From positions 1,798,001 to 1,862,000 of the forward strand of contig NZ_CP031148.1 in the NCBI RefSeq assembly GCF_003342675.1: 64,000 nt of DNA. Reading direction: 5' to 3'. Made by a program: the position numbers and the translations under genes. This DNA is from Haloplanus rubicundus (lineage in GTDB: Archaea; Halobacteriota; Halobacteria; Halobacteriales; Haloferacaceae). Shown here in pieces: positions 1 to 64,000 of the stretch. How positions within the stretch are numbered: position 1 is the stretch's first letter; each line of letters opens with the position of its first letter. Under the pieces are notes generated by a model. The model ran no database searches. It saw only the letters and a program-made list of their open reading frames with translations, and was not told where the DNA came from.

Positions 1-799
1 CGCGGTCGGTGGCGTAGCGGTGGAAGCCGCCGCCCACGTGGTCGTAGAGGCCGCCAGCCGCCATGGCGTCGAGGGCCTCCCCGGCCACCTCGCCCGCCGC
101 CTCGTCGTCGTCGAGGATCGACGCCCGGAGCAACAGATCCAGGCGGCGGGGCTGGGGGAACTTCGGGCCACCGGAGCCGAAGCCGCCGTGGGTGCGGTCG
201 GCGCTCCGGACCGCCGCCGCCGTCGCCGTCCCCAACACGTCGGATTCGGGCGGGTCGCCAGGGTTCTCCGGCGTCGACTCGAGTTCGTCGGTGATCGCCG
301 CCGTCCACTGGTCGGCGCGGTTCTCGATCTCCCCGCGATCGGTCTCCCAGGAGTTCGAGATATCCTTCAATAGCTGGAGAAAACCCGGACGCCCCCGCTG
401 GGGGTCGCGCGGGAAGTACGTCCCCACGTAGAAGGGCTTCCCCTCGGGAGTGAGAAAGACCGAGAGCGGCCACCCGCCGCCGCCGGAGACGAGCTGACAG
501 ATGGTCTGGTAGACGCTGTCCACGTCCGGGCGCTCCTCGCGGTCCACCTTGATCGGGACGAACCGCTCGTTGAGGACGGTCGCCACTTCCGCGTCCTGGA
601 AGCTCTCCGACTCCATCACGTGACACCAGTGACAGGCGGCGTAGCCGACGGAGAGGAAGATGGGGACGTCGTGTTCGCGGGCGGCGGAGAGCGCCTCGTC
701 GTCCCACGGCTGCCAGTTGACCGGGTTGTCCGCGTGCTGTTCCAGATACGGGCTGGCCTCCTCGTCGAGGCGGTTTCGATCCGTCGGCGTCGGGGGCAT
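1..799 (-). CDS. Thioredoxin-domain protein of the DUF255/YyaL family (N-terminal part)
   Basis: Runs off the left edge, so only about 266 N-terminal residues are visible. The start is the ATG at 799, giving the family-typical opening with N-P-V-N-W-Q-P-W near residues 25-32. The C-H-W-C thioredoxin-like motif lies at residues 56-59, followed by V-M-E-S-E-S-F, the signature of the DUF255/SSP411 (YyaL) family. Members have an N-terminal thioredoxin fold and a C-terminal six-hairpin glycosidase-like fold, which would lie outside the window. The exact biochemical role is not established; a redox or cellobiose-epimerase-like role has been suggested for relatives. The segment between W-P-L-S-V-F-L and the edge also matches the family. 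Transcribed away from the kinase at 897. Confidence 0.9.
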   Translation of the reverse strand, partial: MPPTPTDRNRLDEEASPYLEQHADNPVNWQPWDDEALSAAREHDVPIFLSVGYAACHWCHVMESESFQDAEVATVLNERFVPIKVDREERPDVDSVYQTICQLVSGGGGWPLSVFLTPEGKPFYVGTYFPRDPQRGRPGFLQLLKDISNSWETDRGEIENRADQWTAAITDELESTPENPGDPPESDVLGTATAAAVRSADRTHGGFGSGGPKFPQPRRLDLLLRASILDDDEAAGEVAGEALDAMAAGGLYDHVGGGFHRYATDR

Positions 800-896
800 G
801 GTCACGGTTCGGCGTCCAGACGGGTAAAGCCACAGAACCGCGCTCGCGTCCGTCGGCTGTGCCAACCGTTTTATATATGCTCGCCGAGCGTGGGAT

Positions 897-1976
897 ATGG
901 ACGTCTCGGCGTGGGAACGGCGACTCGTCGGTCGTGCTCCCACGCTGCTCGCTATCCTCGGTGTCGCCGCCGCCGCCGTTTCGCTCGCCCACTTCCTCTA
1001 CGACATCGAGACGCTCGGACTGGGTCCCTTGCCCGTCCTCTCGCTCGGCCTCTGTCTCTCGCTGTCGGTCGGCCTCTTCGCGCTGAGCCGCTGGCTCGCG
1101 GTCAGCGACCTCTCGGTCGCCGGAACGTGGACCGTCGTCAGGTGGTCGCTCGGCGGGATGGTCGGATTCGGTGCCCTGACGGCCCTGACGATCGGCATCC
1201 GTCTCGCCGAGGGACGAACCGTCGGCGGGGCGTCGCTCGGTCTCCTCGTGATGGCGACGGGCGGTGGGATCGGCGGCGGCGTCGCCGGCGTCTACTACGC
1301 CCGGGCGAACCACGCGGCCCGCGAGGCCGACCGCCGCCGCGACGCCCTCGTCTTTCTGAACAGCCACCTCCGGCACAACGTCCTGAACGCGGCGCAGGTC
1401 ATCCAGGGGTACACGACGCTGCTCGGCGAACGCGACGACGAACCGGACGAGTATCTCGAACCAATCGAACGCCGCAGCGACACCATCGCGTCGCTCATCG
1501 AGGACATGAGGGAACTCGCCGACCTCTTCTCCGGCGAGCGCACCCCGGTGCCGACGGACATCTCGACGCTGCTCCTTCGCGAAGTCGAGACCGCGCGCGC
1601 GAACCACGAGGCGGCGACGTTCGAGGTGGACGTCCCCCCCGAACTGTACGTGATGGCGACCGGTGCCGTCTCGGCCGTCTTCGCCAACCTCCTGCAGAAC
1701 GCCGTCGAACACCACGACGGGACGGCGCCGACCGTCACCGTCTCGGCCGAGCGAACCCCACGGACGGTGTTGGTTCACGTCGCCGACGACGGTCCCGGGA
1801 TTCGGGACGACGTGAAAGAAAACCTCTTCGACTCGGCCATCGAGTCCGGTGAGGGCCGGGGTATCGCCCTCGTGAAGACGCTGATGAACCACTACGGCGG
1901 GAACGTGTCCGTCTCCGACAACGACCCCCGCGGGACGGAAGTCGTCGTCGAGTTCCGGCGGCCGCCGCCCCAGTGA
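897..1976 (+). CDS. Membrane-bound sensor histidine kinase
   Basis: 359 residues. The first 140 residues hold about four hydrophobic segments (membrane sensor), followed by a short charged stretch. The phospho-acceptor region reads S-H-L-R-H-N-V-L-N near residues 155-163, the haloarchaeal H-box variant. A C-terminal HATPase_c domain shows N-L-L-Q-N-A-V-E-H (N box), D-D-G-P-G-I (G1) and a degraded G2 region (G-R-G-I-A-L-V-K). No PAS or receiver domain is present. A TATA-like tttatata sits at 870-877, about 25 nt before the ATG at 897, so the transcript is probably leaderless. No cognate response regulator lies beside it, so it is an orphan kinase of unknown stimulus. Its 3-prime end lies in a 37-bp tandem duplication. 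Confidence 0.85.
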   Translation: MDVSAWERRLVGRAPTLLAILGVAAAAVSLAHFLYDIETLGLGPLPVLSLGLCLSLSVGLFALSRWLAVSDLSVAGTWTVVRWSLGGMVGFGALTALTIGIRLAEGRTVGGASLGLLVMATGGGIGGGVAGVYYARANHAAREADRRRDALVFLNSHLRHNVLNAAQVIQGYTTLLGERDDEPDEYLEPIERRSDTIASLIEDMRELADLFSGERTPVPTDISTLLLREVETARANHEAATFEVDVPPELYVMATGAVSAVFANLLQNAVEHHDGTAPTVTVSAERTPRTVLVHVADDGPGIRDDVKENLFDSAIESGEGRGIALVKTLMNHYGGNVSVSDNDPRGTEVVVEFRRPPPQ

Positions 1977-2020
1977 CGCGGCGGTCGAGTTCCGGCGGCC
2001 GCCGCCCCAGTGACGCGGCG
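1947..2020. repeat. Perfect 37-bp tandem duplication across a stop codon
   Basis: Positions 1947-1983 and 1984-2020 are identical, head to tail. The first copy contains the last codons and the TGA (1974-1976) of the kinase gene. The second copy is non-coding and ends directly at the TATA-like gatataa (2021-2027) of the aldo/keto reductase promoter. The GC-rich unit contains an internal palindrome (ggcggccgcc), which could favour replication slippage. Confidence 0.95.
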
Positions 2021-2051
2021 GATATAACCCCGCGGCCGATCAACGTCGCCC

Positions 2052-2894
2052 ATGCGCTCCCTCGACGACATCGGCGATACGTTCGACATCGGCGGCGACC
2101 TGACCGTCAACCGCCTCGGCTTCGGTGCCATGCGAATCACCGGCCCGAACATCCTCGGCGACCCCGACGATCCGGCCGAGGCGAACCGCGTCCTCGCCCG
2201 CGCCCTCGAACTCGGCGTCGACTTCGTCGATACCGCCGACGCCTACGGGCCCGGCACCAGCGAACGCCTCCTCGCCGAGGCGGGCGTCCCCGACGACGCC
2301 GTCGTCGCCACGAAGGGCGGCCTCCTGCGCGCGCCGAACGGCGACTGGCTCCGCCACGGCGACCCCGACTACCTCCGGAACGCCGCGCTCTGTAGCCTCG
2401 ACCGACTCGGCGTCGACGCCATCGACCTGTATCAGTATCACGCCCCCGACCCCGACGTGCCCATCGAGGAGTCCATGCGGGTGCTCGCCGATCTGCAGGA
2501 CCGCGGCCTCGTCCGCCACGTCGGCGTCAGCAACGTCTCCGTCGAGCAACTCGAACGCGCCCGCGACGTGGTGTCCGTCGCGACGGTCCAAAACGAGTAC
2601 AACGTCGCCGACCGCACCCACGACGACGTCCTCGACGTCTGCGAGGACGAGGGCATCGGTTTCGTTCCGTACTTCCCGCTCGGCGGCGGTGACCTCGGCG
2701 GGAAGGCGGCGGTCCTCGACGACGTGGCGGTAGCCCACGACGCCACGCGCCGGCAAGTGGCGCTCGCGTGGCTCCTCGAACGGTCGCCGGTCGTCCTCCC
2801 CATCCCCGGCACGTCGACTGTCGACCACCTCGAAGCCAACGTCGCCGCCGCCGACATCGACCTCACCGACGACGAGATGGCGCGGCTCTCGTAG
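2052..2894 (+). CDS. Aldo/keto reductase
   Basis: 280 residues, a complete single-domain TIM-barrel oxidoreductase using NAD(P)H to reduce carbonyls. The catalytic tetrad of the family is visible: D60 and Y65 in D-T-A-D-A-Y-G, K88 in A-T-K-G-G and H130 in Y-Q-Y-H. The C-terminal cofactor segment V-L-P-I-P-G-T-S matches the phosphate-binding loop of AKRs. The ATG at 2052 lies about 27 nt after the TATA-like gatataa at 2021, so a leaderless message is likely. Substrate cannot be told from sequence. The promoter directly abuts the duplicated 37-bp unit upstream. Confidence 0.92.
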   Translation: MRSLDDIGDTFDIGGDLTVNRLGFGAMRITGPNILGDPDDPAEANRVLARALELGVDFVDTADAYGPGTSERLLAEAGVPDDAVVATKGGLLRAPNGDWLRHGDPDYLRNAALCSLDRLGVDAIDLYQYHAPDPDVPIEESMRVLADLQDRGLVRHVGVSNVSVEQLERARDVVSVATVQNEYNVADRTHDDVLDVCEDEGIGFVPYFPLGGGDLGGKAAVLDDVAVAHDATRRQVALAWLLERSPVVLPIPGTSTVDHLEANVAAADIDLTDDEMARLS

Positions 2895-2899
2895 GCGTC

Positions 2900-3103
2900 T
2901 CAGCGCAGCCGGAACGTGTGCTCGCGGCTCGCGCCACAGGACGGGCAGACGTGCCGGTAGACGACCCGCCGGCCGTCGGTTCGGCTCGTCCAGTTGGCGT
3001 CGTGGTCGACGTAGCCACACGCCGGGCACTTCTTCTCGGTCGTCTCGTACCGCCGTCGGAGACGGTCGAGCGCCGTGCTCCCTCCCATGCTATTCGTTGC
3101 CAT
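2900..3103 (-). CDS. Small zinc-ribbon protein (HVO_0649-type)
   Basis: 67 residues. Two CPxCG knuckles, C-P-A-C-G near residue 26 and C-P-S-C-G near residue 53, would bind one zinc. The rest is short and basic (R-L-R-R-R-Y near residue 15), suggesting nucleic-acid or protein contact. It resembles the haloarchaeal family of very small zinc-finger proteins, several of which affect motility and biofilm in Haloferax; the specific role here is unknown. The TATA-like sequence on the minus strand (complement of 3127-3136) lies about 27 nt before the ATG at 3103, which supports that start. Convergent with the reductase gene, only 5 nt apart. Confidence 0.75.
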   Translation of the reverse strand: MATNSMGGSTALDRLRRRYETTEKKCPACGYVDHDANWTSRTDGRRVVYRHVCPSCGASREHTFRLR

Positions 3104-3141
3104 CTCTCACACTTCGAGTGGGAAGCTGATAAATCCCCGTG

Positions 3142-4503
3142 TCAGGGTCCCAGATACCCCCACGCGAGCAACCGATCCCCGTCGCCCTCGATCCATCGCT
3201 CCCCGATGTCGTCGCGGTAGTAGCAGTTCGGGACGACGATGTCGTCCACGCGCCCGTAGGCCTGCGCTCGTGCGTGTTGCATCGTCTCGCCCGTGCCGGT
3301 GACGACGAGCGGCATGCCGCTCTCGCCGGCGACGCGCCACTGTCCGTCGACCAGTTTCGTGTCTTCCAGATGGACACCGTCGGGGGCGACCCCCGGCGAG
3401 GTCACGCTCGCTCCGCTCGCGTGACCCCCGTCGCGGCTCTCGGTCTGAAAGACGACTGCGGCGTTTCGGGAGTTCTCGTCGTAGGTCTTCTCGTCGTCGA
3501 ACGGGAACGGTGGGAGGACGACGCGAACACCGATCTGGTAGCCGTCGTGAACCGCTAATTCGGGGTCGTTCCCGTGGGCGAGGTCGTAGAAGAACTGCCC
3601 GGTCGGCGACTCGAACGATTCCTCCTGCAGCGCGATGGTCGGGTAGCCAAAGCGCGGCGTGAACTCAAGCGGGTAGATGCCGGACTCGTTGACGATGCAG
3701 TTGATGTCGATGCTCCCGACGTAGCCCTCTTCGGCGAGCCAGCCTTCGAGCTTCCCGAACGTCTCCTCGAACAGCCTGTTCCGCCCGCCCCAGAACATCG
3801 ACGTCCCCATCTCGCCCGTCGACGGGCCGATGTTGCCGGGGAACAACTTCTTGTGCTCGAAGTTGAAGTTGATCTGATCGACGAACCGTTCCCCGTCGAA
3901 GAACCCGCAGATGGCGATCTCCACGCCCTCGACCTTCCGCTGGAGCTGGAAGCCCTTCATCCGGTGGCCCCACGCTTTCTTGTAGGCTCTCAGCACGTCG
4001 ACGACGTCGCTGCCGTCGTCCTCGTTGCCGACGTAGAGGAGTCGCTTCACGTTCTGGACCTCCCCGAGCGGCTTGATCACGTACGGTGCGGGGTTCTCCT
4101 GGACGTGCTGGATGCCGGCGTCGAAGTCCTCGAAGACGTGGTGCTCGATAGTGTCGACGCCGTGCGCTTCGAGCATCTCCATCGCGTAGCCACGATCCTC
4201 TTCGAGCCGGTCGGTGTTCGGGGTGCCGCCGACGACGGCCTTTCCTTCCTCGCGGAGTTCCTTGGCCAGGGCGCCGGTACCGACGTCCGCCCCGACCCAG
4301 ATGTCGTCGAAGACGATCACGTCCGCCCACTCTACCTCGGCGCGCCAGTCGTCGGTCTTGGGTACGAAGCCGTCGGCTATCTCCCGATCCGATTCGGCCT
4401 CGATGTAGTATTTCACCTCGTGACCTTCGCGACGGATCTGCCACGCGAGGTCGCCGATCAGCGCGGCATCCATCGAGACGAAGAGGAATCGTCGGGTGTC
4501 CAT
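3142..4503 (-). CDS. ATP-grasp ligase, PurD-like (GARS family)
   Basis: 453 residues from the ATG at 4503; a TATA-like ctttactg about 27 nt upstream supports this start over an upstream GTG. It has an N-terminal Rossmann-type domain and a central ATP-grasp fold with V-I-K-P-L-G-E near residue 145. Metal- and ATP-site residues appear in D-I-N-C-I-V-N and P-L-E-F-T-P-R-F-G-Y-P, as in phosphoribosylamine-glycine ligase (PurD). It departs from canonical PurD enough that another carboxylate-amine ligation is possible, so the symbol purD is withheld. An in-frame insertion near residues 359-375 is encoded by two hairpins (3382-3426). Confidence 0.7.
   Translation of the reverse strand: MDTRRFLFVSMDAALIGDLAWQIRREGHEVKYYIEAESDREIADGFVPKTDDWRAEVEWADVIVFDDIWVGADVGTGALAKELREEGKAVVGGTPNTDRLEEDRGYAMEMLEAHGVDTIEHHVFEDFDAGIQHVQENPAPYVIKPLGEVQNVKRLLYVGNEDDGSDVVDVLRAYKKAWGHRMKGFQLQRKVEGVEIAICGFFDGERFVDQINFNFEHKKLFPGNIGPSTGEMGTSMFWGGRNRLFEETFGKLEGWLAEEGYVGSIDINCIVNESGIYPLEFTPRFGYPTIALQEESFESPTGQFFYDLAHGNDPELAVHDGYQIGVRVVLPPFPFDDEKTYDENSRNAAVVFQTESRDGGHASGASVTSPGVAPDGVHLEDTKLVDGQWRVAGESGMPLVVTGTGETMQHARAQAYGRVDDIVVPNCYYRDDIGERWIEGDGDRLLAWGYLGP
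3382..3426. repeat. Two adjacent hairpins inserted in frame in the ATP-grasp gene
   Basis: The first hairpin (3382-3394) is ggggg-cga-ccccc. The second (3400-3426) pairs ggtcacgc with gcgtgacc over an 11-nt loop of tcgctccgctc. Both are perfect stems. On the coding strand they specify a Gly/Ala/Ser-rich loop (G-G-H-A-S-G-A-S-V-T-S-P-G) between conserved strands, so the reading frame stays open. The pattern resembles an inserted palindromic mini-element. Confidence 0.7.
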
Positions 4504-4599
4504 GCCGCACGGACGCACGACAGCAGTAAAGTTTCGTCGCCCCGGGCCGTCCGGGCGTGTCCCCGGCCGCTCGACTCACTCCGGTCGAACGCTCGGCGC

Positions 4600-4842
4600 T
4601 CACCCCAGAAACGTCGCGACGAACAGGAGTGCGAACCCGAGCGAGAGACAGAGCCCGCCGACGCGGCCGATCCAGGTGTGTTCGCGGACGTCCGCCCGGT
4701 TGGTGTCGATGCGATAGTCCTGGAACTCCGGGTTGTACTCGACGTAGTTCGGCATCTGGAAGAACTCGACGAACACCAGCGCGCCGCCGAGGGCGCCCAG
4801 CGCCGATCCGAGCAACCGGAGTGCGTTCGCCACCGCGACCAT
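4600..4842 (-). CDS. Small two-helix membrane protein
   Basis: 80 residues from the ATG at 4842. There are two hydrophobic segments: L-R-L-L-G-S-A-L-G-A-L-G-G-A-L-V-F near the N-terminus and G-G-L-C-L-S-L-G-F-A-L-L-F-V-A-T at the C-terminus. They are joined by a polar, tyrosine-containing loop (M-P-N-Y-V-E-Y-N-P-E). A longer reading frame to 5178 exists, but its extra part is antisense to the phospholipase-D-fold gene and has shadow-like composition. No family is recognised. Divergent from the gene at 4883 with 40 nt between starts. Confidence 0.6.
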   Translation of the reverse strand: MVAVANALRLLGSALGALGGALVFVEFFQMPNYVEYNPEFQDYRIDTNRADVREHTWIGRVGGLCLSLGFALLFVATFLG

Positions 4843-4882
4843 GCTCCTACGGTGACTGAGAAGGACAAAAATCCTCCCGTTT

Positions 4883-6526
4883 ATGAGCGATGCCGCGGCC
4901 ACCCGCCCCGTGTTCCGAGGCAACCGGTACGCCGCCGCCGTCGTCGCCACCGTCCTCCTGTCGGTCGCGATGCCGGCAGGCGTGACTGCCGCCGACGGCG
5001 ACGCCGGCGCCGAGGCGACCATCGTCGCCGCCGTTCCCAACCCCACCACCGACGGCGACGCCGGCGAGTACGTCGTCGTTCGCGTTCCGGCCGGGTCGAC
5101 CGCCAACTGGACGCTCGGCGACGGGGAACGCGTCGTCTCCCTCCCTGCCGACCGCCCTGCGTCCCACATCGCCGTCACCGACGATCCGAACGCGACCCGG
5201 CGGCTGACCGACGCGCCCGTCGTTTCCGTCTCTCACCTCTCGCTGTCGAACGCCGGCGAGCGGCTTCGCCTCCGACGCGACGGCGCCGTCGTCGCCCGCC
5301 TCGACTACGAAGACGCCCCGGAGAGCGAGCGAATCGTCCGAACCGACGGCGGGACCGCGTGGCGACCCGTCGGCTACCGCCCGCGCGACGTGCATCGGTA
5401 CGGTCCCGCGACCGTCACCGGGTTCGTCCTCCCCGACGCGCCGTCGGTCCCCGTCGAGACGCTTCGGGGCGCGCGCCGTCGGATCTTCCTCGCCGGCTAC
5501 ACGTTCACGAGCGAACGGGTCGCGGACGCCCTGATCGCCGCCGAGCGCCGCGGCGTCGCGGTTCGCGTCCTCGTCGACGCCGATCCGGTCGGCGGACGGA
5601 CGGCCCGGGGCGCGCGGGCGCTCGACCGACTCGCCGCCGCCGGCGTCGACGTCCGGGTCCTCGGCGGCCCCCGCGCGCGGTTCGACTACCACCACCCGAA
5701 GTACGCCGTCGTCGACGACCGGGCGGTCGTGTTGACGGAAAACTGGAAGCCCGCGGGCGTCGGTGGGAAGAGTAGCCGCGGTTGGGGCGTCGTCGTCGAC
5801 GCCCGCCCCGTCGCCGCCGACCTCGCCGCCCTGTTCCGCGTCGACGCCGGGGGAGGCGACGCGATGCCGTGGCGCCGGTACCGGCGCGGGCGGACGTTCG
5901 ATTCCGGGGCCCCCGCCGAGGGTTCCTATCCGTCACGGTTCGAGCCGACGACCGAAACGGCCGCCGAGGTGCGGGTCCTCACCGCGCCGGGTAACGCCGA
6001 GTCGGCGCTGGCCGGGGTCGTCGACGGTGCCGACGAGCGTGTCGACGTGATCCAGCCGTCCATCGGCCGGCGTGACGGCCCGCTCCTGCGCGCGACGATC
6101 CGTGCCGCCGAACGGGGCGTCGAGGTTCGCGTGCTCGTCTCGGGGGCGTGGTACGTCGCGGAGGAAAACGCCGCCCTCGTGGAGTGGCTGAACGGCGTCG
6201 CAACGCGGCGCGACCTGCCGCTCACCGCCCGCGTCGCCGAGCCGGCGGGTCGGTACGAGAAGATTCACGCGAAAGGCGTCGTCGCCGACGGGGTCGTCGT
6301 CGTCGGGAGCCTCAACTGGAACGACAACGCCGTCTCGGAGAACCGCGAGGTGGTACTCGCGATTCGAAGCGAGGCGCTGGCGACGTACTTCCGTGAGGTG
6401 TTCGCGGCGGACTGGCAGGGCGGCCGGGGCGTCGACCGGGCGACGTGGGTAGTCGTCGGGGGCGCGCTCGCGGCGCTGGTGCTCGCCCTCGTGGTCGCCC
6501 GAAAGACGGTTCGGTTCGGTGGGTGA
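4883..6526 (+). CDS. Exported phospholipase-D-fold protein with lamin-tail-like N-terminus
   Basis: 547 residues. A hydrophobic signal segment (residues 17-33, ending A-D-G) is followed by a beta-rich region of about 120 residues with the look of a lamin-tail domain. Two PLD halves follow. The first active-site motif is H-H-P-K-Y-A-V-V-D-D near residue 271, but its G-S-x-N part is replaced by T-E-N. The second, I-H-A-K-G-V-V-A-D then G-S-L-N-W-N near residue 461, is intact. A C-terminal transmembrane helix (about 520-540) ends in basic residues, so the catalytic part is probably outside the membrane. Members cleave phosphodiesters in lipids or nucleic acids; an extracellular nuclease or lipase is plausible. 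Confidence 0.85.
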   Translation: MSDAAATRPVFRGNRYAAAVVATVLLSVAMPAGVTAADGDAGAEATIVAAVPNPTTDGDAGEYVVVRVPAGSTANWTLGDGERVVSLPADRPASHIAVTDDPNATRRLTDAPVVSVSHLSLSNAGERLRLRRDGAVVARLDYEDAPESERIVRTDGGTAWRPVGYRPRDVHRYGPATVTGFVLPDAPSVPVETLRGARRRIFLAGYTFTSERVADALIAAERRGVAVRVLVDADPVGGRTARGARALDRLAAAGVDVRVLGGPRARFDYHHPKYAVVDDRAVVLTENWKPAGVGGKSSRGWGVVVDARPVAADLAALFRVDAGGGDAMPWRRYRRGRTFDSGAPAEGSYPSRFEPTTETAAEVRVLTAPGNAESALAGVVDGADERVDVIQPSIGRRDGPLLRATIRAAERGVEVRVLVSGAWYVAEENAALVEWLNGVATRRDLPLTARVAEPAGRYEKIHAKGVVADGVVVVGSLNWNDNAVSENREVVLAIRSEALATYFREVFAADWQGGRGVDRATWVVVGGALAALVLALVVARKTVRFGG

Positions 6527-6546
6527 ACGGCGGCGATCGACCCCGA

Positions 6547-8463
6547 TCAGTCGTCGCCGTGATCCAGCGCCGTCGCGCTCGATAGCGCTTCGTCCAGTTC
6601 CGCGTCGGCCATCTTCTCGACGAGCGCGTCGATCACTTCGCTTCGCATGCCCTTCACGAACTTGATCGAGCCGACTACGAGGTGGCCGCCGCCGGAGACG
6701 CCGCCGCCGACGACTTCCTCGTCGAGTTCCGCGACCATCTCGGGGATGTCGAGGCGGACGCCGTCGGAGCGGAGCACGGCGAAGTCGGGGCCGTAGCCGA
6801 TGGTGATGACGGGGTCGCCCGTCTCCTCGACCTTCCGGTCGTGGAGGTTGCCGGTCGTCTTGCCGGGGGCGGGGTAGGTGAAGCGGTGTGCGAAGTCGTC
6901 GAGGTCGACCCGGTAGAGGTGGGCGTCGTTGTCGAGTCGCTCGTGTTCGACGTGGGGGTCGAGCGCGGCGAGCTGGCGGTCGATGTCGCGCTCCGCGCGG
7001 TCCGCGAGGAAGTCGACCAGTTCGTCGTGGCGGTGCTCGTCGTCGCAGTCGACGTTGAGCACGTCGCTCACGAGCGTCTTGCCCTCGCTGTAGCGGAGCC
7101 AGTGGGCGGCGTAGTCGAGCGCCTCGCCGATGCGGACGAGGTCCTCGCGGCCGTACCCCTCGGCGTCCGCCAGGTCGACGAAGTCACTCATCGCCTCGGC
7201 CTTCGAGCGGTCGGCGAGTCCCGCCACGGCGGGGACGTGTCGGAGTTCGTCGGTCATCTCGGGGTCGATCATCCGTGCGAGTTCGACACACATCATGCCC
7301 GTCGTGATGCGGTAGTCCTCGTCGACGAGGTAGGGATTGACGTGCGCGTCGAGCAGGTGATCCACCGCGTCGGGGTCGGGGTGGTGGTGGTCGACGACGA
7401 CGATGGGCACGTCGTAGTGCGCGAGGTTCTCGTAGGCGGGCACGTCCTCCTCGGTGCTCCCGTTGTCGAGCATGAGCAGGAGCGGGAGTTTCTGCCCGTG
7501 GCGCTCTCGCCCTTCGAGCGCGAAGTTGAGGTCACGGGTCACGTCCTCCATCTCGTAGTACGGCGCCTTGCTCGGCAGGCGCTTGATGAGGTGGCGGGGC
7601 GCGTCGTCGTCGTCGTGCACGGCTCGAATGAAGCGTTCGAGCGCCACCTGCACGGGGAGGGAGGCACACATGCCGTCGCCGTCGGCGTGGTGACGGACGC
7701 GGATCGGGCGCCCCTCGAGGACCGTGCGGCGGAGTTGCTTGGCCACGGCGTGGAGGTCGGATCGCAGTTTCTCGAAGGCGTCCCACTCGACCAGCGGGTC
7801 GACGTCGTGGGGTTCGGCGCGCTCGTCGAGCCCCGCGTCGACGCGTTCCCGCACTTCCTCGGCCGTCTCGTCGGTCAGACGCGTGAGCGACTCCACTTCG
7901 ATCTGTGGGCTCCCCTCGTGTTCCTCCACCGTGCCCGCGATGCGGACGGCGTCGTCGAGTTCCACCTCGGGGTAGGCGCGTACGCCCGCGTCCTCGAACG
8001 CGGTACAGGCGACGATACCGGTGGCGTCGCGACACCGGAAGACCGTCGGCCCGGCGGTCTGTTTGATCTGACTGACCGTCGCCTCGACGGTGACCGTCTC
8101 GCCGGTTTCGAGGGCGTCGATGGACGTCACCGTCGGCTGGTGGTCGACCGCGACCGTCCGGTAGTCGTCGAGGTCCGCTTCGACGAAGGCGACGTCGCCG
8201 TTCTCACGCACCTCGTCGAGGCGAACGAGCAGTCGGTCGCCGACGTCGTAGTTGCCGATCAGGTTCGACTCGTGGACGAGGCCGGAGACGTCGTCCGAGA
8301 CGTCGACGAAGACGCCGTAGGCGACGACGCCGTTGACGACGGCGTGGTAGTGGTCGCCGACGTCGATGTCGTCGGCCGTGCAGTCGGGCGCGAGATCGTA
8401 GACGATGGGACGAGAATTCTCGCCCGCGTCGGTGCCGGAATCCCCGGCAGTCCCTGCGGTCAT
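6547..8463 (-). CDS. DHH-family phosphoesterase with S1 and OB domains (RecJ-like)
   Basis: 638 residues from the ATG at 8463; an upstream extension to 8622 is unlikely because it crosses the divergent promoter. Domain order: an S1-type RNA-binding domain (about 25-90, D-V-S-G-L-V-H-E-S-N), an OB-fold nucleic-acid domain (about 105-180), then a DHH phosphoesterase core with H-H-A-D-G-D-G-M, L-D-N-G-S and V-V-V-D-H-H-H-P-D, and a C-terminal DHHA1 domain with G-G-G-V-S-G-G-G-H. This matches archaeal RecJ-like exonucleases, which remove nucleotides from single-stranded DNA or RNA using Mn2+; several associate with replication (GINS/CMG) or act in RNA decay. The S1 domain hints at RNA or hybrid substrates. 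Confidence 0.9.
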   Translation of the reverse strand: MTAGTAGDSGTDAGENSRPIVYDLAPDCTADDIDVGDHYHAVVNGVVAYGVFVDVSDDVSGLVHESNLIGNYDVGDRLLVRLDEVRENGDVAFVEADLDDYRTVAVDHQPTVTSIDALETGETVTVEATVSQIKQTAGPTVFRCRDATGIVACTAFEDAGVRAYPEVELDDAVRIAGTVEEHEGSPQIEVESLTRLTDETAEEVRERVDAGLDERAEPHDVDPLVEWDAFEKLRSDLHAVAKQLRRTVLEGRPIRVRHHADGDGMCASLPVQVALERFIRAVHDDDDAPRHLIKRLPSKAPYYEMEDVTRDLNFALEGRERHGQKLPLLLMLDNGSTEEDVPAYENLAHYDVPIVVVDHHHPDPDAVDHLLDAHVNPYLVDEDYRITTGMMCVELARMIDPEMTDELRHVPAVAGLADRSKAEAMSDFVDLADAEGYGREDLVRIGEALDYAAHWLRYSEGKTLVSDVLNVDCDDEHRHDELVDFLADRAERDIDRQLAALDPHVEHERLDNDAHLYRVDLDDFAHRFTYPAPGKTTGNLHDRKVEETGDPVITIGYGPDFAVLRSDGVRLDIPEMVAELDEEVVGGGVSGGGHLVVGSIKFVKGMRSEVIDALVEKMADAELDEALSSATALDHGDD

Positions 8464-8586
8464 ACTTTTGTGTGATAGGTGACCGAAGTTAAGCCTTGCA
8501 GAATCCGTCGCCCGAGTCGGGGAGGGTCCCGGCCGCTTCGGCGCACATCCGGAACCCTTAGAAGGAGACGCCCCCGACTCGAATAC

Positions 8587-8646
8587 ATGCGGTCGGAACC
8601 CCCCGCCGGCGCCGTCGACCACCCGAGTCGGGAGGACGACGCATGA
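8587..8646 (+). CDS. Possible 19-residue leader peptide coupled to ribL
   Basis: A 19-codon frame starts at the ATG at 8587 and stops in an ATGA overlap (TGA at 8644-8646) with the ribL start at 8643. An AT-rich ccttagaa at 8557-8564 lies about 27 nt upstream, so transcription would begin almost at this ATG and the peptide would be the first cistron of a leaderless message. It is too short to judge by composition. It may instead be an untranslated leader of ribL. Confidence 0.3.
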
Positions 8647-9068
8647 CGACGGTCGTCGCCCAGGGAACGTTCGACATTCTCCACCCCGGCCACGTCCACT
8701 ACCTCTCCGACGCAGCGTCGATGGGTGACCGCCTCCACGTCATCGTCGCCCGCAGCGAGAACGTCACGCACAAACCCGAACCCATCCTCTCGGGGCGACA
8801 GCGCCGGGCGATGGTCGACGCCCTCGCCGTCGTCGACGAGGCCCACCTCGGCCACCCCGAGGACATCTTCGTCCCCATCGAACGCATCGACCCCGACGTC
8901 ATCGCTCTGGGCTACGACCAACACCACGACGAGGAGGGTCTCCAGCGGGCGCTCCGCGACCGTGGCATCGACTGCGAGATTCGGCGAGCGACGCCGCTCG
9001 AGGCCGCCGAGGACGTACTCCCTTCGACGGGGCGGATCATCGATCGGATCGTCGACCGCCGGTGCTGA
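8643..9068 (+). CDS. ribL: FAD synthase (FMN adenylyltransferase)
   Basis: 141 residues, the size of archaeal RibL. The nucleotidyltransferase fold shows [10 protein letters not shown] (HxGH motif, residues 8-17) and a C-terminal L-S-G-R-Q-R-R that replaces the ISSxR motif. The protein transfers AMP from ATP to FMN to give FAD, the last step of flavin cofactor synthesis, in the cytoplasm. Archaeal RibL is unrelated to bacterial RibF and is air-sensitive in methanogens because of C-terminal cysteines; here only C118 in D-C-E-I-R and the terminal C141 are present. Translation may be coupled to the tiny upstream frame through an ATGA overlap. Confidence 0.9.
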
Positions 9069-9133
9069 ACGTGAACGAACGCGTCGCTCGCGGACGGTAG
9101 CGGGCTGGAAAACTGTCGGGACGACGTTCAGGT

Positions 9134-9934
9134 TCAGGCGCGAATCGGTGCTTGCGACAGCGACTCGTCGTGGGCGCGGACCACGTCCTCGTCGGCTTCG
9201 AGGTCACCGGACGACCCGTCGCTCTGCTGTTCCTCGAGGAACTGCTGGTACTCGTCCTGCGAGACGACCTGAATCTCGAAGTACATCTGCGAGTGGGCGA
9301 CGCCACAGAACTCGGCGCAGTAGCCCTGATACGTCCCCTCTTCGAGGGCGACGGTCTTGATGACGTTCGACTGGCCGGGCATGGCGTCCTGTTTCAGGCC
9401 GAGTTCGGGTACGTGGAACGCGTGTAACACGTCACTCGACGTGACGTTGAAGTAGACGTCTTCTCCGGCTGGTATCACCACCGTCGGGGCCGTACTCGCT
9501 ATCTGCACGTCCTCCTGTGGGTAGCTCGCTTGCCAGCCCCACTGGAACGCGTCCATGTGGACGACCACGTCGTCACCTTCGGGGGCGATCTCCTGTTCGT
9601 CCTGTTCGAAGGAGATGTTCTCGTTCGCGAGCACGCCGTAGGAGGCGACGCCGACGAACAGGAGGACGATGGCCGTCGCCACCGTCCACGTGATTTCGAG
9701 TCGGCGGTTCTCCTTGGTCGGCTTGGCTTCGTCGGCGTCCTTGAACCGGTACACCGTGTAGATCAGAATGCCTTCGACGAGGAGGGTGATCGGGACGGCG
9801 ACGAGCAACAGTTTCTCGTTCAGACCATAAATCAGCTCTGCGGACTCTGATGGCTGGGCGACCACGGGGTCGGCGGCGAGGGAGAGAGCCACCGCCGAGA
9901 GCAGCGACGCCAGCACGAGGCGCGACCGTTTCAT
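9134..9934 (-). CDS. coxB: Cytochrome c oxidase subunit II
   Basis: 266 residues: an export signal (1-26, ending A-Q-P), two transmembrane helices (about 40-62 and 82-102) and an external cupredoxin domain. The binuclear CuA ligands are complete: H171 in L-H-A-F-H, then C206, E208, C210, H214 and M217 in C-A-E-F-C-G-V-A-H-S-Q-M. It passes electrons from a copper protein or cytochrome to subunit I of the terminal oxidase. A TATA-like element (complement of about 9962-9970) lies 27 nt before the ATG at 9934. Divergent from the haem-O/A synthesis fusion at 10148, a common arrangement for oxidase assembly genes. Subunit I is not in the window. Confidence 0.95.
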   Translation of the reverse strand: MKRSRLVLASLLSAVALSLAADPVVAQPSESAELIYGLNEKLLLVAVPITLLVEGILIYTVYRFKDADEAKPTKENRRLEITWTVATAIVLLFVGVASYGVLANENISFEQDEQEIAPEGDDVVVHMDAFQWGWQASYPQEDVQIASTAPTVVIPAGEDVYFNVTSSDVLHAFHVPELGLKQDAMPGQSNVIKTVALEEGTYQGYCAEFCGVAHSQMYFEIQVVSQDEYQQFLEEQQSDGSSGDLEADEDVVRAHDESLSQAPIRA

Positions 9935-10147
9935 ACTCTATGGGCCGTTAGAATCTCCTCCGTAAATAGCTACTGATAGGGAGCATCGCGCGCCCCGGCG
10001 GCGTCCCGCGAGCACGGCGTCGAGCCTCGATCACCGGCGCCGGCGCCTCGTCCGGTGGCGGTGATACGGGGGTGTCGCCGTCGGACCGTGGGAAAAAGCG
10101 GGGCGCATAAATACGCGGCTTTCCAATCGCCGCGTAGTGATCGACTC

Positions 10148-11554
10148 GTGCGAGACGTGACCGACCGCTTCCCGGGCCTCCTCGCGGCGAGCGCCATGGG
10201 CGTCTACCTGCTCTTGCTCGTCGGGACGACGATTGCCGTGACCGACGCGGTCGAGACGTGCGCCGCGTGGCCGGCCTGTGGCGACGGCCTGACGCTCCCG
10301 ACGACCGCCGCGGGCGCCCTCGTCGTCGGCCACCGCCTCGCCGCCGTCGTCGTCGGCCTCCTCGTCCTCGCCGCCGGCATCGCCGCGTGGCGGACCGACT
10401 CGCGCCGCCGCGTCCGTGCCGCCCTCGGTATCTCGCTCGTCTGTTACCCCGTGCAGGCCGCCCTCGGCGCCGTCGTCGCCACCACCGGCGCGGCCGGGCT
10501 CCTCCCCGCCGCCCACTTGGTCGTGGGCATGGTCATCTTCGGCGGCCTCGTCGCCGCCCTCGCGTGGACGCTCGAAGCCGAGACGGGCGACCCGTCGGAC
10601 GGCCCCGTCACGGACCCCGACACGCTCTCGCCGCCCGAGGCGCCCGTCGAACCCGCCGAGCGGCCGTCCCTGCCCGACGACCCCGTCGCTCGGGTCCGTA
10701 CCGTCGCCGGGGCGTATTTCCGGCTCACGAAGCCACGGCTGATGTGGCTGCTCTGTCTCGTCGCCTCCGCGGGGATGGGGCTGGCCGCGGGGACCGGACT
10801 CTCGGCGCGGACGGTGGTGCTCACGCTCCTCGGCGGCGTCCTCTCCATCGGCGCGAGCGGCACGTTCAACCACGTCCTCGAACGCGACGTGGACCGCCGG
10901 ATGTCGCGGACGAGTGACCGCCCGCTCGCGACGGACGTGGTGTCGGTGCGCAACGCCCTCGCCTTCGGCGCCCTGTTGACCGTGGGGTCGCTCGTGGCCT
11001 TCGCCGCCGTCAACTGGCTGGTCGCCGTCCTCGGCCTCGTCGCCATCGTCTTCTACAGCGTGATCTACACGCTCGTGTTGAAGCCGAACACGGTCCAGAA
11101 CACGGTTCTCGGCGGCGCCGCGGGCGCGCTCCCGGCGCTGATCGGCTGGGCGGCGGTGACGGGCGAGGTGGGTCTCGGGGGCCTCGTGCTCGCGGCGGTC
11201 ATCTTCCTCTGGACGCCCGCGCACTTCTACAACCTCGCGCTCGCGTACAAGGACGACTACGCCCGGGGCGGCTTCCCGATGATGCCCGTCGTGCGCGGCG
11301 AGACGGAGACCCGGAAGCACATCCTCTGGTGGCTCGGCGCGACGTTCGTCGGCGCGGGCGTGCTGGCGACCTGGAGCGCGCTCGGCTGGCTCTACGTGGC
11401 CACGGCCGTCGTCCTCGGGGCGGCGTTCCTGTGGGCCGTCGTCCGCCTGCACGTGGACCGGACCGAATCCGCCGCGTTCCGGGCGTTCCACGCCTCGAAC
11501 GCCTACCTCGGCGCGCTCCTCCTCGCGGTGGTCGTCGACACCTTGGTGATCTGA
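10148..11554 (+). CDS. ctaB: Haem A synthase-like domain fused to protohaem IX farnesyltransferase
   Basis: 468 residues from the GTG at 10148, chosen because a TATA-like cataaata at 10106-10113 places the transcript start just upstream. The first 150 residues form four membrane helices with a CtaA/Cox15-type C-x-x-W-P-x-C-G motif and two helix histidines (V-V-G-H-R and P-A-A-H-L). After a Pro-rich linker, the C-terminal 300 residues are a UbiA-type prenyltransferase with N-H-V-L-E-R-D-V-D-R-R-M (N-x-x-x-D-x-x-x-D), a second Y-K-D-D-Y-A-R motif and about eight helices: haem O synthase. The fused protein probably supplies modified haem to the terminal oxidase whose CoxB is encoded divergently. 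The CtaA half is shorter than full CtaA. Confidence 0.9.
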   Translation: MRDVTDRFPGLLAASAMGVYLLLLVGTTIAVTDAVETCAAWPACGDGLTLPTTAAGALVVGHRLAAVVVGLLVLAAGIAAWRTDSRRRVRAALGISLVCYPVQAALGAVVATTGAAGLLPAAHLVVGMVIFGGLVAALAWTLEAETGDPSDGPVTDPDTLSPPEAPVEPAERPSLPDDPVARVRTVAGAYFRLTKPRLMWLLCLVASAGMGLAAGTGLSARTVVLTLLGGVLSIGASGTFNHVLERDVDRRMSRTSDRPLATDVVSVRNALAFGALLTVGSLVAFAAVNWLVAVLGLVAIVFYSVIYTLVLKPNTVQNTVLGGAAGALPALIGWAAVTGEVGLGGLVLAAVIFLWTPAHFYNLALAYKDDYARGGFPMMPVVRGETETRKHILWWLGATFVGAGVLATWSALGWLYVATAVVLGAAFLWAVVRLHVDRTESAAFRAFHASNAYLGALLLAVVVDTLVI

Positions 11555-11567
11555 AAAAGGGTAAACG

Positions 11568-11584
11568 GTAAGCCGGTGGCTTAC
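11568..11584. promoter_or_regulatory. Perfect 7-bp dyad at the ketothiolase promoter
   Basis: gtaagcc-ggt-ggcttac lies between a weak TATA-like gtaaac (11561-11566) and the ATG at 11596. This is where a repressor would block initiation. It also sits 14 nt after the ctaB stop, so a terminator role is possible, but no T-run follows. Confidence 0.45.
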
Positions 11585-11595
11585 GCGGGGGGCGT

Positions 11596-12750
11596 ATGGA
11601 GAACGTAGCGATCATCGGCGCGTCGATGACCCAGTTTGGCCAGCGGGACGGGTGGGTGCTGGACCTGCTCTCCGAAGCCGGAACGGCCTGTCTGGACGAC
11701 GCGGGAGTGTCGCCGGACGCGATCGATCACCTCTACGTCTCGAACATGGCGAGCGGCGAGTTCGAGGGGCAGACGGGGATCATGAACGCCATCGCCCACG
11801 ACCTCGCGGCGATGCCGGCGTACACCGCCCGCATCGACCAGACGAGTTCGAGCGGCGGTGCGGGCGTCAAACACGCCTGGCAGTCGGTCGCCTCCGGCGC
11901 CAGCGACATGACGCTGCTCGTGGGCGCGGAGAAGATGACCCACCGGACGACCCCGGAGGCGACGGACGTCATCGCCTCCATCACCCACCCCGTCGAGTAC
12001 AAACACGGCGTGACGCTCCCGAGCTTCGCGGGGCTGACGGCGCGGCTGTATCTCGACACGTACGACGCGCCCCGGGAGAGCCTGGGGAAGGTGGCGGTGA
12101 AGAACCACAAACACGGGGTTCACAACCCACACGCCCAGTTCCAGAAGGAGGTCGACCTCGACACCGTCCTCGAGTCGCCCATCGTGGCCGACCCGCTTCG
12201 CCTGTACGACTTCTGCCCGATCACGGACGGGAGCGCGGCGCTCATGTTCTGTCCGGAGTCGGTCGCGAAGGAGTACACCGACGACTACGTCCTCGTCCCC
12301 GGCGTCGGCGGCGCGACGGACACCCACGTCGTCCACGAACGTGCGGACCCGACGACGATGCGCGGCGTCGTCGAGTCGAGCCGCATCGCCTACGACATGG
12401 CTGATATGGGCCCCGACGATATCGACGTGGCCGAACTCCACGACATGTTTACCATCCTCGAGTTCCTCCAGAGCGAGGACCTCGGCTTCTTCGAGAAGGG
12501 CGACGGCTGGAAGGCAATCGAGGAGGGGCGCACCGAGATGGGCGGCGACATGCCGATCAACCCCTCGGGCGGCCTGAAGTCGAAGGGCCACCCGCTGGGC
12601 GCCAGCGGCGTCGCACAGGTGTACGAAATCTACGAACAGCTGATGGGCGAGGCCGGCAAGCGACAGGTCGGCGACGCCGACACCGGTCTGGCGTGTAACG
12701 TCGGCGGCTTCGGCAACTGTGTCATCACTACCCTCATGGAGGCCAACTAA
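11596..12750 (+). CDS. Haloarchaeal-type beta-ketothiolase, catalytic (alpha) subunit
   Basis: 384 residues with the thiolase fold. At the position of the usual nucleophilic Cys the sequence is D-Q-T-S-S-S-G-G, so S84 replaces Cys. The other catalytic residues are H282 (E-L-H-D-M-F) and H332 (K-G-H-P-L-G-A-S-G). A Ser-His-His triad has been reported for the haloarchaeal ketothiolases BktB and PhaA of Haloferax mediterranei, which need a small second subunit; such a subunit is encoded next, overlapping by one base. The pair probably condenses acyl-CoA with acetyl-CoA to give 3-ketoacyl-CoA for PHA synthesis, consistent with the neighbouring pha genes. A role in fatty-acid oxidation cannot be excluded. 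Confidence 0.85.
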   Translation: MENVAIIGASMTQFGQRDGWVLDLLSEAGTACLDDAGVSPDAIDHLYVSNMASGEFEGQTGIMNAIAHDLAAMPAYTARIDQTSSSGGAGVKHAWQSVASGASDMTLLVGAEKMTHRTTPEATDVIASITHPVEYKHGVTLPSFAGLTARLYLDTYDAPRESLGKVAVKNHKHGVHNPHAQFQKEVDLDTVLESPIVADPLRLYDFCPITDGSAALMFCPESVAKEYTDDYVLVPGVGGATDTHVVHERADPTTMRGVVESSRIAYDMADMGPDDIDVAELHDMFTILEFLQSEDLGFFEKGDGWKAIEEGRTEMGGDMPINPSGGLKSKGHPLGASGVAQVYEIYEQLMGEAGKRQVGDADTGLACNVGGFGNCVITTLMEAN

Positions 12751-13109
12751 TGATGGAAGCGTACCGCTACCCCGACGGCAGTATCACGTACCCCGGCCAT
12801 CCGATCGGGCCGGGTGGAGAGGAACCGGTCGACACGGTCGACCTCAGCGAGTACACCGCCGAGGTGATCACGTGGACGACGAGTACGGCGGCGCCGCCGG
12901 GCGTCCGCGAACCGAACACGCTCGCCATCGTCGAGTTCGACGTCGACGGCGAACCGGTTCGCGCCATCGGCGGCGTGACGACGGGCGACGAGGTGGAGAT
13001 CGGCGACGAGGTGCGCCCGGTGTACGTTGAGGAACTCCGGGAGCCGGGTGCGGGCATCCGCGAACCCGACAGCCAGGAGTGGGACGGCTACCGGTTCGAA
13101 CCGGTCTGA
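12750..13109 (+). CDS. Ketothiolase small (beta) subunit, OB-fold DUF35-type
   Basis: 119 residues. The frame opens with tandem ATG codons at 12750 and 12753, the first sharing one base with the TAA of the thiolase gene (TAATG), so the two are translationally coupled. The beta-rich sequence with E-V-I-T-W-T-T-S-T near residue 38 and A-I-V-E-F-D-V near residue 59 fits the OB-fold half of DUF35/ChsH2-type partners of SCP2-like thiolases. The N-terminal zinc-ribbon cysteines found in many DUF35 proteins are absent. By analogy with the two-subunit ketothiolases of Haloferax it stabilises or activates the catalytic subunit. Confidence 0.75.
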   Translation: MMEAYRYPDGSITYPGHPIGPGGEEPVDTVDLSEYTAEVITWTTSTAAPPGVREPNTLAIVEFDVDGEPVRAIGGVTTGDEVEIGDEVRPVYVEELREPGAGIREPDSQEWDGYRFEPV

Positions 13110-13147
13110 CGCCGGCGTTCCGGAACGCTGGGGTCGTCGAGAAGTAG

Positions 13148-13807
13148 CTACGCGTCGACTTCGTCGAGGGCGTCCTCGGGCACCTCGTCGATGAGGACGA
13201 TGGCTTCGCCGTCGATCACCGTCTCGCCGTCCTCGTCTTCGACGACGGTCGTCAGCCGGTAGCGGCCGTCGCCGAGGTCCTCGACGACCTCACAGATGGC
13301 GGTGACCGTCTCGCCGATGTCGACGGGGCCGAGGAACTGGAGGTCCTGAGAGAGATAGATCGTCAGCCCGGGCAGGCGCGCGAGCGCGGCGCTGATGACG
13401 CCCGAGACGAGCGTTCCGTGGACGATCTGTCGGCCGAAGCGGGTCTGCTCGGCGAAGTCGGAATCGAGGTGCAGGCGGTTCGTGTCGCCGCTGGCGTCCG
13501 CGAACACCTGAATCTCCTCCTCGGTGAGACGCTTCGAGAATCGGATCCGGTCGCCGACGCCGACCACCCCGTCGCCCTCGTCGGAGTGTTCGAACGTCCA
13601 CTCCGCCTTGGAGTAGGTGAGTTCGGGAGACGAGGCGGGCTGACGTTCGTCCTCGCCGTTCTCGCCGTCGGCGAACGTCGGGAACATCGCCCGGTTCGCC
13701 GCCATCATGCTGTTGTAGAAGTGCTCGACGCTGTTCGAGAAGTGTTTCTGCGACTGAAGCCACGTATCCGTGACTTCACTCATCGACGTGGTGGTTCGTT
13801 CCGGCAT
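13148..13807 (-). CDS. MaoC-type (R)-enoyl-CoA hydratase with phasin-like N-terminus
   Basis: 219 residues from the ATG at 13807; a minus-strand ctttaag about 30 nt upstream supports this start. The C-terminal hot-dog domain (about 85-210) carries the hydratase-2 motif G-D-T-N-R-L-H-L-D with catalytic D108 and H113, followed by R-Q-I-V-H-G-T-L. Members hydrate trans-2-enoyl-CoA to (R)-3-hydroxyacyl-CoA, the PHA synthase substrate, so it can feed fatty-acid intermediates into the polymer. Residues 10-45 form an extra amphipathic region (W-L-Q-S-Q-K-H-F-S-N-S-V-E-H-F) resembling segments of PhaP and PhaE encoded nearby. Divergent from phaR, with 152 bp between start codons. Sometimes annotated maoC or phaJ. 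Confidence 0.85.
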   Translation of the reverse strand: MPERTTTSMSEVTDTWLQSQKHFSNSVEHFYNSMMAANRAMFPTFADGENGEDERQPASSPELTYSKAEWTFEHSDEGDGVVGVGDRIRFSKRLTEEEIQVFADASGDTNRLHLDSDFAEQTRFGRQIVHGTLVSGVISAALARLPGLTIYLSQDLQFLGPVDIGETVTAICEVVEDLGDGRYRLTTVVEDEDGETVIDGEAIVLIDEVPEDALDEVDA

Positions 13808-13959
13808 TGTTGATTGGGATGTGTTAGGGGTGGTCACTTAAAGACTGGTCGCTTTCGTCGCCGGGTACTCCCCGACGAGACCATCTGATGTCTTTGAGTG
13901 GTATAGGATGGTAACAAAAGTAAAGCTTATGCCTCTGGCCCCCATCTGTAGGGGTAAGG

Positions 13960-14274
13960 ATGACGCAAGACGAGGACGGTGGCGCGCCGACGTGGCCGGG
14001 AATGCCCTTTGCCCAGCAGTTTCAGGACGCGAGCGAAGACGCCGTCGAACAGCAAATGAAGCTGTTCAAGCAGTTCATGTCGGCGGGCGCCGGGAGCGGA
14101 TTCGACGGGTTCTCGCAGCTCGGCGCGATGAGTATGGGCACGGCCATGTTCAAGACCCGCGTGCAGAGCGGGGGTCGCATCAGCATTCCCGATGCCGAGC
14201 GCGAGACGCTCGACATCGAGGACGGCGACATCGTCCAGACAATCGTCATCCCCGTCAAACGAAATTCGGAGTAA
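13960..14274 (+). CDS. phaR: PHA regulator with AbrB/SpoVT DNA-binding domain
   Basis: 104 residues. The last 45 form a swapped-hairpin AbrB/MazE fold: F-K-T-R-V-Q-S-G-G-R-I-S-I-P-D, then L-D-I-E-D-G-D-I-V. The N-terminal 55 residues are helical and Gln/Phe-rich (A-Q-Q-F-Q-D, K-L-F-K-Q-F-M), as expected for binding PHA granules. In Haloferax mediterranei PhaR of this type represses phaRP and is released by binding granules, so a similar switch is inferred. A TATA-like gcttatg at 13926-13932 lies about 30 nt before the ATG at 13960. The phaP start follows 4 nt after the stop. Confidence 0.88.
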   Translation: MTQDEDGGAPTWPGMPFAQQFQDASEDAVEQQMKLFKQFMSAGAGSGFDGFSQLGAMSMGTAMFKTRVQSGGRISIPDAERETLDIEDGDIVQTIVIPVKRNSE

Positions 14275-14278
14275 TACA

Positions 14279-14749
14279 ATGAGTGCTTCCAACCCCTTCA
14301 GTTCGGCTTTCGAGATGCAGCGTACCATGATCGACCAGAGTCGCCGCGCGATGGAGACGGGCATCGACGCCCAGCGCGCCGCCGTGGAAACCTGGTTCGG
14401 CTCCTTCGAGTCGGCCAAGTCCGTCCAGAAGAGCGGCGTCACGCTCTCGAAGACGGCAATCGAGGCCTACCTCGACGGCCTGAAGTCCGTCTTCCCCGAG
14501 GAGTCCGTCGCGGAGCTCGAAGCCGCCGTCGACGAGCAGTTCGAGGCCGCCGACGAGATTCACGAGGACGCGTGGCAGTCCTTCCTCGAGGGCCTCGACG
14601 AGGCCGAGGCGACCTACGACGAGATGACGGAGATGCAGCTCGAACTGCTCGCCGAGAGCTTCGACGCCTTCGAGCAGCTGCAGTCCGACGCCGCGGAGAC
14701 GACCGAAGAGGTCGTCGCGTCCGCCGAGGAACTGGCGGAGTCCGCCTAA
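14279..14749 (+). CDS. phaP: PHA granule-associated phasin
   Basis: 156 residues, almost entirely alpha-helical and rich in Glu, Ala and Gln with no Cys. It has the amphipathic character of phasins, which coat PHA granules and set their size. The N-terminus (N-P-F-S-S-A-F-E-M-Q-R-T-M) and the repeated aromatic positions (W-F-G-S-F-E, A-F-E-Q-L) probably face the polymer. It starts 4 nt after phaR and is followed 39 nt later by phaE, so phaR-phaP form one unit with phaEC probably in the same transcript. Assignment rests on position and composition because phasins diverge strongly in sequence. Confidence 0.85.
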   Translation: MSASNPFSSAFEMQRTMIDQSRRAMETGIDAQRAAVETWFGSFESAKSVQKSGVTLSKTAIEAYLDGLKSVFPEESVAELEAAVDEQFEAADEIHEDAWQSFLEGLDEAEATYDEMTEMQLELLAESFDAFEQLQSDAAETTEEVVASAEELAESA

Positions 14750-14788
14750 CCGGAGCGTTTTCACCCCCGATCCCCTTATTTGCATACG

Positions 14789-15331
14789 ATGACCAACGAA
14801 GCCAGCGGTACGTTCGACGGACAGATGGACGCGTTCCTGGAACGCATGACAGAGACGTATATGAACGCCCTCGACCGGAACCTCGACGCCCAGTCGGCCT
14901 TCCTCGAGTCCTGGATGGATTCGATGGAGGACAACCTCTCCGAGGAGCGCATCCAGGAGGGGTACGAGGGGTCGATGCGCGCCTACGAGGCGTGGATGGA
15001 CGCGGCCGAAACCTCCTTCGAGCGCATGGGCAGCGCCTTCCAAGGCGAGGACGTCGAGCCCGAGGAGTTCCGTGACATCTGGCTCTCCTCGGCCAACGAG
15101 GCGTTCAAGGAGATGATGACCACCACCGCGTTCGCGGCGGCGACCGGCCAGACCGTCGAGGAGGCGATGAACATGCGTCAGAACATCGACGAAGCCTCCG
15201 AGGAGACGCTCCACGCGCTCAACTTCGCCACCGTCGGCGACGTGCGCGAGGTGGGCGAACGGCTCGTCGAACTCGAACGCCGGCAACACTCGATCGAGCA
15301 GAAGCTCGATCAGGTGCTCGAACAGCTATGA
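14789..15331 (+). CDS. phaE: PHA synthase subunit PhaE (class III)
   Basis: 180 residues, the short haloarchaeal form of PhaE. Helical and acidic with repeated aromatics ([27 protein letters not shown]). The C-terminal coiled coil ends in [16 protein letters not shown]. It forms the active synthase with PhaC at the granule surface and has no catalytic residues itself. The ATG at 14789 is preferred over an upstream TTG at 14780. The last bases overlap the phaC start as ATGA, so translation of the two subunits is coupled. Confidence 0.9.
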
Positions 15332-16716
15332 ATCCCTTTACCTTCCCGCTGGACGCCCAGCGTGACCTCTGGGAACGCGCGGCCGACGACGCGGAGTCCG
15401 TCGGCGCCATCCCCGAAGGATTGGAGACGATGGCCGACGTGGAAGTGGGGGCGACGCCGAGCGAGGTGGTCTACGAGGAGAACAAGCTCGAACTCCACCA
15501 CTACGAACCGCTGGTGCCGGCGGAGGAGCGCCACGATGTGCCCATCCTGTTCGTCTACGCGCTCATCAACCGGCCGTACATCCTCGACCTCCAGTCGGAT
15601 CGGAGCGTCATTCGCCGGATGCTCGAAGCCGGCTTCGACGTGTACATGATCGACTGGGGCGAGCCCTCGGACCTCGATACCGCCCTCTCGCTGCACGACT
15701 ACGTCAACCGCTACATCGACAACTGCGTCGACGTGGTGCGCGAGCGTTCCGGTCAGGACTCGATCAACCTCATGGGCTACTGCATGGGCGGGACGATGAG
15801 CGTCATGTACGCCGCGCTCCATCCAGAGAAGATCCGCAATCTGGGTCTGATGGCGGCCGGCCTCTGTTTCGACGGCACCGGCGGCATCCTGGAGATGTGG
15901 GGCGACGAGGACTTCTTCAGTCCCGGCGCCATCACCGAGACGTTCGGCAACGTCCCCGCCGAGTTCCTCGACGTGGGCTTCGCCCTGATGGACCCCGTCC
16001 ACAACTACGTCACGAAGTACGGCAACCTCTACGACAACATCGACGACGAGGACTTCGTGGAGAACTTCGCCCGGATGGAGAAGTGGCTCAACGACCCCAT
16101 CGACGTGGCCGGGGTCGCCTACCGGGAGTTCCTCGAGGATGTCTACCAGGAGAACAAGCTCTACCGGAACGAACTCGAACTGAACGGCGAGCGGGTCGAT
16201 CTGGACAACATCACGATGCCCGTGATCCAGGTGATCGGCGAGTACGACCATCTCATCCCGCCGGAGGCGAGCCGGCCGTTCAACGACGTCGTCGGCAGCG
16301 ACGACACCGAACTCAAGGAGTTCTCGACGGGTCACATCGGTCTCTCGGTGTCGAGTTCCAGCCACGAACACCTCTGGCCCGCCGTGGCTGAGTGGTTCGC
16401 CGAGCGGTCCGTCGTCGACGACGAGGACGAGTCCGTCGAGGTGCCCATCGAGGAGACGAGCGACGATGCGGACGGCGATACCGTCGATGCCGCCGTCGTC
16501 GAGGACGTCGAGACGACAGAAGCCGACATCCCCGGGACCGATCTACAGGAACTCGACGGCATCGGCCCCGCGTACGCGTCGCGCCTCGACGAGGCCGGCA
16601 TCGGCTCCGTGGAAGAACTCGCGGACGCGGAACCGGCCATCGTCGCGGCCGACACCGACATCGACGAGGGCCGCATCCGACGGTGGATCGACGCCGCGAA
16701 CGAACGCGCGTCGTAA
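15328..16716 (+). CDS. phaC: PHA synthase catalytic subunit PhaC (class III) with HhH tail
   Basis: 462 residues. An alpha/beta-hydrolase synthase domain (about 1-360) has the nucleophile motif G-Y-C-M-G-G (Cys near residue 151), the Asp in G-E-Y-D-H-L (about 304) and the His in T-G-H-I-G-L (about 335). It polymerises (R)-3-hydroxyacyl-CoA into PHA. The body is followed by an acidic linker (about 365-403) and a helix-hairpin-helix-like tail with [17 protein letters not shown], of the kind found in DNA-binding or scaffold proteins. Haloarchaeal PhaC proteins are known to carry C-terminal extensions important for activity. ATGA overlap with phaE. Confidence 0.93.
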
Positions 16717-16816
16717 CGCGACGTCTGCTATCTCTTCGTGAGTCGTGCCACCACATCCCACATTTACAAACGTGAACTATACCTTGTAATATTGTCTCAT
16801 ATAAGGAGTTTTCAGA

Positions 16817-16854
16817 ATATGATGCATATGTTGGAAGGGTTTATTACTTAGTAA
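16817..16854. promoter_or_regulatory. Promoter with two dyads upstream of the small winged-helix gene
   Basis: An AT-rich island (16756-16872) in otherwise GC-rich DNA. atatg-atg-catat (16817-16829) lies upstream of the TATA-like gtttatta (about 16839-16846). ttact-t-agtaa (16844-16854) overlaps its downstream edge. The arrangement resembles paired operators around a core promoter, possibly for autoregulation by the downstream protein. Confidence 0.5.
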
Positions 16855-16873
16855 GTGAACATTTCAGTTGAAC

Positions 16874-17116
16874 ATGAGCACGACACAGATGATCTCGCGC
16901 GCCGCCGACCGATTCGACCTGCCCGACGACCTCACTGCCGCCGACTCGAAGCTCGTCTACCTGTTCGTCGCCGTCTCCGACGGTGCGACGGTCGACGACC
17001 TGCAGACCGCGCTGGACATCAAGAAGATTTCGCTGTTCCCGGTTCTCGACACGCTCTCCGAGCGCGGCCTGATCGAGCGCGTCGAGGACGAGTACGTCGC
17101 CGCCCAGGCGTCGTAA
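16874..17116 (+). CDS. Small winged-helix transcription regulator (TrmB/MarR-like)
   Basis: 80 residues forming little more than one winged helix-turn-helix: L-V-Y-L-F-V-A-V-S-D-G-A-T-V-D-D-L (helix 1-2), I-K-K-I-S-L-F-P-V-L-D-T-L-S-E-R-G-L (recognition helix) and V-E-D-E-Y-V-A (wing). The ATG at 16874 lies about 28 nt from the TATA-like box, just upstream of alternative in-frame codons. Comparable mini-regulators occur near haloarchaeal PHA genes, but control of PHA synthesis is only inferred from position after phaC. The AT-rich promoter has two dyads that may be its own targets. Confidence 0.75.
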   Translation: MSTTQMISRAADRFDLPDDLTAADSKLVYLFVAVSDGATVDDLQTALDIKKISLFPVLDTLSERGLIERVEDEYVAAQAS

Positions 17117-17146
17117 TCCGACTGTTCCTCTCCTCTCTATCGCGGC

Positions 17147-17767
17147 TTACTTCACCGAGTCGTCCGTGCCGTCTCCGGACTCCTCGGTCACTTCCCGCTT
17201 GATCGATTCCAGTTCCGCGTCCACGTCGACGGCGTCGTCCCCTTCCTCCTCGACGTCGATGGCGACGCCCCGTCCGGACGGCGCCCGCTCTCGGTCCGCG
17301 CCCCGCTCCCGACGCCGGTCGTCCCCCACCTCGTCGAGGCGCTCGTCTATCTCCGCGGTCAACGCCCGTGCGTCGGTCAGGACCGATCTGGCCGCCGAGT
17401 CCTCGGGCAGGTCCGCACCCGTCAGCGCGTCGCGCAGGTCGGCCAGGGCGTCGCGAAGCGCCGCCGTCTCGGGGCCGCGGCGTGACTCCAGCCGATCACG
17501 GAGTTCGCCGGCGTTCGACGCCGGTCCGGCGAGGCGAAGCACCGCCCGCAGGAGCTCCAGCGACTGCACCGTCGCTTCGAGCAGTGCGATGACCGTCGGA
17601 AGGGTGTACTCCTCGGTGAACCGGAGAATCTCGCCGGGCGTCGGCGGGCGCCGACGGGGCGGTCGGCCACCCCGAACGTCCTCGTCGACCGCCGCCCGCA
17701 GCTCGGTCAGCGTTCGTTCGAGGTCGGCCAGCAGGACCGCCAGTTCCTCGTCGTCTCGGCTCGACAT
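17147..17767 (-). CDS. Conserved haloarchaeal protein of unknown function
   Basis: 206 residues, soluble and highly charged. The N-terminal part (about 1-110) is helical with heptad-like Leu spacing (A-V-L-L-A-D-L-E-R-T-L-T-E-L) and a Pro/Arg-rich turn (R-P-P-R-R-R-P-P-T-P). A more conserved-looking stretch follows, F-T-E-E-Y-T-L-P-T-V-I-A-L-L-E-A. The C-terminal 60 residues are acidic and low-complexity. No catalytic motif or membrane helix is visible. It resembles haloarchaeal DUF7547-type proteins by length and opening, but I could not confirm this. Convergent with the winged-helix gene. Confidence 0.65.
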   Translation of the reverse strand: MSSRDDEELAVLLADLERTLTELRAAVDEDVRGGRPPRRRPPTPGEILRFTEEYTLPTVIALLEATVQSLELLRAVLRLAGPASNAGELRDRLESRRGPETAALRDALADLRDALTGADLPEDSAARSVLTDARALTAEIDERLDEVGDDRRRERGADRERAPSGRGVAIDVEEEGDDAVDVDAELESIKREVTEESGDGTDDSVK

Positions 17768-17863
17768 GCGTGGCGGTTAGGGCCGGACGCAGATATATGC
17801 CCCCGTCCACCGTCTCGGCCGACTCCGGATGCGGGCGGCCGGTCGTCGACGGCGTGAGCGACG

Positions 17864-18817
17864 TCAGTCGCGCCTGCGACCCGCCACCGCCACGGCCAAC
17901 AGCGCCAGCACGGCGACGACGGGGCCGAACCCGGCGCCGCCGCCCTCGGTCGGGGTGGGGGTGGAGGTCGCCGTCGCCGTCGGCGTTTCGGTGGGCGTGA
18001 CCGTCGGCGCGGGTGTCGGCGTGGGTGTTGCCGTCGGCGCGGGTGTCGGCGTGGGTGTCGGGGTCGGGGTCGGGGTCGCGGTCGGCGTGGGTGTTGCCGT
18101 CGGGGTCGCGGTGGGGGTGGCCGTCGGGGTCGCCGTCGCCGTCGCCGTCGGCTCCGCGGCCGCCCCTGCGACCGTCACCGTCGTGGACGCGCGCCCGTCC
18201 TCGATGTCGCTCCCTTCGACGCTGATCCGGTACGTGCCGGGATCGGGATTCCGGGTGTCCACCGTGACGCTGTCGCCGCTCTCGGTGATCCGGGCGTTCC
18301 CCGCCAGGTCGATCCCGTCGGGACTCTCGACGGTCACGTCCAGCCGGTCGGCCTCCTCGAAGTTGTACTCGGCCGTGATCGTCACCTCCTCGAAGTCGTT
18401 CGCGTCGAGGGTGTCGCCCGCGACGTCGACGCCGCGTTCGTTGCGCACTTCGAACTCCGTGATTCGCGGCCTGACGACGCGCAGTTCGGGGTCGTCGTCC
18501 GCGTCGCTCTCGGCGTCGTACGACCCGGGGTCGACCCCGCCGAAATTCGCGTTCTCCGGGGCGACGGTGAACACGCCGTCGCCGCCGGTGGCGACGAACG
18601 TCGTCCGGTCCGTGCCGATGGTCCCGCCGCCGGTGAGTTCTACGTCCGAGATGTCGAGCGTCTCGCTGACGTAGACGCGGACGGGCGGGCTGGTGTCCGC
18701 CGGCTGCTCGCGCGGTTCGTCGACTGCGACGCCCGCGCCCGTCACGGCGGCGACGACGCCGACGATCACGAGCACCGTCGCGACGGTTCGGAGCGTGGAG
18801 GGTCGATCGAAGGGCAT
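17864..18817 (-). CDS. Exported surface protein with Thr/Pro stalk and C-terminal membrane anchor
   Basis: 317 residues from the ATG at 18817; a much longer open frame upstream is antisense to the HEAT-repeat gene and is rejected. Signal/anchor helix at 10-32 (V-A-T-V-L-V-I-V-G-V-V). A beta-rich external part follows, including an immunoglobulin-like region (about 110-220: D-R-L-D-V-T-V-E-S-P-D-G). Then comes a Thr-Pro stalk of about 70 residues and a terminal G-F-G-P-V-V-A-V-L-A-L-L-A-V-A-V-A-G-R-R-R-D. This Gly-Phe-Gly helix plus Arg tail has the layout of PGF-CTERM signals processed by archaeosortase A in haloarchaea, although the usual Pro before Gly-Phe is Ala here. The stalk is probably O-glycosylated. 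Confidence 0.8.
   Translation of the reverse strand: MPFDRPSTLRTVATVLVIVGVVAAVTGAGVAVDEPREQPADTSPPVRVYVSETLDISDVELTGGGTIGTDRTTFVATGGDGVFTVAPENANFGGVDPGSYDAESDADDDPELRVVRPRITEFEVRNERGVDVAGDTLDANDFEEVTITAEYNFEEADRLDVTVESPDGIDLAGNARITESGDSVTVDTRNPDPGTYRISVEGSDIEDGRASTTVTVAGAAAEPTATATATPTATPTATPTATPTPTATPTPTPTPTPTPAPTATPTPTPAPTVTPTETPTATATSTPTPTEGGGAGFGPVVAVLALLAVAVAGRRRD
17940..18155 (-). repeat. Thr-Pro/Ala-Thr-Pro codon repeat (surface-protein stalk)
   Basis: Short units such as ggtgtcggc and ggtcggggt recur for about 200 bp on the plus strand and encode alternating T-P, T-A and A-P-T on the minus strand. The array is imperfect but slippage-prone; stalk length is expected to vary between strains. 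Confidence 0.75.
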
Positions 18818-18919
18818 GTGATCGGCGTTCGCGTGCCGTCGATATGTCGCTTTCCGTCGCGGAGACCGTCTTGCCCCGAATGGAAACGCTCTTTTGACAG
18901 TCACACCGAGTGTGCGCGT

Positions 18920-20152
18920 ATGACCGACGGGGACGACGAGACCGACCTCCCAGCCGAGACCCTCGACTCCCGCCTCGACGAGGCGGCCGAGGCGCTCGAC
19001 GCCGCCGAGACCGAAGCCGACCTCGACGCCGTCGAGGAGCAACTGGACGCCATCGCCGAGGACCTCGACGCCGCCGACCTCCCGGCCCCCGACGAGGACG
19101 ACGAGGACGCCGAGGACCCCGGCGCGGAACTCGAAGACCGGCTCGACTCCCTCCGCGAGGATCTGGCGGCCGCCCGCGGCCCCTACGCCTCGGACGTGAC
19201 CGACGCGGTGGCGGACGCGACGGCGACGCTCACCGACACCCGCTGGACCGAGACGGGCGAGGACGAGGCCGCCGCGGCCGTCGAATCCTTCGTCGCGGAC
19301 GTGAACGAGACGCTCGATGCCGACCTCTCTGGGCACGACGCCGACGCTCTCGACGCCGCCGCCGAGGCCGTCGACGACGCCGGCCTCGACCCCGACGAGG
19401 ACGCCGAAACCATCGCGGCGCTGCTGGAGGCGACCGACGCGCTCGAAGCCGGACTGGAGGACGCGGAGGAGTGGGACGACCTCGAAACCCACGAGAAGCT
19501 GCAGGCACAGGGCTACTACGACGTGCTCGGCCACTACAAGGACTTCCCGCCCGAGTGGGCCGCGCTCAAGGAGTGGGAGCAGCGCGGCAACGTCGAGATG
19601 GTGCTGCTCGCGCTCGACAGCTTCCAGTCGGACTTCATGGAACGGCACTGCCTCGAAGCCCTCACGCGCATGAACGACGCGGCGGCGTTCGACGCCATGC
19701 ACCAGCGCGCGGGCAAGCGCGACAAGCCCGGGATCAAGGCGATCGGAAAGATGGGCGCCGAGGACGCCGTCGAGACGCTCTTGGAGTACGTCGACGCCGA
19801 CTCCGACCCCGGCCTCCAGAAGGTGACGTTCAAGGCGCTCGGCGAAATCGGGAGCGAGGAGGCGACCGGACCGCTCGCCAACAAACTCGTCGCCGAGAAC
19901 GAGCAGATTCGCCCCTACGCTGCCCGCGCGCTCGGCCTCATCGGCGACACGCGAGCCATCGAGCCGCTGGCGGACGCGCTGGCCGACGCCGACACCGACG
20001 AGACCCGCGCCGCGGCCGCGTGGGCGCTCCGACAGATCGGCACCGAACGCGCGCTCTCCGTGGCCGCCGACTACGCCGACGACCGGGCCTACCTCGTCCA
20101 GCACGAGGCGAGCCAGGCCGCCGACGCACTGTCGGTCGAACCGACCGCGTAG
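18920..20152 (+). CDS. HEAT-repeat protein with acidic helical N-terminus
   Basis: 410 residues. Residues 1-180 are very acidic and helical (repeated L-D-A-A-E, D-A-V-E-E-Q-L-D), probably coiled coil. Residues 195-405 carry HEAT/PBS-lyase-like repeats: K-A-I-G-K-M-G-A-E-D-A-V-E-T-L-L, K-A-L-G-E-I-G-S-E-E-A, R-A-L-G-L-I-G-D-T-R-A and W-A-L-R-Q-I-G-T-E-R-A. These build a superhelical surface for protein contact. No lyase or other catalytic motif accompanies them, so a scaffold role is likely. The ATG at 18920 is chosen over upstream codons because an AT-rich ctcttttgac lies about 28 nt before it. Divergent from the surface-protein gene. Confidence 0.8.
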   Translation: MTDGDDETDLPAETLDSRLDEAAEALDAAETEADLDAVEEQLDAIAEDLDAADLPAPDEDDEDAEDPGAELEDRLDSLREDLAAARGPYASDVTDAVADATATLTDTRWTETGEDEAAAAVESFVADVNETLDADLSGHDADALDAAAEAVDDAGLDPDEDAETIAALLEATDALEAGLEDAEEWDDLETHEKLQAQGYYDVLGHYKDFPPEWAALKEWEQRGNVEMVLLALDSFQSDFMERHCLEALTRMNDAAAFDAMHQRAGKRDKPGIKAIGKMGAEDAVETLLEYVDADSDPGLQKVTFKALGEIGSEEATGPLANKLVAENEQIRPYAARALGLIGDTRAIEPLADALADADTDETRAAAAWALRQIGTERALSVAADYADDRAYLVQHEASQAADALSVEPTA

Positions 20153-20198
20153 CGCAGTCGACCCCAACGTTCTCCCCGGTCCCGTTCCTCCCTCACCC

Positions 20199-20576
20199 AT
20201 GACCAGCGAGTCGACCGAATCGAACGCCCTCGGCACCGACCTCGAACCCTGCAGCACCGACCCCGAAACCGGCTACCTCCGCGATGGCTGCTGCCGTCAC
20301 CTCGACTCCGACCGCGGCCGCCACGAAGTCTGTGCCGTGATGACCGACGCGTTCCTCCAGTTCTCGAAGGCGCAGGGTAACGACCTGATCACACCCCGAC
20401 CGCAACTGGACTTCCCCGGTCTCGACCCCGGCGACCGCTGGTGTCTCTGTCTCGGTCGGTGGGTGGAGGCCGTGGAGGAGGGCGTCGCCCCGCCGGTCGT
20501 CCTCGAAGCGACCAACGAGGCGGTGTTGGAGGAGATACCCTTCTCGACGCTCCTCGAACACGAGTACGAGGGCTAG
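20199..20576 (+). CDS. DUF2237 family protein
   Basis: 125 residues covering the whole DUF2237 domain, whose conserved segments are all present: N-A-L-G-T-D-L-E-P-C-S, G-Y-L-R-D-G-C-C, H-E-V-C-A-V-M-T-D-A-F-L-Q-F-S, G-N-D-L-I-T-P-R-P, L-D-P-G-D-R-W-C-L-C and P-P-V-V-L-E-A-T-N-E. Five conserved cysteines suggest a metal site or redox function, but the biochemical role of the family is unknown. It is probably cytosolic. The stop codon overlaps the stop of the convergent methyltransferase gene by four bases. Confidence 0.9.
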   Translation: MTSESTESNALGTDLEPCSTDPETGYLRDGCCRHLDSDRGRHEVCAVMTDAFLQFSKAQGNDLITPRPQLDFPGLDPGDRWCLCLGRWVEAVEEGVAPPVVLEATNEAVLEEIPFSTLLEHEYEG

Positions 20577-21184
20577 TCCGACAGCTGCGGATACGACTGC
20601 GCCCCTCCCGTCGACTGCCGCCCGACCAGCGTCGCCACCGCCTGCGTCCGCCCCTCGTCGTCGAGTCGCGTCCGTTCCTCGTAGTGCAGGATCGTCAGAT
20701 CGAGACAGGCGTGGAGCAGGTGATTCGACGGGTAGCGGTAGCGATCCGACGGCCCGATTTCGATGGGATCGCTCGACCGGAGGTGGTGTTCGTAAACGAG
20801 GACGCCACCCGGCGCGAGCGCCGCGATCAGGTCCGGGAGCCGCTCCAGCGCGGCGAAGAAACTCACTGTGATCACGTCGTACGCGCCCTCCTCGAACCCG
20901 AAGTCGTCGATGTCCGAGCGGATCCAGTTCACGTCGACGCCCTCGCGGTCGGCCGCTTGCGCGGCGCGATCGAGCGCTTCGTCGGAGACGTCGACGGCGT
21001 CCACGTCGTACCCCTCGCTCGCCAGGAAGCGGGCGTTCCGCCCCGTCCCCGTCGCCACGTCGAGCGCCCGCCCCGTCGGGAGCGTGTCGACCCGCCGAGC
21101 CAGTTCCGGAATCGGGTCGTCGGGCAACTCGAACTCCTCGTCCGTGCTGTACTTCTCGTTCCAGCGCTCGCGGTCGTCGGTCAC
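20573..21184 (-). CDS. Class I SAM-dependent methyltransferase (TehB-like)
   Basis: 203 residues from the GTG at 21184. A minus-strand gcttaac about 26 nt upstream favours this start over an upstream ATG. The Rossmann fold has motif I A-L-D-V-A-T-G-T-G-R-N-A-R-F-L-A, an acidic end of strand 2 (V-D-A-V-D-V-S-D-E-A) and motif IV-like Y-D-V-I-T-V-S-F-F. The opening D-R-E-R-W-N-E-K-Y is typical of the TehB/thiopurine-like methyltransferase group, which methylates small molecules such as tellurite, thiols or halides. Substrate here is unknown. Confidence 0.85.
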   Translation of the reverse strand: MTDDRERWNEKYSTDEEFELPDDPIPELARRVDTLPTGRALDVATGTGRNARFLASEGYDVDAVDVSDEALDRAAQAADREGVDVNWIRSDIDDFGFEEGAYDVITVSFFAALERLPDLIAALAPGGVLVYEHHLRSSDPIEIGPSDRYRYPSNHLLHACLDLTILHYEERTRLDDEGRTQAVATLVGRQSTGGAQSYPQLSD

Positions 21185-21273
21185 GGGTCGACGGTGGGGC
21201 GGCGGCGGGTTAAGCCTCCCCCGACCGCCGTCGGATCGACACACCCATTCCCCCCGACGGAGAAGGATCGCGC

Positions 21274-22185
21274 GTGTCCCTCGGTCGTTACCGAAACGCC
21301 GGCCTGTTCGTCCTTCTCGGGGTGCTGTTCGGCAGTTCCTTCGTGGCGATCAAGGCCGGTCTCGACGCCCTCCCGCCAGTCTTTTTCGCCGCCCTTCGGT
21401 TCGACGTGGCGGCACCGCTCCTGCTCGTCTACGCCGCCGTCCGCTACGACGACTGGGTGCCGCGGACCCGCCCCGACGTCGCGAGCCTCGTCGTCGGCGC
21501 CGTCACCATCGTCGCCGCCAACAACGGCCTGCTCTTTCTCGGCCAGCGGACGATCACGCCCGCCGCGGCGTCCGTGATGTACGGTCTCAACCCCCTCCTC
21601 TCGCCCGCGTTCGCGTTCTTGCTGCTCGGCCAGCGACTCGACGTGCGGGGCATCGTCGGCATCCTTCTCGGACTGGTCGGCGTCGTCGTCATCGTCCAGC
21701 CGTCCCCCGAGACGATCACGTCCGGATCGACGGTCGGCCAACTCTACGTCCTCGCCGCGGCGGCGGTCATCGCCCTCGGAAGCGTCCTCACGCGACGCAT
21801 CGAGGCGACGATCGAGAGCATCCCGATGACCGCGTGGGCGATGGCCCTCGGTGCCGTCCTCCTCCACGCCTGGAGCCTCGCCATCGGCGAGTCGGTGGCG
21901 GGAACCGCCCCGACGCCGACGATCGTGGCGGCGATTCTCGTCGTCGCCATCCCCTCGACTGCGGCCGCGTATCCGATCTACTTCACGCTCATCCGTCGGA
22001 TCGGGCCGGTCCGGACGAACCTCGTCGCGTACGTCGTCCCCATCGTCGCCGCGCTCACCGGGTGGCTCCTCCTCGGCGAACCCGTCACGCCCGCGACGGC
22101 CGTCGGCTTCTGTATCGTCGTCGCCGGCGTTGCCCTCCTCGAACGCCGGGTCGTCGCCGCCGAACTGGCGCGACTCTCGTCGTGA
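21274..22185 (+). CDS. EamA/DMT-family transporter
   Basis: 303 residues starting at the GTG at 21274. Ten hydrophobic helices arranged as two EamA repeats (about 5-135 and 150-290). The first repeat opens with G-V-L-F-G-S-S-F-V-A-I-K-A-G, the signature of drug/metabolite exporters, and the second ends in A-L-T-G-W-L-L-L-G-E-P-V-T. Such proteins export amino acids or other small metabolites across the cytoplasmic membrane; the substrate cannot be predicted. Divergent from the methyltransferase gene with 89 bp between starts. Confidence 0.9.
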   Translation: MSLGRYRNAGLFVLLGVLFGSSFVAIKAGLDALPPVFFAALRFDVAAPLLLVYAAVRYDDWVPRTRPDVASLVVGAVTIVAANNGLLFLGQRTITPAAASVMYGLNPLLSPAFAFLLLGQRLDVRGIVGILLGLVGVVVIVQPSPETITSGSTVGQLYVLAAAAVIALGSVLTRRIEATIESIPMTAWAMALGAVLLHAWSLAIGESVAGTAPTPTIVAAILVVAIPSTAAAYPIYFTLIRRIGPVRTNLVAYVVPIVAALTGWLLLGEPVTPATAVGFCIVVAGVALLERRVVAAELARLSS

Positions 22186-22299
22186 CCGGTGTCGATGCGA
22201 CTATTTTTCGGCATATAAATGATGGCAAGATTTAGTATTCTCGGTGACGTACGGCTCCCCGCTCGGGTGCGGCGCCGAGACCCGTTCGTCTCGCAACCG

Positions 22300-22542
22300 A
22301 TGCCGACGCACAGTTTCGCAGTCCCGCCTGAGCAGCGTGCGACATGCCACCGGACCGTCCCTCGCGCGGGTCGGCCGCGCGAGGGGTTCGTGGTCGCCGT
22401 TCGCGCCCCGTCGAATCGCGGCGGCGGTGTCGTCCAACTGCTGTCGACCGAGCGGAGCGACGTCGTCGCCTTCCTCACTATCGCCGTCGGGGTGTTGGCG
22501 GGCGTTCTGCTCGGACACGCCCGCCGCCGATCCGGTGACTGA
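22300..22542 (+). CDS. Doubtful small membrane protein
   Basis: 80 residues if the ATG at 22300 is used. The C-terminus has one hydrophobic helix (V-V-A-F-L-T-I-A-V-G-V-L-A-G-V-L-L-G) followed by H-A-R-R-R, a plausible anchored tail. The preceding part is Arg/Pro-rich and not obviously structured. Third-position GC is high, as in real genes here, but the opposite strand is also open. No family recognised. It could be a remnant or a shadow. Confidence 0.25.
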   Translation: MPTHSFAVPPEQRATCHRTVPRAGRPREGFVVAVRAPSNRGGGVVQLLSTERSDVVAFLTIAVGVLAGVLLGHARRRSGD

Positions 22543-22846
22543 CGGGTCGAGCGCCGATTCTTCCGGTAACAACATCGTTTTTAGTTACATATACGTACGG
22601 ATGAACCGAGCCCCGTCACTCCGAAAGCGTGCCCACGTTTCGGGACCCCCGTCGACACATAAAGACGCTGCTGAGTGTGTGTCGGCGAGTCAGGGGGGCT
22701 CCACTTTACCTCGGACCAGTTCGACGATTCGGCGAGCAAGGCCGAGAGAAGGCTTTCGCTGCTCACGCTGTTCGCGGCGGCCAGCCGGAGGAGGGGGATC
22801 GTGAACCACGGTCGCAGCACGCTGCTCCCTGGTTCGAATCCCTCAC

Positions 22847-22866
22847 GTGAGACTCTTCGGTCTCAC
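22847..22866. repeat. Perfect hairpin gtgagac-tcttcg-gtctcac
   Basis: A 7-bp perfect stem with a 6-nt loop, directly downstream of the tRNA 3-prime end on the minus strand (tRNA ends at 22884). It could help terminate or process the tRNA transcript, or belong to the same class of palindromic mini-elements seen inside genes in this window. Confidence 0.55.
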
Positions 22867-22883
22867 TTCGTTCGACCAGAAGA

Positions 22884-22955
22884 GCCGGAGGAGGGATTTG
22901 AACCCTCGGCCTATTCCTTACGAAGGAATCGCTCTGCCAGCTGAGCTACTCCGGC
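22884..22955 (-). tRNA. tRNA-Thr (anticodon CGU)
   Basis: 72 nt. The acceptor stem gccggag pairs with ctccggc. The D-arm is gctc-agctggca-gagc. The anticodon arm attcc-ttcgtaa-ggaat puts C-G-U at positions 34-36, reading ACG codons (Thr). The variable loop is aggcc. The T-arm gaggg-ttcaaat-ccctc is perfectly paired. The 3-prime CCA is not encoded and no intron is present. Reads toward the hairpin at 22847-22866. Confidence 0.97.
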
Positions 22956-23004
22956 GCGCACTCATTCGTACTGCCATCGTTCAAATAAGGGTTCCGAAAC
23001 GCCC

Positions 23005-24057
23005 CTACCGTGACAGGCGAACGTCGAGACAGACGTTCAGTTCGTGGGGGGCGTACGACCGGACGACGTGCCGGGTCAGCACGTCCACGTCGTAGCCGGC
23101 CGGCGCCGCCGCCTCGCGGATGGCCCGCTCGCCCGGCCCGAACGGGTCGTCCTCGTGTTGGATATCGTAGTAGTGAATGACGCAGTCGTCGTCGGCCTTC
23201 GGCCGACTGCCCGAGGGACGGCGTCCCTCGCTGTCGGCGGCGAGAGTGACGGCGGCGTCGAGGAACTCGTCGGCGCTGTGGGGGAGGTTCATCACGATGC
23301 GGTCGGCCCAGTCGGCGTAGTCGGCGGCCACGTCGCGCACGTCGCCTTCGATGGCGGTCACGCGGTCGGCGACGCCGTTGCGGCGGGCGTTCTCCCGGAG
23401 GTACTCGACGGCCACGGGGTTGAGGTCGACGCCGACGACGGTCGCCCCGCGGGCGGCCATCGGCACGGCGAAGGGACCGACGCCGGCGAACATGTCGACC
23501 GCCCGCTCGCCCGCCGCCACCTGCTCCGTGACGCGGTGGCGCTCGGTCGCGAGGCGGGGTGAGAAGTAGACCTGCGAGAGGTCGAGCAGGTACTCGAAGC
23601 CGTACTCGCGGTGGAGGGTTTCGGTGACGGGGCGGTCGTTCTCGCCGTCGTCGGCTCGCGCGACGACCGACCAGTCGCGCACGCGGAGGTCGCCTTTCAC
23701 CTTCGAGGCGCGGTCGATCACGGCACGGACGGGCAGGTCCGAGTCGAGGATCGCGTCGCCGATTTCGCGCGCCCGCTCGGGGTCGTCCTCGTCGACGATG
23801 GCCACGTCGCCGAGACGTTCGTACGAGGGGTCGAAGCCGAGGCGGTCGGCCGGCGTCTGCTGGGTGTCGTGGACCGGTACGTCGCGGGTGACGACTTCGT
23901 ACCCCTCGCTCGCCGCCTCGCGGTCGGTCACGGGGAGATAGAGGGCTCCGTCCTCGACGACGATTTCGTACTCGTCGTCGAGGAGCCCCGCTTCGGCGAG
24001 GGCCTGTCGCGTCTCCTCACCCGCCTCGCGGGGCACGCGCACGCAGGGCCGTTCCAT
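23005..24057 (-). CDS. trm5: tRNA (guanine37-N1)-methyltransferase Trm5
   Basis: 350 residues. It has the archaeal Trm5 layout: an N-terminal tRNA-binding region (about 1-110), a central domain with V-Y-F-S-P-R-L-A-T-E-R-H-R-V near residue 168, then the SAM domain with V-D-M-F-A-G-V-G-P-F-A-V-P-M-A (about 190-205), V-D-L-N-P-V-A and the catalytic-loop motif N-L-P-H-S-A-D-E-F (about 258). It methylates N1 of G37 in tRNA, preventing frameshifts, and in archaea is the first step of wyosine synthesis. An insertion near residues 275-290, encoded by two hairpins (23191-23230), interrupts an otherwise standard C-terminus. It lies beside a tRNA gene. Confidence 0.93.
   Translation of the reverse strand: MERPCVRVPREAGEETRQALAEAGLLDDEYEIVVEDGALYLPVTDREAASEGYEVVTRDVPVHDTQQTPADRLGFDPSYERLGDVAIVDEDDPERAREIGDAILDSDLPVRAVIDRASKVKGDLRVRDWSVVARADDGENDRPVTETLHREYGFEYLLDLSQVYFSPRLATERHRVTEQVAAGERAVDMFAGVGPFAVPMAARGATVVGVDLNPVAVEYLRENARRNGVADRVTAIEGDVRDVAADYADWADRIVMNLPHSADEFLDAAVTLAADSEGRRPSGSRPKADDDCVIHYYDIQHEDDPFGPGERAIREAAAPAGYDVDVLTRHVVRSYAPHELNVCLDVRLSR
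23191..23230. repeat. Two adjacent hairpins inserted in frame in trm5
   Basis: gtcggcc-ttc-ggccgac (23191-23207) and cgagggac-ggc-gtccctcg (23212-23230) are perfect stems of 7 and 8 bp, each with a 3-nt loop. On the coding strand they encode a basic loop (E-G-R-R-P-S-G-S-R-P-K-A-D-D-D). Geometry and length match the insertions in the ATP-grasp and kinase genes. Confidence 0.75.
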
Positions 24058-24095
24058 ACCGGTGACTCGCCGGCCGCGGGAGTAAGGGTGTCGAC

Positions 24096-25394
24096 CTACG
24101 GTCGGGGGTCGGTCTCGGCGGTTCGGGAGTCCGGATCGGTGTCGGTCGTCCCCCTTCCGACGACGCGGCGCACCGCCGCGACGACGGCCGCCGGGTCGTC
24201 GTCGACGACGCGCCCCCGCGTCCGGAGTCGGGCGTCGAGTCGCCGTCCCGCGGCGCCCGCGAAGTTCCGTTCGTCGATGGGACGGCCGTCGACGACGACG
24301 ACCGGCGCGTCGGCCCCGCGGACGGCGTCGAGGACGGGTCGGTTCCCCGGCGCTACGGTCACGTCGGCGACGACGACGGCGTCCGCCCGGCGGAGTCGGT
24401 CGACGACGCCCCCCCGCGCCTCGTCGTCGACGGGCGCGTACGGCGGGACAGTCACGAGGTCCGCATCTATCGCCCGCGCCGTCTCGGCGTCGGGGTCGTC
24501 CGCACTCACGGCGCCGACGGAGCACTCGAACCCGGCGGCGTCGAGGCGGTGAAGCAGCGGCGTCGCGGCCCCGCCGCCGCCCACGACGTGGACGCGCCCG
24601 TCCGCGGCATCGGGGTCGTCCACGAACGCCGTCACCGATACCGATCCGGTCACCGGGTGGTCGGTGACCGTCGCCCGCGCGCCGAACGCTGCCTCGACGG
24701 TCGCGCCGGTGAGCACCGACGCCGGCGGTCCGGCCGCCTGCACCCGCCCGTCGTAGAGGAGGCGGAGTTCGTCGCAGTACCGCGCCGCGAGGTCGAGGTC
24801 GTGGATGGCCGCGACGACGGTTCGGCCCTCAGCGACGAGTTCGGACACGATGTCGAGCGTCCGGACCTGATGGTTCACGTCGAGGTCGGAGGTGGGTTCG
24901 TCGAGCAGGAGGACGGGCGTGTCCTGTGCGAGCGCCCGCGCGAGGAAGACCCGCTGTCGTTCGCCGCCGCTCACCTCCGTCACGGGGCGGTCCGCGAGGT
25001 TCGCGATGGCCGCGCGCTCCATCGCCGCGTCGACGGCCTCCCGGTCCGCCGTCGTCCGGGTGCCGAACCGGCCGATGTGGGGCGTTCGCCCCATCGCGAC
25101 GACGTGGCGAACGGGGAACTCGAAGGCGATTGCGGTCGACTGCGGGACGGTCGCGACGAGCTGGCTCGTCGCCCGCGAGCCGAGGGCCGCCACGTCCTCG
25201 CCCGCGACGTGGACCGCCCCCCGATCCGGGGCGAGCGCGCCGTTGATCGTCCGAAGCAGCGTCGTCTTGCCGGTGCCGTTCGGACCGACGAGGCCGACGA
25301 ACTGCCCCTCGTCGACGCTCGTCGACACCGCATCGAGGACGGTCACGCCGCCGAGGGAGACGGAGACGCCGTCGACGTCGATGGCGGGCGTCAC
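24096..25394 (-). CDS. btuD: Cobalamin/haem-type ABC transporter ATPase with extra C-terminal domain
   Basis: 432 residues. The ATPase (1-250) has Walker [11 protein letters not shown], the signature [10 protein letters not shown], Walker B V-L-L-L-D-E-P and the switch histidine in A-I-H-D-L. It belongs to the FecE/BtuD/HmuV group that powers import of cobalamin, haem or siderophores. About 180 further residues (from about 255) form a separate alpha/beta domain ([14 protein letters not shown], then [13 protein letters not shown]) absent from bacterial BtuD. ATGA overlap with the permease gene upstream. No substrate-binding protein gene lies in the window. Confidence 0.88.
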
Positions 25395-26401
25395 GGCGTC
25401 CGCACCTCCCGCTTGCGGAGCAGGTAGAGGAAGAAGGGAGCCCCGACCGCGGCGGTGACGATGCCCACCGGGAGTTCGGCGGGGCCGGCGCGCGCGACGG
25501 TGTCGGTCGCCACGAGGAACGCGGCGCCGGCGAGCGCGCTCGTCGGGAGGAGAATCCGGTGGTCCGGGCCGACGAGCAGGCGCATGATGTGGGGCACGAC
25601 GAGGCCGACGAAGCCGATGACGCCCGCGACGGCCACCGCCGCAGCGGTGAGGAGGCTCGACACCGCGAGCAGAAGGCGTTTACTCCGCTCTACCTCGATG
25701 CCGAGCGACCCCGCGTCCTCCTCGCCGAGGAGGAGGACGTTCAGGTCGCGCGCGTACACGAGGAGGCCGAAAAAGCAGGGGACGACGACGGCGGCGGCGA
25801 CGCCGGCCTCGGTCCACGTGCTGTGCTGGAGGTGGCCCATCAGCCAGTAGATTGCCTCGCGCAGGTCTCGCCCAGCGCTGACGAGCATGAAGGAGACGAC
25901 GGCGCCGAGGAAGGTCTGGACGGCCACGCCGGCGAGCAGGAGCGTCCCCACGGGCGTCCGCCCGCCCTCCGACGCGAGGCCGTAGACGCCGAAGGCGGCG
26001 AGCAGGGCGCCGACGAACGCGGCGACGGGAAGCGCGACGGGGACGGCGACCGGCGCGACGATGGCCGCCACTGCCCCCGTCGCCGCGCCCGCGGAGACGC
26101 CGACGATGGAGGGGTCGGCCATCGGGTTCCGGAAGAAGCCCTGCATCACCGTCCCCGCCGCCGCGAGGGCGAAGCCGACGATGGCGCCGAGGACGATGCG
26201 AGGGAGCCGGATCGACATGACGATGGTCCGGTGGCTCTCCGGCGCCGCGGCCGTGCCGCCGAGCAGTGCCGCGAGCGCAATGTCGGCGACGCTCCGGACC
26301 CCGATTGCGACCGGGCCAATCGTCGCGCTGACGAGCGTCACGGCGACGAGCGCTCCGAGTAGCCCGACGACCCACGCGCCCGTCCGGACGCTCGTGTACA
26401 T
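25391..26401 (-). CDS. btuC: Cobalamin/haem-type ABC transporter permease
   Basis: 336 residues from the ATG at 26401, favoured over upstream codons because a minus-strand TATA-like aaatactta lies about 27-30 nt before it. Nine to ten hydrophobic helices of the FecCD/BtuC type, with the family motifs [13 protein letters not shown][18 protein letters not shown] and [12 protein letters not shown] (coupling helix). It forms the membrane channel with the ATPase encoded next. The typical substrate is cobalamin in haloarchaea, but haem or a siderophore is possible. Confidence 0.92.
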
Positions 26402-26510
26402 CACTTTACAGCCGCGCTTGCAGTAGGTAAGTATTTGTTGCATGCGTGGTCCGCGCCGCCGGCGCGTCGCCATCCAAAACCGTATTACGCCCGGCCCGCC
26501 GCGTAACCGT

Positions 26511-26789
26511 ATGGTGGAGAACGTCATCTGGCCCGCCTATCTCGACGCGTCGAAGACGCGCGCCGAGGGGCGGCGCGTCCCCCGCGATCAGGCGGTCGAC
26601 GACCCGACGGTCGACGAGATCGCCGAGGCCGTTCAGCAGGTCGGCTACGACGCGGTCATCGAACGCGACAAGACCTACTCCCGGGAGTTCGACCCTCGCG
26701 GGCGCGTCCTGGTGCAGGGGGCCGACGACGCGACGAAAAACGACCTCGTGCAGGCCATCGCGGCCTACGTGGGTATCCTCCGCGAGTGA
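26511..26789 (+). CDS. srp19: Signal recognition particle 19-kDa protein
   Basis: 92 residues, the normal archaeal length. The opening [17 protein letters not shown] and the C-terminal region [13 protein letters not shown] match SRP19, which binds the tips of helices 6 and 8 of 7S RNA and lets SRP54 join the particle that targets nascent membrane proteins. The TATA-like cgtattac at 26481-26488 sits about 26 nt before the ATG, so the mRNA is probably leaderless. gar1 follows after a structured 82-nt spacer. Confidence 0.95.
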
Positions 26790-26793
26790 TAAT

Positions 26794-26852
26794 GGGCGTC
26801 GTCAGTCAGTACCGGCGGGTCGCCGAATCGAGCTGGCGACCCGCCGATGCCC
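26794..26852 (+). promoter_or_regulatory. Strong stem-loop between srp19 and gar1
   Basis: A perfect 11-bp stem, ggcgggtcgcc (26814-26824) with ggcgacccgcc (26835-26845), has a 10-nt loop. Outer segments gggcgtc (26794-26800) and gatgccc (26846-26852) pair with one G-U, leaving a 13-nt bulge on the 5-prime side only. No separate TATA box precedes gar1, so this may be a processing or translation-control element, or an RNA in its own right. Confidence 0.55.
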
Positions 26853-26871
26853 AGTTACGAGGGCCAGTATA

Positions 26872-27102
26872 ATGCGCCGCCTCGGCACCGTCACCCGAAC
26901 CGCGGGGGGGTTGGCCATCGTCCGCTGTGACGATGGCGACGGCGTTCCCGACATCGGCACGGGCGCCCTCGACGAATCGCTCTCCGACGTGGGCCGCGTC
27001 GTCGACGTGTTCGGCCCCGTCTCCCGCCCGTATCTCGCCGTCTCGCCCGCGGCCCGCGTCCGCCTGCCGGACCTCCTCGGGACGACGCTGTACGCCCGCT
27101 GA
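26872..27102 (+). CDS. gar1: H/ACA ribonucleoprotein subunit Gar1
   Basis: 76 residues. The beta-barrel shows R-R-L-G-T-V-T-R-T-A, G-R-V-V-D-V-F-G-P-V-S-R-P-Y-L-A-V-S-P, the conserved core of archaeal Gar1. It lacks the Gly-Arg tails of the eukaryotic protein, as expected. Gar1 binds Cbf5 and promotes substrate release in RNA-guided pseudouridylation of rRNA. The srp19-gar1 pairing is common in haloarchaea, and here the two are probably transcribed together across the stem-loop spacer. Confidence 0.93.
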   Translation: MRRLGTVTRTAGGLAIVRCDDGDGVPDIGTGALDESLSDVGRVVDVFGPVSRPYLAVSPAARVRLPDLLGTTLYAR

Positions 27103-27151
27103 TGGAGCGGAAGTCACAACCTCCAAACCGACCCCCACCTAACCGAGGGAC

Positions 27152-28192
27152 ATGAACGCGCGCGAGGTTCGCGGCGCCGCCGTCGCCGCGGTGCTCTTCT
27201 TGCTCGTCCAGGTCGGTGCGCTCGCGATGGTCGGTCCCTTCGAGACGGCGGGCTATCAGGCCGTCGAGGACCCCTCCGACCCGACCAACAGCCTCGTCTA
27301 CATCGCCGCCATCCTCGTCGCCACGGCGCTGATGCTCGCGGCCTTCAAGTACGCCTTCGAGCGGGCGGTCAAGGCCGTCGTCCTGCTCTCCAGCGCCCTC
27401 GTCTCGTGGTACGTCTTCGCCGTCGTCACGCCGCCACTCGTCACCGTCGGCCCGGTCAACGTCGTCGCCGTCGCGCTCTCTATCGGCGTCGCGCTCGCCC
27501 TCCTGATCTACCCCGAGTGGTACGTCGTCGACGCCGCGGGGGTGGTGATGGGCATCGGCGCCGGCGCCCTCTTCGGCATCAGTTTCGGTCTCCTCCCCGC
27601 CATCCTCCTCCTCTCGGTGCTCGCCGTCTACGACGCCATCAGCGTCTACGGCACCCGTCACATGCTCAGCCTCGCGGAGGGCGTGATGGAACTGCGCATC
27701 CCCGTCATCCTCGTCGTTCCGCTCTCCCTTTCGTACTCCCTCCTCGCCGACGACTTCTCGGGCGCGAACGAGGTCCACGAGGACGAGGAGTCGGCGGCGG
27801 TGGCCGACGGGGACGGAGCGCCGGTGGATGACGACGAGGAATCGGCGACAGACGACGAAGCGCCCGGCGACGCGGACGAACCCACCCGCGACGCCTTCTT
27901 CATCGGCCTCGGCGACGCCGTCATGCCGACGGTCATGGTCGCCAGTGGCGCCTTCTTCTCGCCGGCGGCGTCGCTCGGCGTCGCGGGCCTGCCCGCGCTC
28001 AACCTCCCCGCGCTCCTGTCGATGGTCGGCACCTTCCTCGGCCTCGGCATCCTGCTCTGGGCAGTGCTGAAGGGGCGCGCTCACGCCGGGCTTCCGCTGC
28101 TCAACGGCGGGGCCATCGGCGGCTACCTCCTCGGCTCCGTCCTCGCGGGTGTCCCGCTGGTTCGGGCACTCGGGCTGGCCGCGTACCTCTAG
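27152..28192 (+). CDS. Presenilin-type intramembrane aspartyl protease (PSH family)
   Basis: 346 residues with about nine hydrophobic helices. The catalytic aspartates of the presenilin/signal-peptide-peptidase superfamily are visible: Y-D in L-A-V-Y-D-A-I-S-V-Y-G (near residue 159) and G-L-G-D in F-I-G-L-G-D-A-V (near residue 252). A PAL-like segment is G-L-P-L-L-N-G-G near residue 316. An acidic loop of about 60 residues (E-D-E-E-S-A-A-V) separates helices 6 and 7. Archaeal homologues cleave transmembrane substrates; natural substrates in haloarchaea are unknown. Stop codons of this gene and the convergent PUA gene are directly back to back. Confidence 0.9.
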   Translation: MNAREVRGAAVAAVLFLLVQVGALAMVGPFETAGYQAVEDPSDPTNSLVYIAAILVATALMLAAFKYAFERAVKAVVLLSSALVSWYVFAVVTPPLVTVGPVNVVAVALSIGVALALLIYPEWYVVDAAGVVMGIGAGALFGISFGLLPAILLLSVLAVYDAISVYGTRHMLSLAEGVMELRIPVILVVPLSLSYSLLADDFSGANEVHEDEESAAVADGDGAPVDDDEESATDDEAPGDADEPTRDAFFIGLGDAVMPTVMVASGAFFSPAASLGVAGLPALNLPALLSMVGTFLGLGILLWAVLKGRAHAGLPLLNGGAIGGYLLGSVLAGVPLVRALGLAAYL

Positions 28193-28669
28193 CTACTCGG
28201 CGCCGGCGCCCGCCCGCACCTTCACCGCCATCCCCGTCTCGAAGTCGCGCATCGCGTCGGCGGCGAGTTCCGCCCGCCCGACCGCCAACACGTCGCCGTC
28301 CCCGTCGACGACGGCCACCTCGTCGCTCGGCCGGACGTCGTCGTCGACGCCCCGGACGAACTTCGCGAAGGCGTTCTTGCCGTCGCGGACGAAGGGTTCG
28401 CTCTCCGATCCGACGACGACGCGGGCCGCGGGTGCCGGGAGCGCCGCGACGAGTCGGCGACCACCCTCGATACCGAGGGTGAAGCGTCCGTCGACCCCGT
28501 AGGAGACGATCCGGTCCCCTTCGGCGCGGACCTGTCGTGGCCGCCCGCCGGTCGAGTGGGTCACGTCGAGGGTCTCGTCGGGAGGAAAGAGCGCCGCGCC
28601 CGCGCCGGCGCCGAACTGGTAGTCGGCGACCGTCCGCAGTCGGGCGAGTTCGGTGTCGGACTGACTCAT
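28193..28669 (-). CDS. PUA-domain RNA-binding protein
   Basis: 158 residues from the ATG at 28669. The C-terminal half is a PUA domain: F-V-R-D-G-K-N-A-F-A-K-F-V, then D-E-V-A-V-V-D-G-D-G-D-V-L-A-V-G-R-A-E-L. The N-terminal half (L-R-T-V-A-D-Y-Q-F-G-A-G-A-G, then V-T-H-S-T-G-G-R-P-R-Q-V) matches the pre-PUA region of archaeal relatives of archaeosine tRNA-guanine transglycosylase, so a tRNA- or rRNA-related role is likely. No catalytic site is evident. Confidence 0.85.
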   Translation of the reverse strand: MSQSDTELARLRTVADYQFGAGAGAALFPPDETLDVTHSTGGRPRQVRAEGDRIVSYGVDGRFTLGIEGGRRLVAALPAPAARVVVGSESEPFVRDGKNAFAKFVRGVDDDVRPSDEVAVVDGDGDVLAVGRAELAADAMRDFETGMAVKVRAGAGAE

Positions 28670-28834
28670 TGGCCCTCCTCGCGGGGCCACGGGCAAAAGC
28701 CTTCTCGGCTGCCGCGGCTCTCCGCCCGCCGCGTGTCCCGACCACCCGTGACTTTACAAATGAGCTTGCAGAATACGGCGTACCGAACGGATTCGGTGTT
28801 CTCCCCCCGGACCGGTCCATCGGACCCGACATCA

Positions 28835-31123
28835 ATGGCGCTACAGTGGACCCCGTACACGCTCGTCCTGTTGCTCGTTGGCGGCCTCCTGACGGCCTTC
28901 GCCGTATCCCTCCGGTATCTCGGTCGCGAGGACGGGATGCCGGGGGCGAAACTGGGTGGCTCCCTGATGCTCGCCGGCGGCGCGTGGGTGTTCTGTTTCG
29001 TCGCGCAGCTGTCGAGCACGACGCTCGCGGCGAAGCTACTCTGGCGCGTCCTCACGACCGCCGCCATCCTGTCGCTGGTGCTCGTCTGGCTGGCGTACGT
29101 CTGCTGGTACACCGCTCGGTCGGAGTGGCTCTCTCGGCGAGCGTTCGGACTCTGCTCGCTCGTCCCCGCGAGCCTGCTGGCCGTCGCGGCGGTCCCCGCT
29201 GCGCGACGCTCCCTGTTCGCCGACGCCGAGTTACTCCGGGTCGGTTCGTTCGTGGTCCTCGACGCCGCGTACGCCCCGCTCTTTTTCGGCTACGTCGTCG
29301 TCGGCTACGCGCTGTTCGCCGCGTCGCTCCTGTTGCTCGTGGCCGCGGCCATCGGATCGCGTGGCATCCTCCGCTGGCAGCTCGCCGTCCTGCTGTCGTT
29401 CGCGATGCTCCCCGGGAGCGCCGTCGTCCTCGACCTGCTCGGCTACGCCCCGACGCCGGGGCTCGACTTCGGGCCGCTGTCCGTCGCGGTGACCGCCGTC
29501 GCTGGCGCGTTCAGCGTCACCCGGTTCGGGTGGCTGGACCTGACCCCCATCGCCAGGGATCAGGTGTTTCGCGCCATCGTCGACGCCGTCGTCGTCGTCG
29601 ACGCGGACGGACGGGTCGTCGACCTCAACCGACAGGCCGAACGGATCGCCGGCACCTCGGCGGCGGCGGCGGTCGGTCGGCGACTCCCCGATCTGATCCC
29701 CGAACTCGCGTCGCCGCTCGACGCCCGCGACGCGACCGACGAGCCGGCGCGCTCGGAGGTGTCGATAGCGACGCCGGACGGCCGGCGGGTGTTCGACCTG
29801 CAGCTCTCGTCGGTCGGAGACGCCGTCGACGACCGGGACGGCTACGCGTTGATCCTCCACGACATCACGACCCGAAAGGCGGCCGAGGAGCGCGTGGAGC
29901 GACGGAACCGGACGGTCGAACGGATGCTGCGGGTCGTCAACGACCTCACTGCGGCCCACACGGTCGAGGCGGTGTTCCAGCGGGCCGTCGAGGGCGGTCA
30001 CGAGATGTTCGGTCCCGACGCCTGTCGGATCGCCGTCGTCGAGGGCGACCGGTTCGTGCCCGTGGCGAGCGCCGGCGACGATCACGACGATCCGTCGCCA
30101 CAGCGGATCGGGTCGGGGTTCGCGGGCACGACGTACCGTTCCGGTGACCCCGTCGTGGTCGACGATCTGACCGACGTGCGCGGCGCCTCCGCCCTCGATA
30201 CGGGATCGTCGCGACCCTACCGGTCGCTGTTGAGCGCCCCCATCGGGGACCACGGCGTCGTACAACTGCTGTCGACCGACTCCGGGGCGTTCGACGAGGA
30301 CGACCGCGAGATGATCGCCCTCTTCACGTCACACGTCGAGACGGCCGTCGACCGCGCCGAGACGGAGGCGGAGCTTCGAGACGAGCGTGACCGACTCGAG
30401 GAGTTCGCGAGCGTCGTCGCCCACGATCTGCGAAATCCACTGACCATCGCCAGCGGACGGCTCGAACTCCTCGCGGACGCCGAGGACGCGCCGAGCGAAC
30501 ACGTCGAGCCCCTCCGGACGGCGCTCGACCGCATGGAGTCGATCATCACCGACATCCTCAGGCTCGCTCGGCAGGGCGACGCCATCGGGGAGGTGGAGAC
30601 GGTCGACCTGTCGGCCTGCGTCGACGACGCGTGGCGGAGCGTGGACACCGACGCGGCCCGCCTGCGACGCGCCGACGACCTCGGCACCGTTCGGGCGGAT
30701 CGCGGCCGACTCCAGCAACTGTTCGAGAATCTGTTTCGGAATTGCGTGGAACATGGTTCCACGAACAACCGGCGCGAAAGCGCCGGTGATACTGTGGAGC
30801 ACGGCTCCACTGAAAGCCGGCCGAAGTCCGGCGATAGCGTCGACCACGGCTCGACCGCGTCCCACTCGGACGACGCCGCCCCCTCGGTCACCGTTCGGGT
30901 CGGCCCCCTCGACCGGGCGACGGGGTTCTACGTCGCCGACGACGGCCCCGGGATCCCGCCCGACCGACGCGACCACGTCTTCGAGTACGGACACTCCTCG
31001 ACCGCCGACGGCACCGGCATCGGATTGGCCGTCGTCGAACGGATCGTACGCGCCCACGGCTGGGAGATCACGGTCGGGGAGTCCGCCGACGGCGGCGCGC
31101 GCTTCGACGTGGTCGTCGAGTGA
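28835..31123 (+). CDS. Hybrid-input sensor kinase: 7TM-PAS-GAF-HisKA-HATPase
   Basis: 762 residues from the ATG at 28835 (M-A-L-Q-W-T-P-Y), just before the first helix. Domain order: seven membrane helices of the HisKA_7TM type (1-220), a PAS domain (about 240-350, V-F-R-A-I-V-D-A-V-V-V-V-D-A-D-G), a GAF domain (about 365-505), HisKA with V-V-A-H-D-L-R-N-P-L (H near 529) and HATPase_c with an N box followed by D-D-G-P-G-I. Between the N box and G1 lies an expansion of about 40 residues containing V-E-H-G-S-T twice and V-D-H-G-S-T once, encoded by hairpins. No cognate regulator adjoins; the stimulus is unknown. Confidence 0.9.
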   Translation: MALQWTPYTLVLLLVGGLLTAFAVSLRYLGREDGMPGAKLGGSLMLAGGAWVFCFVAQLSSTTLAAKLLWRVLTTAAILSLVLVWLAYVCWYTARSEWLSRRAFGLCSLVPASLLAVAAVPAARRSLFADAELLRVGSFVVLDAAYAPLFFGYVVVGYALFAASLLLLVAAAIGSRGILRWQLAVLLSFAMLPGSAVVLDLLGYAPTPGLDFGPLSVAVTAVAGAFSVTRFGWLDLTPIARDQVFRAIVDAVVVVDADGRVVDLNRQAERIAGTSAAAAVGRRLPDLIPELASPLDARDATDEPARSEVSIATPDGRRVFDLQLSSVGDAVDDRDGYALILHDITTRKAAEERVERRNRTVERMLRVVNDLTAAHTVEAVFQRAVEGGHEMFGPDACRIAVVEGDRFVPVASAGDDHDDPSPQRIGSGFAGTTYRSGDPVVVDDLTDVRGASALDTGSSRPYRSLLSAPIGDHGVVQLLSTDSGAFDEDDREMIALFTSHVETAVDRAETEAELRDERDRLEEFASVVAHDLRNPLTIASGRLELLADAEDAPSEHVEPLRTALDRMESIITDILRLARQGDAIGEVETVDLSACVDDAWRSVDTDAARLRRADDLGTVRADRGRLQQLFENLFRNCVEHGSTNNRRESAGDTVEHGSTESRPKSGDSVDHGSTASHSDDAAPSVTVRVGPLDRATGFYVADDGPGIPPDRRDHVFEYGHSSTADGTGIGLAVVERIVRAHGWEITVGESADGGARFDVVVE
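30746..30855. repeat. Array of alternating hairpins inside a histidine kinase gene
   Basis: Five hairpins alternate in two types. Type 1: gtggaac-atg-gttccac (30746-30762), gtggagc-acg-gctccac (30794-30810) and the weaker gtcga...tcgac (30839-30855). Type 2: ccggcgc-gaaa-gcgccgg (30769-30786) and gccgg...ccggc (30816-30832). Base pairs change in a compensated way between the type 1 copies while the encoded V-E/D-H-G-S-T is retained. Confidence 0.8.
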
Positions 31124-31171
31124 GCGCCCGGGAGCGCAACCCTTAGCACCCGACCGACCGGACGGGAGGGC

Positions 31172-32014
31172 ATGGCACACGAACTCGGCGAGAGCGACTG
31201 GGGGGACTGGCTCCCGACGGCCGTCGCCGACGCCGACCCCGACGGCGTCGCGATCTGGTATCTGGGGTGTAACGGCTTCGTGTTGAAAGGCAGCGACGGC
31301 ACGACGCTCTTTATCGACCCCTACTGCGGGCTCGGTGACCCGCCGCGGACGGTGCGGATGATCCCCGTCCCGTTCGACCCCACGGACGTGCGCGAGGCGG
31401 ACGCGATCCTCGCGACGCACGAACACTCCGATCACGTCCACGGGCCGACGCAGGCGCCGATCCTCGCGTCGACCGGCGCCGACTACTACGCCCCCGACGC
31501 CAGCATGGCGACCGTCGAGGGAGGGGGCTGGATCGACGACTGGAGCGTCGTCGCCGAACAGTTCGTCACCGTCACCGAGGACGAGACGTTCGAGGTGGGC
31601 GAGTTCACGATCACCGTCGTCGCCGTGAACGACCCCGACGCCGACCATCCGGTCGGCTACGTGATCGAACACGACGCCGGCACCGTCTTCCACGGCGGCG
31701 ACACCCGTCCCGCGGACTCCTTCCGCTCCCTCGCCAACCGCTTCGACATCGACCTCGGCGTCCTCGCGTTCGGATCGGCCGGCCGCATCCCGGACAAGGA
31801 GACTCGGGAACCCAAACGGACGCAGTGGTACGCCGACGAGAACGGGGTGGTCCGCGCGGCCAACGCGCTCGAACTGGATCGCCTCGTGCCGAGTCACTGG
31901 GACATGTGGAAGGGCTTGACCGCCGATCCGACCGTCCTCCATCACCACGCGCGGAGCTTCGACTACCCGGAGCGACTGGAGGTCGTCGAGATCGGGGATC
32001 GGATCGACCTGTAG
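31172..32014 (+). CDS. Metallo-beta-lactamase-fold hydrolase (UlaG-like)
   Basis: 280 residues. The metal-binding motif T-H-E-H-S-D-H-V-H-G (HxHxDH) lies near residues 85-94, with further ligands in F-H-G-G-D-T-R (about 173) and P-S-H-W-D-M-W (about 249). The overall layout (Y-L-G-C-N-G-F-V-L-K, L-F-I-D-P-Y-C-G) matches UlaG-type lactonases such as L-ascorbate-6-phosphate lactonase, although haloarchaea are not known to use that pathway. Other phosphodiester or lactone substrates are equally possible. It is soluble, and stands alone between kinase genes. Confidence 0.85.
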   Translation: MAHELGESDWGDWLPTAVADADPDGVAIWYLGCNGFVLKGSDGTTLFIDPYCGLGDPPRTVRMIPVPFDPTDVREADAILATHEHSDHVHGPTQAPILASTGADYYAPDASMATVEGGGWIDDWSVVAEQFVTVTEDETFEVGEFTITVVAVNDPDADHPVGYVIEHDAGTVFHGGDTRPADSFRSLANRFDIDLGVLAFGSAGRIPDKETREPKRTQWYADENGVVRAANALELDRLVPSHWDMWKGLTADPTVLHHHARSFDYPERLEVVEIGDRIDL

Positions 32015-32018
32015 GCCA

Positions 32019-33269
32019 TCAGCGATCGGTGACTGTCGGTTCGTCTCGGTCGTTGGCCGTGGACGGAGCGACGTCCGAAACCGCATCGTGTCTCGACTCG
32101 TCGTGTAGCCGATCCGTGGCGCTCGCCGTCGTTGACGGCAGGTGGACTTCGACGACGCTTCCCCGGGGGCTGTTCTGATCGAACGTGAGACGGCCGTTCG
32201 AGGCGTCGACAGTCCAGTGAACGAACCAGAGACCGAGGCCGCTCGAGTGCCGAAGCTCCGTCTCGTGGCCGCGTTCGAGCACGTCCAGTTCGTGTTCGGG
32301 GATTCCCGGACCGTTGTCACGAACTTCGATCGTCACGGCGTCGCGCTCTCCGCCGTCACACTCCGGCGATCGGACGGTGATGGCGAGATGAGGCCTCGGC
32401 GCGTCGTTGTGTTCGACGGCGTTGGTCAGAAGTTCGTCGATCGCTTCCTCGATCAGCGGGGTGCTGCGAACTTCGACCGACTCGGGAATCGTCGTCTCGA
32501 CGGTGACGCCCTCGCCGGCGAGTGTCGACGCCTTCGTCCGGAGCGGCGGACCGATATCGATCGGTCTCGTGGTGGCCGCCTCTTCGTCCAGTAACCACTC
32601 GAATCGACGGGCACAGTCGCTCATCTCCTGTAGCTCACGTGCCTTCTCGTCGATCCGCGCCATCGCCTGCCTGCGGTCGATTCGCCCCCCCTTGATGTGG
32701 CTCGCGTATCCGAGGATCACGTTGACGGCGTTGCGAATGTCGTGGCGGAAGACGCGATTGAGGATCGTAAGCCGGCTGCTCAACTGCCGAGTTCGTTCGT
32801 GCTCCGCGTGCAGGTCACGCTCCCTTCGGCGTCGTTCTCCGTCGTACGACCCGATGAGCGCGCCCAAAAGGGCGCCGACCGTCGCGTGGCTGGTCAGAAC
32901 GAAGGGAACGTCCGTCATCACGACGCCGTTGACCCGCTGATAGGTGATCGAGACGACGCCCACCGCGACGATGACGACGGCGCCGATGACACACCAGATT
33001 CCGATGCGAGCGGCGATGTCCGCTTCCTTGCGCCGGTGGATTCTGACCATCGTCATCAACAGCATCATCGAGAGGCCCATCGGAATGAGGGTTCCGAGTA
33101 GCCGCGTGTAGAGCCCTTCCGACTGCATCAACAGATGCAGGGTATGGAGGCCGAGCGAGGTAGCGCCGATCCCACCGACGACACCGAGTGACGCAACGTA
33201 GCTGCACGAGGGCAGATCGACTTCCTGCAGGGTATCGAACCACTCCACGAACGTCCGGCTCTCGATCAT
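32019..33269 (-). CDS. Membrane histidine kinase, third gene of a two-component operon
   Basis: 416 residues. Its ATG (33269) overlaps the stop of the PAS kinase as ATGA, so the two are translated together. About four hydrophobic helices occupy residues 20-145, then a coiled segment, an H-box F-R-H-D-I-R-N-A-V-N-V-I-L-G-Y (H near residue 175) and HATPase_c with L-L-T-N-A-V-E-H-N (N box), D-N-G-P-G-I (G1) and G-L-G-L-W-F-V (G2). The C-terminal 40 residues are polar and disordered. The sensor domain has no recognised family. The operon also holds a HalX regulator and the PAS kinase, so this may be a second input to the same regulator. Confidence 0.88.
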   Translation of the reverse strand: MIESRTFVEWFDTLQEVDLPSCSYVASLGVVGGIGATSLGLHTLHLLMQSEGLYTRLLGTLIPMGLSMMLLMTMVRIHRRKEADIAARIGIWCVIGAVVIVAVGVVSITYQRVNGVVMTDVPFVLTSHATVGALLGALIGSYDGERRRRERDLHAEHERTRQLSSRLTILNRVFRHDIRNAVNVILGYASHIKGGRIDRRQAMARIDEKARELQEMSDCARRFEWLLDEEAATTRPIDIGPPLRTKASTLAGEGVTVETTIPESVEVRSTPLIEEAIDELLTNAVEHNDAPRPHLAITVRSPECDGGERDAVTIEVRDNGPGIPEHELDVLERGHETELRHSSGLGLWFVHWTVDASNGRLTFDQNSPRGSVVEVHLPSTTASATDRLHDESRHDAVSDVAPSTANDRDEPTVTDR

Positions 33270-35821
33270 CGCCACTCCTTGTCGACCGCGTGTTCGTGGT
33301 ACGTCGTCGTGATTTCGAACCGTCCCCCGCCGGTGTTGTCCTCGGCGTCCGTGACGTCTATCGACCAGCCGTGGGCATCGACGATCTGCTTGGCGATTGC
33401 CAGCCCGAAGCCAGTGCCGTCGGCGGCGGACGTGAACCCGCTCTCGAAGATTCGGTTGCGCGCGCTCGGCTCGATGCCCGGACCGTCGTCTTCGATGAAA
33501 AATCCCTCTCGCCCCGACAGGCGGCCAAGTCGGATCGTCACGCCCGGCCCGGCGTGTTTCACCGCGTTCCCGAGGAGGTTCTCCAGCAACTGCCTGAGCC
33601 GTGATTCGTCGGCCGGCAGCGTCCAGCCGTGGAGGTCATCGGCTATCCGTCTGGTGGCCGTGTCCGTGTCGACGTGCTCCCACGCCAGGTCGACGATACG
33701 CTCGAAGGAAACCGGGTCGGTTTCGTGGACGATTTCCCCCTGTTTCGAGAGTTCGAGTACCTCCTCGATCATGGCTTCCATCCGCTCGAGTGCTGACAGC
33801 GCCCGATCGAGGCTGGCGTCGACGGACTCGTCGCCCTGCCGAGCCATGTCGACGTGGCCGAGCGCGATAGACAGCGGGTTCCGCAGGTCGTGGGCGACCG
33901 TTCGGGCGAACTCCTCGAGCCGATCCCGTTCGCGCTCGAGCTGGTACTCGTACTGTTTGCGTTCGGTGATGTCGGTGTTGATGGCGACGAACCGCTCGAT
34001 ATCCCCTGTCTCGTCGGTGATCGGCGCAATCGTCTGCTCGACGTGGTAGCGTTCGCCCTCCTTGCGCTGGTTGACCAGTTCTCCCTCCCAGATCTCGCCG
34101 CCGAGGATCGTCTCCCAGAGATCTTGGTAATACCTCTCGTCGTGTTCGCCGGAGTTGAGGATCGCCGGCGTCTCGCCGGTCACCTCGGCCTTCGTGTAGC
34201 CGGTCACGCTCTCGAATTCGGGATTGACGTATTCGATCGACCCGTCCGTGTCCGTGATCATGATGGCGTGTCCAGCCTGTTCGACGGCCTGTCTGAAGCT
34301 CCGGAGATCCTGCTCGCGTCGTTTGCGTGCCGTGATGTCCCGCGCGAGGCACAACACGCGCTCGGACTCGGATCCCTCGGTTCGGAGGGGGGAGATCCGC
34401 GCCGAGAAGTGGTGCGTGTCGCCGTCGAGCGGCAGCCGGTATTCGAGGTTCTGGGTCTCGCCCGCCTCGATCGTCTCCCGGATCGCCTCACAGATCTGGT
34501 TGGCCGGCTCCGGAGGCAACACGTCGTGGACGGCCAACCCTTCGAGTGCGTCCGGCGAGTCGACGAGCAGATCCTCGGCGCCCGACAACACGTCCTCGTA
34601 CGTCCCGGATTCGTCGTACACGATCGCGACATCCGGAACGGCGTCGAGGATCGTCCGGAGTTTGCGCTCGCGGTCGCGATGCTCCGAGATGTCCCTGAAG
34701 TGCCCTTGGAGGAAGGTCTGTCCGTCCAGTTCGACCACCCTGGCGTTGATCTCGACCGGGATGCGGTCGCCGCCGGCCGTCTCGACGTGGATCGGATCGT
34801 CGTCGAAGCGGCGTCGTACCGATTCGTCGTGGCGCTGGTGGCGGTCGAAGAGATGCCGGTAGCGTTCCCGGTCGCCGTCGGGATGGAGTGCCGACTGGTG
34901 CATTCCGATGATCTCTCCCCGCGGCCGGCCGATCAACGAGGTGGCGGCTTCGTTCGCCTCGACGATAATCCCGGTGTCCGTGTCGGCGACGATGATCGCG
35001 TCCGGTGCCGCGTCGATCAGCTCCCGGTACTTTCGTCGCCTTCCGTCGCACTTCCGGTCCTCGGCGCCGGGTGCCGACCGCTCGGTTCCCGTGGCGACGA
35101 TCCGTTCGGTCCGTCCGTCGTCGTCACGGACCGATCGCACCCGCAGATCGATCCGTCGCGTCTCGCCGGCGCCGTCGACGACGAGTTCACCCTCCCACGG
35201 GTCGCCGTCGGTGATCGACCCCCAGTCGTCATCGATCGCGGTGCCGAGGGCGGAGACCGGTCGTCCGACGAGAGCGCGCCGATCCTCGCCGAGGATCGTC
35301 TCGAACGCCCGATTCACGTGTTCGATCCGGCCGTTGGGGTCGGCGATAAGGAACGGGAGTCCCATTCCGTCGACCGCCGTTCGGAACCGGCGGCAGTCCG
35401 TCCGTATTCGCCGAGACGCCACGCACCGTTCGATGCGACGCGCGAGGAGCGTCCGGCGCTCGGTGTCGGTGCGTCCGGAGAGGTAGTCGTCGGCGCCCGC
35501 TCGGAACCAGCGTCGCGGATCGCCGTCGGACTGATCGTACGCGAGGACTGGGGGGGTGGATCGCCGCTCATCGAGCGCCGCTAGTAGGCCGTCCGCGTCC
35601 TCCGGACACGTTCCCTCGACGATGACGCAGTCGATCGACTGCTCGTCCAGCGTGGCCGTCACGGCGGCTCGCTCCGAGACGGCGTGTACCTCCATCCCGT
35701 GTTCTGCGTCGAGCATCGGCGGCACGTCCGACGACGCTCGGCACAGGTAGAGGACGGTCGGCGGCGACTGGAGCGGCGCCCCAGATCGACGGTCCCGACG
35801 GTTCGAGGAGAGGTTATCCAT
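33266..35821 (-). CDS. Soluble multi-PAS histidine kinase
   Basis: 851 residues from the ATG at 35821, which overlaps the end of the regulator gene by 8 bp. A receiver-like N-terminal region (about 15-130: V-L-Y-L-C-R-A-S, D-C-V-I-V-E-G) seems degenerate because the phospho-Asp is replaced. Four PAS domains follow (about 150-265, 278-400, 400-525, 525-635), then HisKA with V-A-H-D-L-R-N-P-L-S (H near 652) and HATPase_c with N-L-L-G-N-A-V-K-H, D-D-G-P-G-I and G-T-G-F-G-L-A-I. No membrane helix, so it senses a cytoplasmic signal, perhaps redox or a small ligand. Probably phosphorylates the HalX regulator encoded just upstream. Confidence 0.9.
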   Translation of the reverse strand: MDNLSSNRRDRRSGAPLQSPPTVLYLCRASSDVPPMLDAEHGMEVHAVSERAAVTATLDEQSIDCVIVEGTCPEDADGLLAALDERRSTPPVLAYDQSDGDPRRWFRAGADDYLSGRTDTERRTLLARRIERCVASRRIRTDCRRFRTAVDGMGLPFLIADPNGRIEHVNRAFETILGEDRRALVGRPVSALGTAIDDDWGSITDGDPWEGELVVDGAGETRRIDLRVRSVRDDDGRTERIVATGTERSAPGAEDRKCDGRRRKYRELIDAAPDAIIVADTDTGIIVEANEAATSLIGRPRGEIIGMHQSALHPDGDRERYRHLFDRHQRHDESVRRRFDDDPIHVETAGGDRIPVEINARVVELDGQTFLQGHFRDISEHRDRERKLRTILDAVPDVAIVYDESGTYEDVLSGAEDLLVDSPDALEGLAVHDVLPPEPANQICEAIRETIEAGETQNLEYRLPLDGDTHHFSARISPLRTEGSESERVLCLARDITARKRREQDLRSFRQAVEQAGHAIMITDTDGSIEYVNPEFESVTGYTKAEVTGETPAILNSGEHDERYYQDLWETILGGEIWEGELVNQRKEGERYHVEQTIAPITDETGDIERFVAINTDITERKQYEYQLERERDRLEEFARTVAHDLRNPLSIALGHVDMARQGDESVDASLDRALSALERMEAMIEEVLELSKQGEIVHETDPVSFERIVDLAWEHVDTDTATRRIADDLHGWTLPADESRLRQLLENLLGNAVKHAGPGVTIRLGRLSGREGFFIEDDGPGIEPSARNRIFESGFTSAADGTGFGLAIAKQIVDAHGWSIDVTDAEDNTGGGRFEITTTYHEHAVDKEWR

Positions 35822-36503
35822 CGTGTCCGCCCTCCGCATCGGCGGTCCGTTCGATCGGTTCGGATGCGCCCGCGCCCACGACCGATTGGGACTCGATGAT
35901 CTTCTGCAGGACGTCCCGGAACACGAGCCGCGATTCGTCACGGTCGATTAGCTCCGCGATCCGCTCGCGGTTCTTGGCTTCGAGGCGTTCCCGTCGCTCG
36001 CGGAGTCGTCGGTACTCCTCGTTGTCGTCGAGGCTGTCCTCGTCGAACCGTGACTCCAGCGCGACGATCTTCGACGTGACCGACAGCAGTTCCCGGGTAT
36101 CGCGGCCACACCGGGCCCGAAGGAGCAGGCTCTCGACGAACTCCCGGAGGTCCTGTCGGCGGACGGGTTTGACGACGTACGCGTCGAACTCCATCTCGAC
36201 GATGTCCGTGTCGGGATCGACCGACGTGATCATCGCGACGCGGCAATCGTACCCCTCCTCCCGGACGGTTTCGAGCACCTCGTCGCCCGACAGCCCCGGC
36301 ATCCGTCGGTCGAGCAGGAGCACGTCAACCTCGTTGGAGAGGCGGACGAGCGCTTCCTCCCCGCTGGTCGCCGTCAGGACGGTGTGGGTATCTTCGAGCA
36401 TCGCCGCGTACATTCCGACCAGATGCGGGTCGTCGTCGACGACGAGCACCGTTCCCTGTTCGGACACTACGTCGGATTCGGACCGACGCTCATCGAGCGA
36501 CAT
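35814..36503 (-). CDS. Response regulator with HalX domain
   Basis: 229 residues from the ATG at 36503; a longer frame to 36587 is possible. The receiver domain (17-130) has the acidic pocket V-V-D-D-D-P, the phospho-acceptor D65 in L-L-L-D-R-R-M-P-G and the conserved Lys in V-V-K-P-V-R-R. The HalX domain follows (about 150-210, Y-R-R-L-R-E-R-R-E-R-L-E-A-K-N-R-E-R-I), a haloarchaea-typical output coiled region of unknown mechanism. No DNA-binding domain is seen. It probably belongs with the two kinases downstream, and perhaps with HemAT upstream, since no TATA-like box is obvious in the GC-rich spacer 36504-36644. Confidence 0.9.
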   Translation of the reverse strand: MSLDERRSESDVVSEQGTVLVVDDDPHLVGMYAAMLEDTHTVLTATSGEEALVRLSNEVDVLLLDRRMPGLSGDEVLETVREEGYDCRVAMITSVDPDTDIVEMEFDAYVVKPVRRQDLREFVESLLLRARCGRDTRELLSVTSKIVALESRFDEDSLDDNEEYRRLRERRERLEAKNRERIAELIDRDESRLVFRDVLQKIIESQSVVGAGASEPIERTADAEGGHDG

Positions 36504-36644
36504 GGTTCGAAGGCGGCTGTCGACTCGTGTCGCGGTGCCGTCGGGGGACGGGAGCCGGCATCGCGCCGGAACGACGGGGAGCGGCACGCTCGGAACGGGG
36601 GCCGATGCGAGCCACGACGGACGCCGGCGTGTCGAGACGCATGG

Positions 36645-38180
36645 CTACTGGCCTCCGGTGGCGTCGGTGAGCCGCTGCACCGACCGACTGATCTCGTCGA
36701 CTTTCTCGGTCTGGGCCTCGTTGATCGCGGCGACGTCCTCGACTTCCTCGCGAGCGCGCTGGGCCTGCTCGACGGCCTGCTCGATCATGCTCCCGACTTC
36801 CTCGGTGCTCGCGGCCTGATCGTCGGTCGCGTCGGCGACTTCTTCGATCCCGTGCGACGCCTGCTTCACCGCCTCGACGATCTCGGTGAGGTTGTCCATC
36901 GCTCGCTCGACCTGCTCGATTCCGTCCTCGATCGCCGTGTTCGTCCGCTGCAGGCTGTCGACCGTCTCCTCGGTGTCGTCCTGAATGCGGTGGACCATCT
37001 CCTCGATGTTGGTGGCCCGCCGCTGGGACTCCTCGGCGAGATCCTTGACCTCCGTGGCGACGACGGCGAACCCCTCGCCCGCTTCGCCGGCCCGTGCCGC
37101 CTCGATCGAGGCGTTGAGAGCCAGCAGGTTCGTCCGTTCGGCGATGTCGTTTATCACCTCGACGATCTCGTTTATCTCGTCGACGCGGTCTTGGAGCTGA
37201 TCGACATCGGCGACCACCTCGGCAGCCGCCTCGTCGACGGTCTCCATCGCGTCGATCGCCTCGGTCGCCGACTCGCGGCCGTCCTCGGCGAGACGTTCGG
37301 CGGTCGAACTCGTGGATTCGACCTGATCGGCGGTCGAGGCAATCTCCTCGACCGTCGCACTCAGGTCGGACACCTCGTCTGAGACCTCGAGCATCCCCTC
37401 CGCCTGTTTTTCGACGAGGTCGCTGATCGCCCGCGAACTCCTCGCGGCATCTTCGGACGTGCGGCGCAGGTCGTCGACCGCCGTCTCGACCTCCTCGGCG
37501 ACCCGCTCTCGTCGATCGAGCTCCGTCTCGATCCGCTGGTTGTACGAGTGGATGTACGTGTCCACCGCGACCTGCTGGTCGAGGTTCAGGAGTTTGAGCG
37601 CCGACAGCGACCGTGCTATCACCGTATCGACTGCCTCCTCGACCGTCGTCGGCTCGTGTTCGTCCGAGTCGCCCGCCCGTCCACCCGCGTCCGCCACGCC
37701 CCCATCCGCGGCTAGCTGACGTTTCACGTCCTCGGCAATCGCGGTGAGAATCCCCTCGTAGTAGATCGAATACGCGCCGAGGTAGATCTTCGGTCCCAGA
37801 TCGAGCATGTCGTGGATCTTCCCGATCCGTGCCCGTCGGCTGAAGTAGTCCGATCCGTACTCCCCGCGGCCGAGGTCGCGGAGGTACTCCGACTGAGACC
37901 GCTTGAGGCCCTCGACCGACTTCGTCGACGAGTCGATGATCGCGACGGTCTCCGCGTGTGCCTGTAGGTGGTCGTAGAACTCCTCGACGAGGTCGTCGGC
38001 GATCCGACCGAACGTCTCCGACATTTCGTCCAGTCGACGGCAGTCGGCGTCGTCGAAGTTGGTAAACTCCTTTCGCCAGTCGATTTCGTTCGGGTCGATC
38101 CCGATTTCCTCGATCAGCTCTCGGCCACTCACCTGCCGGCGGTCGTCGTCGGTTATCTTGATATCCTCCGGGGGGGTCAT
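36645..38180 (-). CDS. hemAT: Globin-coupled aerotaxis transducer HemAT
   Basis: 511 residues from the ATG at 38180. Residues 30-195 form a sensor globin; the proximal haem ligand is H123 in [11 protein letters not shown], preceded by the helix [10 protein letters not shown]. After an acidic linker come a coiled coil and a methyl-accepting signalling domain with the hairpin tip [23 protein letters not shown]. There are no transmembrane helices, so it is a cytoplasmic oxygen sensor that steers motility through CheA/CheW, as shown for Halobacterium HemAT. The promoter has two 12-bp direct repeats flanking its TATA box. Chemotaxis genes cheW, cheY, cheC and cheD lie 15-24 kb away. Confidence 0.93.
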
Positions 38181-38217
38181 CGAGTTACACACTCTTCTCG
38201 GCTCCCACAAAGCACGG

Positions 38218-38260
38218 GGTCAACATGTGTTGAATTCTCAGTATAAACGGTCAACATGTG
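38218..38260 (-). promoter_or_regulatory. hemAT promoter with duplicated 12-bp element
   Basis: ggtcaacatgtg occurs at 38218-38229 and again at 38249-38260, in the same orientation and 31 bp apart (about three helical turns). Each contains the palindrome acatgt. Between them, on the minus strand, lies the TATA-like gtttatac (complement of 38241-38248). The arrangement suggests a regulator binding both sides of the core promoter. Confidence 0.65.
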
Positions 38261-38317
38261 AACGCCTCGTACGACCACGTCGACAGCAGGACGGGGAGCG
38301 ACTCGTCGAAACGTCCC

Positions 38318-41296
38318 CTATCCCCCGGGACCGTCCCCGTACTCCCGCGAGACGGCCGTCTCGTTCCGGAACACGGTGTCGAACAGTTTCCGCTCGGCGG
38401 CGCGGATGTGTCGGTGGAAAGCCGACGGCGAGAAGCCGAACTCCGCCGCCAGTTCCTCGCCGCTCGCCTTCTTCGGGGAGTCGAAGTAGCCCCGGTGGTA
38501 GGCGACTTCGAGGACCTCCCGCTGACGGGGGGTGAGTTTCTCCAGCCCCCGCAGCGTGAGACTTTTGCTCACGTCCGCCGACGGGGTGTGCTCGCGTTTC
38601 GCGACCAGTTCGGAGTCGGGATAGGTGGTCGACACCACGTCGACCGCTCTCCGGATGTCGAACGTCGGCGGCACCGCGACGGTAACGCGGCAGGCGTCGC
38701 CGTCGGCCGAGATGTCGCGAACCGCGATTCCTTGATCCGCCAGCACCGACGCGATGAACGGTTCGACGAACCGGAGTTGGACGAGCGACTCGTCCGCGGG
38801 ATCGATGAGTCGGGCGCTCGCGAGGGCCGTCGCCGCCTCTGCCGCGTCGAGTAACTGGTCGGCTGCCCCGTTCTGCACCCTCACGAATACGAGCCACGAG
38901 TCGTCCGACTGGGGAACGATGGCTTCGACGTCCAGCGCGCAGCCCGTCTCCTGCGTGAATCGCAAGAACAGGCAGCCCCGATCCAAGATTTCGAAGTCGA
39001 GTTCGATCGCTTGGTTCGTCAGGAGTGTCTGCTTGCGCTCGATCGCCGTAATCGCGTGGGCGAGTAGATCCCCCAGTTCCGTCAGGACGGACTGCAGGAC
39101 GCCGGAGAACGCGGACTGTGTCGTCGCGTAGATGGTGAGCACCCCCTGAAGGGAGTGCTGGTAGACGAGGGGCACGCTCGCGACGGAGCGGAAGTCGCGC
39201 CGAACGGCCTCCGAACGCCACGCCTCCTTGGTCACGTTCGTCGCCGTATTTCGCACGACCGTCGGTTCCTTCGATAGCGCCGTCCGTACGGCCGGTTCGG
39301 CGTTCGCGTCGTCGAGCGAGAGCGGGACGCGGTCGAGATACTCCTGTGCGTCGCCGGCCCACGCGCGGACGTCGAGTCGGTCGTCGACCGGGTCGATCGT
39401 CCCGATCCACGCGAGGGCGAACGCGTCGTCCTCGACCAGTTCGGCACACACGGTCCGCTCGACTTCCCCCCGCGTCGTCGACTGGACGACGGCCCGTGCG
39501 ACGTCACGGATGCGCGTATTGATCGACTCGACGCGTTCGAGTTGCTGGGCTCGCTGTTTCAGCTGACGTGTCTGGTCTTCTATATGTCGCTCGTGTTCGG
39601 CGTGTTCGAGCGCGACTTCGGCCGTCGCCCCCAGAATTTCCGCGAGTTCGACCGCCCGGTCGTCGAACGCCGCCGTCTCCGTGTGCCCGACGAGCAAGAC
39701 GCCGTACTCGCCGAGTGGGACGATGATCTCGCTCCGGATCGGCGTCTCGGGATTGTAGACGCCCTCCGCCTCCCGCACGTCGTCGAACACCGCCGTCTCT
39801 CCGTCGACGAACACCCGCCACGCGATACTGTCGGCCGGTTCGAACACCGGCGGCTCGCCGATCAGGTCGGTCGCTTCCGGCGGTCTGTACGCGGCCGGAC
39901 GCAGCGTTCCAGCCCCCTCGTCGGCGAGATACACGACTGCTCCGGTGGGATCGAGAATCTCCGTCACCGTCTCGACGGTCACGTCGGCAACTTCGGACGG
40001 CAGCTTTCCCTCGAAGAGATCACGGGCCGCCTCGTTGATCCCGGTTAGCGCCTGTTCGTAGGCCAGTTGGTCGCTGATGTCGCGAAAGACCCCGTAAATG
40101 ACCGTCTCAAGTTCGAGCTCGACCATTTCGACGCTGATCTCGACCGGGACGCGGTCCCCGTCGGCCGTGACCGCGTAGATTGGTGAGCCGTCCGGCAGCC
40201 GTCGTTTGGTCCCGCCCTCGCTCACGTGTCGCTCGAACAGGTCGCGGTAGTGCTCGGTCTCTTGCTCGGGGTGGAGATCCGTCTGGTGAAGACCGACGAT
40301 TTCCTCGCGCGCCTGGCCACGGAACTCGGCCGCCGCCTCGTTGACCTCGACGATCTCGCCCGTCTCGGCGTCCGCGACGAAGATCGGATTCGGTGCCGCC
40401 TGCAGGAGCGTCCGGTAGCGCCTCCACGCCGCCGTGAGTTCGCGCTCGCGCTCCTCGCGATCCGTCACGTCCAGTCCACAACTCAGTGTTCCCGTGATCG
40501 CCCCGTCGACGTCACGGAGCACCGTGTTGTACCACTCGACGATCCGTTCTTCCCCCTCGGCCGTGACGATGGCGTTCTCGTACCGGCCGACCGAGTCGAG
40601 TTCGCCGGCCATGACGCGTTCGAACACGCCACGTACCTCGTCGCGGCGCGGTTCGGGCAGACACGTATCGAACCAGTCTCGGCCGACGAGCGCCCCCTCC
40701 TCGTAGCCCAGCGTCTCCCGTGCCTGGCGGTTGACGAACGTGATTCGACCCTCGTTGTCGATGGCGACGACGAGTACGTCGACCAAGTCGAAGAGCCGCT
40801 CCGTCGACTCGGCCGAAAGGACGTCTCCGGCCGTCGCCTGCCGCTCGCTCACCCGCAGGTCGAGTTCGTGGGCGACGTAGCCGCCGAAGACGGCGGCGAG
40901 TGCGAGGGTGCGGTCGTCGAACGCGTTTGGATCGCGGTCGAGAAACTGGATGACGGCGTGCGGCAGAAGGGGAACGCTCAGGATCGACCGGTAGTCGGTG
41001 TCGGTGTCGACCCGGTCGTCTCGGTGCGTGTCGTCGATCAGCATCGGTTCGCCCGACCGGTACGTGTGGGTCGCGATGGCCGGGCTCGTCGCCCCGCCGG
41101 GCGGCGGGTCGATGCCGTCTGGGACGAACCGTTCGGCGAGGTCGACCGACCCGCCCTCCTCGACGAGAAGTTCACACGCGTCACAGTCGAACACCCGCCC
41201 GCCCGTTTCGGCCGCTACGCGGTAGATGTCGGCGATGGTGGCGGCGCCCCCGATGCGTGACTGTACCTCGACGAGTGCCGCCTCGTCGTCGTCCAT
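38318..41296 (-). CDS. Bat-type transcription regulator (GAF-PAS-PAS-GAF-GAF-HTH-10)
   Basis: 992 residues from the ATG at 41296; a TATA-like ttttaatc lies about 30 nt upstream. Domains: GAF (about 15-145), PAS (about 165-285, I-D-N-E-G-R-I-T-F-V-N), PAS (about 290-410, A-P-N-P-I-F-V-A-D-A-E-T-G), GAF (about 425-555), GAF (about 590-745), a Bat-specific module (about 755-910) and a C-terminal HTH-10 domain (L-T-P-R-Q-R-E-V-L-E-V-A-Y-H-R-G-Y-F-D-S-P). It belongs to the bacterio-opsin activator-like family, one-component regulators responding to light, oxygen or redox. Neither kinase nor receiver domain is present. The neighbouring HemAT suggests, but does not prove, a link to oxygen response. 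Confidence 0.9.
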   Translation of the reverse strand: MDDDEAALVEVQSRIGGAATIADIYRVAAETGGRVFDCDACELLVEEGGSVDLAERFVPDGIDPPPGGATSPAIATHTYRSGEPMLIDDTHRDDRVDTDTDYRSILSVPLLPHAVIQFLDRDPNAFDDRTLALAAVFGGYVAHELDLRVSERQATAGDVLSAESTERLFDLVDVLVVAIDNEGRITFVNRQARETLGYEEGALVGRDWFDTCLPEPRRDEVRGVFERVMAGELDSVGRYENAIVTAEGEERIVEWYNTVLRDVDGAITGTLSCGLDVTDREERERELTAAWRRYRTLLQAAPNPIFVADAETGEIVEVNEAAAEFRGQAREEIVGLHQTDLHPEQETEHYRDLFERHVSEGGTKRRLPDGSPIYAVTADGDRVPVEISVEMVELELETVIYGVFRDISDQLAYEQALTGINEAARDLFEGKLPSEVADVTVETVTEILDPTGAVVYLADEGAGTLRPAAYRPPEATDLIGEPPVFEPADSIAWRVFVDGETAVFDDVREAEGVYNPETPIRSEIIVPLGEYGVLLVGHTETAAFDDRAVELAEILGATAEVALEHAEHERHIEDQTRQLKQRAQQLERVESINTRIRDVARAVVQSTTRGEVERTVCAELVEDDAFALAWIGTIDPVDDRLDVRAWAGDAQEYLDRVPLSLDDANAEPAVRTALSKEPTVVRNTATNVTKEAWRSEAVRRDFRSVASVPLVYQHSLQGVLTIYATTQSAFSGVLQSVLTELGDLLAHAITAIERKQTLLTNQAIELDFEILDRGCLFLRFTQETGCALDVEAIVPQSDDSWLVFVRVQNGAADQLLDAAEAATALASARLIDPADESLVQLRFVEPFIASVLADQGIAVRDISADGDACRVTVAVPPTFDIRRAVDVVSTTYPDSELVAKREHTPSADVSKSLTLRGLEKLTPRQREVLEVAYHRGYFDSPKKASGEELAAEFGFSPSAFHRHIRAAERKLFDTVFRNETAVSREYGDGPGG

Positions 41297-41415
41297 GGTG
41301 TAGTGAACGGAACACATTCGTGTAGTGGATTAAAACATGGCCCTCGAACGGCCCCTCGACACCGGTCGAGCGCCCTGCCGGTTGTTTTATGCTCCCGCTG
41401 GGAACAGTAAGGCCC

Positions 41416-42759
41416 ATGGCGAACGACCCAGGCCCCGACATCCCGGTAACCGTCTCGACGGGGGAGGTTCGCGTGGGGAAGGCGTTCGAGGCCGACCGCT
41501 TCCCGGTTCCGGCCATCGCCTTCGAGATCGAATCGCTGGCCGACGAGCCGATCCGGGTTCGGATCGTCGACGACATCCCCGAGTCGTTCCCGATGGAGGG
41601 CGTGGGCTTTCACCCCGACTACGAGGGCGACAACTGGACCGCGTACCGCGACAACCGGGTCGCCTACGAGCGAACGCTCGAACCCGGCGAATCCGTGCTC
41701 ACGGTGTACGGCATCCGCATCGACGACCCCGGAGAGGCCGACGACTTCCTCGGCGACCCCGAAATCGAACTGATCGAGCACGGCGACGCCGCGGCCACCG
41801 GCGACGTGCTGGGTCGGGAGACGACACAGGTCGTCCGCGACGCGCTCTCGGGCGACGAATCGGGTGACGACCTGTCCGGGCTGGAGTCCGAACCGCTACT
41901 CGACGACGAGGCGCCCACCCCTCGCGAGCGGGCCGACGACCCGACCGTCGTGACCGGCGACCGGGACGGGAGCGTGACTGCCGTCGACGTCGAGGCGGCG
42001 GACGGCGAGGCGGTCGACGCTGACGCCGACGAGGAGGAAACGGATGCGGACGACGCCGACGAGGAGGAAACGGACGACACCGTCCCGTCCGCCGAGGCGG
42101 CCGAGGCGCTCGATCCGCGGGACGACGAGGCGACGGTGCGGGAGCCGACTGCCGACGCGGACGCGGAGGCGGCCGACGACGACGCGACGGCCGACGCCCC
42201 GGCCGCCGCGGCCGGATCGTCCATCGCCGCCGCCCTGGCCGCCGAGATACGCGCCGGCACGGTCGACGACGACGACTTGACCGTCCTGCGGGAGGCGTTC
42301 GAGGCGGACGCCGAAGGCGGGGTGCCGACGAGCGTCGACGTGCGTATCGGCCGGCTCCAGTCACAGATCGAGGATCTGCTCGCCTACCGCGACGCCCTCG
42401 CGGACTTCCTCGACGAGAACGGGACTGCCGAGGAGGTAGTGGGCGAGGTGAACGAGGCACTGACCGACCTGACCGAACGGGTCGAGACCCTCGACGACGC
42501 GGTGGTCGACGCCGACGACGAGCGGGCAGCCCTCGCGGACGACGTGGCGACGGTGACCGACCGCGTCGACGACGTGGCCGACCGACTCGAGACGGTCGCG
42601 GCCGACCTCGACGACCTGTCGGCGACCGCCGAGCGGATCGAGGAGCGCCTCGACGCCGTCGACGACCTCGAATCGGACGTCGAGGACATCGAGGCGGAAC
42701 TGGACGACCTCCGGGACTTCCGCGACCGGCTGAACAGCGCCTTCGGAACCGACGAGTAG
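41416..42759 (+). CDS. Haloarchaeal protein with folded N-terminus and long coiled-coil C-terminus
   Basis: 447 residues from the ATG at 41416, 27 nt after a TATA-like gttttatg. Residues 1-120 look globular and beta-rich (F-P-V-P-A-I-A-F-E-I-E-S-L, R-V-R-I-V-D-D-I-P-E-S-F). An acidic, Ala/Asp/Glu-rich linker spans about 150-275. Residues 285-440 form a long coiled coil (L-Q-S-Q-I-E-D-L, V-D-D-V-A-D-R-L-E-T-V-A). No family or catalytic motif is recognised; a structural or bridging role is possible. Probably cytosolic. It is followed 60 nt later by the HisG-like gene on the same strand, which has its own TATA-like element. Confidence 0.75.
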   Translation: MANDPGPDIPVTVSTGEVRVGKAFEADRFPVPAIAFEIESLADEPIRVRIVDDIPESFPMEGVGFHPDYEGDNWTAYRDNRVAYERTLEPGESVLTVYGIRIDDPGEADDFLGDPEIELIEHGDAAATGDVLGRETTQVVRDALSGDESGDDLSGLESEPLLDDEAPTPRERADDPTVVTGDRDGSVTAVDVEAADGEAVDADADEEETDADDADEEETDDTVPSAEAAEALDPRDDEATVREPTADADAEAADDDATADAPAAAAGSSIAAALAAEIRAGTVDDDDLTVLREAFEADAEGGVPTSVDVRIGRLQSQIEDLLAYRDALADFLDENGTAEEVVGEVNEALTDLTERVETLDDAVVDADDERAALADDVATVTDRVDDVADRLETVAADLDDLSATAERIEERLDAVDDLESDVEDIEAELDDLRDFRDRLNSAFGTDE

Positions 42760-42819
42760 GCGGGGCGACGCCGCTCGGAAAGCGCAATCGGTAAAGCCCG
42801 CGCCCGCGTCGACCCGACA

Positions 42820-43764
42820 ATGACCGAGACGGTTCGGGTCGCCGTCCCGCGGAAGGGGCGCCCGCTGGAGGCGGTTCTCGAACGCTTCGCGGCCGTCGCC
42901 GGGGTCGACGGCCTCGCGGACGACGTGTCCTCGACGCTCCGATACGAGAAGGCGATCACCAAGGGGACCGCGACCCCCGAACGCGACGTGTACGAACGGC
43001 TGGCAGCGTACAGCGACCTCTCCGATCCGACGCAGCCGGAGTATACGCTGTTGCGCGACGACCGCGAGGGGAAACCGCGGCGGATCGTCTTCGACAGCGT
43101 GACCGTCCACGTCGACGACGCGGGACCGCGCTCCGCGGTCGGTCGGCCGTCGACCGACGACGGCGTGACCGTCGAACTGATCGGCCGCGAGGAGCCGTTC
43201 CGTGCGCTCCGCACCCACGAGTTCGGTCTCGGCTTCGACAGCGCCGACCTCGTCCTCGAGGAAGTCGTCACGCTTGGGGAAACGGGCGTCGAGTCCATCG
43301 CTGACGTGAACGCCCGGATCGACCCCCGCGAGACGGACGTGCGGGTCGTGAGCGGCCTCGGCGACACCGTCTATCACACCCTGCTGGCGACGCCGGAGAT
43401 TCTGCCGCCGGGCGCCGACCTCGACCGGTCGTTCGTCGCCGACTACGAGGGACCGCTCTGTATCTCGCCGCGGTACGAACGCCTCGTCAGGGCCGTCCTC
43501 GGGACGCACGCTCTCGACGGCGTGACGTTCACGTACCCCGATCCCGCGATGGAGGAGGAGGCCGCCATCGCCGACGCGGGGCTGGGCGTCTACCTGACGA
43601 TGACGGGGTCGACGGCGCGGAATCACGGCCTCGTCGTCGGTGACGACCTCTTCCCGAGCGAGACGGTGTTGATGGAGAACGCCGCGGAGGCGGGGCCGGC
43701 CGCCGAACGGTTGCAGGCGGCGCTGACGGGGGCGGATCTCGAGACGGCAATCGGTCCGTCGTAG
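42820..43764 (+). CDS. HisG-like (ATP phosphoribosyltransferase fold) protein
   Basis: 314 residues. It opens with V-R-V-A-V-P-R-K-G-R-P, close to the L-P-K-G-R-L signature of HisG. The middle has E-F-G-L-G-F-D-S-A-D-L-V-L, and near residue 265 is Y-L-T-M-T-G-S-T-A-R-N-H-G-L, matching the PRPP-binding T-G-x-T-L-x-x-N-G-L of HisG. True HisG begins histidine synthesis by joining ATP and PRPP, but no his genes lie nearby and the sequence is divergent, so this is probably a paralogue of unknown reaction. No C-terminal regulatory domain is present. Confidence 0.6.
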   Translation: MTETVRVAVPRKGRPLEAVLERFAAVAGVDGLADDVSSTLRYEKAITKGTATPERDVYERLAAYSDLSDPTQPEYTLLRDDREGKPRRIVFDSVTVHVDDAGPRSAVGRPSTDDGVTVELIGREEPFRALRTHEFGLGFDSADLVLEEVVTLGETGVESIADVNARIDPRETDVRVVSGLGDTVYHTLLATPEILPPGADLDRSFVADYEGPLCISPRYERLVRAVLGTHALDGVTFTYPDPAMEEEAAIADAGLGVYLTMTGSTARNHGLVVGDDLFPSETVLMENAAEAGPAAERLQAALTGADLETAIGPS

Positions 43765-43767
43765 AAC

Positions 43768-44748
43768 CTACGCGGCGCCGCGGGCCGCGTCGGGATCGGT
43801 GCCGGCTTCGAGGAGTTCGGTGTAGCGGTTGCGGACGGTCACTTCGGAGACGTCGCTAACCGAGCAGACCTCCTTCTGGGTCACTTTATCGCCTTCGAGT
43901 ATCGAGGCGGCGTAGAGCGCCGCCGCCGCGAGACCGACGGGACTCTTGCCGCTGTGGACGCCGCTCTCCATGCCCTCTTCGAGGAGGGCGCGGGCGCGGG
44001 TCGTCGTGTCGCCGTCGAGGTCGAGGTCGGAGGCGAACCGGGGGAGGTATTCGAGGGGATTGGCCGGTTCGATGGCGAGACCGAGTTCGCGGACGATGTA
44101 GCGGTAGGCCCGCGAGAACTCCTTGCGGTCGACGCGGCTGACGGGTTCGAACTCGTCGAGGCTCCGGGGCACCGACGCCTGCCGAGCGGCGGCGTACAGG
44201 GAGGCGGTCGCCATCGCCTCGATGGAGCGCCCGCGCAGGAGGTCGTCCTCCAGCGCCCGACGGTAGACGACGCTCGCCGTCTCGCGGACGGTTTCTGGGA
44301 GACCGAGCGCCGACGACATCCGGTCGATTTCGCCGAGAGCCTGCTTCAGGTTGCGCTCCTGAGCGCTCTTCGAGCGGAAGCGCTCGTCCCACGTGCGCAG
44401 GCGCTGGAGCTTCCGGCGCTTGCTCCCGTCGATGGTTCGACCCTTGGCGTCGCGGTCCTGCCAGTCGATGACCGAGGAGAGGCCATCGTCGTGGAGGAGT
44501 TTGGTCGTCGGCGCGCCGACGCGGCTCTTCTCCGCGCGCTCGCTGGAGTCGAAGGCGCGCCACTCGGGACCGTGATCGATCCCGTCTGCCTCGACGACGA
44601 GACCACACGCCTCACACACCGTCTCGCCGTGGGACTCGTCCACGACCAGCGACGCGTCACACTCCGGACAGACGCGCTCGTCCGTCTCGGTGGTTGTCGA
44701 ACGCTGTTCCCCGCCGGTCTCTCGGAGGGTTTCGGGCTGCTGACTCAT
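43768..44748 (-). CDS. tfb: Transcription initiation factor TFB
   Basis: 326 residues. The N-terminal zinc ribbon has C27-x2-C30 and C45-x2-C48 (C-P-E-C and C-E-A-C). The B-reader/linker follows with G-P-E-W-R-A-F and R-V-G-A-P-T-T. Two cyclin-like repeats make up the core (about 130-225 and 228-318), ending with an HTH that reads the BRE (V-S-D-V-S-E-V-T-V-R-N-R-Y). It recruits RNA polymerase to TBP-bound promoters. Haloarchaea carry several TFBs with different promoter preferences; which paralogue this is cannot be told. The AT-rich upstream region contains a 7-bp inverted repeat beside the TATA box. Confidence 0.95.
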   Translation of the reverse strand: MSQQPETLRETGGEQRSTTTETDERVCPECDASLVVDESHGETVCEACGLVVEADGIDHGPEWRAFDSSERAEKSRVGAPTTKLLHDDGLSSVIDWQDRDAKGRTIDGSKRRKLQRLRTWDERFRSKSAQERNLKQALGEIDRMSSALGLPETVRETASVVYRRALEDDLLRGRSIEAMATASLYAAARQASVPRSLDEFEPVSRVDRKEFSRAYRYIVRELGLAIEPANPLEYLPRFASDLDLDGDTTTRARALLEEGMESGVHSGKSPVGLAAAALYAASILEGDKVTQKEVCSVSDVSEVTVRNRYTELLEAGTDPDAARGAA

Positions 44749-44810
44749 GATTGTTGGAGGCGGCGCGTGGCCGCAGTTCGCTTCACGATTACGCCTACGA
44801 TTGGTAGTAT

Positions 44811-44848
44811 CTTAATAGTTTCTACTGTGTTTTTACTCCAATAGAAAC
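44811..44848. promoter_or_regulatory. tfb promoter region with inverted repeat gtttcta...tagaaac
   Basis: gtttcta (44818-44824) and tagaaac (44842-44848) are perfect inverted copies 24 bp apart. The minus-strand TATA-like ctattaag (complement of 44811-44818) adjoins them. An operator for regulation or autoregulation of TFB is possible. Confidence 0.5.
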
Positions 44849-44941
44849 AACCTGCGTGCCGAGGTCCCACGGCGCACGCTTGGCGACCCGACTCTTTTTG
44901 GTGGTGTCATCCTTACCGGGGAGCGAACCGGGAGAGTCGTC

Positions 44942-45751
44942 GTGACGAACAACACAACAACGAACGCAGAGACGGACACGCTCGTCGAGGAGGTAGTCGG
45001 GACGCTCCGGACCTTCGAACTCACCGAGTACGAGGCGAAATGTTTCGTGGCCCTGACGCGCCTGCGCGAGGGCACGGCAAAGGAGGTGAGCGATGTCGCG
45101 GACGTTCCGCGCGCGCGAATCTACGACAGCATGGACGCGCTTCAGGACCGCGGGTTGGTGAGCGTCCAGGAGTCGAAGCCACGGCGGTTCCGGGCCGTCT
45201 CCCCCCGCGAAGCGGTCGACCTCCTCGAACGGGAGTGTCGGAGTCGGCTGGACCGTCTCGGCACCGCCCTGCCCCGACTCGGATCGCCGAACCGAACCAC
45301 GGGCGCTGGCGAAGTGTGGACGATGGAGGGGGAGGCCGCCGTCGCCGAACGGCTCGCGACGCTCGTCGCCGACGCCGATTCGGAGGTGTTGCTCGCCATC
45401 GCCGTCGACGAACTCCTCAACGACGATCTGGTCGACGCGCTGGCCGACGCGGTCGACCGCGGCGTCGACGTCGTGATCGGGTCACCCGGCGCGCCGATCC
45501 GCGAGCGTCTGCACGAGGCGGTCCCCGACGCCGACGTGGTCGAGACGTGGACGTGGTGGGACGCTCACCCGATCGAGGCCGGCGCCGTCACGAGCGTCTG
45601 CATGGTCGACGGCGACGCCCTTCTCGTCAGCGCCGACGCCGAAACAGAACTTCCCGGCGTCCGCAAGCATCGCGCCATCTGGACCGACAGCGCCGAGGCG
45701 CCGGTCGTCGGCCTGATGCGTCCACTGCTCTCGACCGCGATCCACGGTTAG
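44942..45751 (+). CDS. TrmB-family transcription regulator
   Basis: 269 residues starting at the GTG at 44942. The winged helix-turn-helix (about 20-90) reads F-E-L-T-E-Y-E-A-K-C-F-V-A-L-T-R-L, then A-K-E-V-S-D-V-A-D-V-P-R-A-R-I-Y-D-S-M-D-A-L, the standard TrmB opening. A C-terminal domain (about 115-265) of PLD-like alpha/beta type (V-L-L-A-I-A-V-D-E-L, V-D-V-V-I-G-S-P-G) lacks the HKD residues and is presumably a ligand-binding part, as in sugar-sensing TrmB proteins. The target is unknown. The stop overlaps the stop of the convergent panB gene by four bases. Confidence 0.85.
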   Translation: MTNNTTTNAETDTLVEEVVGTLRTFELTEYEAKCFVALTRLREGTAKEVSDVADVPRARIYDSMDALQDRGLVSVQESKPRRFRAVSPREAVDLLERECRSRLDRLGTALPRLGSPNRTTGAGEVWTMEGEAAVAERLATLVADADSEVLLAIAVDELLNDDLVDALADAVDRGVDVVIGSPGAPIRERLHEAVPDADVVETWTWWDAHPIEAGAVTSVCMVDGDALLVSADAETELPGVRKHRAIWTDSAEAPVVGLMRPLLSTAIHG

Positions 45752-46515
45752 GGGAAGGAGCCGTCCTCGACCGCGGCGCGGTACGCCGCGACGGCGTCTT
45801 CCATCTCCGTTCGCACGTCGCCGAACTCCTCGGCGAACGGGGGGACCGACTCCGAGAGGCCGAGCACGTCCGTCAACACGAGCACCTGTCCGTCCGTCTC
45901 GGGACCGGCACCGATGCCGATGACCGGGATGTCGAGTTCCGCGGTCACCTCGGCGGCCAACTCGTCGGGGACGTGTTCGAGCACCAGCGAGAACGCGCCC
46001 GCGGCCTCGTGTTTTGCGGCGAGGTCTCGGATCTCCGCGGCGGCCTCCTCGGTCGTCCCCTGCCGCGCGTAGCCGCCGATCTGGTTGCGCCGCTGGGGCG
46101 TCAGGCCGAGATGTGCCATCACCGGGATGCCGAGGTCGACGAGCCGGTCGGTCAACTCGACCGTATGCGGCCCGGATTCGATCTTGACCGCGTTGGCGCC
46201 CGCCTCCTTGAGCAGCCGCCCCGCGTTCTCGATGCCCGTCTCCGCGCTCGTCCCGTAGCTCAGGAAGGGCATGTCGCCGACGACGAGGGCCTCGTCGGCC
46301 GCGCGCGCCACCGCGGCGGTGTGACTGACCACCTCGTCCATCGTCACCGGGAGCGTCGAGTCGTAGCCGAGCACCGCGTTGCCCATGCTGTCGCCGACGA
46401 GGATCACGTCGATCCCGGCCGCGTCGACGATGGCCGCCGTCGGCGCGTCGTACGCCGTCAGCATCGTCAGCGGCTCCTCCGGCGACGCCCGCTGAATCTC
46501 CTGTACCGTTGGCAT
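45748..46515 (-). CDS. panB: 3-methyl-2-oxobutanoate hydroxymethyltransferase
   Basis: 255 residues, full-length PanB. Conserved parts: M-L-T-A-Y-D-A-P-T-A, V-G-D-S-M-G-N (Mg-binding Asp), G-D-M-P-F-L-S-Y, A-V-K-I-E-S-G (substrate Lys) and V-L-E-H-V-P (catalytic Glu). It transfers a hydroxymethyl group from methylene-tetrahydropterin or folate to ketoisovalerate, giving ketopantoate, the first step of pantothenate/CoA synthesis. It lies 115 nt downstream of panE on the same strand, so consecutive steps are encoded together. Confidence 0.95.
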   Translation of the reverse strand: MPTVQEIQRASPEEPLTMLTAYDAPTAAIVDAAGIDVILVGDSMGNAVLGYDSTLPVTMDEVVSHTAAVARAADEALVVGDMPFLSYGTSAETGIENAGRLLKEAGANAVKIESGPHTVELTDRLVDLGIPVMAHLGLTPQRRNQIGGYARQGTTEEAAAEIRDLAAKHEAAGAFSLVLEHVPDELAAEVTAELDIPVIGIGAGPETDGQVLVLTDVLGLSESVPPFAEEFGDVRTEMEDAVAAYRAAVEDGSFP

Positions 46516-46630
46516 GGTCCGTGGATCGGCCGCGGGGGAATTAACCCTACTCCCTCACACCCGGACGCGAGCCGTTCGGCCCGCCCGGGGGTGATTCCGT
46601 CTCCGGGATCGTCGTACTCGGCACGGCGAC

Positions 46631-47548
46631 CTACTCGTCCCCCGACCGACCGACGCCGGCGCCCCGCTCCCAGCCCCGGATCAGCGCGGCGAGCGCCCGG
46701 TTGACCGGCGCCGCCCGGTCGGTCACCGCCGCCCGGTCGGCCACGTAGCCGTTGATAGCGTCGATTTCGGTCCGTCGTCCCCGCGACACGTCCTGAAACA
46801 TCGACGACCGATTTCGCGCCGTCTCGCCGGCGACGGTCGCGGCCGCTTCCGCCGCCGTCTCGTCCGCTAGGGCGACACCGTCGGCGCGGGCGACCCCTGC
46901 CGTCTCGACCGCCGCCGACCGCGCGAGCCCTGCGAGTGGTTCCTCGGTCAGCGCGCCGTTCTCCACGCGTGCCAGCGCGGTGACGGGGTTGATCGCGGCG
47001 TTGACTGCCAGCTTCTCCCAGAGCCGCCGCCGGACGTCCCCGACGGCCTCGGCGTCGAGGTCGGCCGCGCGAAACGCCGCGGCGATTCGCTCGGCGGTCG
47101 CCGCGTCGTCGGCCGGGCGCCACGCCCCGAGCGTGATCGTCCCCCGCCCCCGCCACTCGACGTGTCCTGGATCGACCAGTCCCGCCCCGTAGGTCACCGT
47201 GCCGGCGAGGACGGGCGCGTCGACGGCGTCGGCGAGGACGTCCTCGTTGCCCATCCCGTTCTGGAGGGAGCAGACGACGCCGTAGTCGCCGGTCGCGAGT
47301 GCCCGCGCCGCCGTCCCGGTGTCGTAGGCTTTCACCGTCACGAGCGCGAGGTCGGCGCTCGCCCCCGTCGCGTCCGTCGTCGCCGCCGGGCGGGTGTCGA
47401 GCGTCTCGACGCCCGTGATCCGCAGGCCGTCGGCCCGAACCGCCGCGACGTGGGGATCACGCCCCACGAGCGTCACGTCGTGAGCGCGCGCGAGGAGGCC
47501 GCCGAGCAGGCTTCCGAGACTCCCGGCGCCGAAGACGAGAACCTCCAT
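46631..47548 (-). CDS. panE: 2-dehydropantoate 2-reductase
   Basis: 305 residues from the ATG at 47548, preferred to the adjacent GTG. The N-terminal NADPH-binding fold has V-F-G-A-G-S-L-G-S-L-L-G (residues 5-16). The catalytic Lys lies in L-W-E-K-L-A-V-N-A-A-I-N-P-V-T-A-L near residue 175, the family signature. It reduces ketopantoate to pantoate. The ATG overlaps the stop of the small upstream frame as TGATG. Works with PanB encoded downstream. Confidence 0.93.
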   Translation of the reverse strand: MEVLVFGAGSLGSLLGGLLARAHDVTLVGRDPHVAAVRADGLRITGVETLDTRPAATTDATGASADLALVTVKAYDTGTAARALATGDYGVVCSLQNGMGNEDVLADAVDAPVLAGTVTYGAGLVDPGHVEWRGRGTITLGAWRPADDAATAERIAAAFRAADLDAEAVGDVRRRLWEKLAVNAAINPVTALARVENGALTEEPLAGLARSAAVETAGVARADGVALADETAAEAAATVAGETARNRSSMFQDVSRGRRTEIDAINGYVADRAAVTDRAAPVNRALAALIRGWERGAGVGRSGDE

Positions 47549-47691
47549 CACCGCTCCCCGAACGGCTGGCCGACGACCGGGCGTTCGCCGTGCTGTCCCT
47601 GGAGGGCATCCGCCCCCTCGGCCGGTGCGTTCTCGGCGGCGAATGCGTCGCGTGCCATGGGTGACCAGTCGCGCGTGGCGACTCGTCTCAT
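47548..47691 (-). CDS. Possible small protein upstream of panE
   Basis: 47 residues from the ATG at 47691 (M-R-R-V-A-T-R-D-W-S-P-M). The C-terminus is D-A-L-Q-G-Q-H-G-E-R-P-V-V-G-Q-P-F-G-E-R. The stop overlaps the panE start (TGATG), which suggests coupling. A minus-strand ctttatgg (complement of about 47735-47742) is a suitable TATA box for it. No family recognised, no cysteines or hydrophobic segment. It could be a leader peptide or just the 5-prime leader of panE. Confidence 0.4.
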   Translation of the reverse strand: MRRVATRDWSPMARDAFAAENAPAEGADALQGQHGERPVVGQPFGER

Positions 47692-47799
47692 CGTTCCGCC
47701 CAAGCTGTCAAATCGATGTTGGTCGACTCGCGCCATAAAGATATCAAATTAGATAATCTGGCCACTAAACTTATACGACGAGAGGAGATTCCTTCGGGT

Positions 47800-48087
47800 A
47801 TGTCCGCGACCGGCGACGAGCACACGACGGCGACGACGACCCCTCACCAACTCGAAATCGACTGGGATCGACGCGAACCGATCAGCTTCGCAGTGCAGAC
47901 GGCCCTCGGTCAGGTCGAGGACCGCTCGCCGGTGGAGTTGGACCCCCTCGCGGACTACGTTGATCCGGACGCGCTCGAAGCCTTCTTCAGCGGACCGTCG
48001 GACGAGGTGGCGACCCGTAGCCTCACTTTCGAGTACGAGTCACACACCGTCACCGTCGACGGAACCGGCCACGTCCGCATCAACTAG
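47800..48087 (+). CDS. HalOD1 output-domain protein
   Basis: 95 residues from the ATG at 47800, 27 nt after a TATA-like cttatacg (47770-47777), so probably leaderless. The domain shows R-E-P-I-S-F-A-V-Q-T-A-L-G-Q-V-E-D, E-L-D-P-L-A-D-Y-V-D-P-D-A-L and F-E-Y-E-S-H-T-V-T-V-D-G-T-G-H-V-R-I, matching HalOD1, a short domain found alone or after receiver domains in haloarchaea. Its mechanism is not known. No receiver domain here, so a partner regulator elsewhere is likely. Confidence 0.85.
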   Translation: MSATGDEHTTATTTPHQLEIDWDRREPISFAVQTALGQVEDRSPVELDPLADYVDPDALEAFFSGPSDEVATRSLTFEYESHTVTVDGTGHVRIN

Positions 48088-48204
48088 GGATATCTCACTG
48101 TCCAGCGATTCCCGCCGATCCGGCGAGAACCGCTGCTGACTTCAGATAATCCCTCCGAGCGCCGTCTCCCGTTCTCGTCCCGGTTTTCCGACAGCCACCA
48201 GTCG

Positions 48205-48822
48205 TTACGCCGCGTCGTCGCGAAGCAGTCGGGCGTCGAGGTAGGCGTCCACCTCGTCTCTGACAGCCACGATGTCCACGGCGTCGGCGGCCGTCGCCCG
48301 CCTGACGGTCCCGCCGCTGATCGTCGTCAGGAGGAACTCCGCGACGGCGTCGGCGTCGACGGGGCGGTAGACGCCCTCCTCGATGCCGCGTTCGACGATG
48401 TCGGCGAGGCTCCGCCGGAACCGACCGTCGTTGGCCGTGAAGTAGGCCTCGAACGTCTCGTTGTGGGGCGCCTGTCCCCGGAGTTCGACCATCACCTTCG
48501 TCAACTCGACGCGCTCGGTGTCCGGCTCCGGCGCGAGGACGTAGTCGAGCATCGTCCGCAGACAGTCGTGGGCGTTTCCACCCGCCGGCTTCGGCATCTG
48601 GGCCTCGAAGTGATCGAGCAGGAACTCCAGTAGCTCTACCAGCACCTCGTCTTTGCCGTCGTAGTGCTGGTAGATGAGGGACTTGCTCTTCGGAAACTCG
48701 TCGCCGATCCGCTGGATGGTGAGGTTCTCGTACCCGTGCTCGATGAGCGCCTCGTACGTCGCCCGCATGATCGCGGTGCGGGTCTCGCCGGTGTCGCTCC
48801 CGAAGGGGTCGTCGAAGGCCAC
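48205..48822 (-). CDS. TetR-family repressor
   Basis: 205 residues from the GTG at 48822. An alternative GTG at 48843 would add 7 residues but lies too near the minus-strand TATA-like aaataagt (complement of about 48844-48851). The N-terminal HTH (about 10-55) shows I-M-R-A-T-Y-E-A-L-I-E-H-G-Y-E-N-L-T-I-Q-R-I-G-D-E-F and S-L-I-Y-Q-H-Y-D-G-K-D-E, typical of TetR. The C-terminal helical part binds an unknown ligand. A near-perfect 20-bp palindrome (48824-48843) lies at its start. Divergent from a putative export operon (48944-53105) that it probably controls. Confidence 0.9.
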   Translation of the reverse strand: MAFDDPFGSDTGETRTAIMRATYEALIEHGYENLTIQRIGDEFPKSKSLIYQHYDGKDEVLVELLEFLLDHFEAQMPKPAGGNAHDCLRTMLDYVLAPEPDTERVELTKVMVELRGQAPHNETFEAYFTANDGRFRRSLADIVERGIEEGVYRPVDADAVAEFLLTTISGGTVRRATAADAVDIVAVRDEVDAYLDARLLRDDAA

Positions 48823-48823
48823 G

Positions 48824-48843
48824 GTGACTGAACGTTCATTCAC
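48824..48843. promoter_or_regulatory. Candidate TetR operator
   Basis: gtgactgaac-gttcattcac is a 20-bp palindrome with one mismatched pair; its core tgaacgttca (48829-48838) is perfect. It lies immediately upstream of the repressor start and beside the divergent plus-strand TATA-like cttattta (48845-48852), so binding could block both directions. A related half-site gttcat occurs at 48869-48874. Confidence 0.7.
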
Positions 48844-48943
48844 AACTTATTTAGTTCGTTCTGTCTACCGTTCATACATCCGCCAGGGCGTCGGCTGGTC
48901 CCCGTCGTTCGCACCGACACCCGGCGTTCACCACGCTCCATCC

Positions 48944-50581
48944 ATGCCATCTACACACCGCTCGATGCTCCTCGTCGTCCTCGTCGTCCTCGCCACCGTC
49001 GCAGCGACCGGCGTCGTCGCCGGCCAGTCCTCCTCGGGAACCGTCATCGGCCGCCCCACCGTCGAGGTGTTCTCCTCGACGACGGAAGTCGAACCCGGCA
49101 CCCGGACCGACCTCGACCTCGTCCTCTCGAACGACGGTCGGCTGAATCGCGGCGGTCCCGCCGAGTACGAGCAACGCGTCACCACCGCCCGCGGTGTCAC
49201 CGTCGACGTCGACGCCGGCGACACGCCGTTCGAGGTCAACACCGGCCCCGTCGCCGTCGGCGAAGCGCCCCGCGGGACGACCGCCGTCGATCCCATCTCG
49301 ATCACCGTTCCGGAGGACATCGACCCCGGCCGCTACCGGATTCCGGTCACCGTCTCGTACAGCTACACCGTCAGCGTCGAGTACAGCGCCGTCGGCTCCC
49401 CCGAGTACAACGACCTCACGAGCGAGGAGACACGTTACGTCACCCTCCGGGTCCGCGATCAGCCGCAGTTCGACGTGATCGAGTCGACGTCGACGACACA
49501 GATCGGCGACACCGGCACCGTCACCGTGACGCTCGAAAACGACGGAACGCGGACGGCCCGCGACGCCAGCGTCGTCCTCTCCTCGTCGACCGACGAACTC
49601 ACGTTCGGGAGTGGCTCGTCGAGTTCGACTGGCTACGTCGGCGCCTGGGAACCGGGCACGAACGCGACGGTGGCGTACACCGTCACCTTCGACGACGACG
49701 CGGCGCTTCGCAACTACAGCCTCTCGGCGACCGTCGAGTACCAGGACACCGACGGCATCGCGCGCACGTCCGAACCGCTCGCGGTCGGTATCCGGCCCGA
49801 CCGCGAACAGGCCTTCGCGATCCGTGACACCGAGGCGACCCTCCGGGTCGGCGAGGACGGCCGCTTCGCCGGCACCGTCGTCAACCGCGGGCCGGACACC
49901 GCTCGCCAGCCGGTCGTCGTCTTCCGATCCTCGAACCCGAACGTCAACGTCGAATCCACCGAGTACGCCCTCGAAACCCTCGAACCGGACGAGGCGGGGG
50001 AGTTCGCCTTCGACGTGACGATCAGCGACGCCGCGAGCGCCACCACCCAGCAGTTCAACGTCTCCGTCCGCTACCGCAACGCGCGCGACGAGGTTCGACA
50101 GAGTGACCCGCTCAACGAGCGAGTGGCCATCCAGCCCCAGCGCGACCGGTTCAGCGTCGAGGCGGTCAACCGAACCGTCGTCGCCGGCGGGACGACGACG
50201 CTCGAACTCCGCGTGACCAACGAGGGCGACGAGCCGCTCCGCGACGTCGAGGCCAAAGCCTTCGTCCAGTCGCCGCTCAGTAGCGACGACGACGAGGGAC
50301 TCGTCTCCGCGCTCGCCCCCGGCGAGTCCGCGACGTTCGTCGTCGGCCTGAGCGCGGGCGGCTCGGCGCTGGAGAAGACCTACCCCGTCTCCATCGACTT
50401 CCAGTACGAACTCCCCGACGGCGACACGGAAGTGTCGAAGACGTACCGCGTCCCCGTTTCGGTCGAGCACCGTGAGGGCGGCGGCCTCCCCTTCCTCCCG
50501 ATCACCGTCGGCGCCCTCGCGGTGACGGGGGTCGGACTGGTGGTCTGGTACCGACGGAACGGCGCCGACGGGAACGACTGA
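48944..50581 (+). CDS. Exported CARDB/COG1361-type protein with C-terminal anchor
   Basis: 545 residues. Signal segment 8-27 (L-L-V-V-L-V-V-L-A-T-V-A-A-T-G-V-V-A-G-Q). The external part has at least three immunoglobulin-like repeats, each with a line such as V-T-V-T-L-E-N-D-G-T-R-T-A, F-A-G-T-V-V-N-R-G-P-D-T-A and L-E-L-R-V-T-N-E-G-D-E-P-L. A single C-terminal helix (about 518-537) ends in W-Y-R-R-N-G. Such COG1361 proteins are often encoded before RND exporters in haloarchaea and may act as periplasm-side adaptors. The transporter gene starts 8 nt after its stop. Confidence 0.85.
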   Translation: MPSTHRSMLLVVLVVLATVAATGVVAGQSSSGTVIGRPTVEVFSSTTEVEPGTRTDLDLVLSNDGRLNRGGPAEYEQRVTTARGVTVDVDAGDTPFEVNTGPVAVGEAPRGTTAVDPISITVPEDIDPGRYRIPVTVSYSYTVSVEYSAVGSPEYNDLTSEETRYVTLRVRDQPQFDVIESTSTTQIGDTGTVTVTLENDGTRTARDASVVLSSSTDELTFGSGSSSSTGYVGAWEPGTNATVAYTVTFDDDAALRNYSLSATVEYQDTDGIARTSEPLAVGIRPDREQAFAIRDTEATLRVGEDGRFAGTVVNRGPDTARQPVVVFRSSNPNVNVESTEYALETLEPDEAGEFAFDVTISDAASATTQQFNVSVRYRNARDEVRQSDPLNERVAIQPQRDRFSVEAVNRTVVAGGTTTLELRVTNEGDEPLRDVEAKAFVQSPLSSDDDEGLVSALAPGESATFVVGLSAGGSALEKTYPVSIDFQYELPDGDTEVSKTYRVPVSVEHREGGGLPFLPITVGALAVTGVGLVVWYRRNGADGND

Positions 50582-50588
50582 TCGACCC

Positions 50589-53105
50589 GTGCCGGTGCCT
50601 TCCTTCGACGCCCAGCGCGTCGTCGACACGCTCGACGCGTGGATCGTCGACCGCCCCGCGCGGGTGGTGCTCGCCTTCCTCGTCGTGTCGGGGCTGTTCG
50701 TCGTCGGCCTCGGCGGCGGTGGGACCGACTCCGGAACCGACCAGTTCACGGAGGACGTGCCCGCGGAGCAAGCGCTTCAGGAAGTCAACGACAACTTCGA
50801 GCGGATCACGTTCGGCGCCGACAGCGGATCGACGCAGCTGATCCAGGAGGGGACGAACGTGCTCGCCAAGCCCGCCCTGTTGCGGATGCTGGAGGCACAG
50901 GAACGACTCGCCGGTGATCCGGACCTCCAGGTGTCGAGCACGTCGAGTGTCGCCCGGGCGGTCGCACGAACCCTCGATCCGTCGGCGGACTCCATCGACG
51001 ACGAGATTCGCGCCGTCGAACGCTCCTCCCCGAGCGAAATCGACCGCGCGGTCCGGACCACCGTCGAGCGGAACCCCGGACTCCGTGCCCTCCTCAGTGA
51101 GGATTACAATGCCCGGTCCGCGTCGGCGTCGGCCACCATCGGGACGGTCACGCACCGCCTTCCCGGCGGCGGGAGCGACGGCCCGGGCACCAGCGGCGAG
51201 AGCCCGCTCACGGCCATCCAACTGCAGGCCGAGTACGTCGTCGACGCCGTCGGCGGCGACATCACCGTCTTCGGGAGCGGCATCACGAGCGAGGAACTCG
51301 GCAACGTGATCAACGACTCGCTCGGCCTGGTGATCCCGGCCGCCGTCGCGCTCATCCTGCTCTTTCTGATCGTCGCGTACCGCGACCCCCTCGACCTGTT
51401 GCTCGGCCTCGTCGCCCTCGCGATGACGATGCTCTGGACGTTCGGCTTCATGGGGTTGGCGGGCATCGCCTTCTCCCAACTGCTCGTCGCCATCCCGCCG
51501 CTCCTGCTGGCCGTGGGTATCGACTTCGGCATCCACGCGATCAACCGCTACCGCGAGGAGCACGTCGACGGCGTGAGCGTCGGCAACGCGATGCGTGTCA
51601 CCACCGATCAACTGCTGATCGCCTTCTTCATCGTCACCGGAACGACGGTGCTCGGGTTCGCGGCCAACCTGAGCAGCGGCCTGAGTTCCATCCGCGAACT
51701 CGGCGTCGTCGCCGCGGTGGGCATCGTCTTCACCGCCCTCGTCTTCGGCATCTTTCTCCCCGCGACGAAGGTGCTCGCCGATCGCTGGCGCGAGCGCCTC
51801 GGCGCCCCCGAGTTCGGCTCGGCGGCGCTCGGATCGGAGCGCTCGCTGCTCGGTCGGATTCTGCCCGTCGGCGTCTACGTCGCCCGCGTCGCGCCAAAGG
51901 CGTTCCTCGTCGTCGTCCTCGTCTCCACGGCCCTCTTGGGCCAGTACGGCGCCGGCGTCGACAGCCGCTTCACGCAGGAGGACTTCCTGCCGCCCGAGGA
52001 GCCGCCGGCCTACCTCGAGTACGTCCCCGAACCGTTCCGTCCCGGGGACTACACCGTCACGCAGACGACGAACTTCCTCGAGCGGAACTTCCAGACGGGT
52101 GAGGAGGATACGACCACGGTGTACGTCGAGGGGCCTCTCCACCGGGACGACGCCCTCGAATCCATGTGGCGAGCGGGTGCGGACCCGCCACCGAGTTTCG
52201 TCGACGACGACGGCCACGCCCGCGAGACGAGTATCGTCACCGTCATTCGGTCGTACGCGGCCCAGGATCCGGAGTTCGCGGCGCTGGTCGCGCGTAACGA
52301 CCGGAACGACAACGGCATCCCCGACGACGACCTTCGGACGGTCTACGCCGCTCTCCTCGACTCTCCGGCTCGGGACCGGGCGCTCGACTACATCACCGAC
52401 GACTACACGAGCGCTCGGATCGAATACGCCGTCGAGGCGGACGCGTCCCAAGAGGCCGTCACCGACGACACCCGCGCCGTGGCCGACCGGATGCGCTTCG
52501 AGGCGACGGCGACCGGCGGCGTCATCGTGCTGAAAGCCGTCTCGGACGTGATCGGCGCGTCGGCGTTCCGGAGCCTCGTCATCGCGCTCGTCGCCGCCGC
52601 GGGCTTTCTCGTCTTCGTCTACGGCGTACTGGAGGGACGGCCGTCGCTCGGACTCGTCAACGTCCTGCCCATCGCGCTCACCGTCGCGGCGCTGGCGTCG
52701 ACGATGCGCTTTCTCGACATCCCCTTCAACGTCCTGACGGGCACCAGCCTCTCCATCGCCATCGGTCTCGGTATCGACTACTCCGCACACCTCCTCCACC
52801 GGTTCGTCGAGGAGTACGACGGGGCGACGGACGTAGACGCCGCCTTGCTCGCGACGGTCCGTGGGACGGGCGGGGCGCTCACCGGGAGCATGCTGACCAC
52901 CGTCTCCGGCCTCGGCGTGCTCTGGTTGGCCATCTCGCCCATCCTCGGCCAGTTCGGGCTCCTCATCGCGTTGAGCGTGCTCTACTCCTATCTCGCCTCG
53001 ATTCTGGTCCTCCCGACGACGCTCGTCCTCTGGGATCGCTACGTCGCCTCGGGGGCCGGCCGGTCGCTTCAGTCCGCGGACGCCGAGGCGGCGCCGCTCG
53101 ACTGA
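50589..53105 (+). CDS. RND/MMPL-superfamily transporter
   Basis: 838 residues starting at the GTG at 50589. Two repeats, each with one helix, a large external loop and five more helices: the first at about 25-40 and 235-400, the second at about 435-450 and 655-825. Family motifs include G-I-D-F-G-I-H-A-I-N-R-Y-R-E-E and G-L-G-I-D-Y-S-A-H-L-L-H-R-F-V-E-E, where the Asp residues probably carry protons. Such proteins export lipids, hydrophobic drugs or hopanoid-like molecules; the substrate is unknown. Encoded with the CARD-like protein and divergent from TetR, giving a typical inducible efflux unit. Confidence 0.92.
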   Translation: MPVPSFDAQRVVDTLDAWIVDRPARVVLAFLVVSGLFVVGLGGGGTDSGTDQFTEDVPAEQALQEVNDNFERITFGADSGSTQLIQEGTNVLAKPALLRMLEAQERLAGDPDLQVSSTSSVARAVARTLDPSADSIDDEIRAVERSSPSEIDRAVRTTVERNPGLRALLSEDYNARSASASATIGTVTHRLPGGGSDGPGTSGESPLTAIQLQAEYVVDAVGGDITVFGSGITSEELGNVINDSLGLVIPAAVALILLFLIVAYRDPLDLLLGLVALAMTMLWTFGFMGLAGIAFSQLLVAIPPLLLAVGIDFGIHAINRYREEHVDGVSVGNAMRVTTDQLLIAFFIVTGTTVLGFAANLSSGLSSIRELGVVAAVGIVFTALVFGIFLPATKVLADRWRERLGAPEFGSAALGSERSLLGRILPVGVYVARVAPKAFLVVVLVSTALLGQYGAGVDSRFTQEDFLPPEEPPAYLEYVPEPFRPGDYTVTQTTNFLERNFQTGEEDTTTVYVEGPLHRDDALESMWRAGADPPPSFVDDDGHARETSIVTVIRSYAAQDPEFAALVARNDRNDNGIPDDDLRTVYAALLDSPARDRALDYITDDYTSARIEYAVEADASQEAVTDDTRAVADRMRFEATATGGVIVLKAVSDVIGASAFRSLVIALVAAAGFLVFVYGVLEGRPSLGLVNVLPIALTVAALASTMRFLDIPFNVLTGTSLSIAIGLGIDYSAHLLHRFVEEYDGATDVDAALLATVRGTGGALTGSMLTTVSGLGVLWLAISPILGQFGLLIALSVLYSYLASILVLPTTLVLWDRYVASGAGRSLQSADAEAAPLD

Positions 53106-53110
53106 TCGAG

Positions 53111-53126
53111 TATCACACCTGAGAAC
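53111..53126 (+). promoter_or_regulatory. Motility-regulon dyad, cheW promoter
   Basis: tatcacacctgagaac, matching the consensus TWTCA-N4-TGAKAWY. Eleven nt separate it from the TATA-like gtttatta (53138-53145), and the cheW ATG follows about 27 nt later. Confidence 0.65.
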
Positions 53127-53169
53127 CCGGCGGCCGGGTTTATTATGGGGTGGCTCGAATCCCGGCGCA

Positions 53170-53811
53170 ATGACCGATCCGACCACGCAGTCGGACGCCG
53201 ACGTGCCGAATCTCGACGAAGAGATGATCGCAGCCGTCGAGGGCATCGACACGTCCGACGTCGCGGCGCCCGTCTCGACCGCCATCGACGACGCGGACGA
53301 CGACGGCGACGCGCCCCTCGACGCCGACGGGGCGTCGTCGACCGACGCGGACGACGAGGCGCCCGAGGACGACGACGAGACCATCTCGGTCCTGGAGTTC
53401 GTCCTCGGCGACGAGCGCTACTGTCTGGACATCACCTACATCGAACAGATCGTCGAACGGGGGACGGTCACGCGGATCCCCAACGCTCCCGACTTCGTCG
53501 AGGGCGTCATCGACCTCCGCGGCGACATCACGACGGTCATCGACCCGATGGAGACGCTGGCGGCCGAGAGCGACGACGCGGGCGAACTGATCGTCGTCTT
53601 CGACTCGGCGCGGATGGACGACGAGTGGAGCGTCGGGTGGGCCGTCGACGGCGTCAGGCGCGTCTCGACCGTCTCGCTCTCGGCGGTCAAGGAGTCCCCG
53701 GTCGACGAGCCGTGGATCAACGGGGTGGTCAAACGCGAGGACGACGGCGAGTTCGTCATCTGGACGGAGCCCGGGAAACTGATGCGGGCCGACGGCGACG
53801 ACGCGGCGTAA
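53170..53811 (+). CDS. cheW: Chemotaxis adaptor CheW
   Basis: 213 residues. After an acidic, disordered N-terminal stretch of about 72 residues comes the CheW domain: V-L-E-F-V-L-G-D-E-R-Y-C-L-D-I-T-Y-I-E-Q-I, then I-P-N-A-P-D-F-V-E-G-V-I-D-L-R-G, the receptor- and CheA-binding surface. It links transducers such as HemAT to the CheA kinase. Typical CheW is about 150 residues, so the acidic extension is an elaboration. The promoter carries the shared 16-bp dyad and TATA box, leaderless to the ATG at 53170. CheA is not in the window. Confidence 0.93.
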   Translation: MTDPTTQSDADVPNLDEEMIAAVEGIDTSDVAAPVSTAIDDADDDGDAPLDADGASSTDADDEAPEDDDETISVLEFVLGDERYCLDITYIEQIVERGTVTRIPNAPDFVEGVIDLRGDITTVIDPMETLAAESDDAGELIVVFDSARMDDEWSVGWAVDGVRRVSTVSLSAVKESPVDEPWINGVVKREDDGEFVIWTEPGKLMRADGDDAA

Positions 53812-54219
53812 CTATCGGCGCCGCAGGAACTCGGGGAGCCGAATCCGATCCAGGCCATCCTCGGGGACGACGGTCGGCTCCGGGCGGGCAGTCATGCTCG
53901 GCGGACCGTCCCGCGTTCGGGTGCGCGTGCGGGGATCGGCCGGGGAGCCGGTCGCGTCGACCGGCTCCGTCTCGACGACGAGTTCCTCCCAGACCGCCGA
54001 CTTCTCCGCCGCCCGGCCCGACGCCTTCCGTCGCCCCTCCTCGTAGGAGAGTTCGATCATGCTCCGTTCGTACGTCGTGTCGGCGGCGTCGCGGACCCGT
54101 TCGTACTCCTCGCGGTTCGGCGTTCCGAGGCTCCGAGCGACGCCGAGGGCGAAGGCCCGTTCGAGCGCCCCCGCCTTGTCCAGGTCGTCCCAGTCGGTAT
54201 CGAACTCGGAGTCGTACAT
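53812..54219 (-). CDS. Conserved protein of the haloarchaeal motility locus, unknown function
   Basis: 135 residues from the ATG at 54219. The N-terminal half is helical and charged (D-D-L-D-K-A-G-A-L-E-R-A-F-A-L-G-V-A, then Y-E-R-S-M-I-E-L-S-Y-E-E-G-R-R-K-A). The C-terminal half is Pro/Arg/Thr-rich and probably disordered, ending I-R-L-P-E-F-L-R-R-R. No membrane segment or catalytic motif. Its start lies one nucleotide after the stop of the KaiC-like gene, so they are co-transcribed and may act together. Convergent with cheW; stops adjoin. Confidence 0.65.
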   Translation of the reverse strand: MYDSEFDTDWDDLDKAGALERAFALGVARSLGTPNREEYERVRDAADTTYERSMIELSYEEGRRKASGRAAEKSAVWEELVVETEPVDATGSPADPRTRTRTRDGPPSMTARPEPTVVPEDGLDRIRLPEFLRRR

Positions 54220-54220
54220 C

Positions 54221-54925
54221 TCAGGCCTCGACCTCACGTTTGGGGCGGACGTGCAAGCCGTCGTCGTCGAACTCGACGGGGTAGATGTCGCTGTCGATGT
54301 CCGTCCCGCGCATCTTGATGATCTGGACGCCGCGCCGCATCCCGTCGCCCTCCATGTAGTTGTGCATGAAGACGACGCCGTGAGCGAGGTAGTGTTCGTC
54401 CGCGTAGGACGTGGGGTCGGTCATCTCCGAGATCAGGATGGTCGTCGCGTCGACGCGTTTGAGTGATGTGAGAAACTGGACGAACGCCTCGTGGTTGTCG
54501 GGGTAGAAATACTGCAGGATCATCGTGGAGTCGATGACCAGGCGGTCGATTTCCCGGGAGTTGATGAATCCCACCAGCCGGTTGGTCATGTTCTTGACGC
54601 CGGTGGAGAAGTCGTTGCCGCCGGGACCTTTCAGCAGTCGCTTGGCGTTCGAGTCGAAGACGTTCCGAAACTGGAAGTTCCCCGACTGTGCCGCCTTCTC
54701 GAAGCCGAAGTCGTAAGATCCCATGTCGTGGGTCAGTTCGGCCTCCGTCTCGTGCATGCTCAGAAAGAGGCACTTATCGCCCACCCGCGCCCCCTCCGTA
54801 ACGAAATGCGAGGAGAACGTCGTCTTCCCACTGCCCGGTGGCCCGCTGAGAATGTACAACCGATTCCGGAGGAGTCCCCCGTCGACGAGTTCGTCGAAAC
54901 CGTCCACGCCGGTGGAAAGCCTCAT
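54221..54925 (-). CDS. KaiC-like RecA-fold ATPase of the motility locus
   Basis: 234 residues from the ATG at 54925, the leaderless position. It has a single KaiC/RadA-type domain: G-V-D-G-F-D-E-L-V-D-G-G, Walker A G-P-P-G-S-G-K-T-T-F (about 28-37), a conserved glutamate in H-E-T-E-A-E and Walker B D-R-L-V-I-D-S-T. It resembles FlaH (ArlH) and other haloarchaeal HTR-like proteins encoded near chemotaxis genes. FlaH binds ATP at the archaellum motor. However, true flaH normally lies downstream of flaF and flaG, so this is probably a paralogue with a signalling role. The promoter carries the shared dyad. Confidence 0.8.
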   Translation of the reverse strand: MRLSTGVDGFDELVDGGLLRNRLYILSGPPGSGKTTFSSHFVTEGARVGDKCLFLSMHETEAELTHDMGSYDFGFEKAAQSGNFQFRNVFDSNAKRLLKGPGGNDFSTGVKNMTNRLVGFINSREIDRLVIDSTMILQYFYPDNHEAFVQFLTSLKRVDATTILISEMTDPTSYADEHYLAHGVVFMHNYMEGDGMRRGVQIIKMRGTDIDSDIYPVEFDDDGLHVRPKREVEA

Positions 54926-54967
54926 TGGCCGGACATCGCCGCTCCGAATCAAATAGGTTGCGCCCGG

Positions 54968-54983
54968 GTTCTCATACGTGAAA
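54968..54983 (-). promoter_or_regulatory. Motility-regulon dyad, KaiC-like gene promoter
   Basis: On the minus strand: tttcacgtatgagaac, matching the consensus TWTCA-N4-TGAKAWY. Eleven nt later comes the TATA-like ctatttga (complement of 54949-54956), then the ATG at 54925. Confidence 0.65.
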
Positions 54984-55083
54984 ATCGGCCTCGTCGGAGC
55001 CGTCGAGTCGCGCTATCGCGCCCCTCGGGCCGTGCTCCGCGTTGCGAATTTATTTCAGTCAGTCCACGTAACGGTATGTCGTA

Positions 55084-55818
55084 ATGACCGAGCTCACACG
55101 CACCGGAATCGAGGGACTCGATTCGATCCTCGGTGGGGGCATTGTCGACAACGCGACCGTACTGATCAGTGGGAACCCCGGCACCGGAAAGAGCATCCTC
55201 GGGTTGCAGTACATCTACAACGGCGTACAGGAGTTCGACGAGAAGGGAATCTACCTCTCCTTCGAGGAGAACCGGGAGGACATCGCACAGGCGGCCGAAT
55301 CCATCGGCTTCGACGACTGGCGCGAACTGGTCGAGGAGGACGAAATCCTCATCTACGACAAGCAGGAACTGCTCCGCCACAACGACTTCAACGACACGCT
55401 GGAACTGTTGCTGGACGAGTTCGAGGAGATGGAGTACGAACGACTCGTCCTCGACTCGCTGACGATGTTCGAACTGTTCTTCGCGGACGAACAGGAAAAA
55501 CGGACGTACCTCCTCAAATTCTCGGATATTCTGAAGGCCAACGGGCTGACATCGCTGCTCATCGCGGAGCAGTCCGCCGTCTTTCCCGAACAGGACATCG
55601 GCCTCGAGAACTTCCTCACCGACGGGAACATCTACCTGATCCAGACGCCGACCGAGTCGGGCGTCAACCGGTACATCTGGGTCGCGAAGATGCGAAAACA
55701 GGACATCGAGACGGACATCTTCCCCATGGACATCACCGACGGAGGCATCACCGTCCACGAACGCGCCGCTGGATTCTCGATGATGGGCCAGCGTGACGGC
55801 CCGTTCCCCGGCGAGTGA
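55084..55818 (+). CDS. Second KaiC-like RecA-fold ATPase
   Basis: 244 residues, one KaiC domain: G-I-E-G-L-D-S-I-L-G-G-G, Walker A G-N-P-G-T-G-K-S-I-L (about 30-39), S-F-E-E-N-R-E-D (catalytic Glu region) and Walker B R-L-V-L-D-S-L. Closer to canonical KaiC repeats than the divergent gene at 54221. A TATA-like atttattt (55048-55055) precedes it, but the shared dyad is absent, so it may be regulated differently. Divergent from the first ATPase gene with 158 bp between starts. Circadian function is not implied: no kaiA/kaiB and only one domain. Confidence 0.85.
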   Translation: MTELTRTGIEGLDSILGGGIVDNATVLISGNPGTGKSILGLQYIYNGVQEFDEKGIYLSFEENREDIAQAAESIGFDDWRELVEEDEILIYDKQELLRHNDFNDTLELLLDEFEEMEYERLVLDSLTMFELFFADEQEKRTYLLKFSDILKANGLTSLLIAEQSAVFPEQDIGLENFLTDGNIYLIQTPTESGVNRYIWVAKMRKQDIETDIFPMDITDGGITVHERAAGFSMMGQRDGPFPGE

Positions 55819-56157
55819 TCACTCCGAGGAGAGCGTTCGCCAGACCTCGTCGATCTGATTCTGGACCTGTCGGCGCTCTTCCACCTCGACGGAGACGTCC
55901 CCCTCGCTGAAGCACACGACGACTTCCTCGATGTTCCGACGGTAGACGTTGACTCGCCGGCGTTCGTCGGAGAGCACCCGGTCGTGGTGTTCGAGCAGGT
56001 CCGCGTCCTGTAGTTCCTCGATCCGGCGGTAACAGGTGGCGATCGGTACGTCGAGTTCGTCGCTGAGTTCCTGGGCCGACCGTGGTTCGTGAGCGAAACT
56101 CAGTATTTGCGGGTTGTACTCGTTGCCCAGAACCCGAAGCATCTCGATCCCGTCCAT
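55819..56157 (-). CDS. Winged-helix regulator of the motility locus
   Basis: 112 residues. The winged HTH shows M-L-R-V-L-G-N-E-Y-N-P-Q-I-L, R-S-A-Q-E-L-S-D-E-L-D-V-P-I-A-T-C-Y-R-R-I-E-E-L (recognition helix) and Y-R-R-N-I-E-E-V-V-V (wing), of the ArsR/HTH-20 group, without metal-binding cysteine pairs. The last 30 residues form a helix for dimerisation. A minus-strand ttttattg (complement of about 56190-56197) precedes the ATG. It lies directly before the archaellin genes and divergent from a promoter bearing the shared dyad, so it is a leading candidate for the regulator that binds that dyad; this is inference only. Confidence 0.85.
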   Translation of the reverse strand: MDGIEMLRVLGNEYNPQILSFAHEPRSAQELSDELDVPIATCYRRIEELQDADLLEHHDRVLSDERRRVNVYRRNIEEVVVCFSEGDVSVEVEERRQVQNQIDEVWRTLSSE

Positions 56158-56237
56158 TCGTTATCAGTTCAGATACGGGGGAGCACAATAAAATGTACTG
56201 TCGGACGCGTGCAAGACGCGGGGGGTCGGCAGTAGAG

Positions 56238-56253
56238 TATCAGCACTGAGAAT
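56238..56253 (+). promoter_or_regulatory. Motility-regulon dyad, small membrane gene promoter
   Basis: tatcagcactgagaat, an inverted repeat tcag-ca-ctga. Eleven nt later comes the TATA-like gtttatac (56265-56272), then the ATG at 56304. Confidence 0.65.
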
Positions 56254-56303
56254 ATCATGCGCAGGTTTATACATCGCTGTGGCGAGCTTGCGAACGAACC
56301 ACG

Positions 56304-56585
56304 ATGCTCGTCGTCGAATACCTTTATTTAGCCGCCACGGCCGTGCTGGTCGTTTCCGGGCTGACGATGGTCGGCATGGCGATCAGGGCGTACCTCCAGA
56401 CCACTCGCCGCGCGATGATCCACGTCTCGCTCGGCTTCGGCCTCATCGCCGCCGCCGCCATCGCGACGGCGATCAGTGCGTTCGTCACGGACTTCGAGGG
56501 CGTCCGGTCGCTGCTGCTGGTCAACAACGGCCTCTCGTCGCTCGGGTTCATTCTCGTCGTCTACAGTCTCGTTATCTACGATTGA
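56304..56585 (+). CDS. Small three-helix membrane protein (DUF7521-like)
   Basis: 93 residues with three hydrophobic helices: Y-L-Y-L-A-A-T-A-V-L-V-V-S-G-L (5-24), M-I-H-V-S-L-G-F-G-L-I-A-A-A-A (38-60) and L-L-V-N-N-G-L-S-S-L-G-F-I-L-V-V (69-90). There is almost no external domain. Resembles a haloarchaeal family of small membrane proteins (DUF7521); function unknown. It carries the same promoter architecture as the archaellins that follow, suggesting co-regulation with motility. Confidence 0.7.
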   Translation: MLVVEYLYLAATAVLVVSGLTMVGMAIRAYLQTTRRAMIHVSLGFGLIAAAAIATAISAFVTDFEGVRSLLLVNNGLSSLGFILVVYSLVIYD

Positions 56586-56635
56586 TATTCGGCTACCCGG
56601 CGGATTTCGGGTGTAGATCCGGCTGAAGCCTTTAT

Positions 56636-56651
56636 TTTCACAGATGATATT
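56636..56651 (+). promoter_or_regulatory. Motility-regulon dyad, archaellin 1 promoter
   Basis: tttcacagatgatatt, matching TWTCA-N4-TGA. Eleven nt later comes the TATA-like ctttattt (56663-56670). The leader to the ATG at 56731 is about 38 nt. Confidence 0.65.
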
Positions 56652-56730
56652 TGGGGACGTAGCTTTATTTGTGACTTCGAGAACGGTAGGACAGAGCCCA
56701 CGGGCACGACCCGGGGACACACAACCAACG

Positions 56731-57438
56731 ATGTTCGAAGAACGAACGGAGCGGGGGCAGGTCGGTATTGGGACGCTCATCGTGTTCATCGCGATGGTCC
56801 TGGTCGCGGCGATCGCGGCCGGCGTCCTCATCAATACCGCCGGCTTCCTCCAGACGCAGTCAGAACAGACCGGCCAACAGAGTAGCGCACAGGTCACCGA
56901 CCGGCTCGAACCGGTCTCGAAGACCGGCAACGTGTCCGCTTACGACTCGTACAACGAGACCATCGTCGCGAACACGACTCCGTACTCCGATGGGAACAAC
57001 ACCAACGTCTCCTTGCGGGTCAACGAGGTATCGATGGTGGTCCAGAAGTCACCGGGGGCGAGCGACATCAACATGAGCGCGACCACGTTCGAACTGGTCG
57101 GACCGGGCGGCACCGACCGCTTCGCGTTCACCAACAAGACGGTTGTCAACCGGTCCGGGGCGGCCGGGCCGGACGACCGGACGCGAGCGCTTCAGGACGA
57201 CGACTCGTCGCTCAACGCCTCCGAGGGTAACAGCGGCCTCATCCTGAACAGCCGGACCGACCGACTGGTCGTCACCCTCAACATGACCAAGTTGGCGACC
57301 AACGGTGCCTTCGCCAACGAACCGCTCGAACCCGGTGACACCATGACTCTCCGGGTCAACACCGAGAGCGGCGCGACGAGTATCATCCGCATCCAGGTGC
57401 CCCAGTCGCTGTCCGGTGAGGAATCCGTCGAACTGTAA
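56731..57438 (+). CDS. arlB: Archaellin 1 (major archaellum filament protein)
   Basis: 235 residues. A short positive leader (M-F-E-E-R-T-E-R-G) is followed by the cut site G|Q-V-G-I-G for the preflagellin peptidase, then a 20-residue hydrophobic helix ([17 protein letters not shown]). The mature protein assembles through this helix into the archaellum filament. The central part is variable, with many N-x-S/T sequons (N-E-T, N-T-T, N-V-S, N-M-S, N-K-T, N-R-S, N-A-S) for N-glycosylation. The C-terminal end ([12 protein letters not shown]) is shared with the next two genes. It has its own dyad-TATA promoter. Confidence 0.95.
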
Positions 57439-57457
57439 TCTGCGGCGCCTTTCTTCG

Positions 57458-57462
57458 TTTTT
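57458..57462 (+). terminator. Short T-run after archaellin 1
   Basis: ttttt 20 nt after the archaellin 1 stop, before the next archaellin promoter. A T-run without a strong stem is the usual form of archaeal transcription termination. Its short length makes this weak. Confidence 0.4.
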
Positions 57463-57497
57463 CGCGACTGTCCAGCGACGCCAACGCCGTCTCCCGA

Positions 57498-57513
57498 TTT
57501 CATCAGTGATATT
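57498..57513 (+). promoter_or_regulatory. Motility-regulon dyad, archaellin 2 promoter
   Basis: tttcatcagtgatatt. Eleven nt later comes the TATA-like gtttaaca (57525-57532). The spacer cgggggtgtag resembles those of the other archaellin promoters. Confidence 0.65.
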
Positions 57514-57593
57514 CGGGGGTGTAGGTTTAACACTCACTTCTGACTACGTTGGCGTAGCTCCCGACGGACGCGGCCTCGGGGATCCACAAACAT

Positions 57594-58268
57594 ATGTTCG
57601 AAGAACGAACGGAGAGGGGACAGGTCGGTATTGGGACGCTCATCGTGTTCATCGCGATGGTCCTGGTCGCGGCGATCGCGGCCGGCGTCCTGATCAACAC
57701 CGCCGGCTTCCTCCAGACGCAGTCAGAACAGACGGGTCAACAGAGTAGCGCACAGGTCACGGATCGGCTCGAACCGGTCTCGAAAACCGGGAACGTGTCC
57801 GCCTACGACTACAATAATAACTCGATACGGGGCAGCGTCGCGGTCAACAATGACACTTCTCTTGCCGTCGACAACGTGTCGATGGTGGTCCAGAAGTCGC
57901 CGGGGGCGAGCGACATCAACATGAGCGCGACGACGTTCGAACTCATCGGGCCGGACGGCACCGATCGCTTCGCGTTCACTAACGGCACGGCGATCAACAA
58001 GACCCGTGGCGACGTGCGGTCCCTTCAGGACGACGACAATTCGCTCAACACGACCCGCGACGCGGGCCTGATACTGAACAGCCGGACCGACCGGTTGGTC
58101 GTCACGATCAACATGACTGCCCTCGACCAGAACGGAGCATACGACAATGATCCACTGGAACCCGGTGAGACGCTCACGCTCCGGGTCAACACCGAGAGCG
58201 GCGCGACAAGCATCATCCGCATCCAGGTGCCCCAGTCGCTCAACGGCGAGAAGTCGGTCGAACTGTAG
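57594..58268 (+). CDS. arlB: Archaellin 2
   Basis: 224 residues. The first 75 residues are identical to archaellin 1 (same leader, cut site, hydrophobic helix and S-K-T-G-N-V-S-A-Y), and the DNA is nearly identical there. The variable part is shorter, with sequons N-N-S, N-D-T, N-M-S, N-G-T, N-K-T and N-T-T. The last 25 residues again match. The middle domain contains the conserved [16 protein letters not shown]. It probably co-assembles with the other archaellins or replaces them under other conditions. Own promoter with the shared dyad, and a T9 run after the stop. Confidence 0.95.
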
Positions 58269-58288
58269 TTCGCGGCGGCGCTCCTCCG

Positions 58289-58297
58289 TTTTTTTTT
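58289..58297 (+). terminator. T9 run after archaellin 2
   Basis: Nine consecutive T residues 20 nt after the stop codon, a good archaeal terminator, lying before the archaellin 3 promoter. This supports separate transcription of each archaellin gene. Confidence 0.7.
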
Positions 58298-58328
58298 AGT
58301 CGACGGCAGTCCGACAGCCGTCTTCGAA

Positions 58329-58344
58329 TTTCACTGATGATATT
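58329..58344 (+). promoter_or_regulatory. Motility-regulon dyad, archaellin 3 promoter
   Basis: tttcactgatgatatt. Eleven nt later comes the TATA-like gtttaaca (58356-58363). The spacer cggggatatag again resembles those of archaellins 1 and 2. Confidence 0.65.
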
Positions 58345-58424
58345 CGGGGATATAGGTTTAACATTCCTCCGAATGACTGGGACACAGAGCCCGAGACACC
58401 GGATTCTCGGGGGACACACACAAA

Positions 58425-59174
58425 ATGTTCGAAGAACGAACGGAGAGGGGGCAGGTCGGTATTGGGACGCTCATCGTGTTCATCGCGATGGTCCTGGTCG
58501 CGGCGATCGCGGCCGGCGTCCTGATCAACACCGCCGGCTTCCTCCAGACGCAGTCAGAACAGACCGGCCAACAGAGTAGCGCACAGGTCACCGACCGGCT
58601 CGAACCCGTCTCGAAAACCGGGAACGTGTCCGCGTACAACCGTACGTACACCCTTGACAACGGCTCGGTCGTCAGTCCCGGTACCGAGAACGCCACGTTC
58701 GTGGGCGTCGAAACCGGCGACGACAGGAATCTCTCGGCGGCGAACCAGTCGCTAGCGGTTCACGAGGTGTCACTGGTGGTCCAGAAGTCACCGGGGGCGA
58801 GCGACATCAACATGAGCGCGACCACGTTCGAACTCGTCGGACCGGACGGCACCGACCGCTTCGCGTTCACCAACGAGGACGTGATCAACCGATCCGACGC
58901 GTCCGGGCCGGACGACCGGACCCGTGCGCTTCAGGACGACGACAACTCGCTCAACGAGAGTCGAGGTAGCGGCCTCATCCTGAACAGCCGGACCGACCGG
59001 CTGGTCGTCACGCTCGATTTCAACGAGACGGCCAAAGACGATACGTTCGTCAACGGGCCACTCGACTCCGGCGAGACGGTTACGCTCCGGATCAACACCG
59101 AGAGTGGTGCGACGAGTATCATTCGCATCCAGGTGCCTCAGTCGCTGTCCGGTGAGGAATCCGTCGAGCTGTAA
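58425..59174 (+). CDS. arlB: Archaellin 3
   Basis: 249 residues, the longest of the three. Leader, cut site and helix are the same as in archaellins 1 and 2. The variable part is enlarged by about 15-25 residues ([16 protein letters not shown]), with sequons N-R-T, N-G-S, N-A-T, N-L-S, N-Q-S, N-M-S, N-R-S and N-E-T. The C-terminus [17 protein letters not shown] is identical to that of archaellin 1. Near-identical ends with divergent centres suggest gene conversion between the copies. Own dyad-TATA promoter. Confidence 0.95.
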
Positions 59175-59249
59175 TCTCGCGGCCAGCGCACCGCTGCACC
59201 ACGGAATCTTTATGTTTTCACTCCCGAAAGTGGTAACACTGCTCAGGGT

Positions 59250-59834
59250 ATGCCATCCGACTCAGACGACTCCGTCTCGGAGCGCGGCAAGGTTCTCACC
59301 GAGGAGGAGTTAGACCTCACCAGACACGACAACGTCTCCGAACTCGACGACGGTCGATACGTCGTCTCGACCGGCAGCGGTCCGACCAGCGACGAGGCGA
59401 CGGAGGCTCGCGAGAACGTCCGCGACGCCCTCGACGACGACCCCGGCGACAGCGCCGCCGACGACGAGCCGGAGATCACCGAAATGGACGTCAACGCGTG
59501 GCTCGAAGACTACTTCCGCGAAGCCGACGCCCAGTACGGGTTCCACGCCACGGCCAAGTTCGACGACGGGGTCAGCCGCCACCAGGTCGTCTCGAACGAC
59601 GTGGTCACCAGCTTCGAGTCGCTGTTGATCTGGTACGCCCAGCACGTCGGCGGCGGGACGCCCGTCGAGGACGTTCTCGGCATTCTGCTCGCGGAGTCGA
59701 GCGTGTCGGTCCGCTACCCGGTCCGGACGCTCACGGGGCTGCTCAAGCGCTACGACCTCGACCGCGACGACTCCATCGGCGACCTGCTCGAAGCTGTCGC
59801 CGACGAGGAGGCCGTTGCACTGTCGCCGGACTGA
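59250..59834 (+). CDS. DUF7500-like protein of the archaellum locus
   Basis: 194 residues. An acidic, disordered N-terminal half contains a short conserved line (V-L-T-E-E-E-L-D-L, then L-D-D-G-R-Y-V-V-S-T). The C-terminal domain (about 80-190) shows V-N-A-W-L-E-D-Y-F-R-E-A-D-A-Q-Y-G-F-H-A-T, F-E-S-L-L-I-W-Y-A-Q-H-V and L-A-E-S-S-V-S-V-R-Y-P-V. This looks like the haloarchaeal family often found between archaellin and che genes (DUF7500); function unknown. A TATA-like ctttatgt (59208-59215) precedes it, without the shared dyad. Confidence 0.75.
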   Translation: MPSDSDDSVSERGKVLTEEELDLTRHDNVSELDDGRYVVSTGSGPTSDEATEARENVRDALDDDPGDSAADDEPEITEMDVNAWLEDYFREADAQYGFHATAKFDDGVSRHQVVSNDVVTSFESLLIWYAQHVGGGTPVEDVLGILLAESSVSVRYPVRTLTGLLKRYDLDRDDSIGDLLEAVADEEAVALSPD

Positions 59835-59882
59835 TCGGAACGGCCGTCTCCGCTCGCCCCGCCAATCCGCCGCCCGCACCCG

Positions 59883-59898
59883 TATCAGTACTGAGAAT
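59883..59898 (+). promoter_or_regulatory. Motility-regulon dyad, cheY promoter
   Basis: tatcagtactgagaat, containing the perfect palindrome tcagtactga. Eleven nt later comes the TATA-like ctttattt (59910-59917), then the leaderless ATG at 59943. Confidence 0.7.
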
Positions 59899-59942
59899 CG
59901 CGCCCGAGTCTTTATTTGCCGAGTCGTGAACGTTCGGAACAG

Positions 59943-60302
59943 ATGCCACCGCAAGTGCTACTCGTCGACGACTCGGATTTCATGCGCAACCTTCTGCGCG
60001 AAATCCTCGAAGAGAACTTCGAGATCGTCGATGAAGCCGAAAACGGCGTCGAGGCCGTCGAACTTTATCGGGAGCACGATCCCGATCTGGTGATGATGGA
60101 CATCGTGATGCCGATCCGCGACGGGATCGAGGCAACGAGCGAAATCACGGGGAGCGACCCCGACGCGAACGTCATCATGTGCACCAGCGTGGGTCAGGAA
60201 GAGAAGATGAAAAACGCCGTGAAGGCCGGTGCGGACGGCTACATCACGAAACCGTTCCAGAAGCCGAACGTGCTGGAAGCAATCGACGACGTCGTGGCCT
60301 GA
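59943..60302 (+). CDS. cheY: Chemotaxis response regulator CheY
   Basis: 119 residues, a single receiver domain. Acidic pocket L-V-D-D-S-D (D9, D10), phospho-acceptor D53 in M-M-D-I-V-M-P, the switch Thr/Ser in M-C-T-S-V-G and the Lys in Y-I-T-K-P-F. When phosphorylated by CheA it changes archaellum rotation, in archaea through the adaptors CheF and FlaCE. The first gene of a tight cheY-cheC-cheD unit (gaps of 2 and 1 nt) under a dyad-bearing promoter. Confidence 0.95.
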   Translation: MPPQVLLVDDSDFMRNLLREILEENFEIVDEAENGVEAVELYREHDPDLVMMDIVMPIRDGIEATSEITGSDPDANVIMCTSVGQEEKMKNAVKAGADGYITKPFQKPNVLEAIDDVVA

Positions 60303-60304
60303 CG

Positions 60305-61531
60305 ATGCGTGTCGATATTCAGTCGCTCGGCACCTACAACCGCCTCGCACAGGAGGGGGCGGAACACGCCGCAGCGTCGCTGACGGGGATGACGGGCATC
60401 GAGACGTACGTCGACGTGACCAACGTCACGCTCATGTCGAAACGTGACGTGGAGGACGTCTTCGGCGGGACGGAGTTCGTCGGCGTCCAGATCGGTCTCG
60501 GTGGCGGGCTCTCCGGCGAGACGGCGCTCGCGTTCGACCGCGACAGCGCCGCGAGCATCGTCGACGTCCTCGTCCCGGGGGCGAGCGCCGGCGACGACGA
60601 CGAGTTCGACGACATGGCACGGAGCGGGATCAACGAGATCGGCAACATCATGATGGGTGGCTTCGTCGACGGCTGGGCCGACTACCTGTCGACGAGCGTC
60701 GACATGACGCCGCCGACCTACGTCGAACGCGACGGCACCGACGTCCTTCCCGAGGGTGCGCTCGACCGCGCCGAGGAGGAACACGTCTTCGTCTTCGAGA
60801 GTCAGATGACGGCCGTCGACGAGGAGATCGACGCCTACATCTACATGTTGCCGGAGTACGGCGCCTTCGCGGAGATGCTCGAGGCGAGCGACGACCACGA
60901 CGACGCCATCCCGATGGACAAGCTGACGGTCTTCGACGAGATGACGCGGCAGGGCGCCGAACGCGCCGCCGAGAACGTCTCGTCGATGACGGGCATCGAG
61001 ACCGACGTCGACGTGAGTCGACTCAGCTTCGTCCCTATCGAGGACGTCCCGAACACGGCACGGGACGAGGTGTACGTCGGCACGGTCATGGAGTTCAAGG
61101 GGACCCCCGGCGGCTACCTCGCGATCCTCTTCGACGAGCCGTCTGCGCGGACCATCGTCGACGCCACGGTGCCCATGGAACTGGACGAACCACTCGGCGA
61201 CATGGGCGAGAGCGCGATTCAGGAGATGGGAAACATCATGACCAGCGGGTTCATCGACGGGTGGGCGAACGTCCTGCAGACGAGCATCGACCACACGCCG
61301 CCCGAACTGGTTCACGACCTGGGGACGGCGATCCTCAGCCCCATCGCGGGTCGGCTCGGCCAGTCACAGGAGTACGCGTTCCTCATGGACTCGACGGTCG
61401 TCACGCCGGAAGGCGAGTTCAACTGCGAGATATACGCCATCCCCGACGAACAGAAGCTCAAGGAGGCCCTCGACGCCCTTTTGGTCGAACGGAGCGACCA
61501 GCTCGAAGCCAACCGAGAGTCGCTCTTCTAA
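60305..61531 (+). CDS. cheC: Double-domain CheC phosphatase
   Basis: 408 residues from the ATG at 60305, two nt after the cheY stop. Two CheC units in tandem (about 1-200 and 203-405). Each keeps the phosphatase helix S-x3-E-x2-N: S-G-I-N-E-I-G-N followed by G-F-V-D-G-W-A, and S-A-I-Q-E-M-G-N followed by G-F-I-D-G-W-A. Single CheC proteins of bacteria have about 200 residues, with two such sites. The fusion is thus probably an active CheY-P phosphatase working with CheD. Adjacent cheD starts one nt after the stop. Confidence 0.92.
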   Translation: MRVDIQSLGTYNRLAQEGAEHAAASLTGMTGIETYVDVTNVTLMSKRDVEDVFGGTEFVGVQIGLGGGLSGETALAFDRDSAASIVDVLVPGASAGDDDEFDDMARSGINEIGNIMMGGFVDGWADYLSTSVDMTPPTYVERDGTDVLPEGALDRAEEEHVFVFESQMTAVDEEIDAYIYMLPEYGAFAEMLEASDDHDDAIPMDKLTVFDEMTRQGAERAAENVSSMTGIETDVDVSRLSFVPIEDVPNTARDEVYVGTVMEFKGTPGGYLAILFDEPSARTIVDATVPMELDEPLGDMGESAIQEMGNIMTSGFIDGWANVLQTSIDHTPPELVHDLGTAILSPIAGRLGQSQEYAFLMDSTVVTPEGEFNCEIYAIPDEQKLKEALDALLVERSDQLEANRESLF

Positions 61532-61532
61532 C

Positions 61533-62033
61533 ATGAAGACCTACGGCGGGACGTCGGCGTCGGGCCGGACCCGCAAGCGGGTCGGCATCGCTGATTTCGC
61601 GGTCACCGCGGACGGGGCCGTCCTGGCCACCAGCGGACTCGGCTCCTGTCTCGGGATCGGTCTCCGCGACGGACGGGCGGGTGTCGCTGGCCTCATCCAC
61701 GTCATGCTGCCGACGGCGCCCGAGGACCCGCCGAACGTCGCCAAATACGCCGACACGGGCATCGACGCCGTGTTGGACGCGATGTGTGCCGAAGGGGCGT
61801 CGCCGGACCGCGTCCGGGCGAAACTCGTCGGCGGGAGCGCCATGTTCGAGTTCGACAGTCAGGACGAACCCATCGGTGAGCGAAACGTCGCGGTCACCCG
61901 GGCGACGCTCGACCGACTCGGCATCCCCGTCGACGCCGAGGACGTGGGCGGCAACTCGGGGCGGTCGATTCGGTTTCACGGCGACACCGGAGATCTCCGT
62001 ATCAAATCCGCCGGAACCGAACGTCGGATCTGA
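61533..62033 (+). CDS. cheD: Chemoreceptor glutamine deamidase CheD
   Basis: 166 residues. The catalytic Cys lies in S-G-L-G-S-C-L-G-I-G-L near residue 40 and the catalytic His in G-L-I-H-V-M-L-P near residue 58, with V-G-G-S-A-M-F following as in the family. CheD deamidates glutamines of methyl-accepting transducers and is controlled by binding CheC, encoded just before. The end of the cheY-cheC-cheD unit; a 190-nt spacer with a new dyad-bearing promoter follows. Confidence 0.93.
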   Translation: MKTYGGTSASGRTRKRVGIADFAVTADGAVLATSGLGSCLGIGLRDGRAGVAGLIHVMLPTAPEDPPNVAKYADTGIDAVLDAMCAEGASPDRVRAKLVGGSAMFEFDSQDEPIGERNVAVTRATLDRLGIPVDAEDVGGNSGRSIRFHGDTGDLRIKSAGTERRI

Positions 62034-62121
62034 AACCAATCGCCGACAGCGGTCGGAGCGAATCACGCGTCAGCGCCCCGATACGCGAGCGACGACGGTT
62101 GACAGACATCCGTCATACACG

Positions 62122-62137
62122 TATCAGAATTGATAAT
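62122..62137 (+). promoter_or_regulatory. Motility-regulon dyad, flaCE promoter
   Basis: tatcagaattgataat, matching TWTCA-N4-TGA. Eleven nt later comes the TATA-like gattaaag (62149-62156). Transcription would start near 62180, giving a leader of about 45 nt to the flaCE ATG. Confidence 0.65.
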
Positions 62138-62212
62138 TGAAGGACAACGATTAAAGTACGGCACGCACATAGGGAACACGATAGAATGGGTTCGACGGGT
62201 TGTCGGGTGACG

Positions 62213-62217
62213 GGAGG
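62213..62217 (+). promoter_or_regulatory. Shine-Dalgarno site of flaCE
   Basis: ggagg, 6 nt before the ATG at 62224, complementary to the 3-prime end of archaeal 16S rRNA. Real SD sites are uncommon at the 5-prime ends of haloarchaeal messages, and this one decides the start over the out-of-frame ATG at 62186. Confidence 0.65.
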
Positions 62218-62223
62218 GACCGC

Positions 62224-63603
62224 ATGGAACTCCTAGAGCGGTTCCTCGGCGGTGACGACGACGACGGCAGCGACGCCGAGGGCGACGACGACATGTTCTT
62301 CGAGGAGGACGACGACCTCGACGACTTCGGCGGCGACGACTTCGGCGGCGACGACGGACTCGGATTCGACGACGGCGACGACGGCGGCGGCGCCGCGACC
62401 GCCGAACTCGAAGGCCGGATCGACGAACTCGAAAACGAGGTCGCCAGCCTCTCCTCGACGGTGAGCACCATCCGCAGCGAGAACGAGGAGATCAGCAACA
62501 CCGTCGAGGACGTGGAGGAGAACGTCCGCAAACTGCTCGACATCTACGAGATGGTCACCCGCGGCGTCAACCCCTTCGTCGACGACGTGCAGGCCGGCGG
62601 CGGTGGGTTCGACGGCGGCGGCGGGTCGCTGGGTCTGTTCGACGACGAGGACGAGGAAGACGAAGCGGATCTGGACGACGACATCGCCGGCGCCGACGCC
62701 GAGGACTTCTTCGACGACGACTTCCTCGACGAGGAAGAGGACGACGATTTCGGCGACTTCGACGACGCGAACACCGATACCATGTCCGACGATTCCGACG
62801 ACGGAGACGATTCCGGGAAATCGTTCGAGGAACTGAAAGACGAGTACGAAAGCGGCGACGCCGACTGGGCCGACGACGGGGACGCGACCAACGGCGACGC
62901 CGCCGATATCGAGGACGGCGACGACTTCGGTGACCTCGACGGCGACGACCTGGGAGGCATCGACGACGGCGACGACGACTTCGGTGGTCTCGGCGACGAC
63001 GACTTCGAGGACGACGGCGATTTCGGGGACGTCGACGACGACTTCGAGGACGACGACGGCGATTTCGGGGACGACGACGGCGACTTCGGGGACGTCGACG
63101 ACACCGCCGACGTCGAGGCCGACCCCGCGCCCGCCGAGATGGCGGCCGACGGGGCGACGGCAGCGGACGAGTCGGCGGCGAGGGCGGACGAACCGACCGA
63201 CGCGGGCGACATGCAGTTCGCCGCCAACACGATGATGCAGGGATCGGGCACGTCGAAACCCTACCTGGAGACCGTTCCGTCGGGCTACGTCGGCGACCTC
63301 CTCGTGATGGAGTGGCTCGAATACCTCGTCGAGGAGGGCGACGTGGAGGATGCGGCCCGGGCGGTGGAGTACTACCGACGCATCCAGTGGGTCGGCGAGG
63401 ATGCCGCGGACGAACTCCGCGATTTCCTCGTCGGCTTCGGCGAACTCGACGCGGACCGGGAGGTGACCGGCGCCCCGTCGACGCTCGCCATCGACCACCA
63501 CGTCGCCAGCCTGCGCTACATCAGCCGACTGACTGGGTCGACCGCCGACTCGGTCGTCTTCGACTGCTGGAGCGGTGGCGGAGGTGTCCCCTTTGGGCTT
63601 TAG
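62224..63603 (+). CDS. arlCE: Archaellum protein FlaCE (fused FlaC and FlaD/E type)
   Basis: 459 residues. The N-terminal part (1-45) is acidic, followed by the FlaC-type coiled coil (about 60-115: L-E-G-R-I-D-E-L-E-N-E-V-A, then V-R-K-L-L-D-I-Y-E-M-V-T-R-G-V-N-P-F). A long Asp/Gly/Phe-rich repetitive stretch (about 125-320) leads to the FlaD/E domain (about 345-450: K-P-Y-L-E-T-V-P-S-G-Y-V-G-D-L-L-V-M-E-W-L-E-Y-L). It forms the cytosolic ring connecting the chemotaxis adaptor CheF to the motor. The acidic repeats are longer than usual. FlaF overlaps its end. Confidence 0.93.
   Translation: MELLERFLGGDDDDGSDAEGDDDMFFEEDDDLDDFGGDDFGGDDGLGFDDGDDGGGAATAELEGRIDELENEVASLSSTVSTIRSENEEISNTVEDVEENVRKLLDIYEMVTRGVNPFVDDVQAGGGGFDGGGGSLGLFDDEDEEDEADLDDDIAGADAEDFFDDDFLDEEEDDDFGDFDDANTDTMSDDSDDGDDSGKSFEELKDEYESGDADWADDGDATNGDAADIEDGDDFGDLDGDDLGGIDDGDDDFGGLGDDDFEDDGDFGDVDDDFEDDDGDFGDDDGDFGDVDDTADVEADPAPAEMAADGATAADESAARADEPTDAGDMQFAANTMMQGSGTSKPYLETVPSGYVGDLLVMEWLEYLVEEGDVEDAARAVEYYRRIQWVGEDAADELRDFLVGFGELDADREVTGAPSTLAIDHHVASLRYISRLTGSTADSVVFDCWSGGGGVPFGL
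63580..63586 (+). promoter_or_regulatory. Shine-Dalgarno site of flaF inside flaCE
   Basis: ggaggtg, a 7-nt match to the 16S rRNA 3-prime end, lies 6 nt before the TTG at 63593 and within the last codons of flaCE. It supports the TTG start of flaF. Confidence 0.7.
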
Positions 63604-64000
63604 CGTCAGCGGGTCGGCCGCGATCATCTTCGTCGGTATCTTCCTCGCCTTCTCGACGGCGTACACCGCCTCGGCCAACGGGTTCGAGCGGGTGAACGAC
63701 GCCCGATCCGCGGTGGACGAGGAGGCCCTCGAACGGCAGAACACCGCCCTCACGGTGACGAACGCCACGTACGACGCCGGCACCGACACCCTGACGGTCG
63801 AGGCAGTCAACGAGGGATCGACGACCCTCGACGTCGCGGCCGTCGACCTCATCGTGGACAACGCGTACCGAGACGACTTCACCGCGCGGACCGTCGGCGG
63901 CGACAACTCGACGGCGCTGTGGCTCCCCGGCGAGCGCCTCCACCTCGAAGTGAACGCCACGACCCGCCCGAACCGCGTGAAACTCGTCTCCGGTCCCGGC
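63593..64000 (+). CDS. arlF: Archaellum stator-anchoring protein FlaF (N-terminal part)
   Basis: Incomplete at the right edge; 136 codons are visible. The TTG start at 63593 gives M-G-F-S-V-S-G-S-A-A-I-I-F, the normal FlaF opening; a GTG at 63584 would add three residues. One N-terminal helix (A-I-I-F-V-G-I-F-L-A-F-S-T) is followed by a beta-rich extracellular domain (N-A-T-Y-D-A-G-T-D-T-L-T-V-E-A-V-N-E-G). FlaF binds the S-layer and, with FlaG, anchors the motor. It overlaps flaCE by 11 nt and has an internal SD, so it is translationally coupled. Confidence 0.92.
   Translation, partial: MGFSVSGSAAIIFVGIFLAFSTAYTASANGFERVNDARSAVDEEALERQNTALTVTNATYDAGTDTLTVEAVNEGSTTLDVAAVDLIVDNAYRDDFTARTVGGDNSTALWLPGERLHLEVNATTRPNRVKLVSGPG

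Follow-up and report, generated by a model that had tools for sequence, protein, structure and literature searches.

We have identified in haloarchaeal genomes a 45-bp double-hairpin unit that occurs in frame in many unrelated protein genes, is repeated in tandem at the N box of histidine kinases and keeps the pairing of its arms while their sequence varies. These arrays and dispersed units are very probably one short, non-autonomous mobile element. As far as the searched literature shows, its closest known kind is the Rickettsia palindromic elements, and the unit is new for Archaea. The window to which we refer is the 64,000-nucleotide stretch of the Haloplanus rubicundus genome that was analysed (contig NZ_CP031148.1, positions 1,798,001 to 1,862,000).

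Results

A tandem hairpin array at the N box of a histidine kinase

The array is hosted by a histidine kinase with the Pfam architecture HisKA_7TM, PAS, GAF, HisKA and HATPase_c (Table 1). The mechanical open reading frame begins at GTG 28556, and we consider ATG 28835 (MALQWTPY...), just 5' of the 7TM region, to be the likelier start. A preliminary description had placed the hairpins at 30746–30855, where they are indeed present, and had proposed that they expand the loop after the N box of the HATPase domain. This placement stands: the array consists of tandem copies of a double-hairpin unit of about 45 bp and starts within the N box, whose last codons supply the loop and 5' arm of the first hairpin, and it is predicted to form an excursion before the next strand. 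In an AlphaFold2 model of the catalytic region, this excursion has a pLDDT below 50 between a confident N-box helix and a confident next strand, and the array is thus predicted to be disordered there. It folds better than all of 200 dinucleotide shuffles, with z scores of −4.4 as DNA and −3.4 as RNA.

The pattern GTNGANCAYGGNTCNAC matches three times in the window (0.02 expected) and 21 times in the whole genome, against none for the reversed pattern. The distinct loci behind these 21 matches are all HATPase kinases, and their hairpins lie at the end of the N box or immediately after it. Two more HATPase_c genes adjoin the window kinase (32019–35941, minus strand), both without an array. Elsewhere in the window, a tRNA-Arg (CCG) is predicted at 24746–24842 (plus strand); at 97 nt it is longer than usual and possibly contains an intron.

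Table 1. Positions in the window of the kinase array, the trm5 copy and their host genes (HP1 and HP2, first and second hairpin of the unit).
Feature	Position	Strand	Evidence or remark
Histidine kinase, host gene of the array	28835..31123	+	Pfam matches and ORF
N box of HATPase_c (ENLFRNC-VEHG)	30725..30757	+	Sequence; conserved, 19 aligned kinases
HP1 copy 1, GTGGAAC-ATG-GTTCCAC (VEHGST)	30746..30762	+	Perfect 7 bp; 8 bp with flanking C-G
HP2 copy 1, CCGGCGC-GAAA-GCGCCGG (NRRESAG)	30769..30786	+	Perfect pairing
HP1 copy 2, GTGGAGC-ACG-GCTCCAC (VEHGST)	30794..30810	+	Perfect pairing
HP2 copy 2, GCCGGCC-GAA-GTCCGGC (SRPKSG)	30816..30832	+	6/7 pairs, one C-T mismatch
HP1 copy 3, GTCGACC-ACG-GCTCGAC (VDHGST)	30839..30855	+	6/7 pairs, one C-C mismatch
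Trm5-type tRNA (guanine-N1)-methyltransferase	23011..24051	-	Pfam TRM5-TYW2_MTfase 3.1e-44; PDB Trm5b 5yac 5.8e-56
Single dispersed unit in trm5, AGC-GAGGGACGCCGTCCCTC-GGGCA-GTCGGCCGAAGGCCGAC-GAC (SEGRRPSGSRPKADD)	23188..23232	-	Exact 45-nt in-frame insertion
HP1 of trm5 copy, GAGGGAC-GCC-GTCCCTC	23213..23229	-	
HP2 of trm5 copy, GTCGGCC-GAA-GGCCGAC	23191..23207	-	

Anatomy of the unit

Aligned units read (GAC or AAC)-AGC-HP1-GRGCA-HP2-GAC, with 45 nt from AGC to GAC, and they end in AGC...GAC without a terminal inverted repeat. HP1 and HP2 are hairpins of 17 nt each, with a 7-bp stem and a 3-nt loop. What is conserved is the linkers, a few arm positions and the pairing; the arms are otherwise variable. 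In the loci we counted 109 such double-hairpin units; a Markov control of equal size (1.9 Mb) had none. When HP2 alone was searched for and HP1 was left unconstrained, 31 of 37 sampled loci proved to have an HP1 with six or all of its seven pairs; the matches L293 and L319, like the viral matches L398–L400, have no HP1. The tandem units of kinases measure 45–48 nt, and the array peptides are rich in S, T, G, D, E, R, N and Q. Two loci, L243 and L260, hold arrays of several hairpins in another reading phase, where hairpins of odd length seem to shift the phase; L243 seemingly lies in a sensor-type protein, recognised by eye. These two loci, and the matches that have no HP1, count against the reading of all copies as one mobile element.

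Pairing is kept beyond what the peptide and codon usage would give

Pairing was assessed in 141 kinases with 304 VEHGST copies, taken from haloarchaeal contigs (the matches listed) and whole-genome loci. The third codon positions of V and S (3-15) are complementary in 264 of the 304 copies against 133 expected, and those of E and G (6-12) in 266 against 148; these counts, and those on cassettes and mismatches below, take related sequences as independent. Mis-registered pairs and neighbouring copies gave no comparable excess of complementarity among the same copies. The second hairpin type occurs in kinase arrays as cassettes of 27, 30 or 33 nt. In the 27-nt cassette, the seven position pairs that covary best coincide exactly with the nested stem pairs of a 7-3-7 hairpin, nonsynonymous ones included. 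Codons 4 and 6 have complementary first bases in 87 of 95 cassettes (34 expected), and the peptide therefore alternates between T..S, P..A and A..P; likewise, the choice of G or D at codon 7 tracks the third base of codon 2. The 30-nt cassettes (for example L061, L104 and L111; SPxSQAxxD) appear as a distinct type, with a 6-bp outer stem and a conserved 10-nt loop that has a near-invariant T/C mismatch at its base.

With synonymous codons randomised according to their usage in the arrays and the peptide held constant, perfect HP1 hairpins fell from 80% observed to 10.5% and perfect HP2 hairpins from 66% to 0.8%. The preliminary description had suggested that compensatory changes keep the pairing and had asked for this comparison with codon bias, and on both counts the data bear it out, with strong covariation at both synonymous pairs and pairing far above expectation. 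Its remark on a GNRA-like loop carries no general meaning, as most HP2 loops are 3-nt GNA. A selected RNA helix should favour G-U over A-C mismatches. Both kinds were rare among 3151 pair cells, and there was no excess of G-T (G-U in mRNA), with 35 cases against 58 of A-C; the constraint, or a mutational process that matches the arms to each other, therefore most likely acts on DNA and not on RNA.

Units in unrelated genes and across the haloarchaea

The preliminary description had pointed to similar expansions in other haloarchaeal kinases. GTNGANCAYGGNTCNAC does occur in 282 of 391 haloarchaeal genomes, and almost every locus inspected lies at a kinase N box. The HP2 form CCGGACGNAGTCCGG was searched in 12 congeneric genomes and matched 45 times, the reversed pattern once. 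Many of these lie outside kinases, each adjoining another hairpin of the same kind. The hosts in the genus include RecJ, a Rad3-type helicase, diaminopimelate decarboxylase, 3-hydroxybutyrate dehydrogenase, a DJ-1-like protein and CbiH. Elsewhere in the class, units were found in valyl-tRNA synthetase (two tandem copies; a class I synthetase match, with the valyl identity assigned by eye), a beta-CASP MBL protein, an S9 peptidase, a carboxyl transferase and a universal stress protein, and on annotated plasmids in aconitase, MerA and CobN. Most inspected copies are intragenic. The suggestion of a mobile or self-copying palindromic mini-element is thus supported; the idea that it is tolerated in one protein loop, with the array confined beside the N box, had to be dropped, since the 45-bp unit lies in many unrelated genes and in tnpB right-end hairpins. 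The kinase site is the densest home of the unit and not its sole one. Across genomes, one same-genus array (L204) encodes the same peptide as an array of Haloplanus ruber (L080).

A generic pattern, made up of HP2 and the flanks only, matched in 140 of 391 haloarchaeal genomes, with none in the control. A draw across the phylum gave 24 positive genomes, every one haloarchaeal, and no match in over 300 non-haloarchaeal genomes. The 13 plasmid matches of this pattern were likewise all haloarchaeal. A contig scan for VEHGST arrays returned only haloarchaeal contigs and no Rickettsiales among the matches listed. Viral contigs held no VEHGST tandem arrays, and the three viral matches of the generic pattern (L398–L400), being without HP1, were taken as chance.

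Filled and empty sites

The window itself holds a dispersed copy in the trm5 gene (Table 1). Among 27 genomes compared, this is the only one with the unit, and the 26 other orthologues, ranging from genus to order, are empty. Filled and empty genes differ by exactly 45 nt, between GAC and GAC, in a helix-to-strand loop that is absent from the solved Trm5b structure 5yac. In the MBL protein (beta-CASP, exonuclease), 30 sampled orthologues are empty and read like VLVDDGETRLLYTGD, and two are filled, reading VLVDD-[15 residues]-GETRLLYTGD. The two filled copies differ by paired changes in both hairpins, GAGGTAC/GTACCTC against GAGGTGC/GCACCTC in one hairpin and A-T against G-C at the base of HP2. 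A third case is a TrxR-like gene, with about 20 empty orthologues like EFEDGTVREYKGG; several orthologues from different genera are filled, with the unit after the same GAC/GAT codon. With GAC on either side and 45 nt gained net, the sites are compatible with insertion at GAC, whether or not 3 nt were duplicated in the process. In this sample of one genome per species, movement is deduced from empty sites between species.

Copies at tnpB right ends

Copies with the loop GTA are located at the 3' end of tnpB (OrfB_IS605/TNB domains), within the right-end hairpin, as in CCCCGGCGT..double hairpin..ACGCCGGGG. The double hairpin occupies this place in several different tnpB elements (L323–L334, L309 and L314), often with the GTA loop. 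Coding copies avoid this loop because it would give a TAG stop in the usual coding phase. Haloarchaeal omega-RNAs have been reported with a right-end hairpin (PMC12558985). The noncoding copies had no match in Rfam, and we dropped them as candidates for independent structured RNAs, since they are placed in tnpB right-end hairpins. Two further noncoding copies, L300 and L316, are near a tnpB end without being clearly at one. On L300, at about 1660–2910 (plus strand), a chorismate synthase gene identified by eye seems to carry another insertion (EGESRSDSEPSSGDEPRDRGDP).

Turnover of kinase arrays

The window kinase and its orthologue L201 are 82–89% identical in the flanks and 41% in the array. 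Its paralogue L004 shows the reverse, with 38–41% in the flanks (75% in 60 nt of the N box) and 79% in the array. From these comparisons we infer that arrays have been exchanged between paralogues by homologous recombination, which would leave orthologues with different arrays. Units are probably crowded in kinases because N-box repeats undergo homologous exchange. A point against unit movement there is that ordinary gene conversion, acting on N-box sequence, could be responsible for part of the spread of kinase arrays. Within kinase arrays (L001–L169), an HP1 copy and the one next to it tend to differ at both synonymous pairs at once (GA with CG, CA with GG), and second-neighbour copies are identical in 31 of 49 cases; duplication in dimers could have produced this, and so could the loss of identical neighbours.

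Discussion

The unit itself, the constraint on its pairing, its dispersal, the precise empty sites and the sharing of arrays between paralogues can all be read from the sequences. For the mobile element that we favour, tandem in kinases and dispersed elsewhere, a route may be outlined as follows. The unit would insert beside a GAC codon and, because 45 is a multiple of three, would keep the reading frame, adding 15 hydrophilic residues to a surface loop. Its arms can vary widely so long as they remain paired, and the peptide would merely be tolerated. At the kinase N box, whose codons (GTN GAR CAY GGN, VEHG) form the 5' half of HP1, the unit would multiply as direct repeats. The two hairpins, the keeping of structure over sequence and the fixed short flank suggest that the unit is copied or moved in the form of a folded single strand. 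Such a single-stranded DNA hairpin might move or be copied by HUH-type transposition or by template switching at the fork, and imperfect arms may be re-templated from each other. Fork template switching would repair arms and duplicate units; alone, it does not account for dispersal to unrelated genes.

A first alternative is a purely local origin of the kinase array. The N-box codons GTNGANCAYGG are already half of HP1, the tandem units measure 45–48 nt, and adjacent and second-neighbour copies show a slippage-like periodicity, so that a quasi-palindrome in the N box might have grown by replication slippage and intrastrand template switching with nothing mobile involved. We regard this as improbable, since units with the same linkers (AGC, GRGCA, GAC) stand alone in other genes with clean empty sites (trm5, MBL, TrxR-like) and also sit inside tnpB right-end hairpins. 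Local origin is thus contradicted for the dispersed copies, and it may still act in changes of copy number and arm repair within kinases. Selection on the protein would make VEHGST a kinase motif and the palindrome a by-product of codon bias. The motif does repeat the end of the N box and is frequent in kinases, yet this account is extremely unlikely given the codon randomisation, the complementary amino acid changes of HP2, the different peptides in other proteins, the predicted disorder of the array and the unrelated arrays of orthologues. Hairpins kept in the transcript for pausing, stability or regulation would agree with the stable RNA fold (z −3.4) and with the copies in the tnpB right-end region, where omega-RNA is expected. 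Transcript function is nevertheless very unlikely, as G-U-compatible mismatches show no excess over A-C (35 against 58), the host genes are functionally unrelated and Rfam gave no match.

Within the mobile-element reading, the unit could be a minimal IS200/IS605 derivative moved in trans as single-stranded DNA by Y1 TnpA. The two subterminal hairpins and the fixed 3-nt GAC flank at both ends presumably resemble the left-end/right-end layout of IS200/IS605. Copies also lie in IS605-type right ends, and haloarchaeal PATEs derive from IS605 elements, according to the available text of PMC3119063. We consider this derivation doubtful, because the arm sequences lack the conservation expected of a TnpA recognition site, and because the unit shows no association with Y1_Tnp counts: Y1_Tnp (PF01797) averages 2.2 per genome in element-rich and 1.9 in element-free genomes, and four element-rich genomes have none. 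These counts give no support to the Y1 transposase of IS200/IS605 as what drives the unit today; an enzyme since lost, or one not recognised, is conceivable. There is little probability that the TnpB/omega-RNA system mobilises the unit, which would then be copied from the omega-RNA-encoding right-end hairpin into GAC targets. If true, the unit would be an RNA-associated, structure-only mobile element, with heredity residing in base pairing and not in sequence.

Our search of the open literature found no description of the 45-bp unit. Rickettsia palindromic elements are about 150 bp long, and their families each have a conserved peptide (Ogata et al. 2000, 2002, summarised in PMC10969869). According to the same text, they are palindromic, selfish-looking DNA that lies in frame in unrelated protein genes and is translated. 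The unit likewise shows in-frame insertion in unrelated genes with empty orthologues; it differs in its 45 bp, its double hairpin, its variable paired arms, its occurrence in Archaea and its tandem growth in kinases. The SMR-A of Haloquadratum walsbyi, as the accessible part of PMC3119063 presents it, is about 110 bp, with prominent terminal inverted repeats and a conserved sequence. It belongs to tiny haloarchaeal repeats without a transposase that are found in near-terminal palindromes of IS605-type elements and whose mobilisation is unexplained. Loci L334, L309 and L323–L333 share this type of insertion without a transposase; the unit has 45 bp, and in-frame insertion in protein genes is not reported for SMR-A in that part of the paper. 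PATEs and IS200/IS605 elements, too, have subterminal hairpins without terminal inverted repeats in haloarchaeal genomes, but they are larger, and IS605 mobilisation is attributed to TnpA (same part of PMC3119063), whereas the unit is unassociated with Y1_Tnp.

PARCELs are tandem palindromic protein-coding repeats that have spread between genes and genomes, in the available text of PMC2996958. There they encode amphipathic domains, none is reported in archaeal genomes and a 7-3-7 double hairpin is not described; the kinase array, with its hydrophilic composition and predicted disorder, forms no amphipathic repeat domain. REP and BIME elements differ in being extragenic, in contrast to most inspected units. 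Fungal and other mitochondrial DNAs contain double-hairpin elements, which are short mobile DNA with two hairpins and variable arms. Being organellar, they are unlike the haloarchaeal unit.

Protein-coding palindromes have been described as a unique but recurrent feature of Rickettsia (title of Ogata 2002, as cited in PMC10969869). The unit adds a class-wide archaeal family with a much smaller coding palindrome, present in essential or conserved genes (trm5, valS, aconitase). Its amino acids change in complementary pairs while the DNA arms stay paired, a clear example of protein sequence being governed by DNA structure. The unit also accounts for the hypervariable loops beside the N box of haloarchaeal kinases, which will mislead alignments and annotation. 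In genetically tractable haloarchaea, the unit offers a system in which to test how tiny coding palindromes move, a long-standing question.
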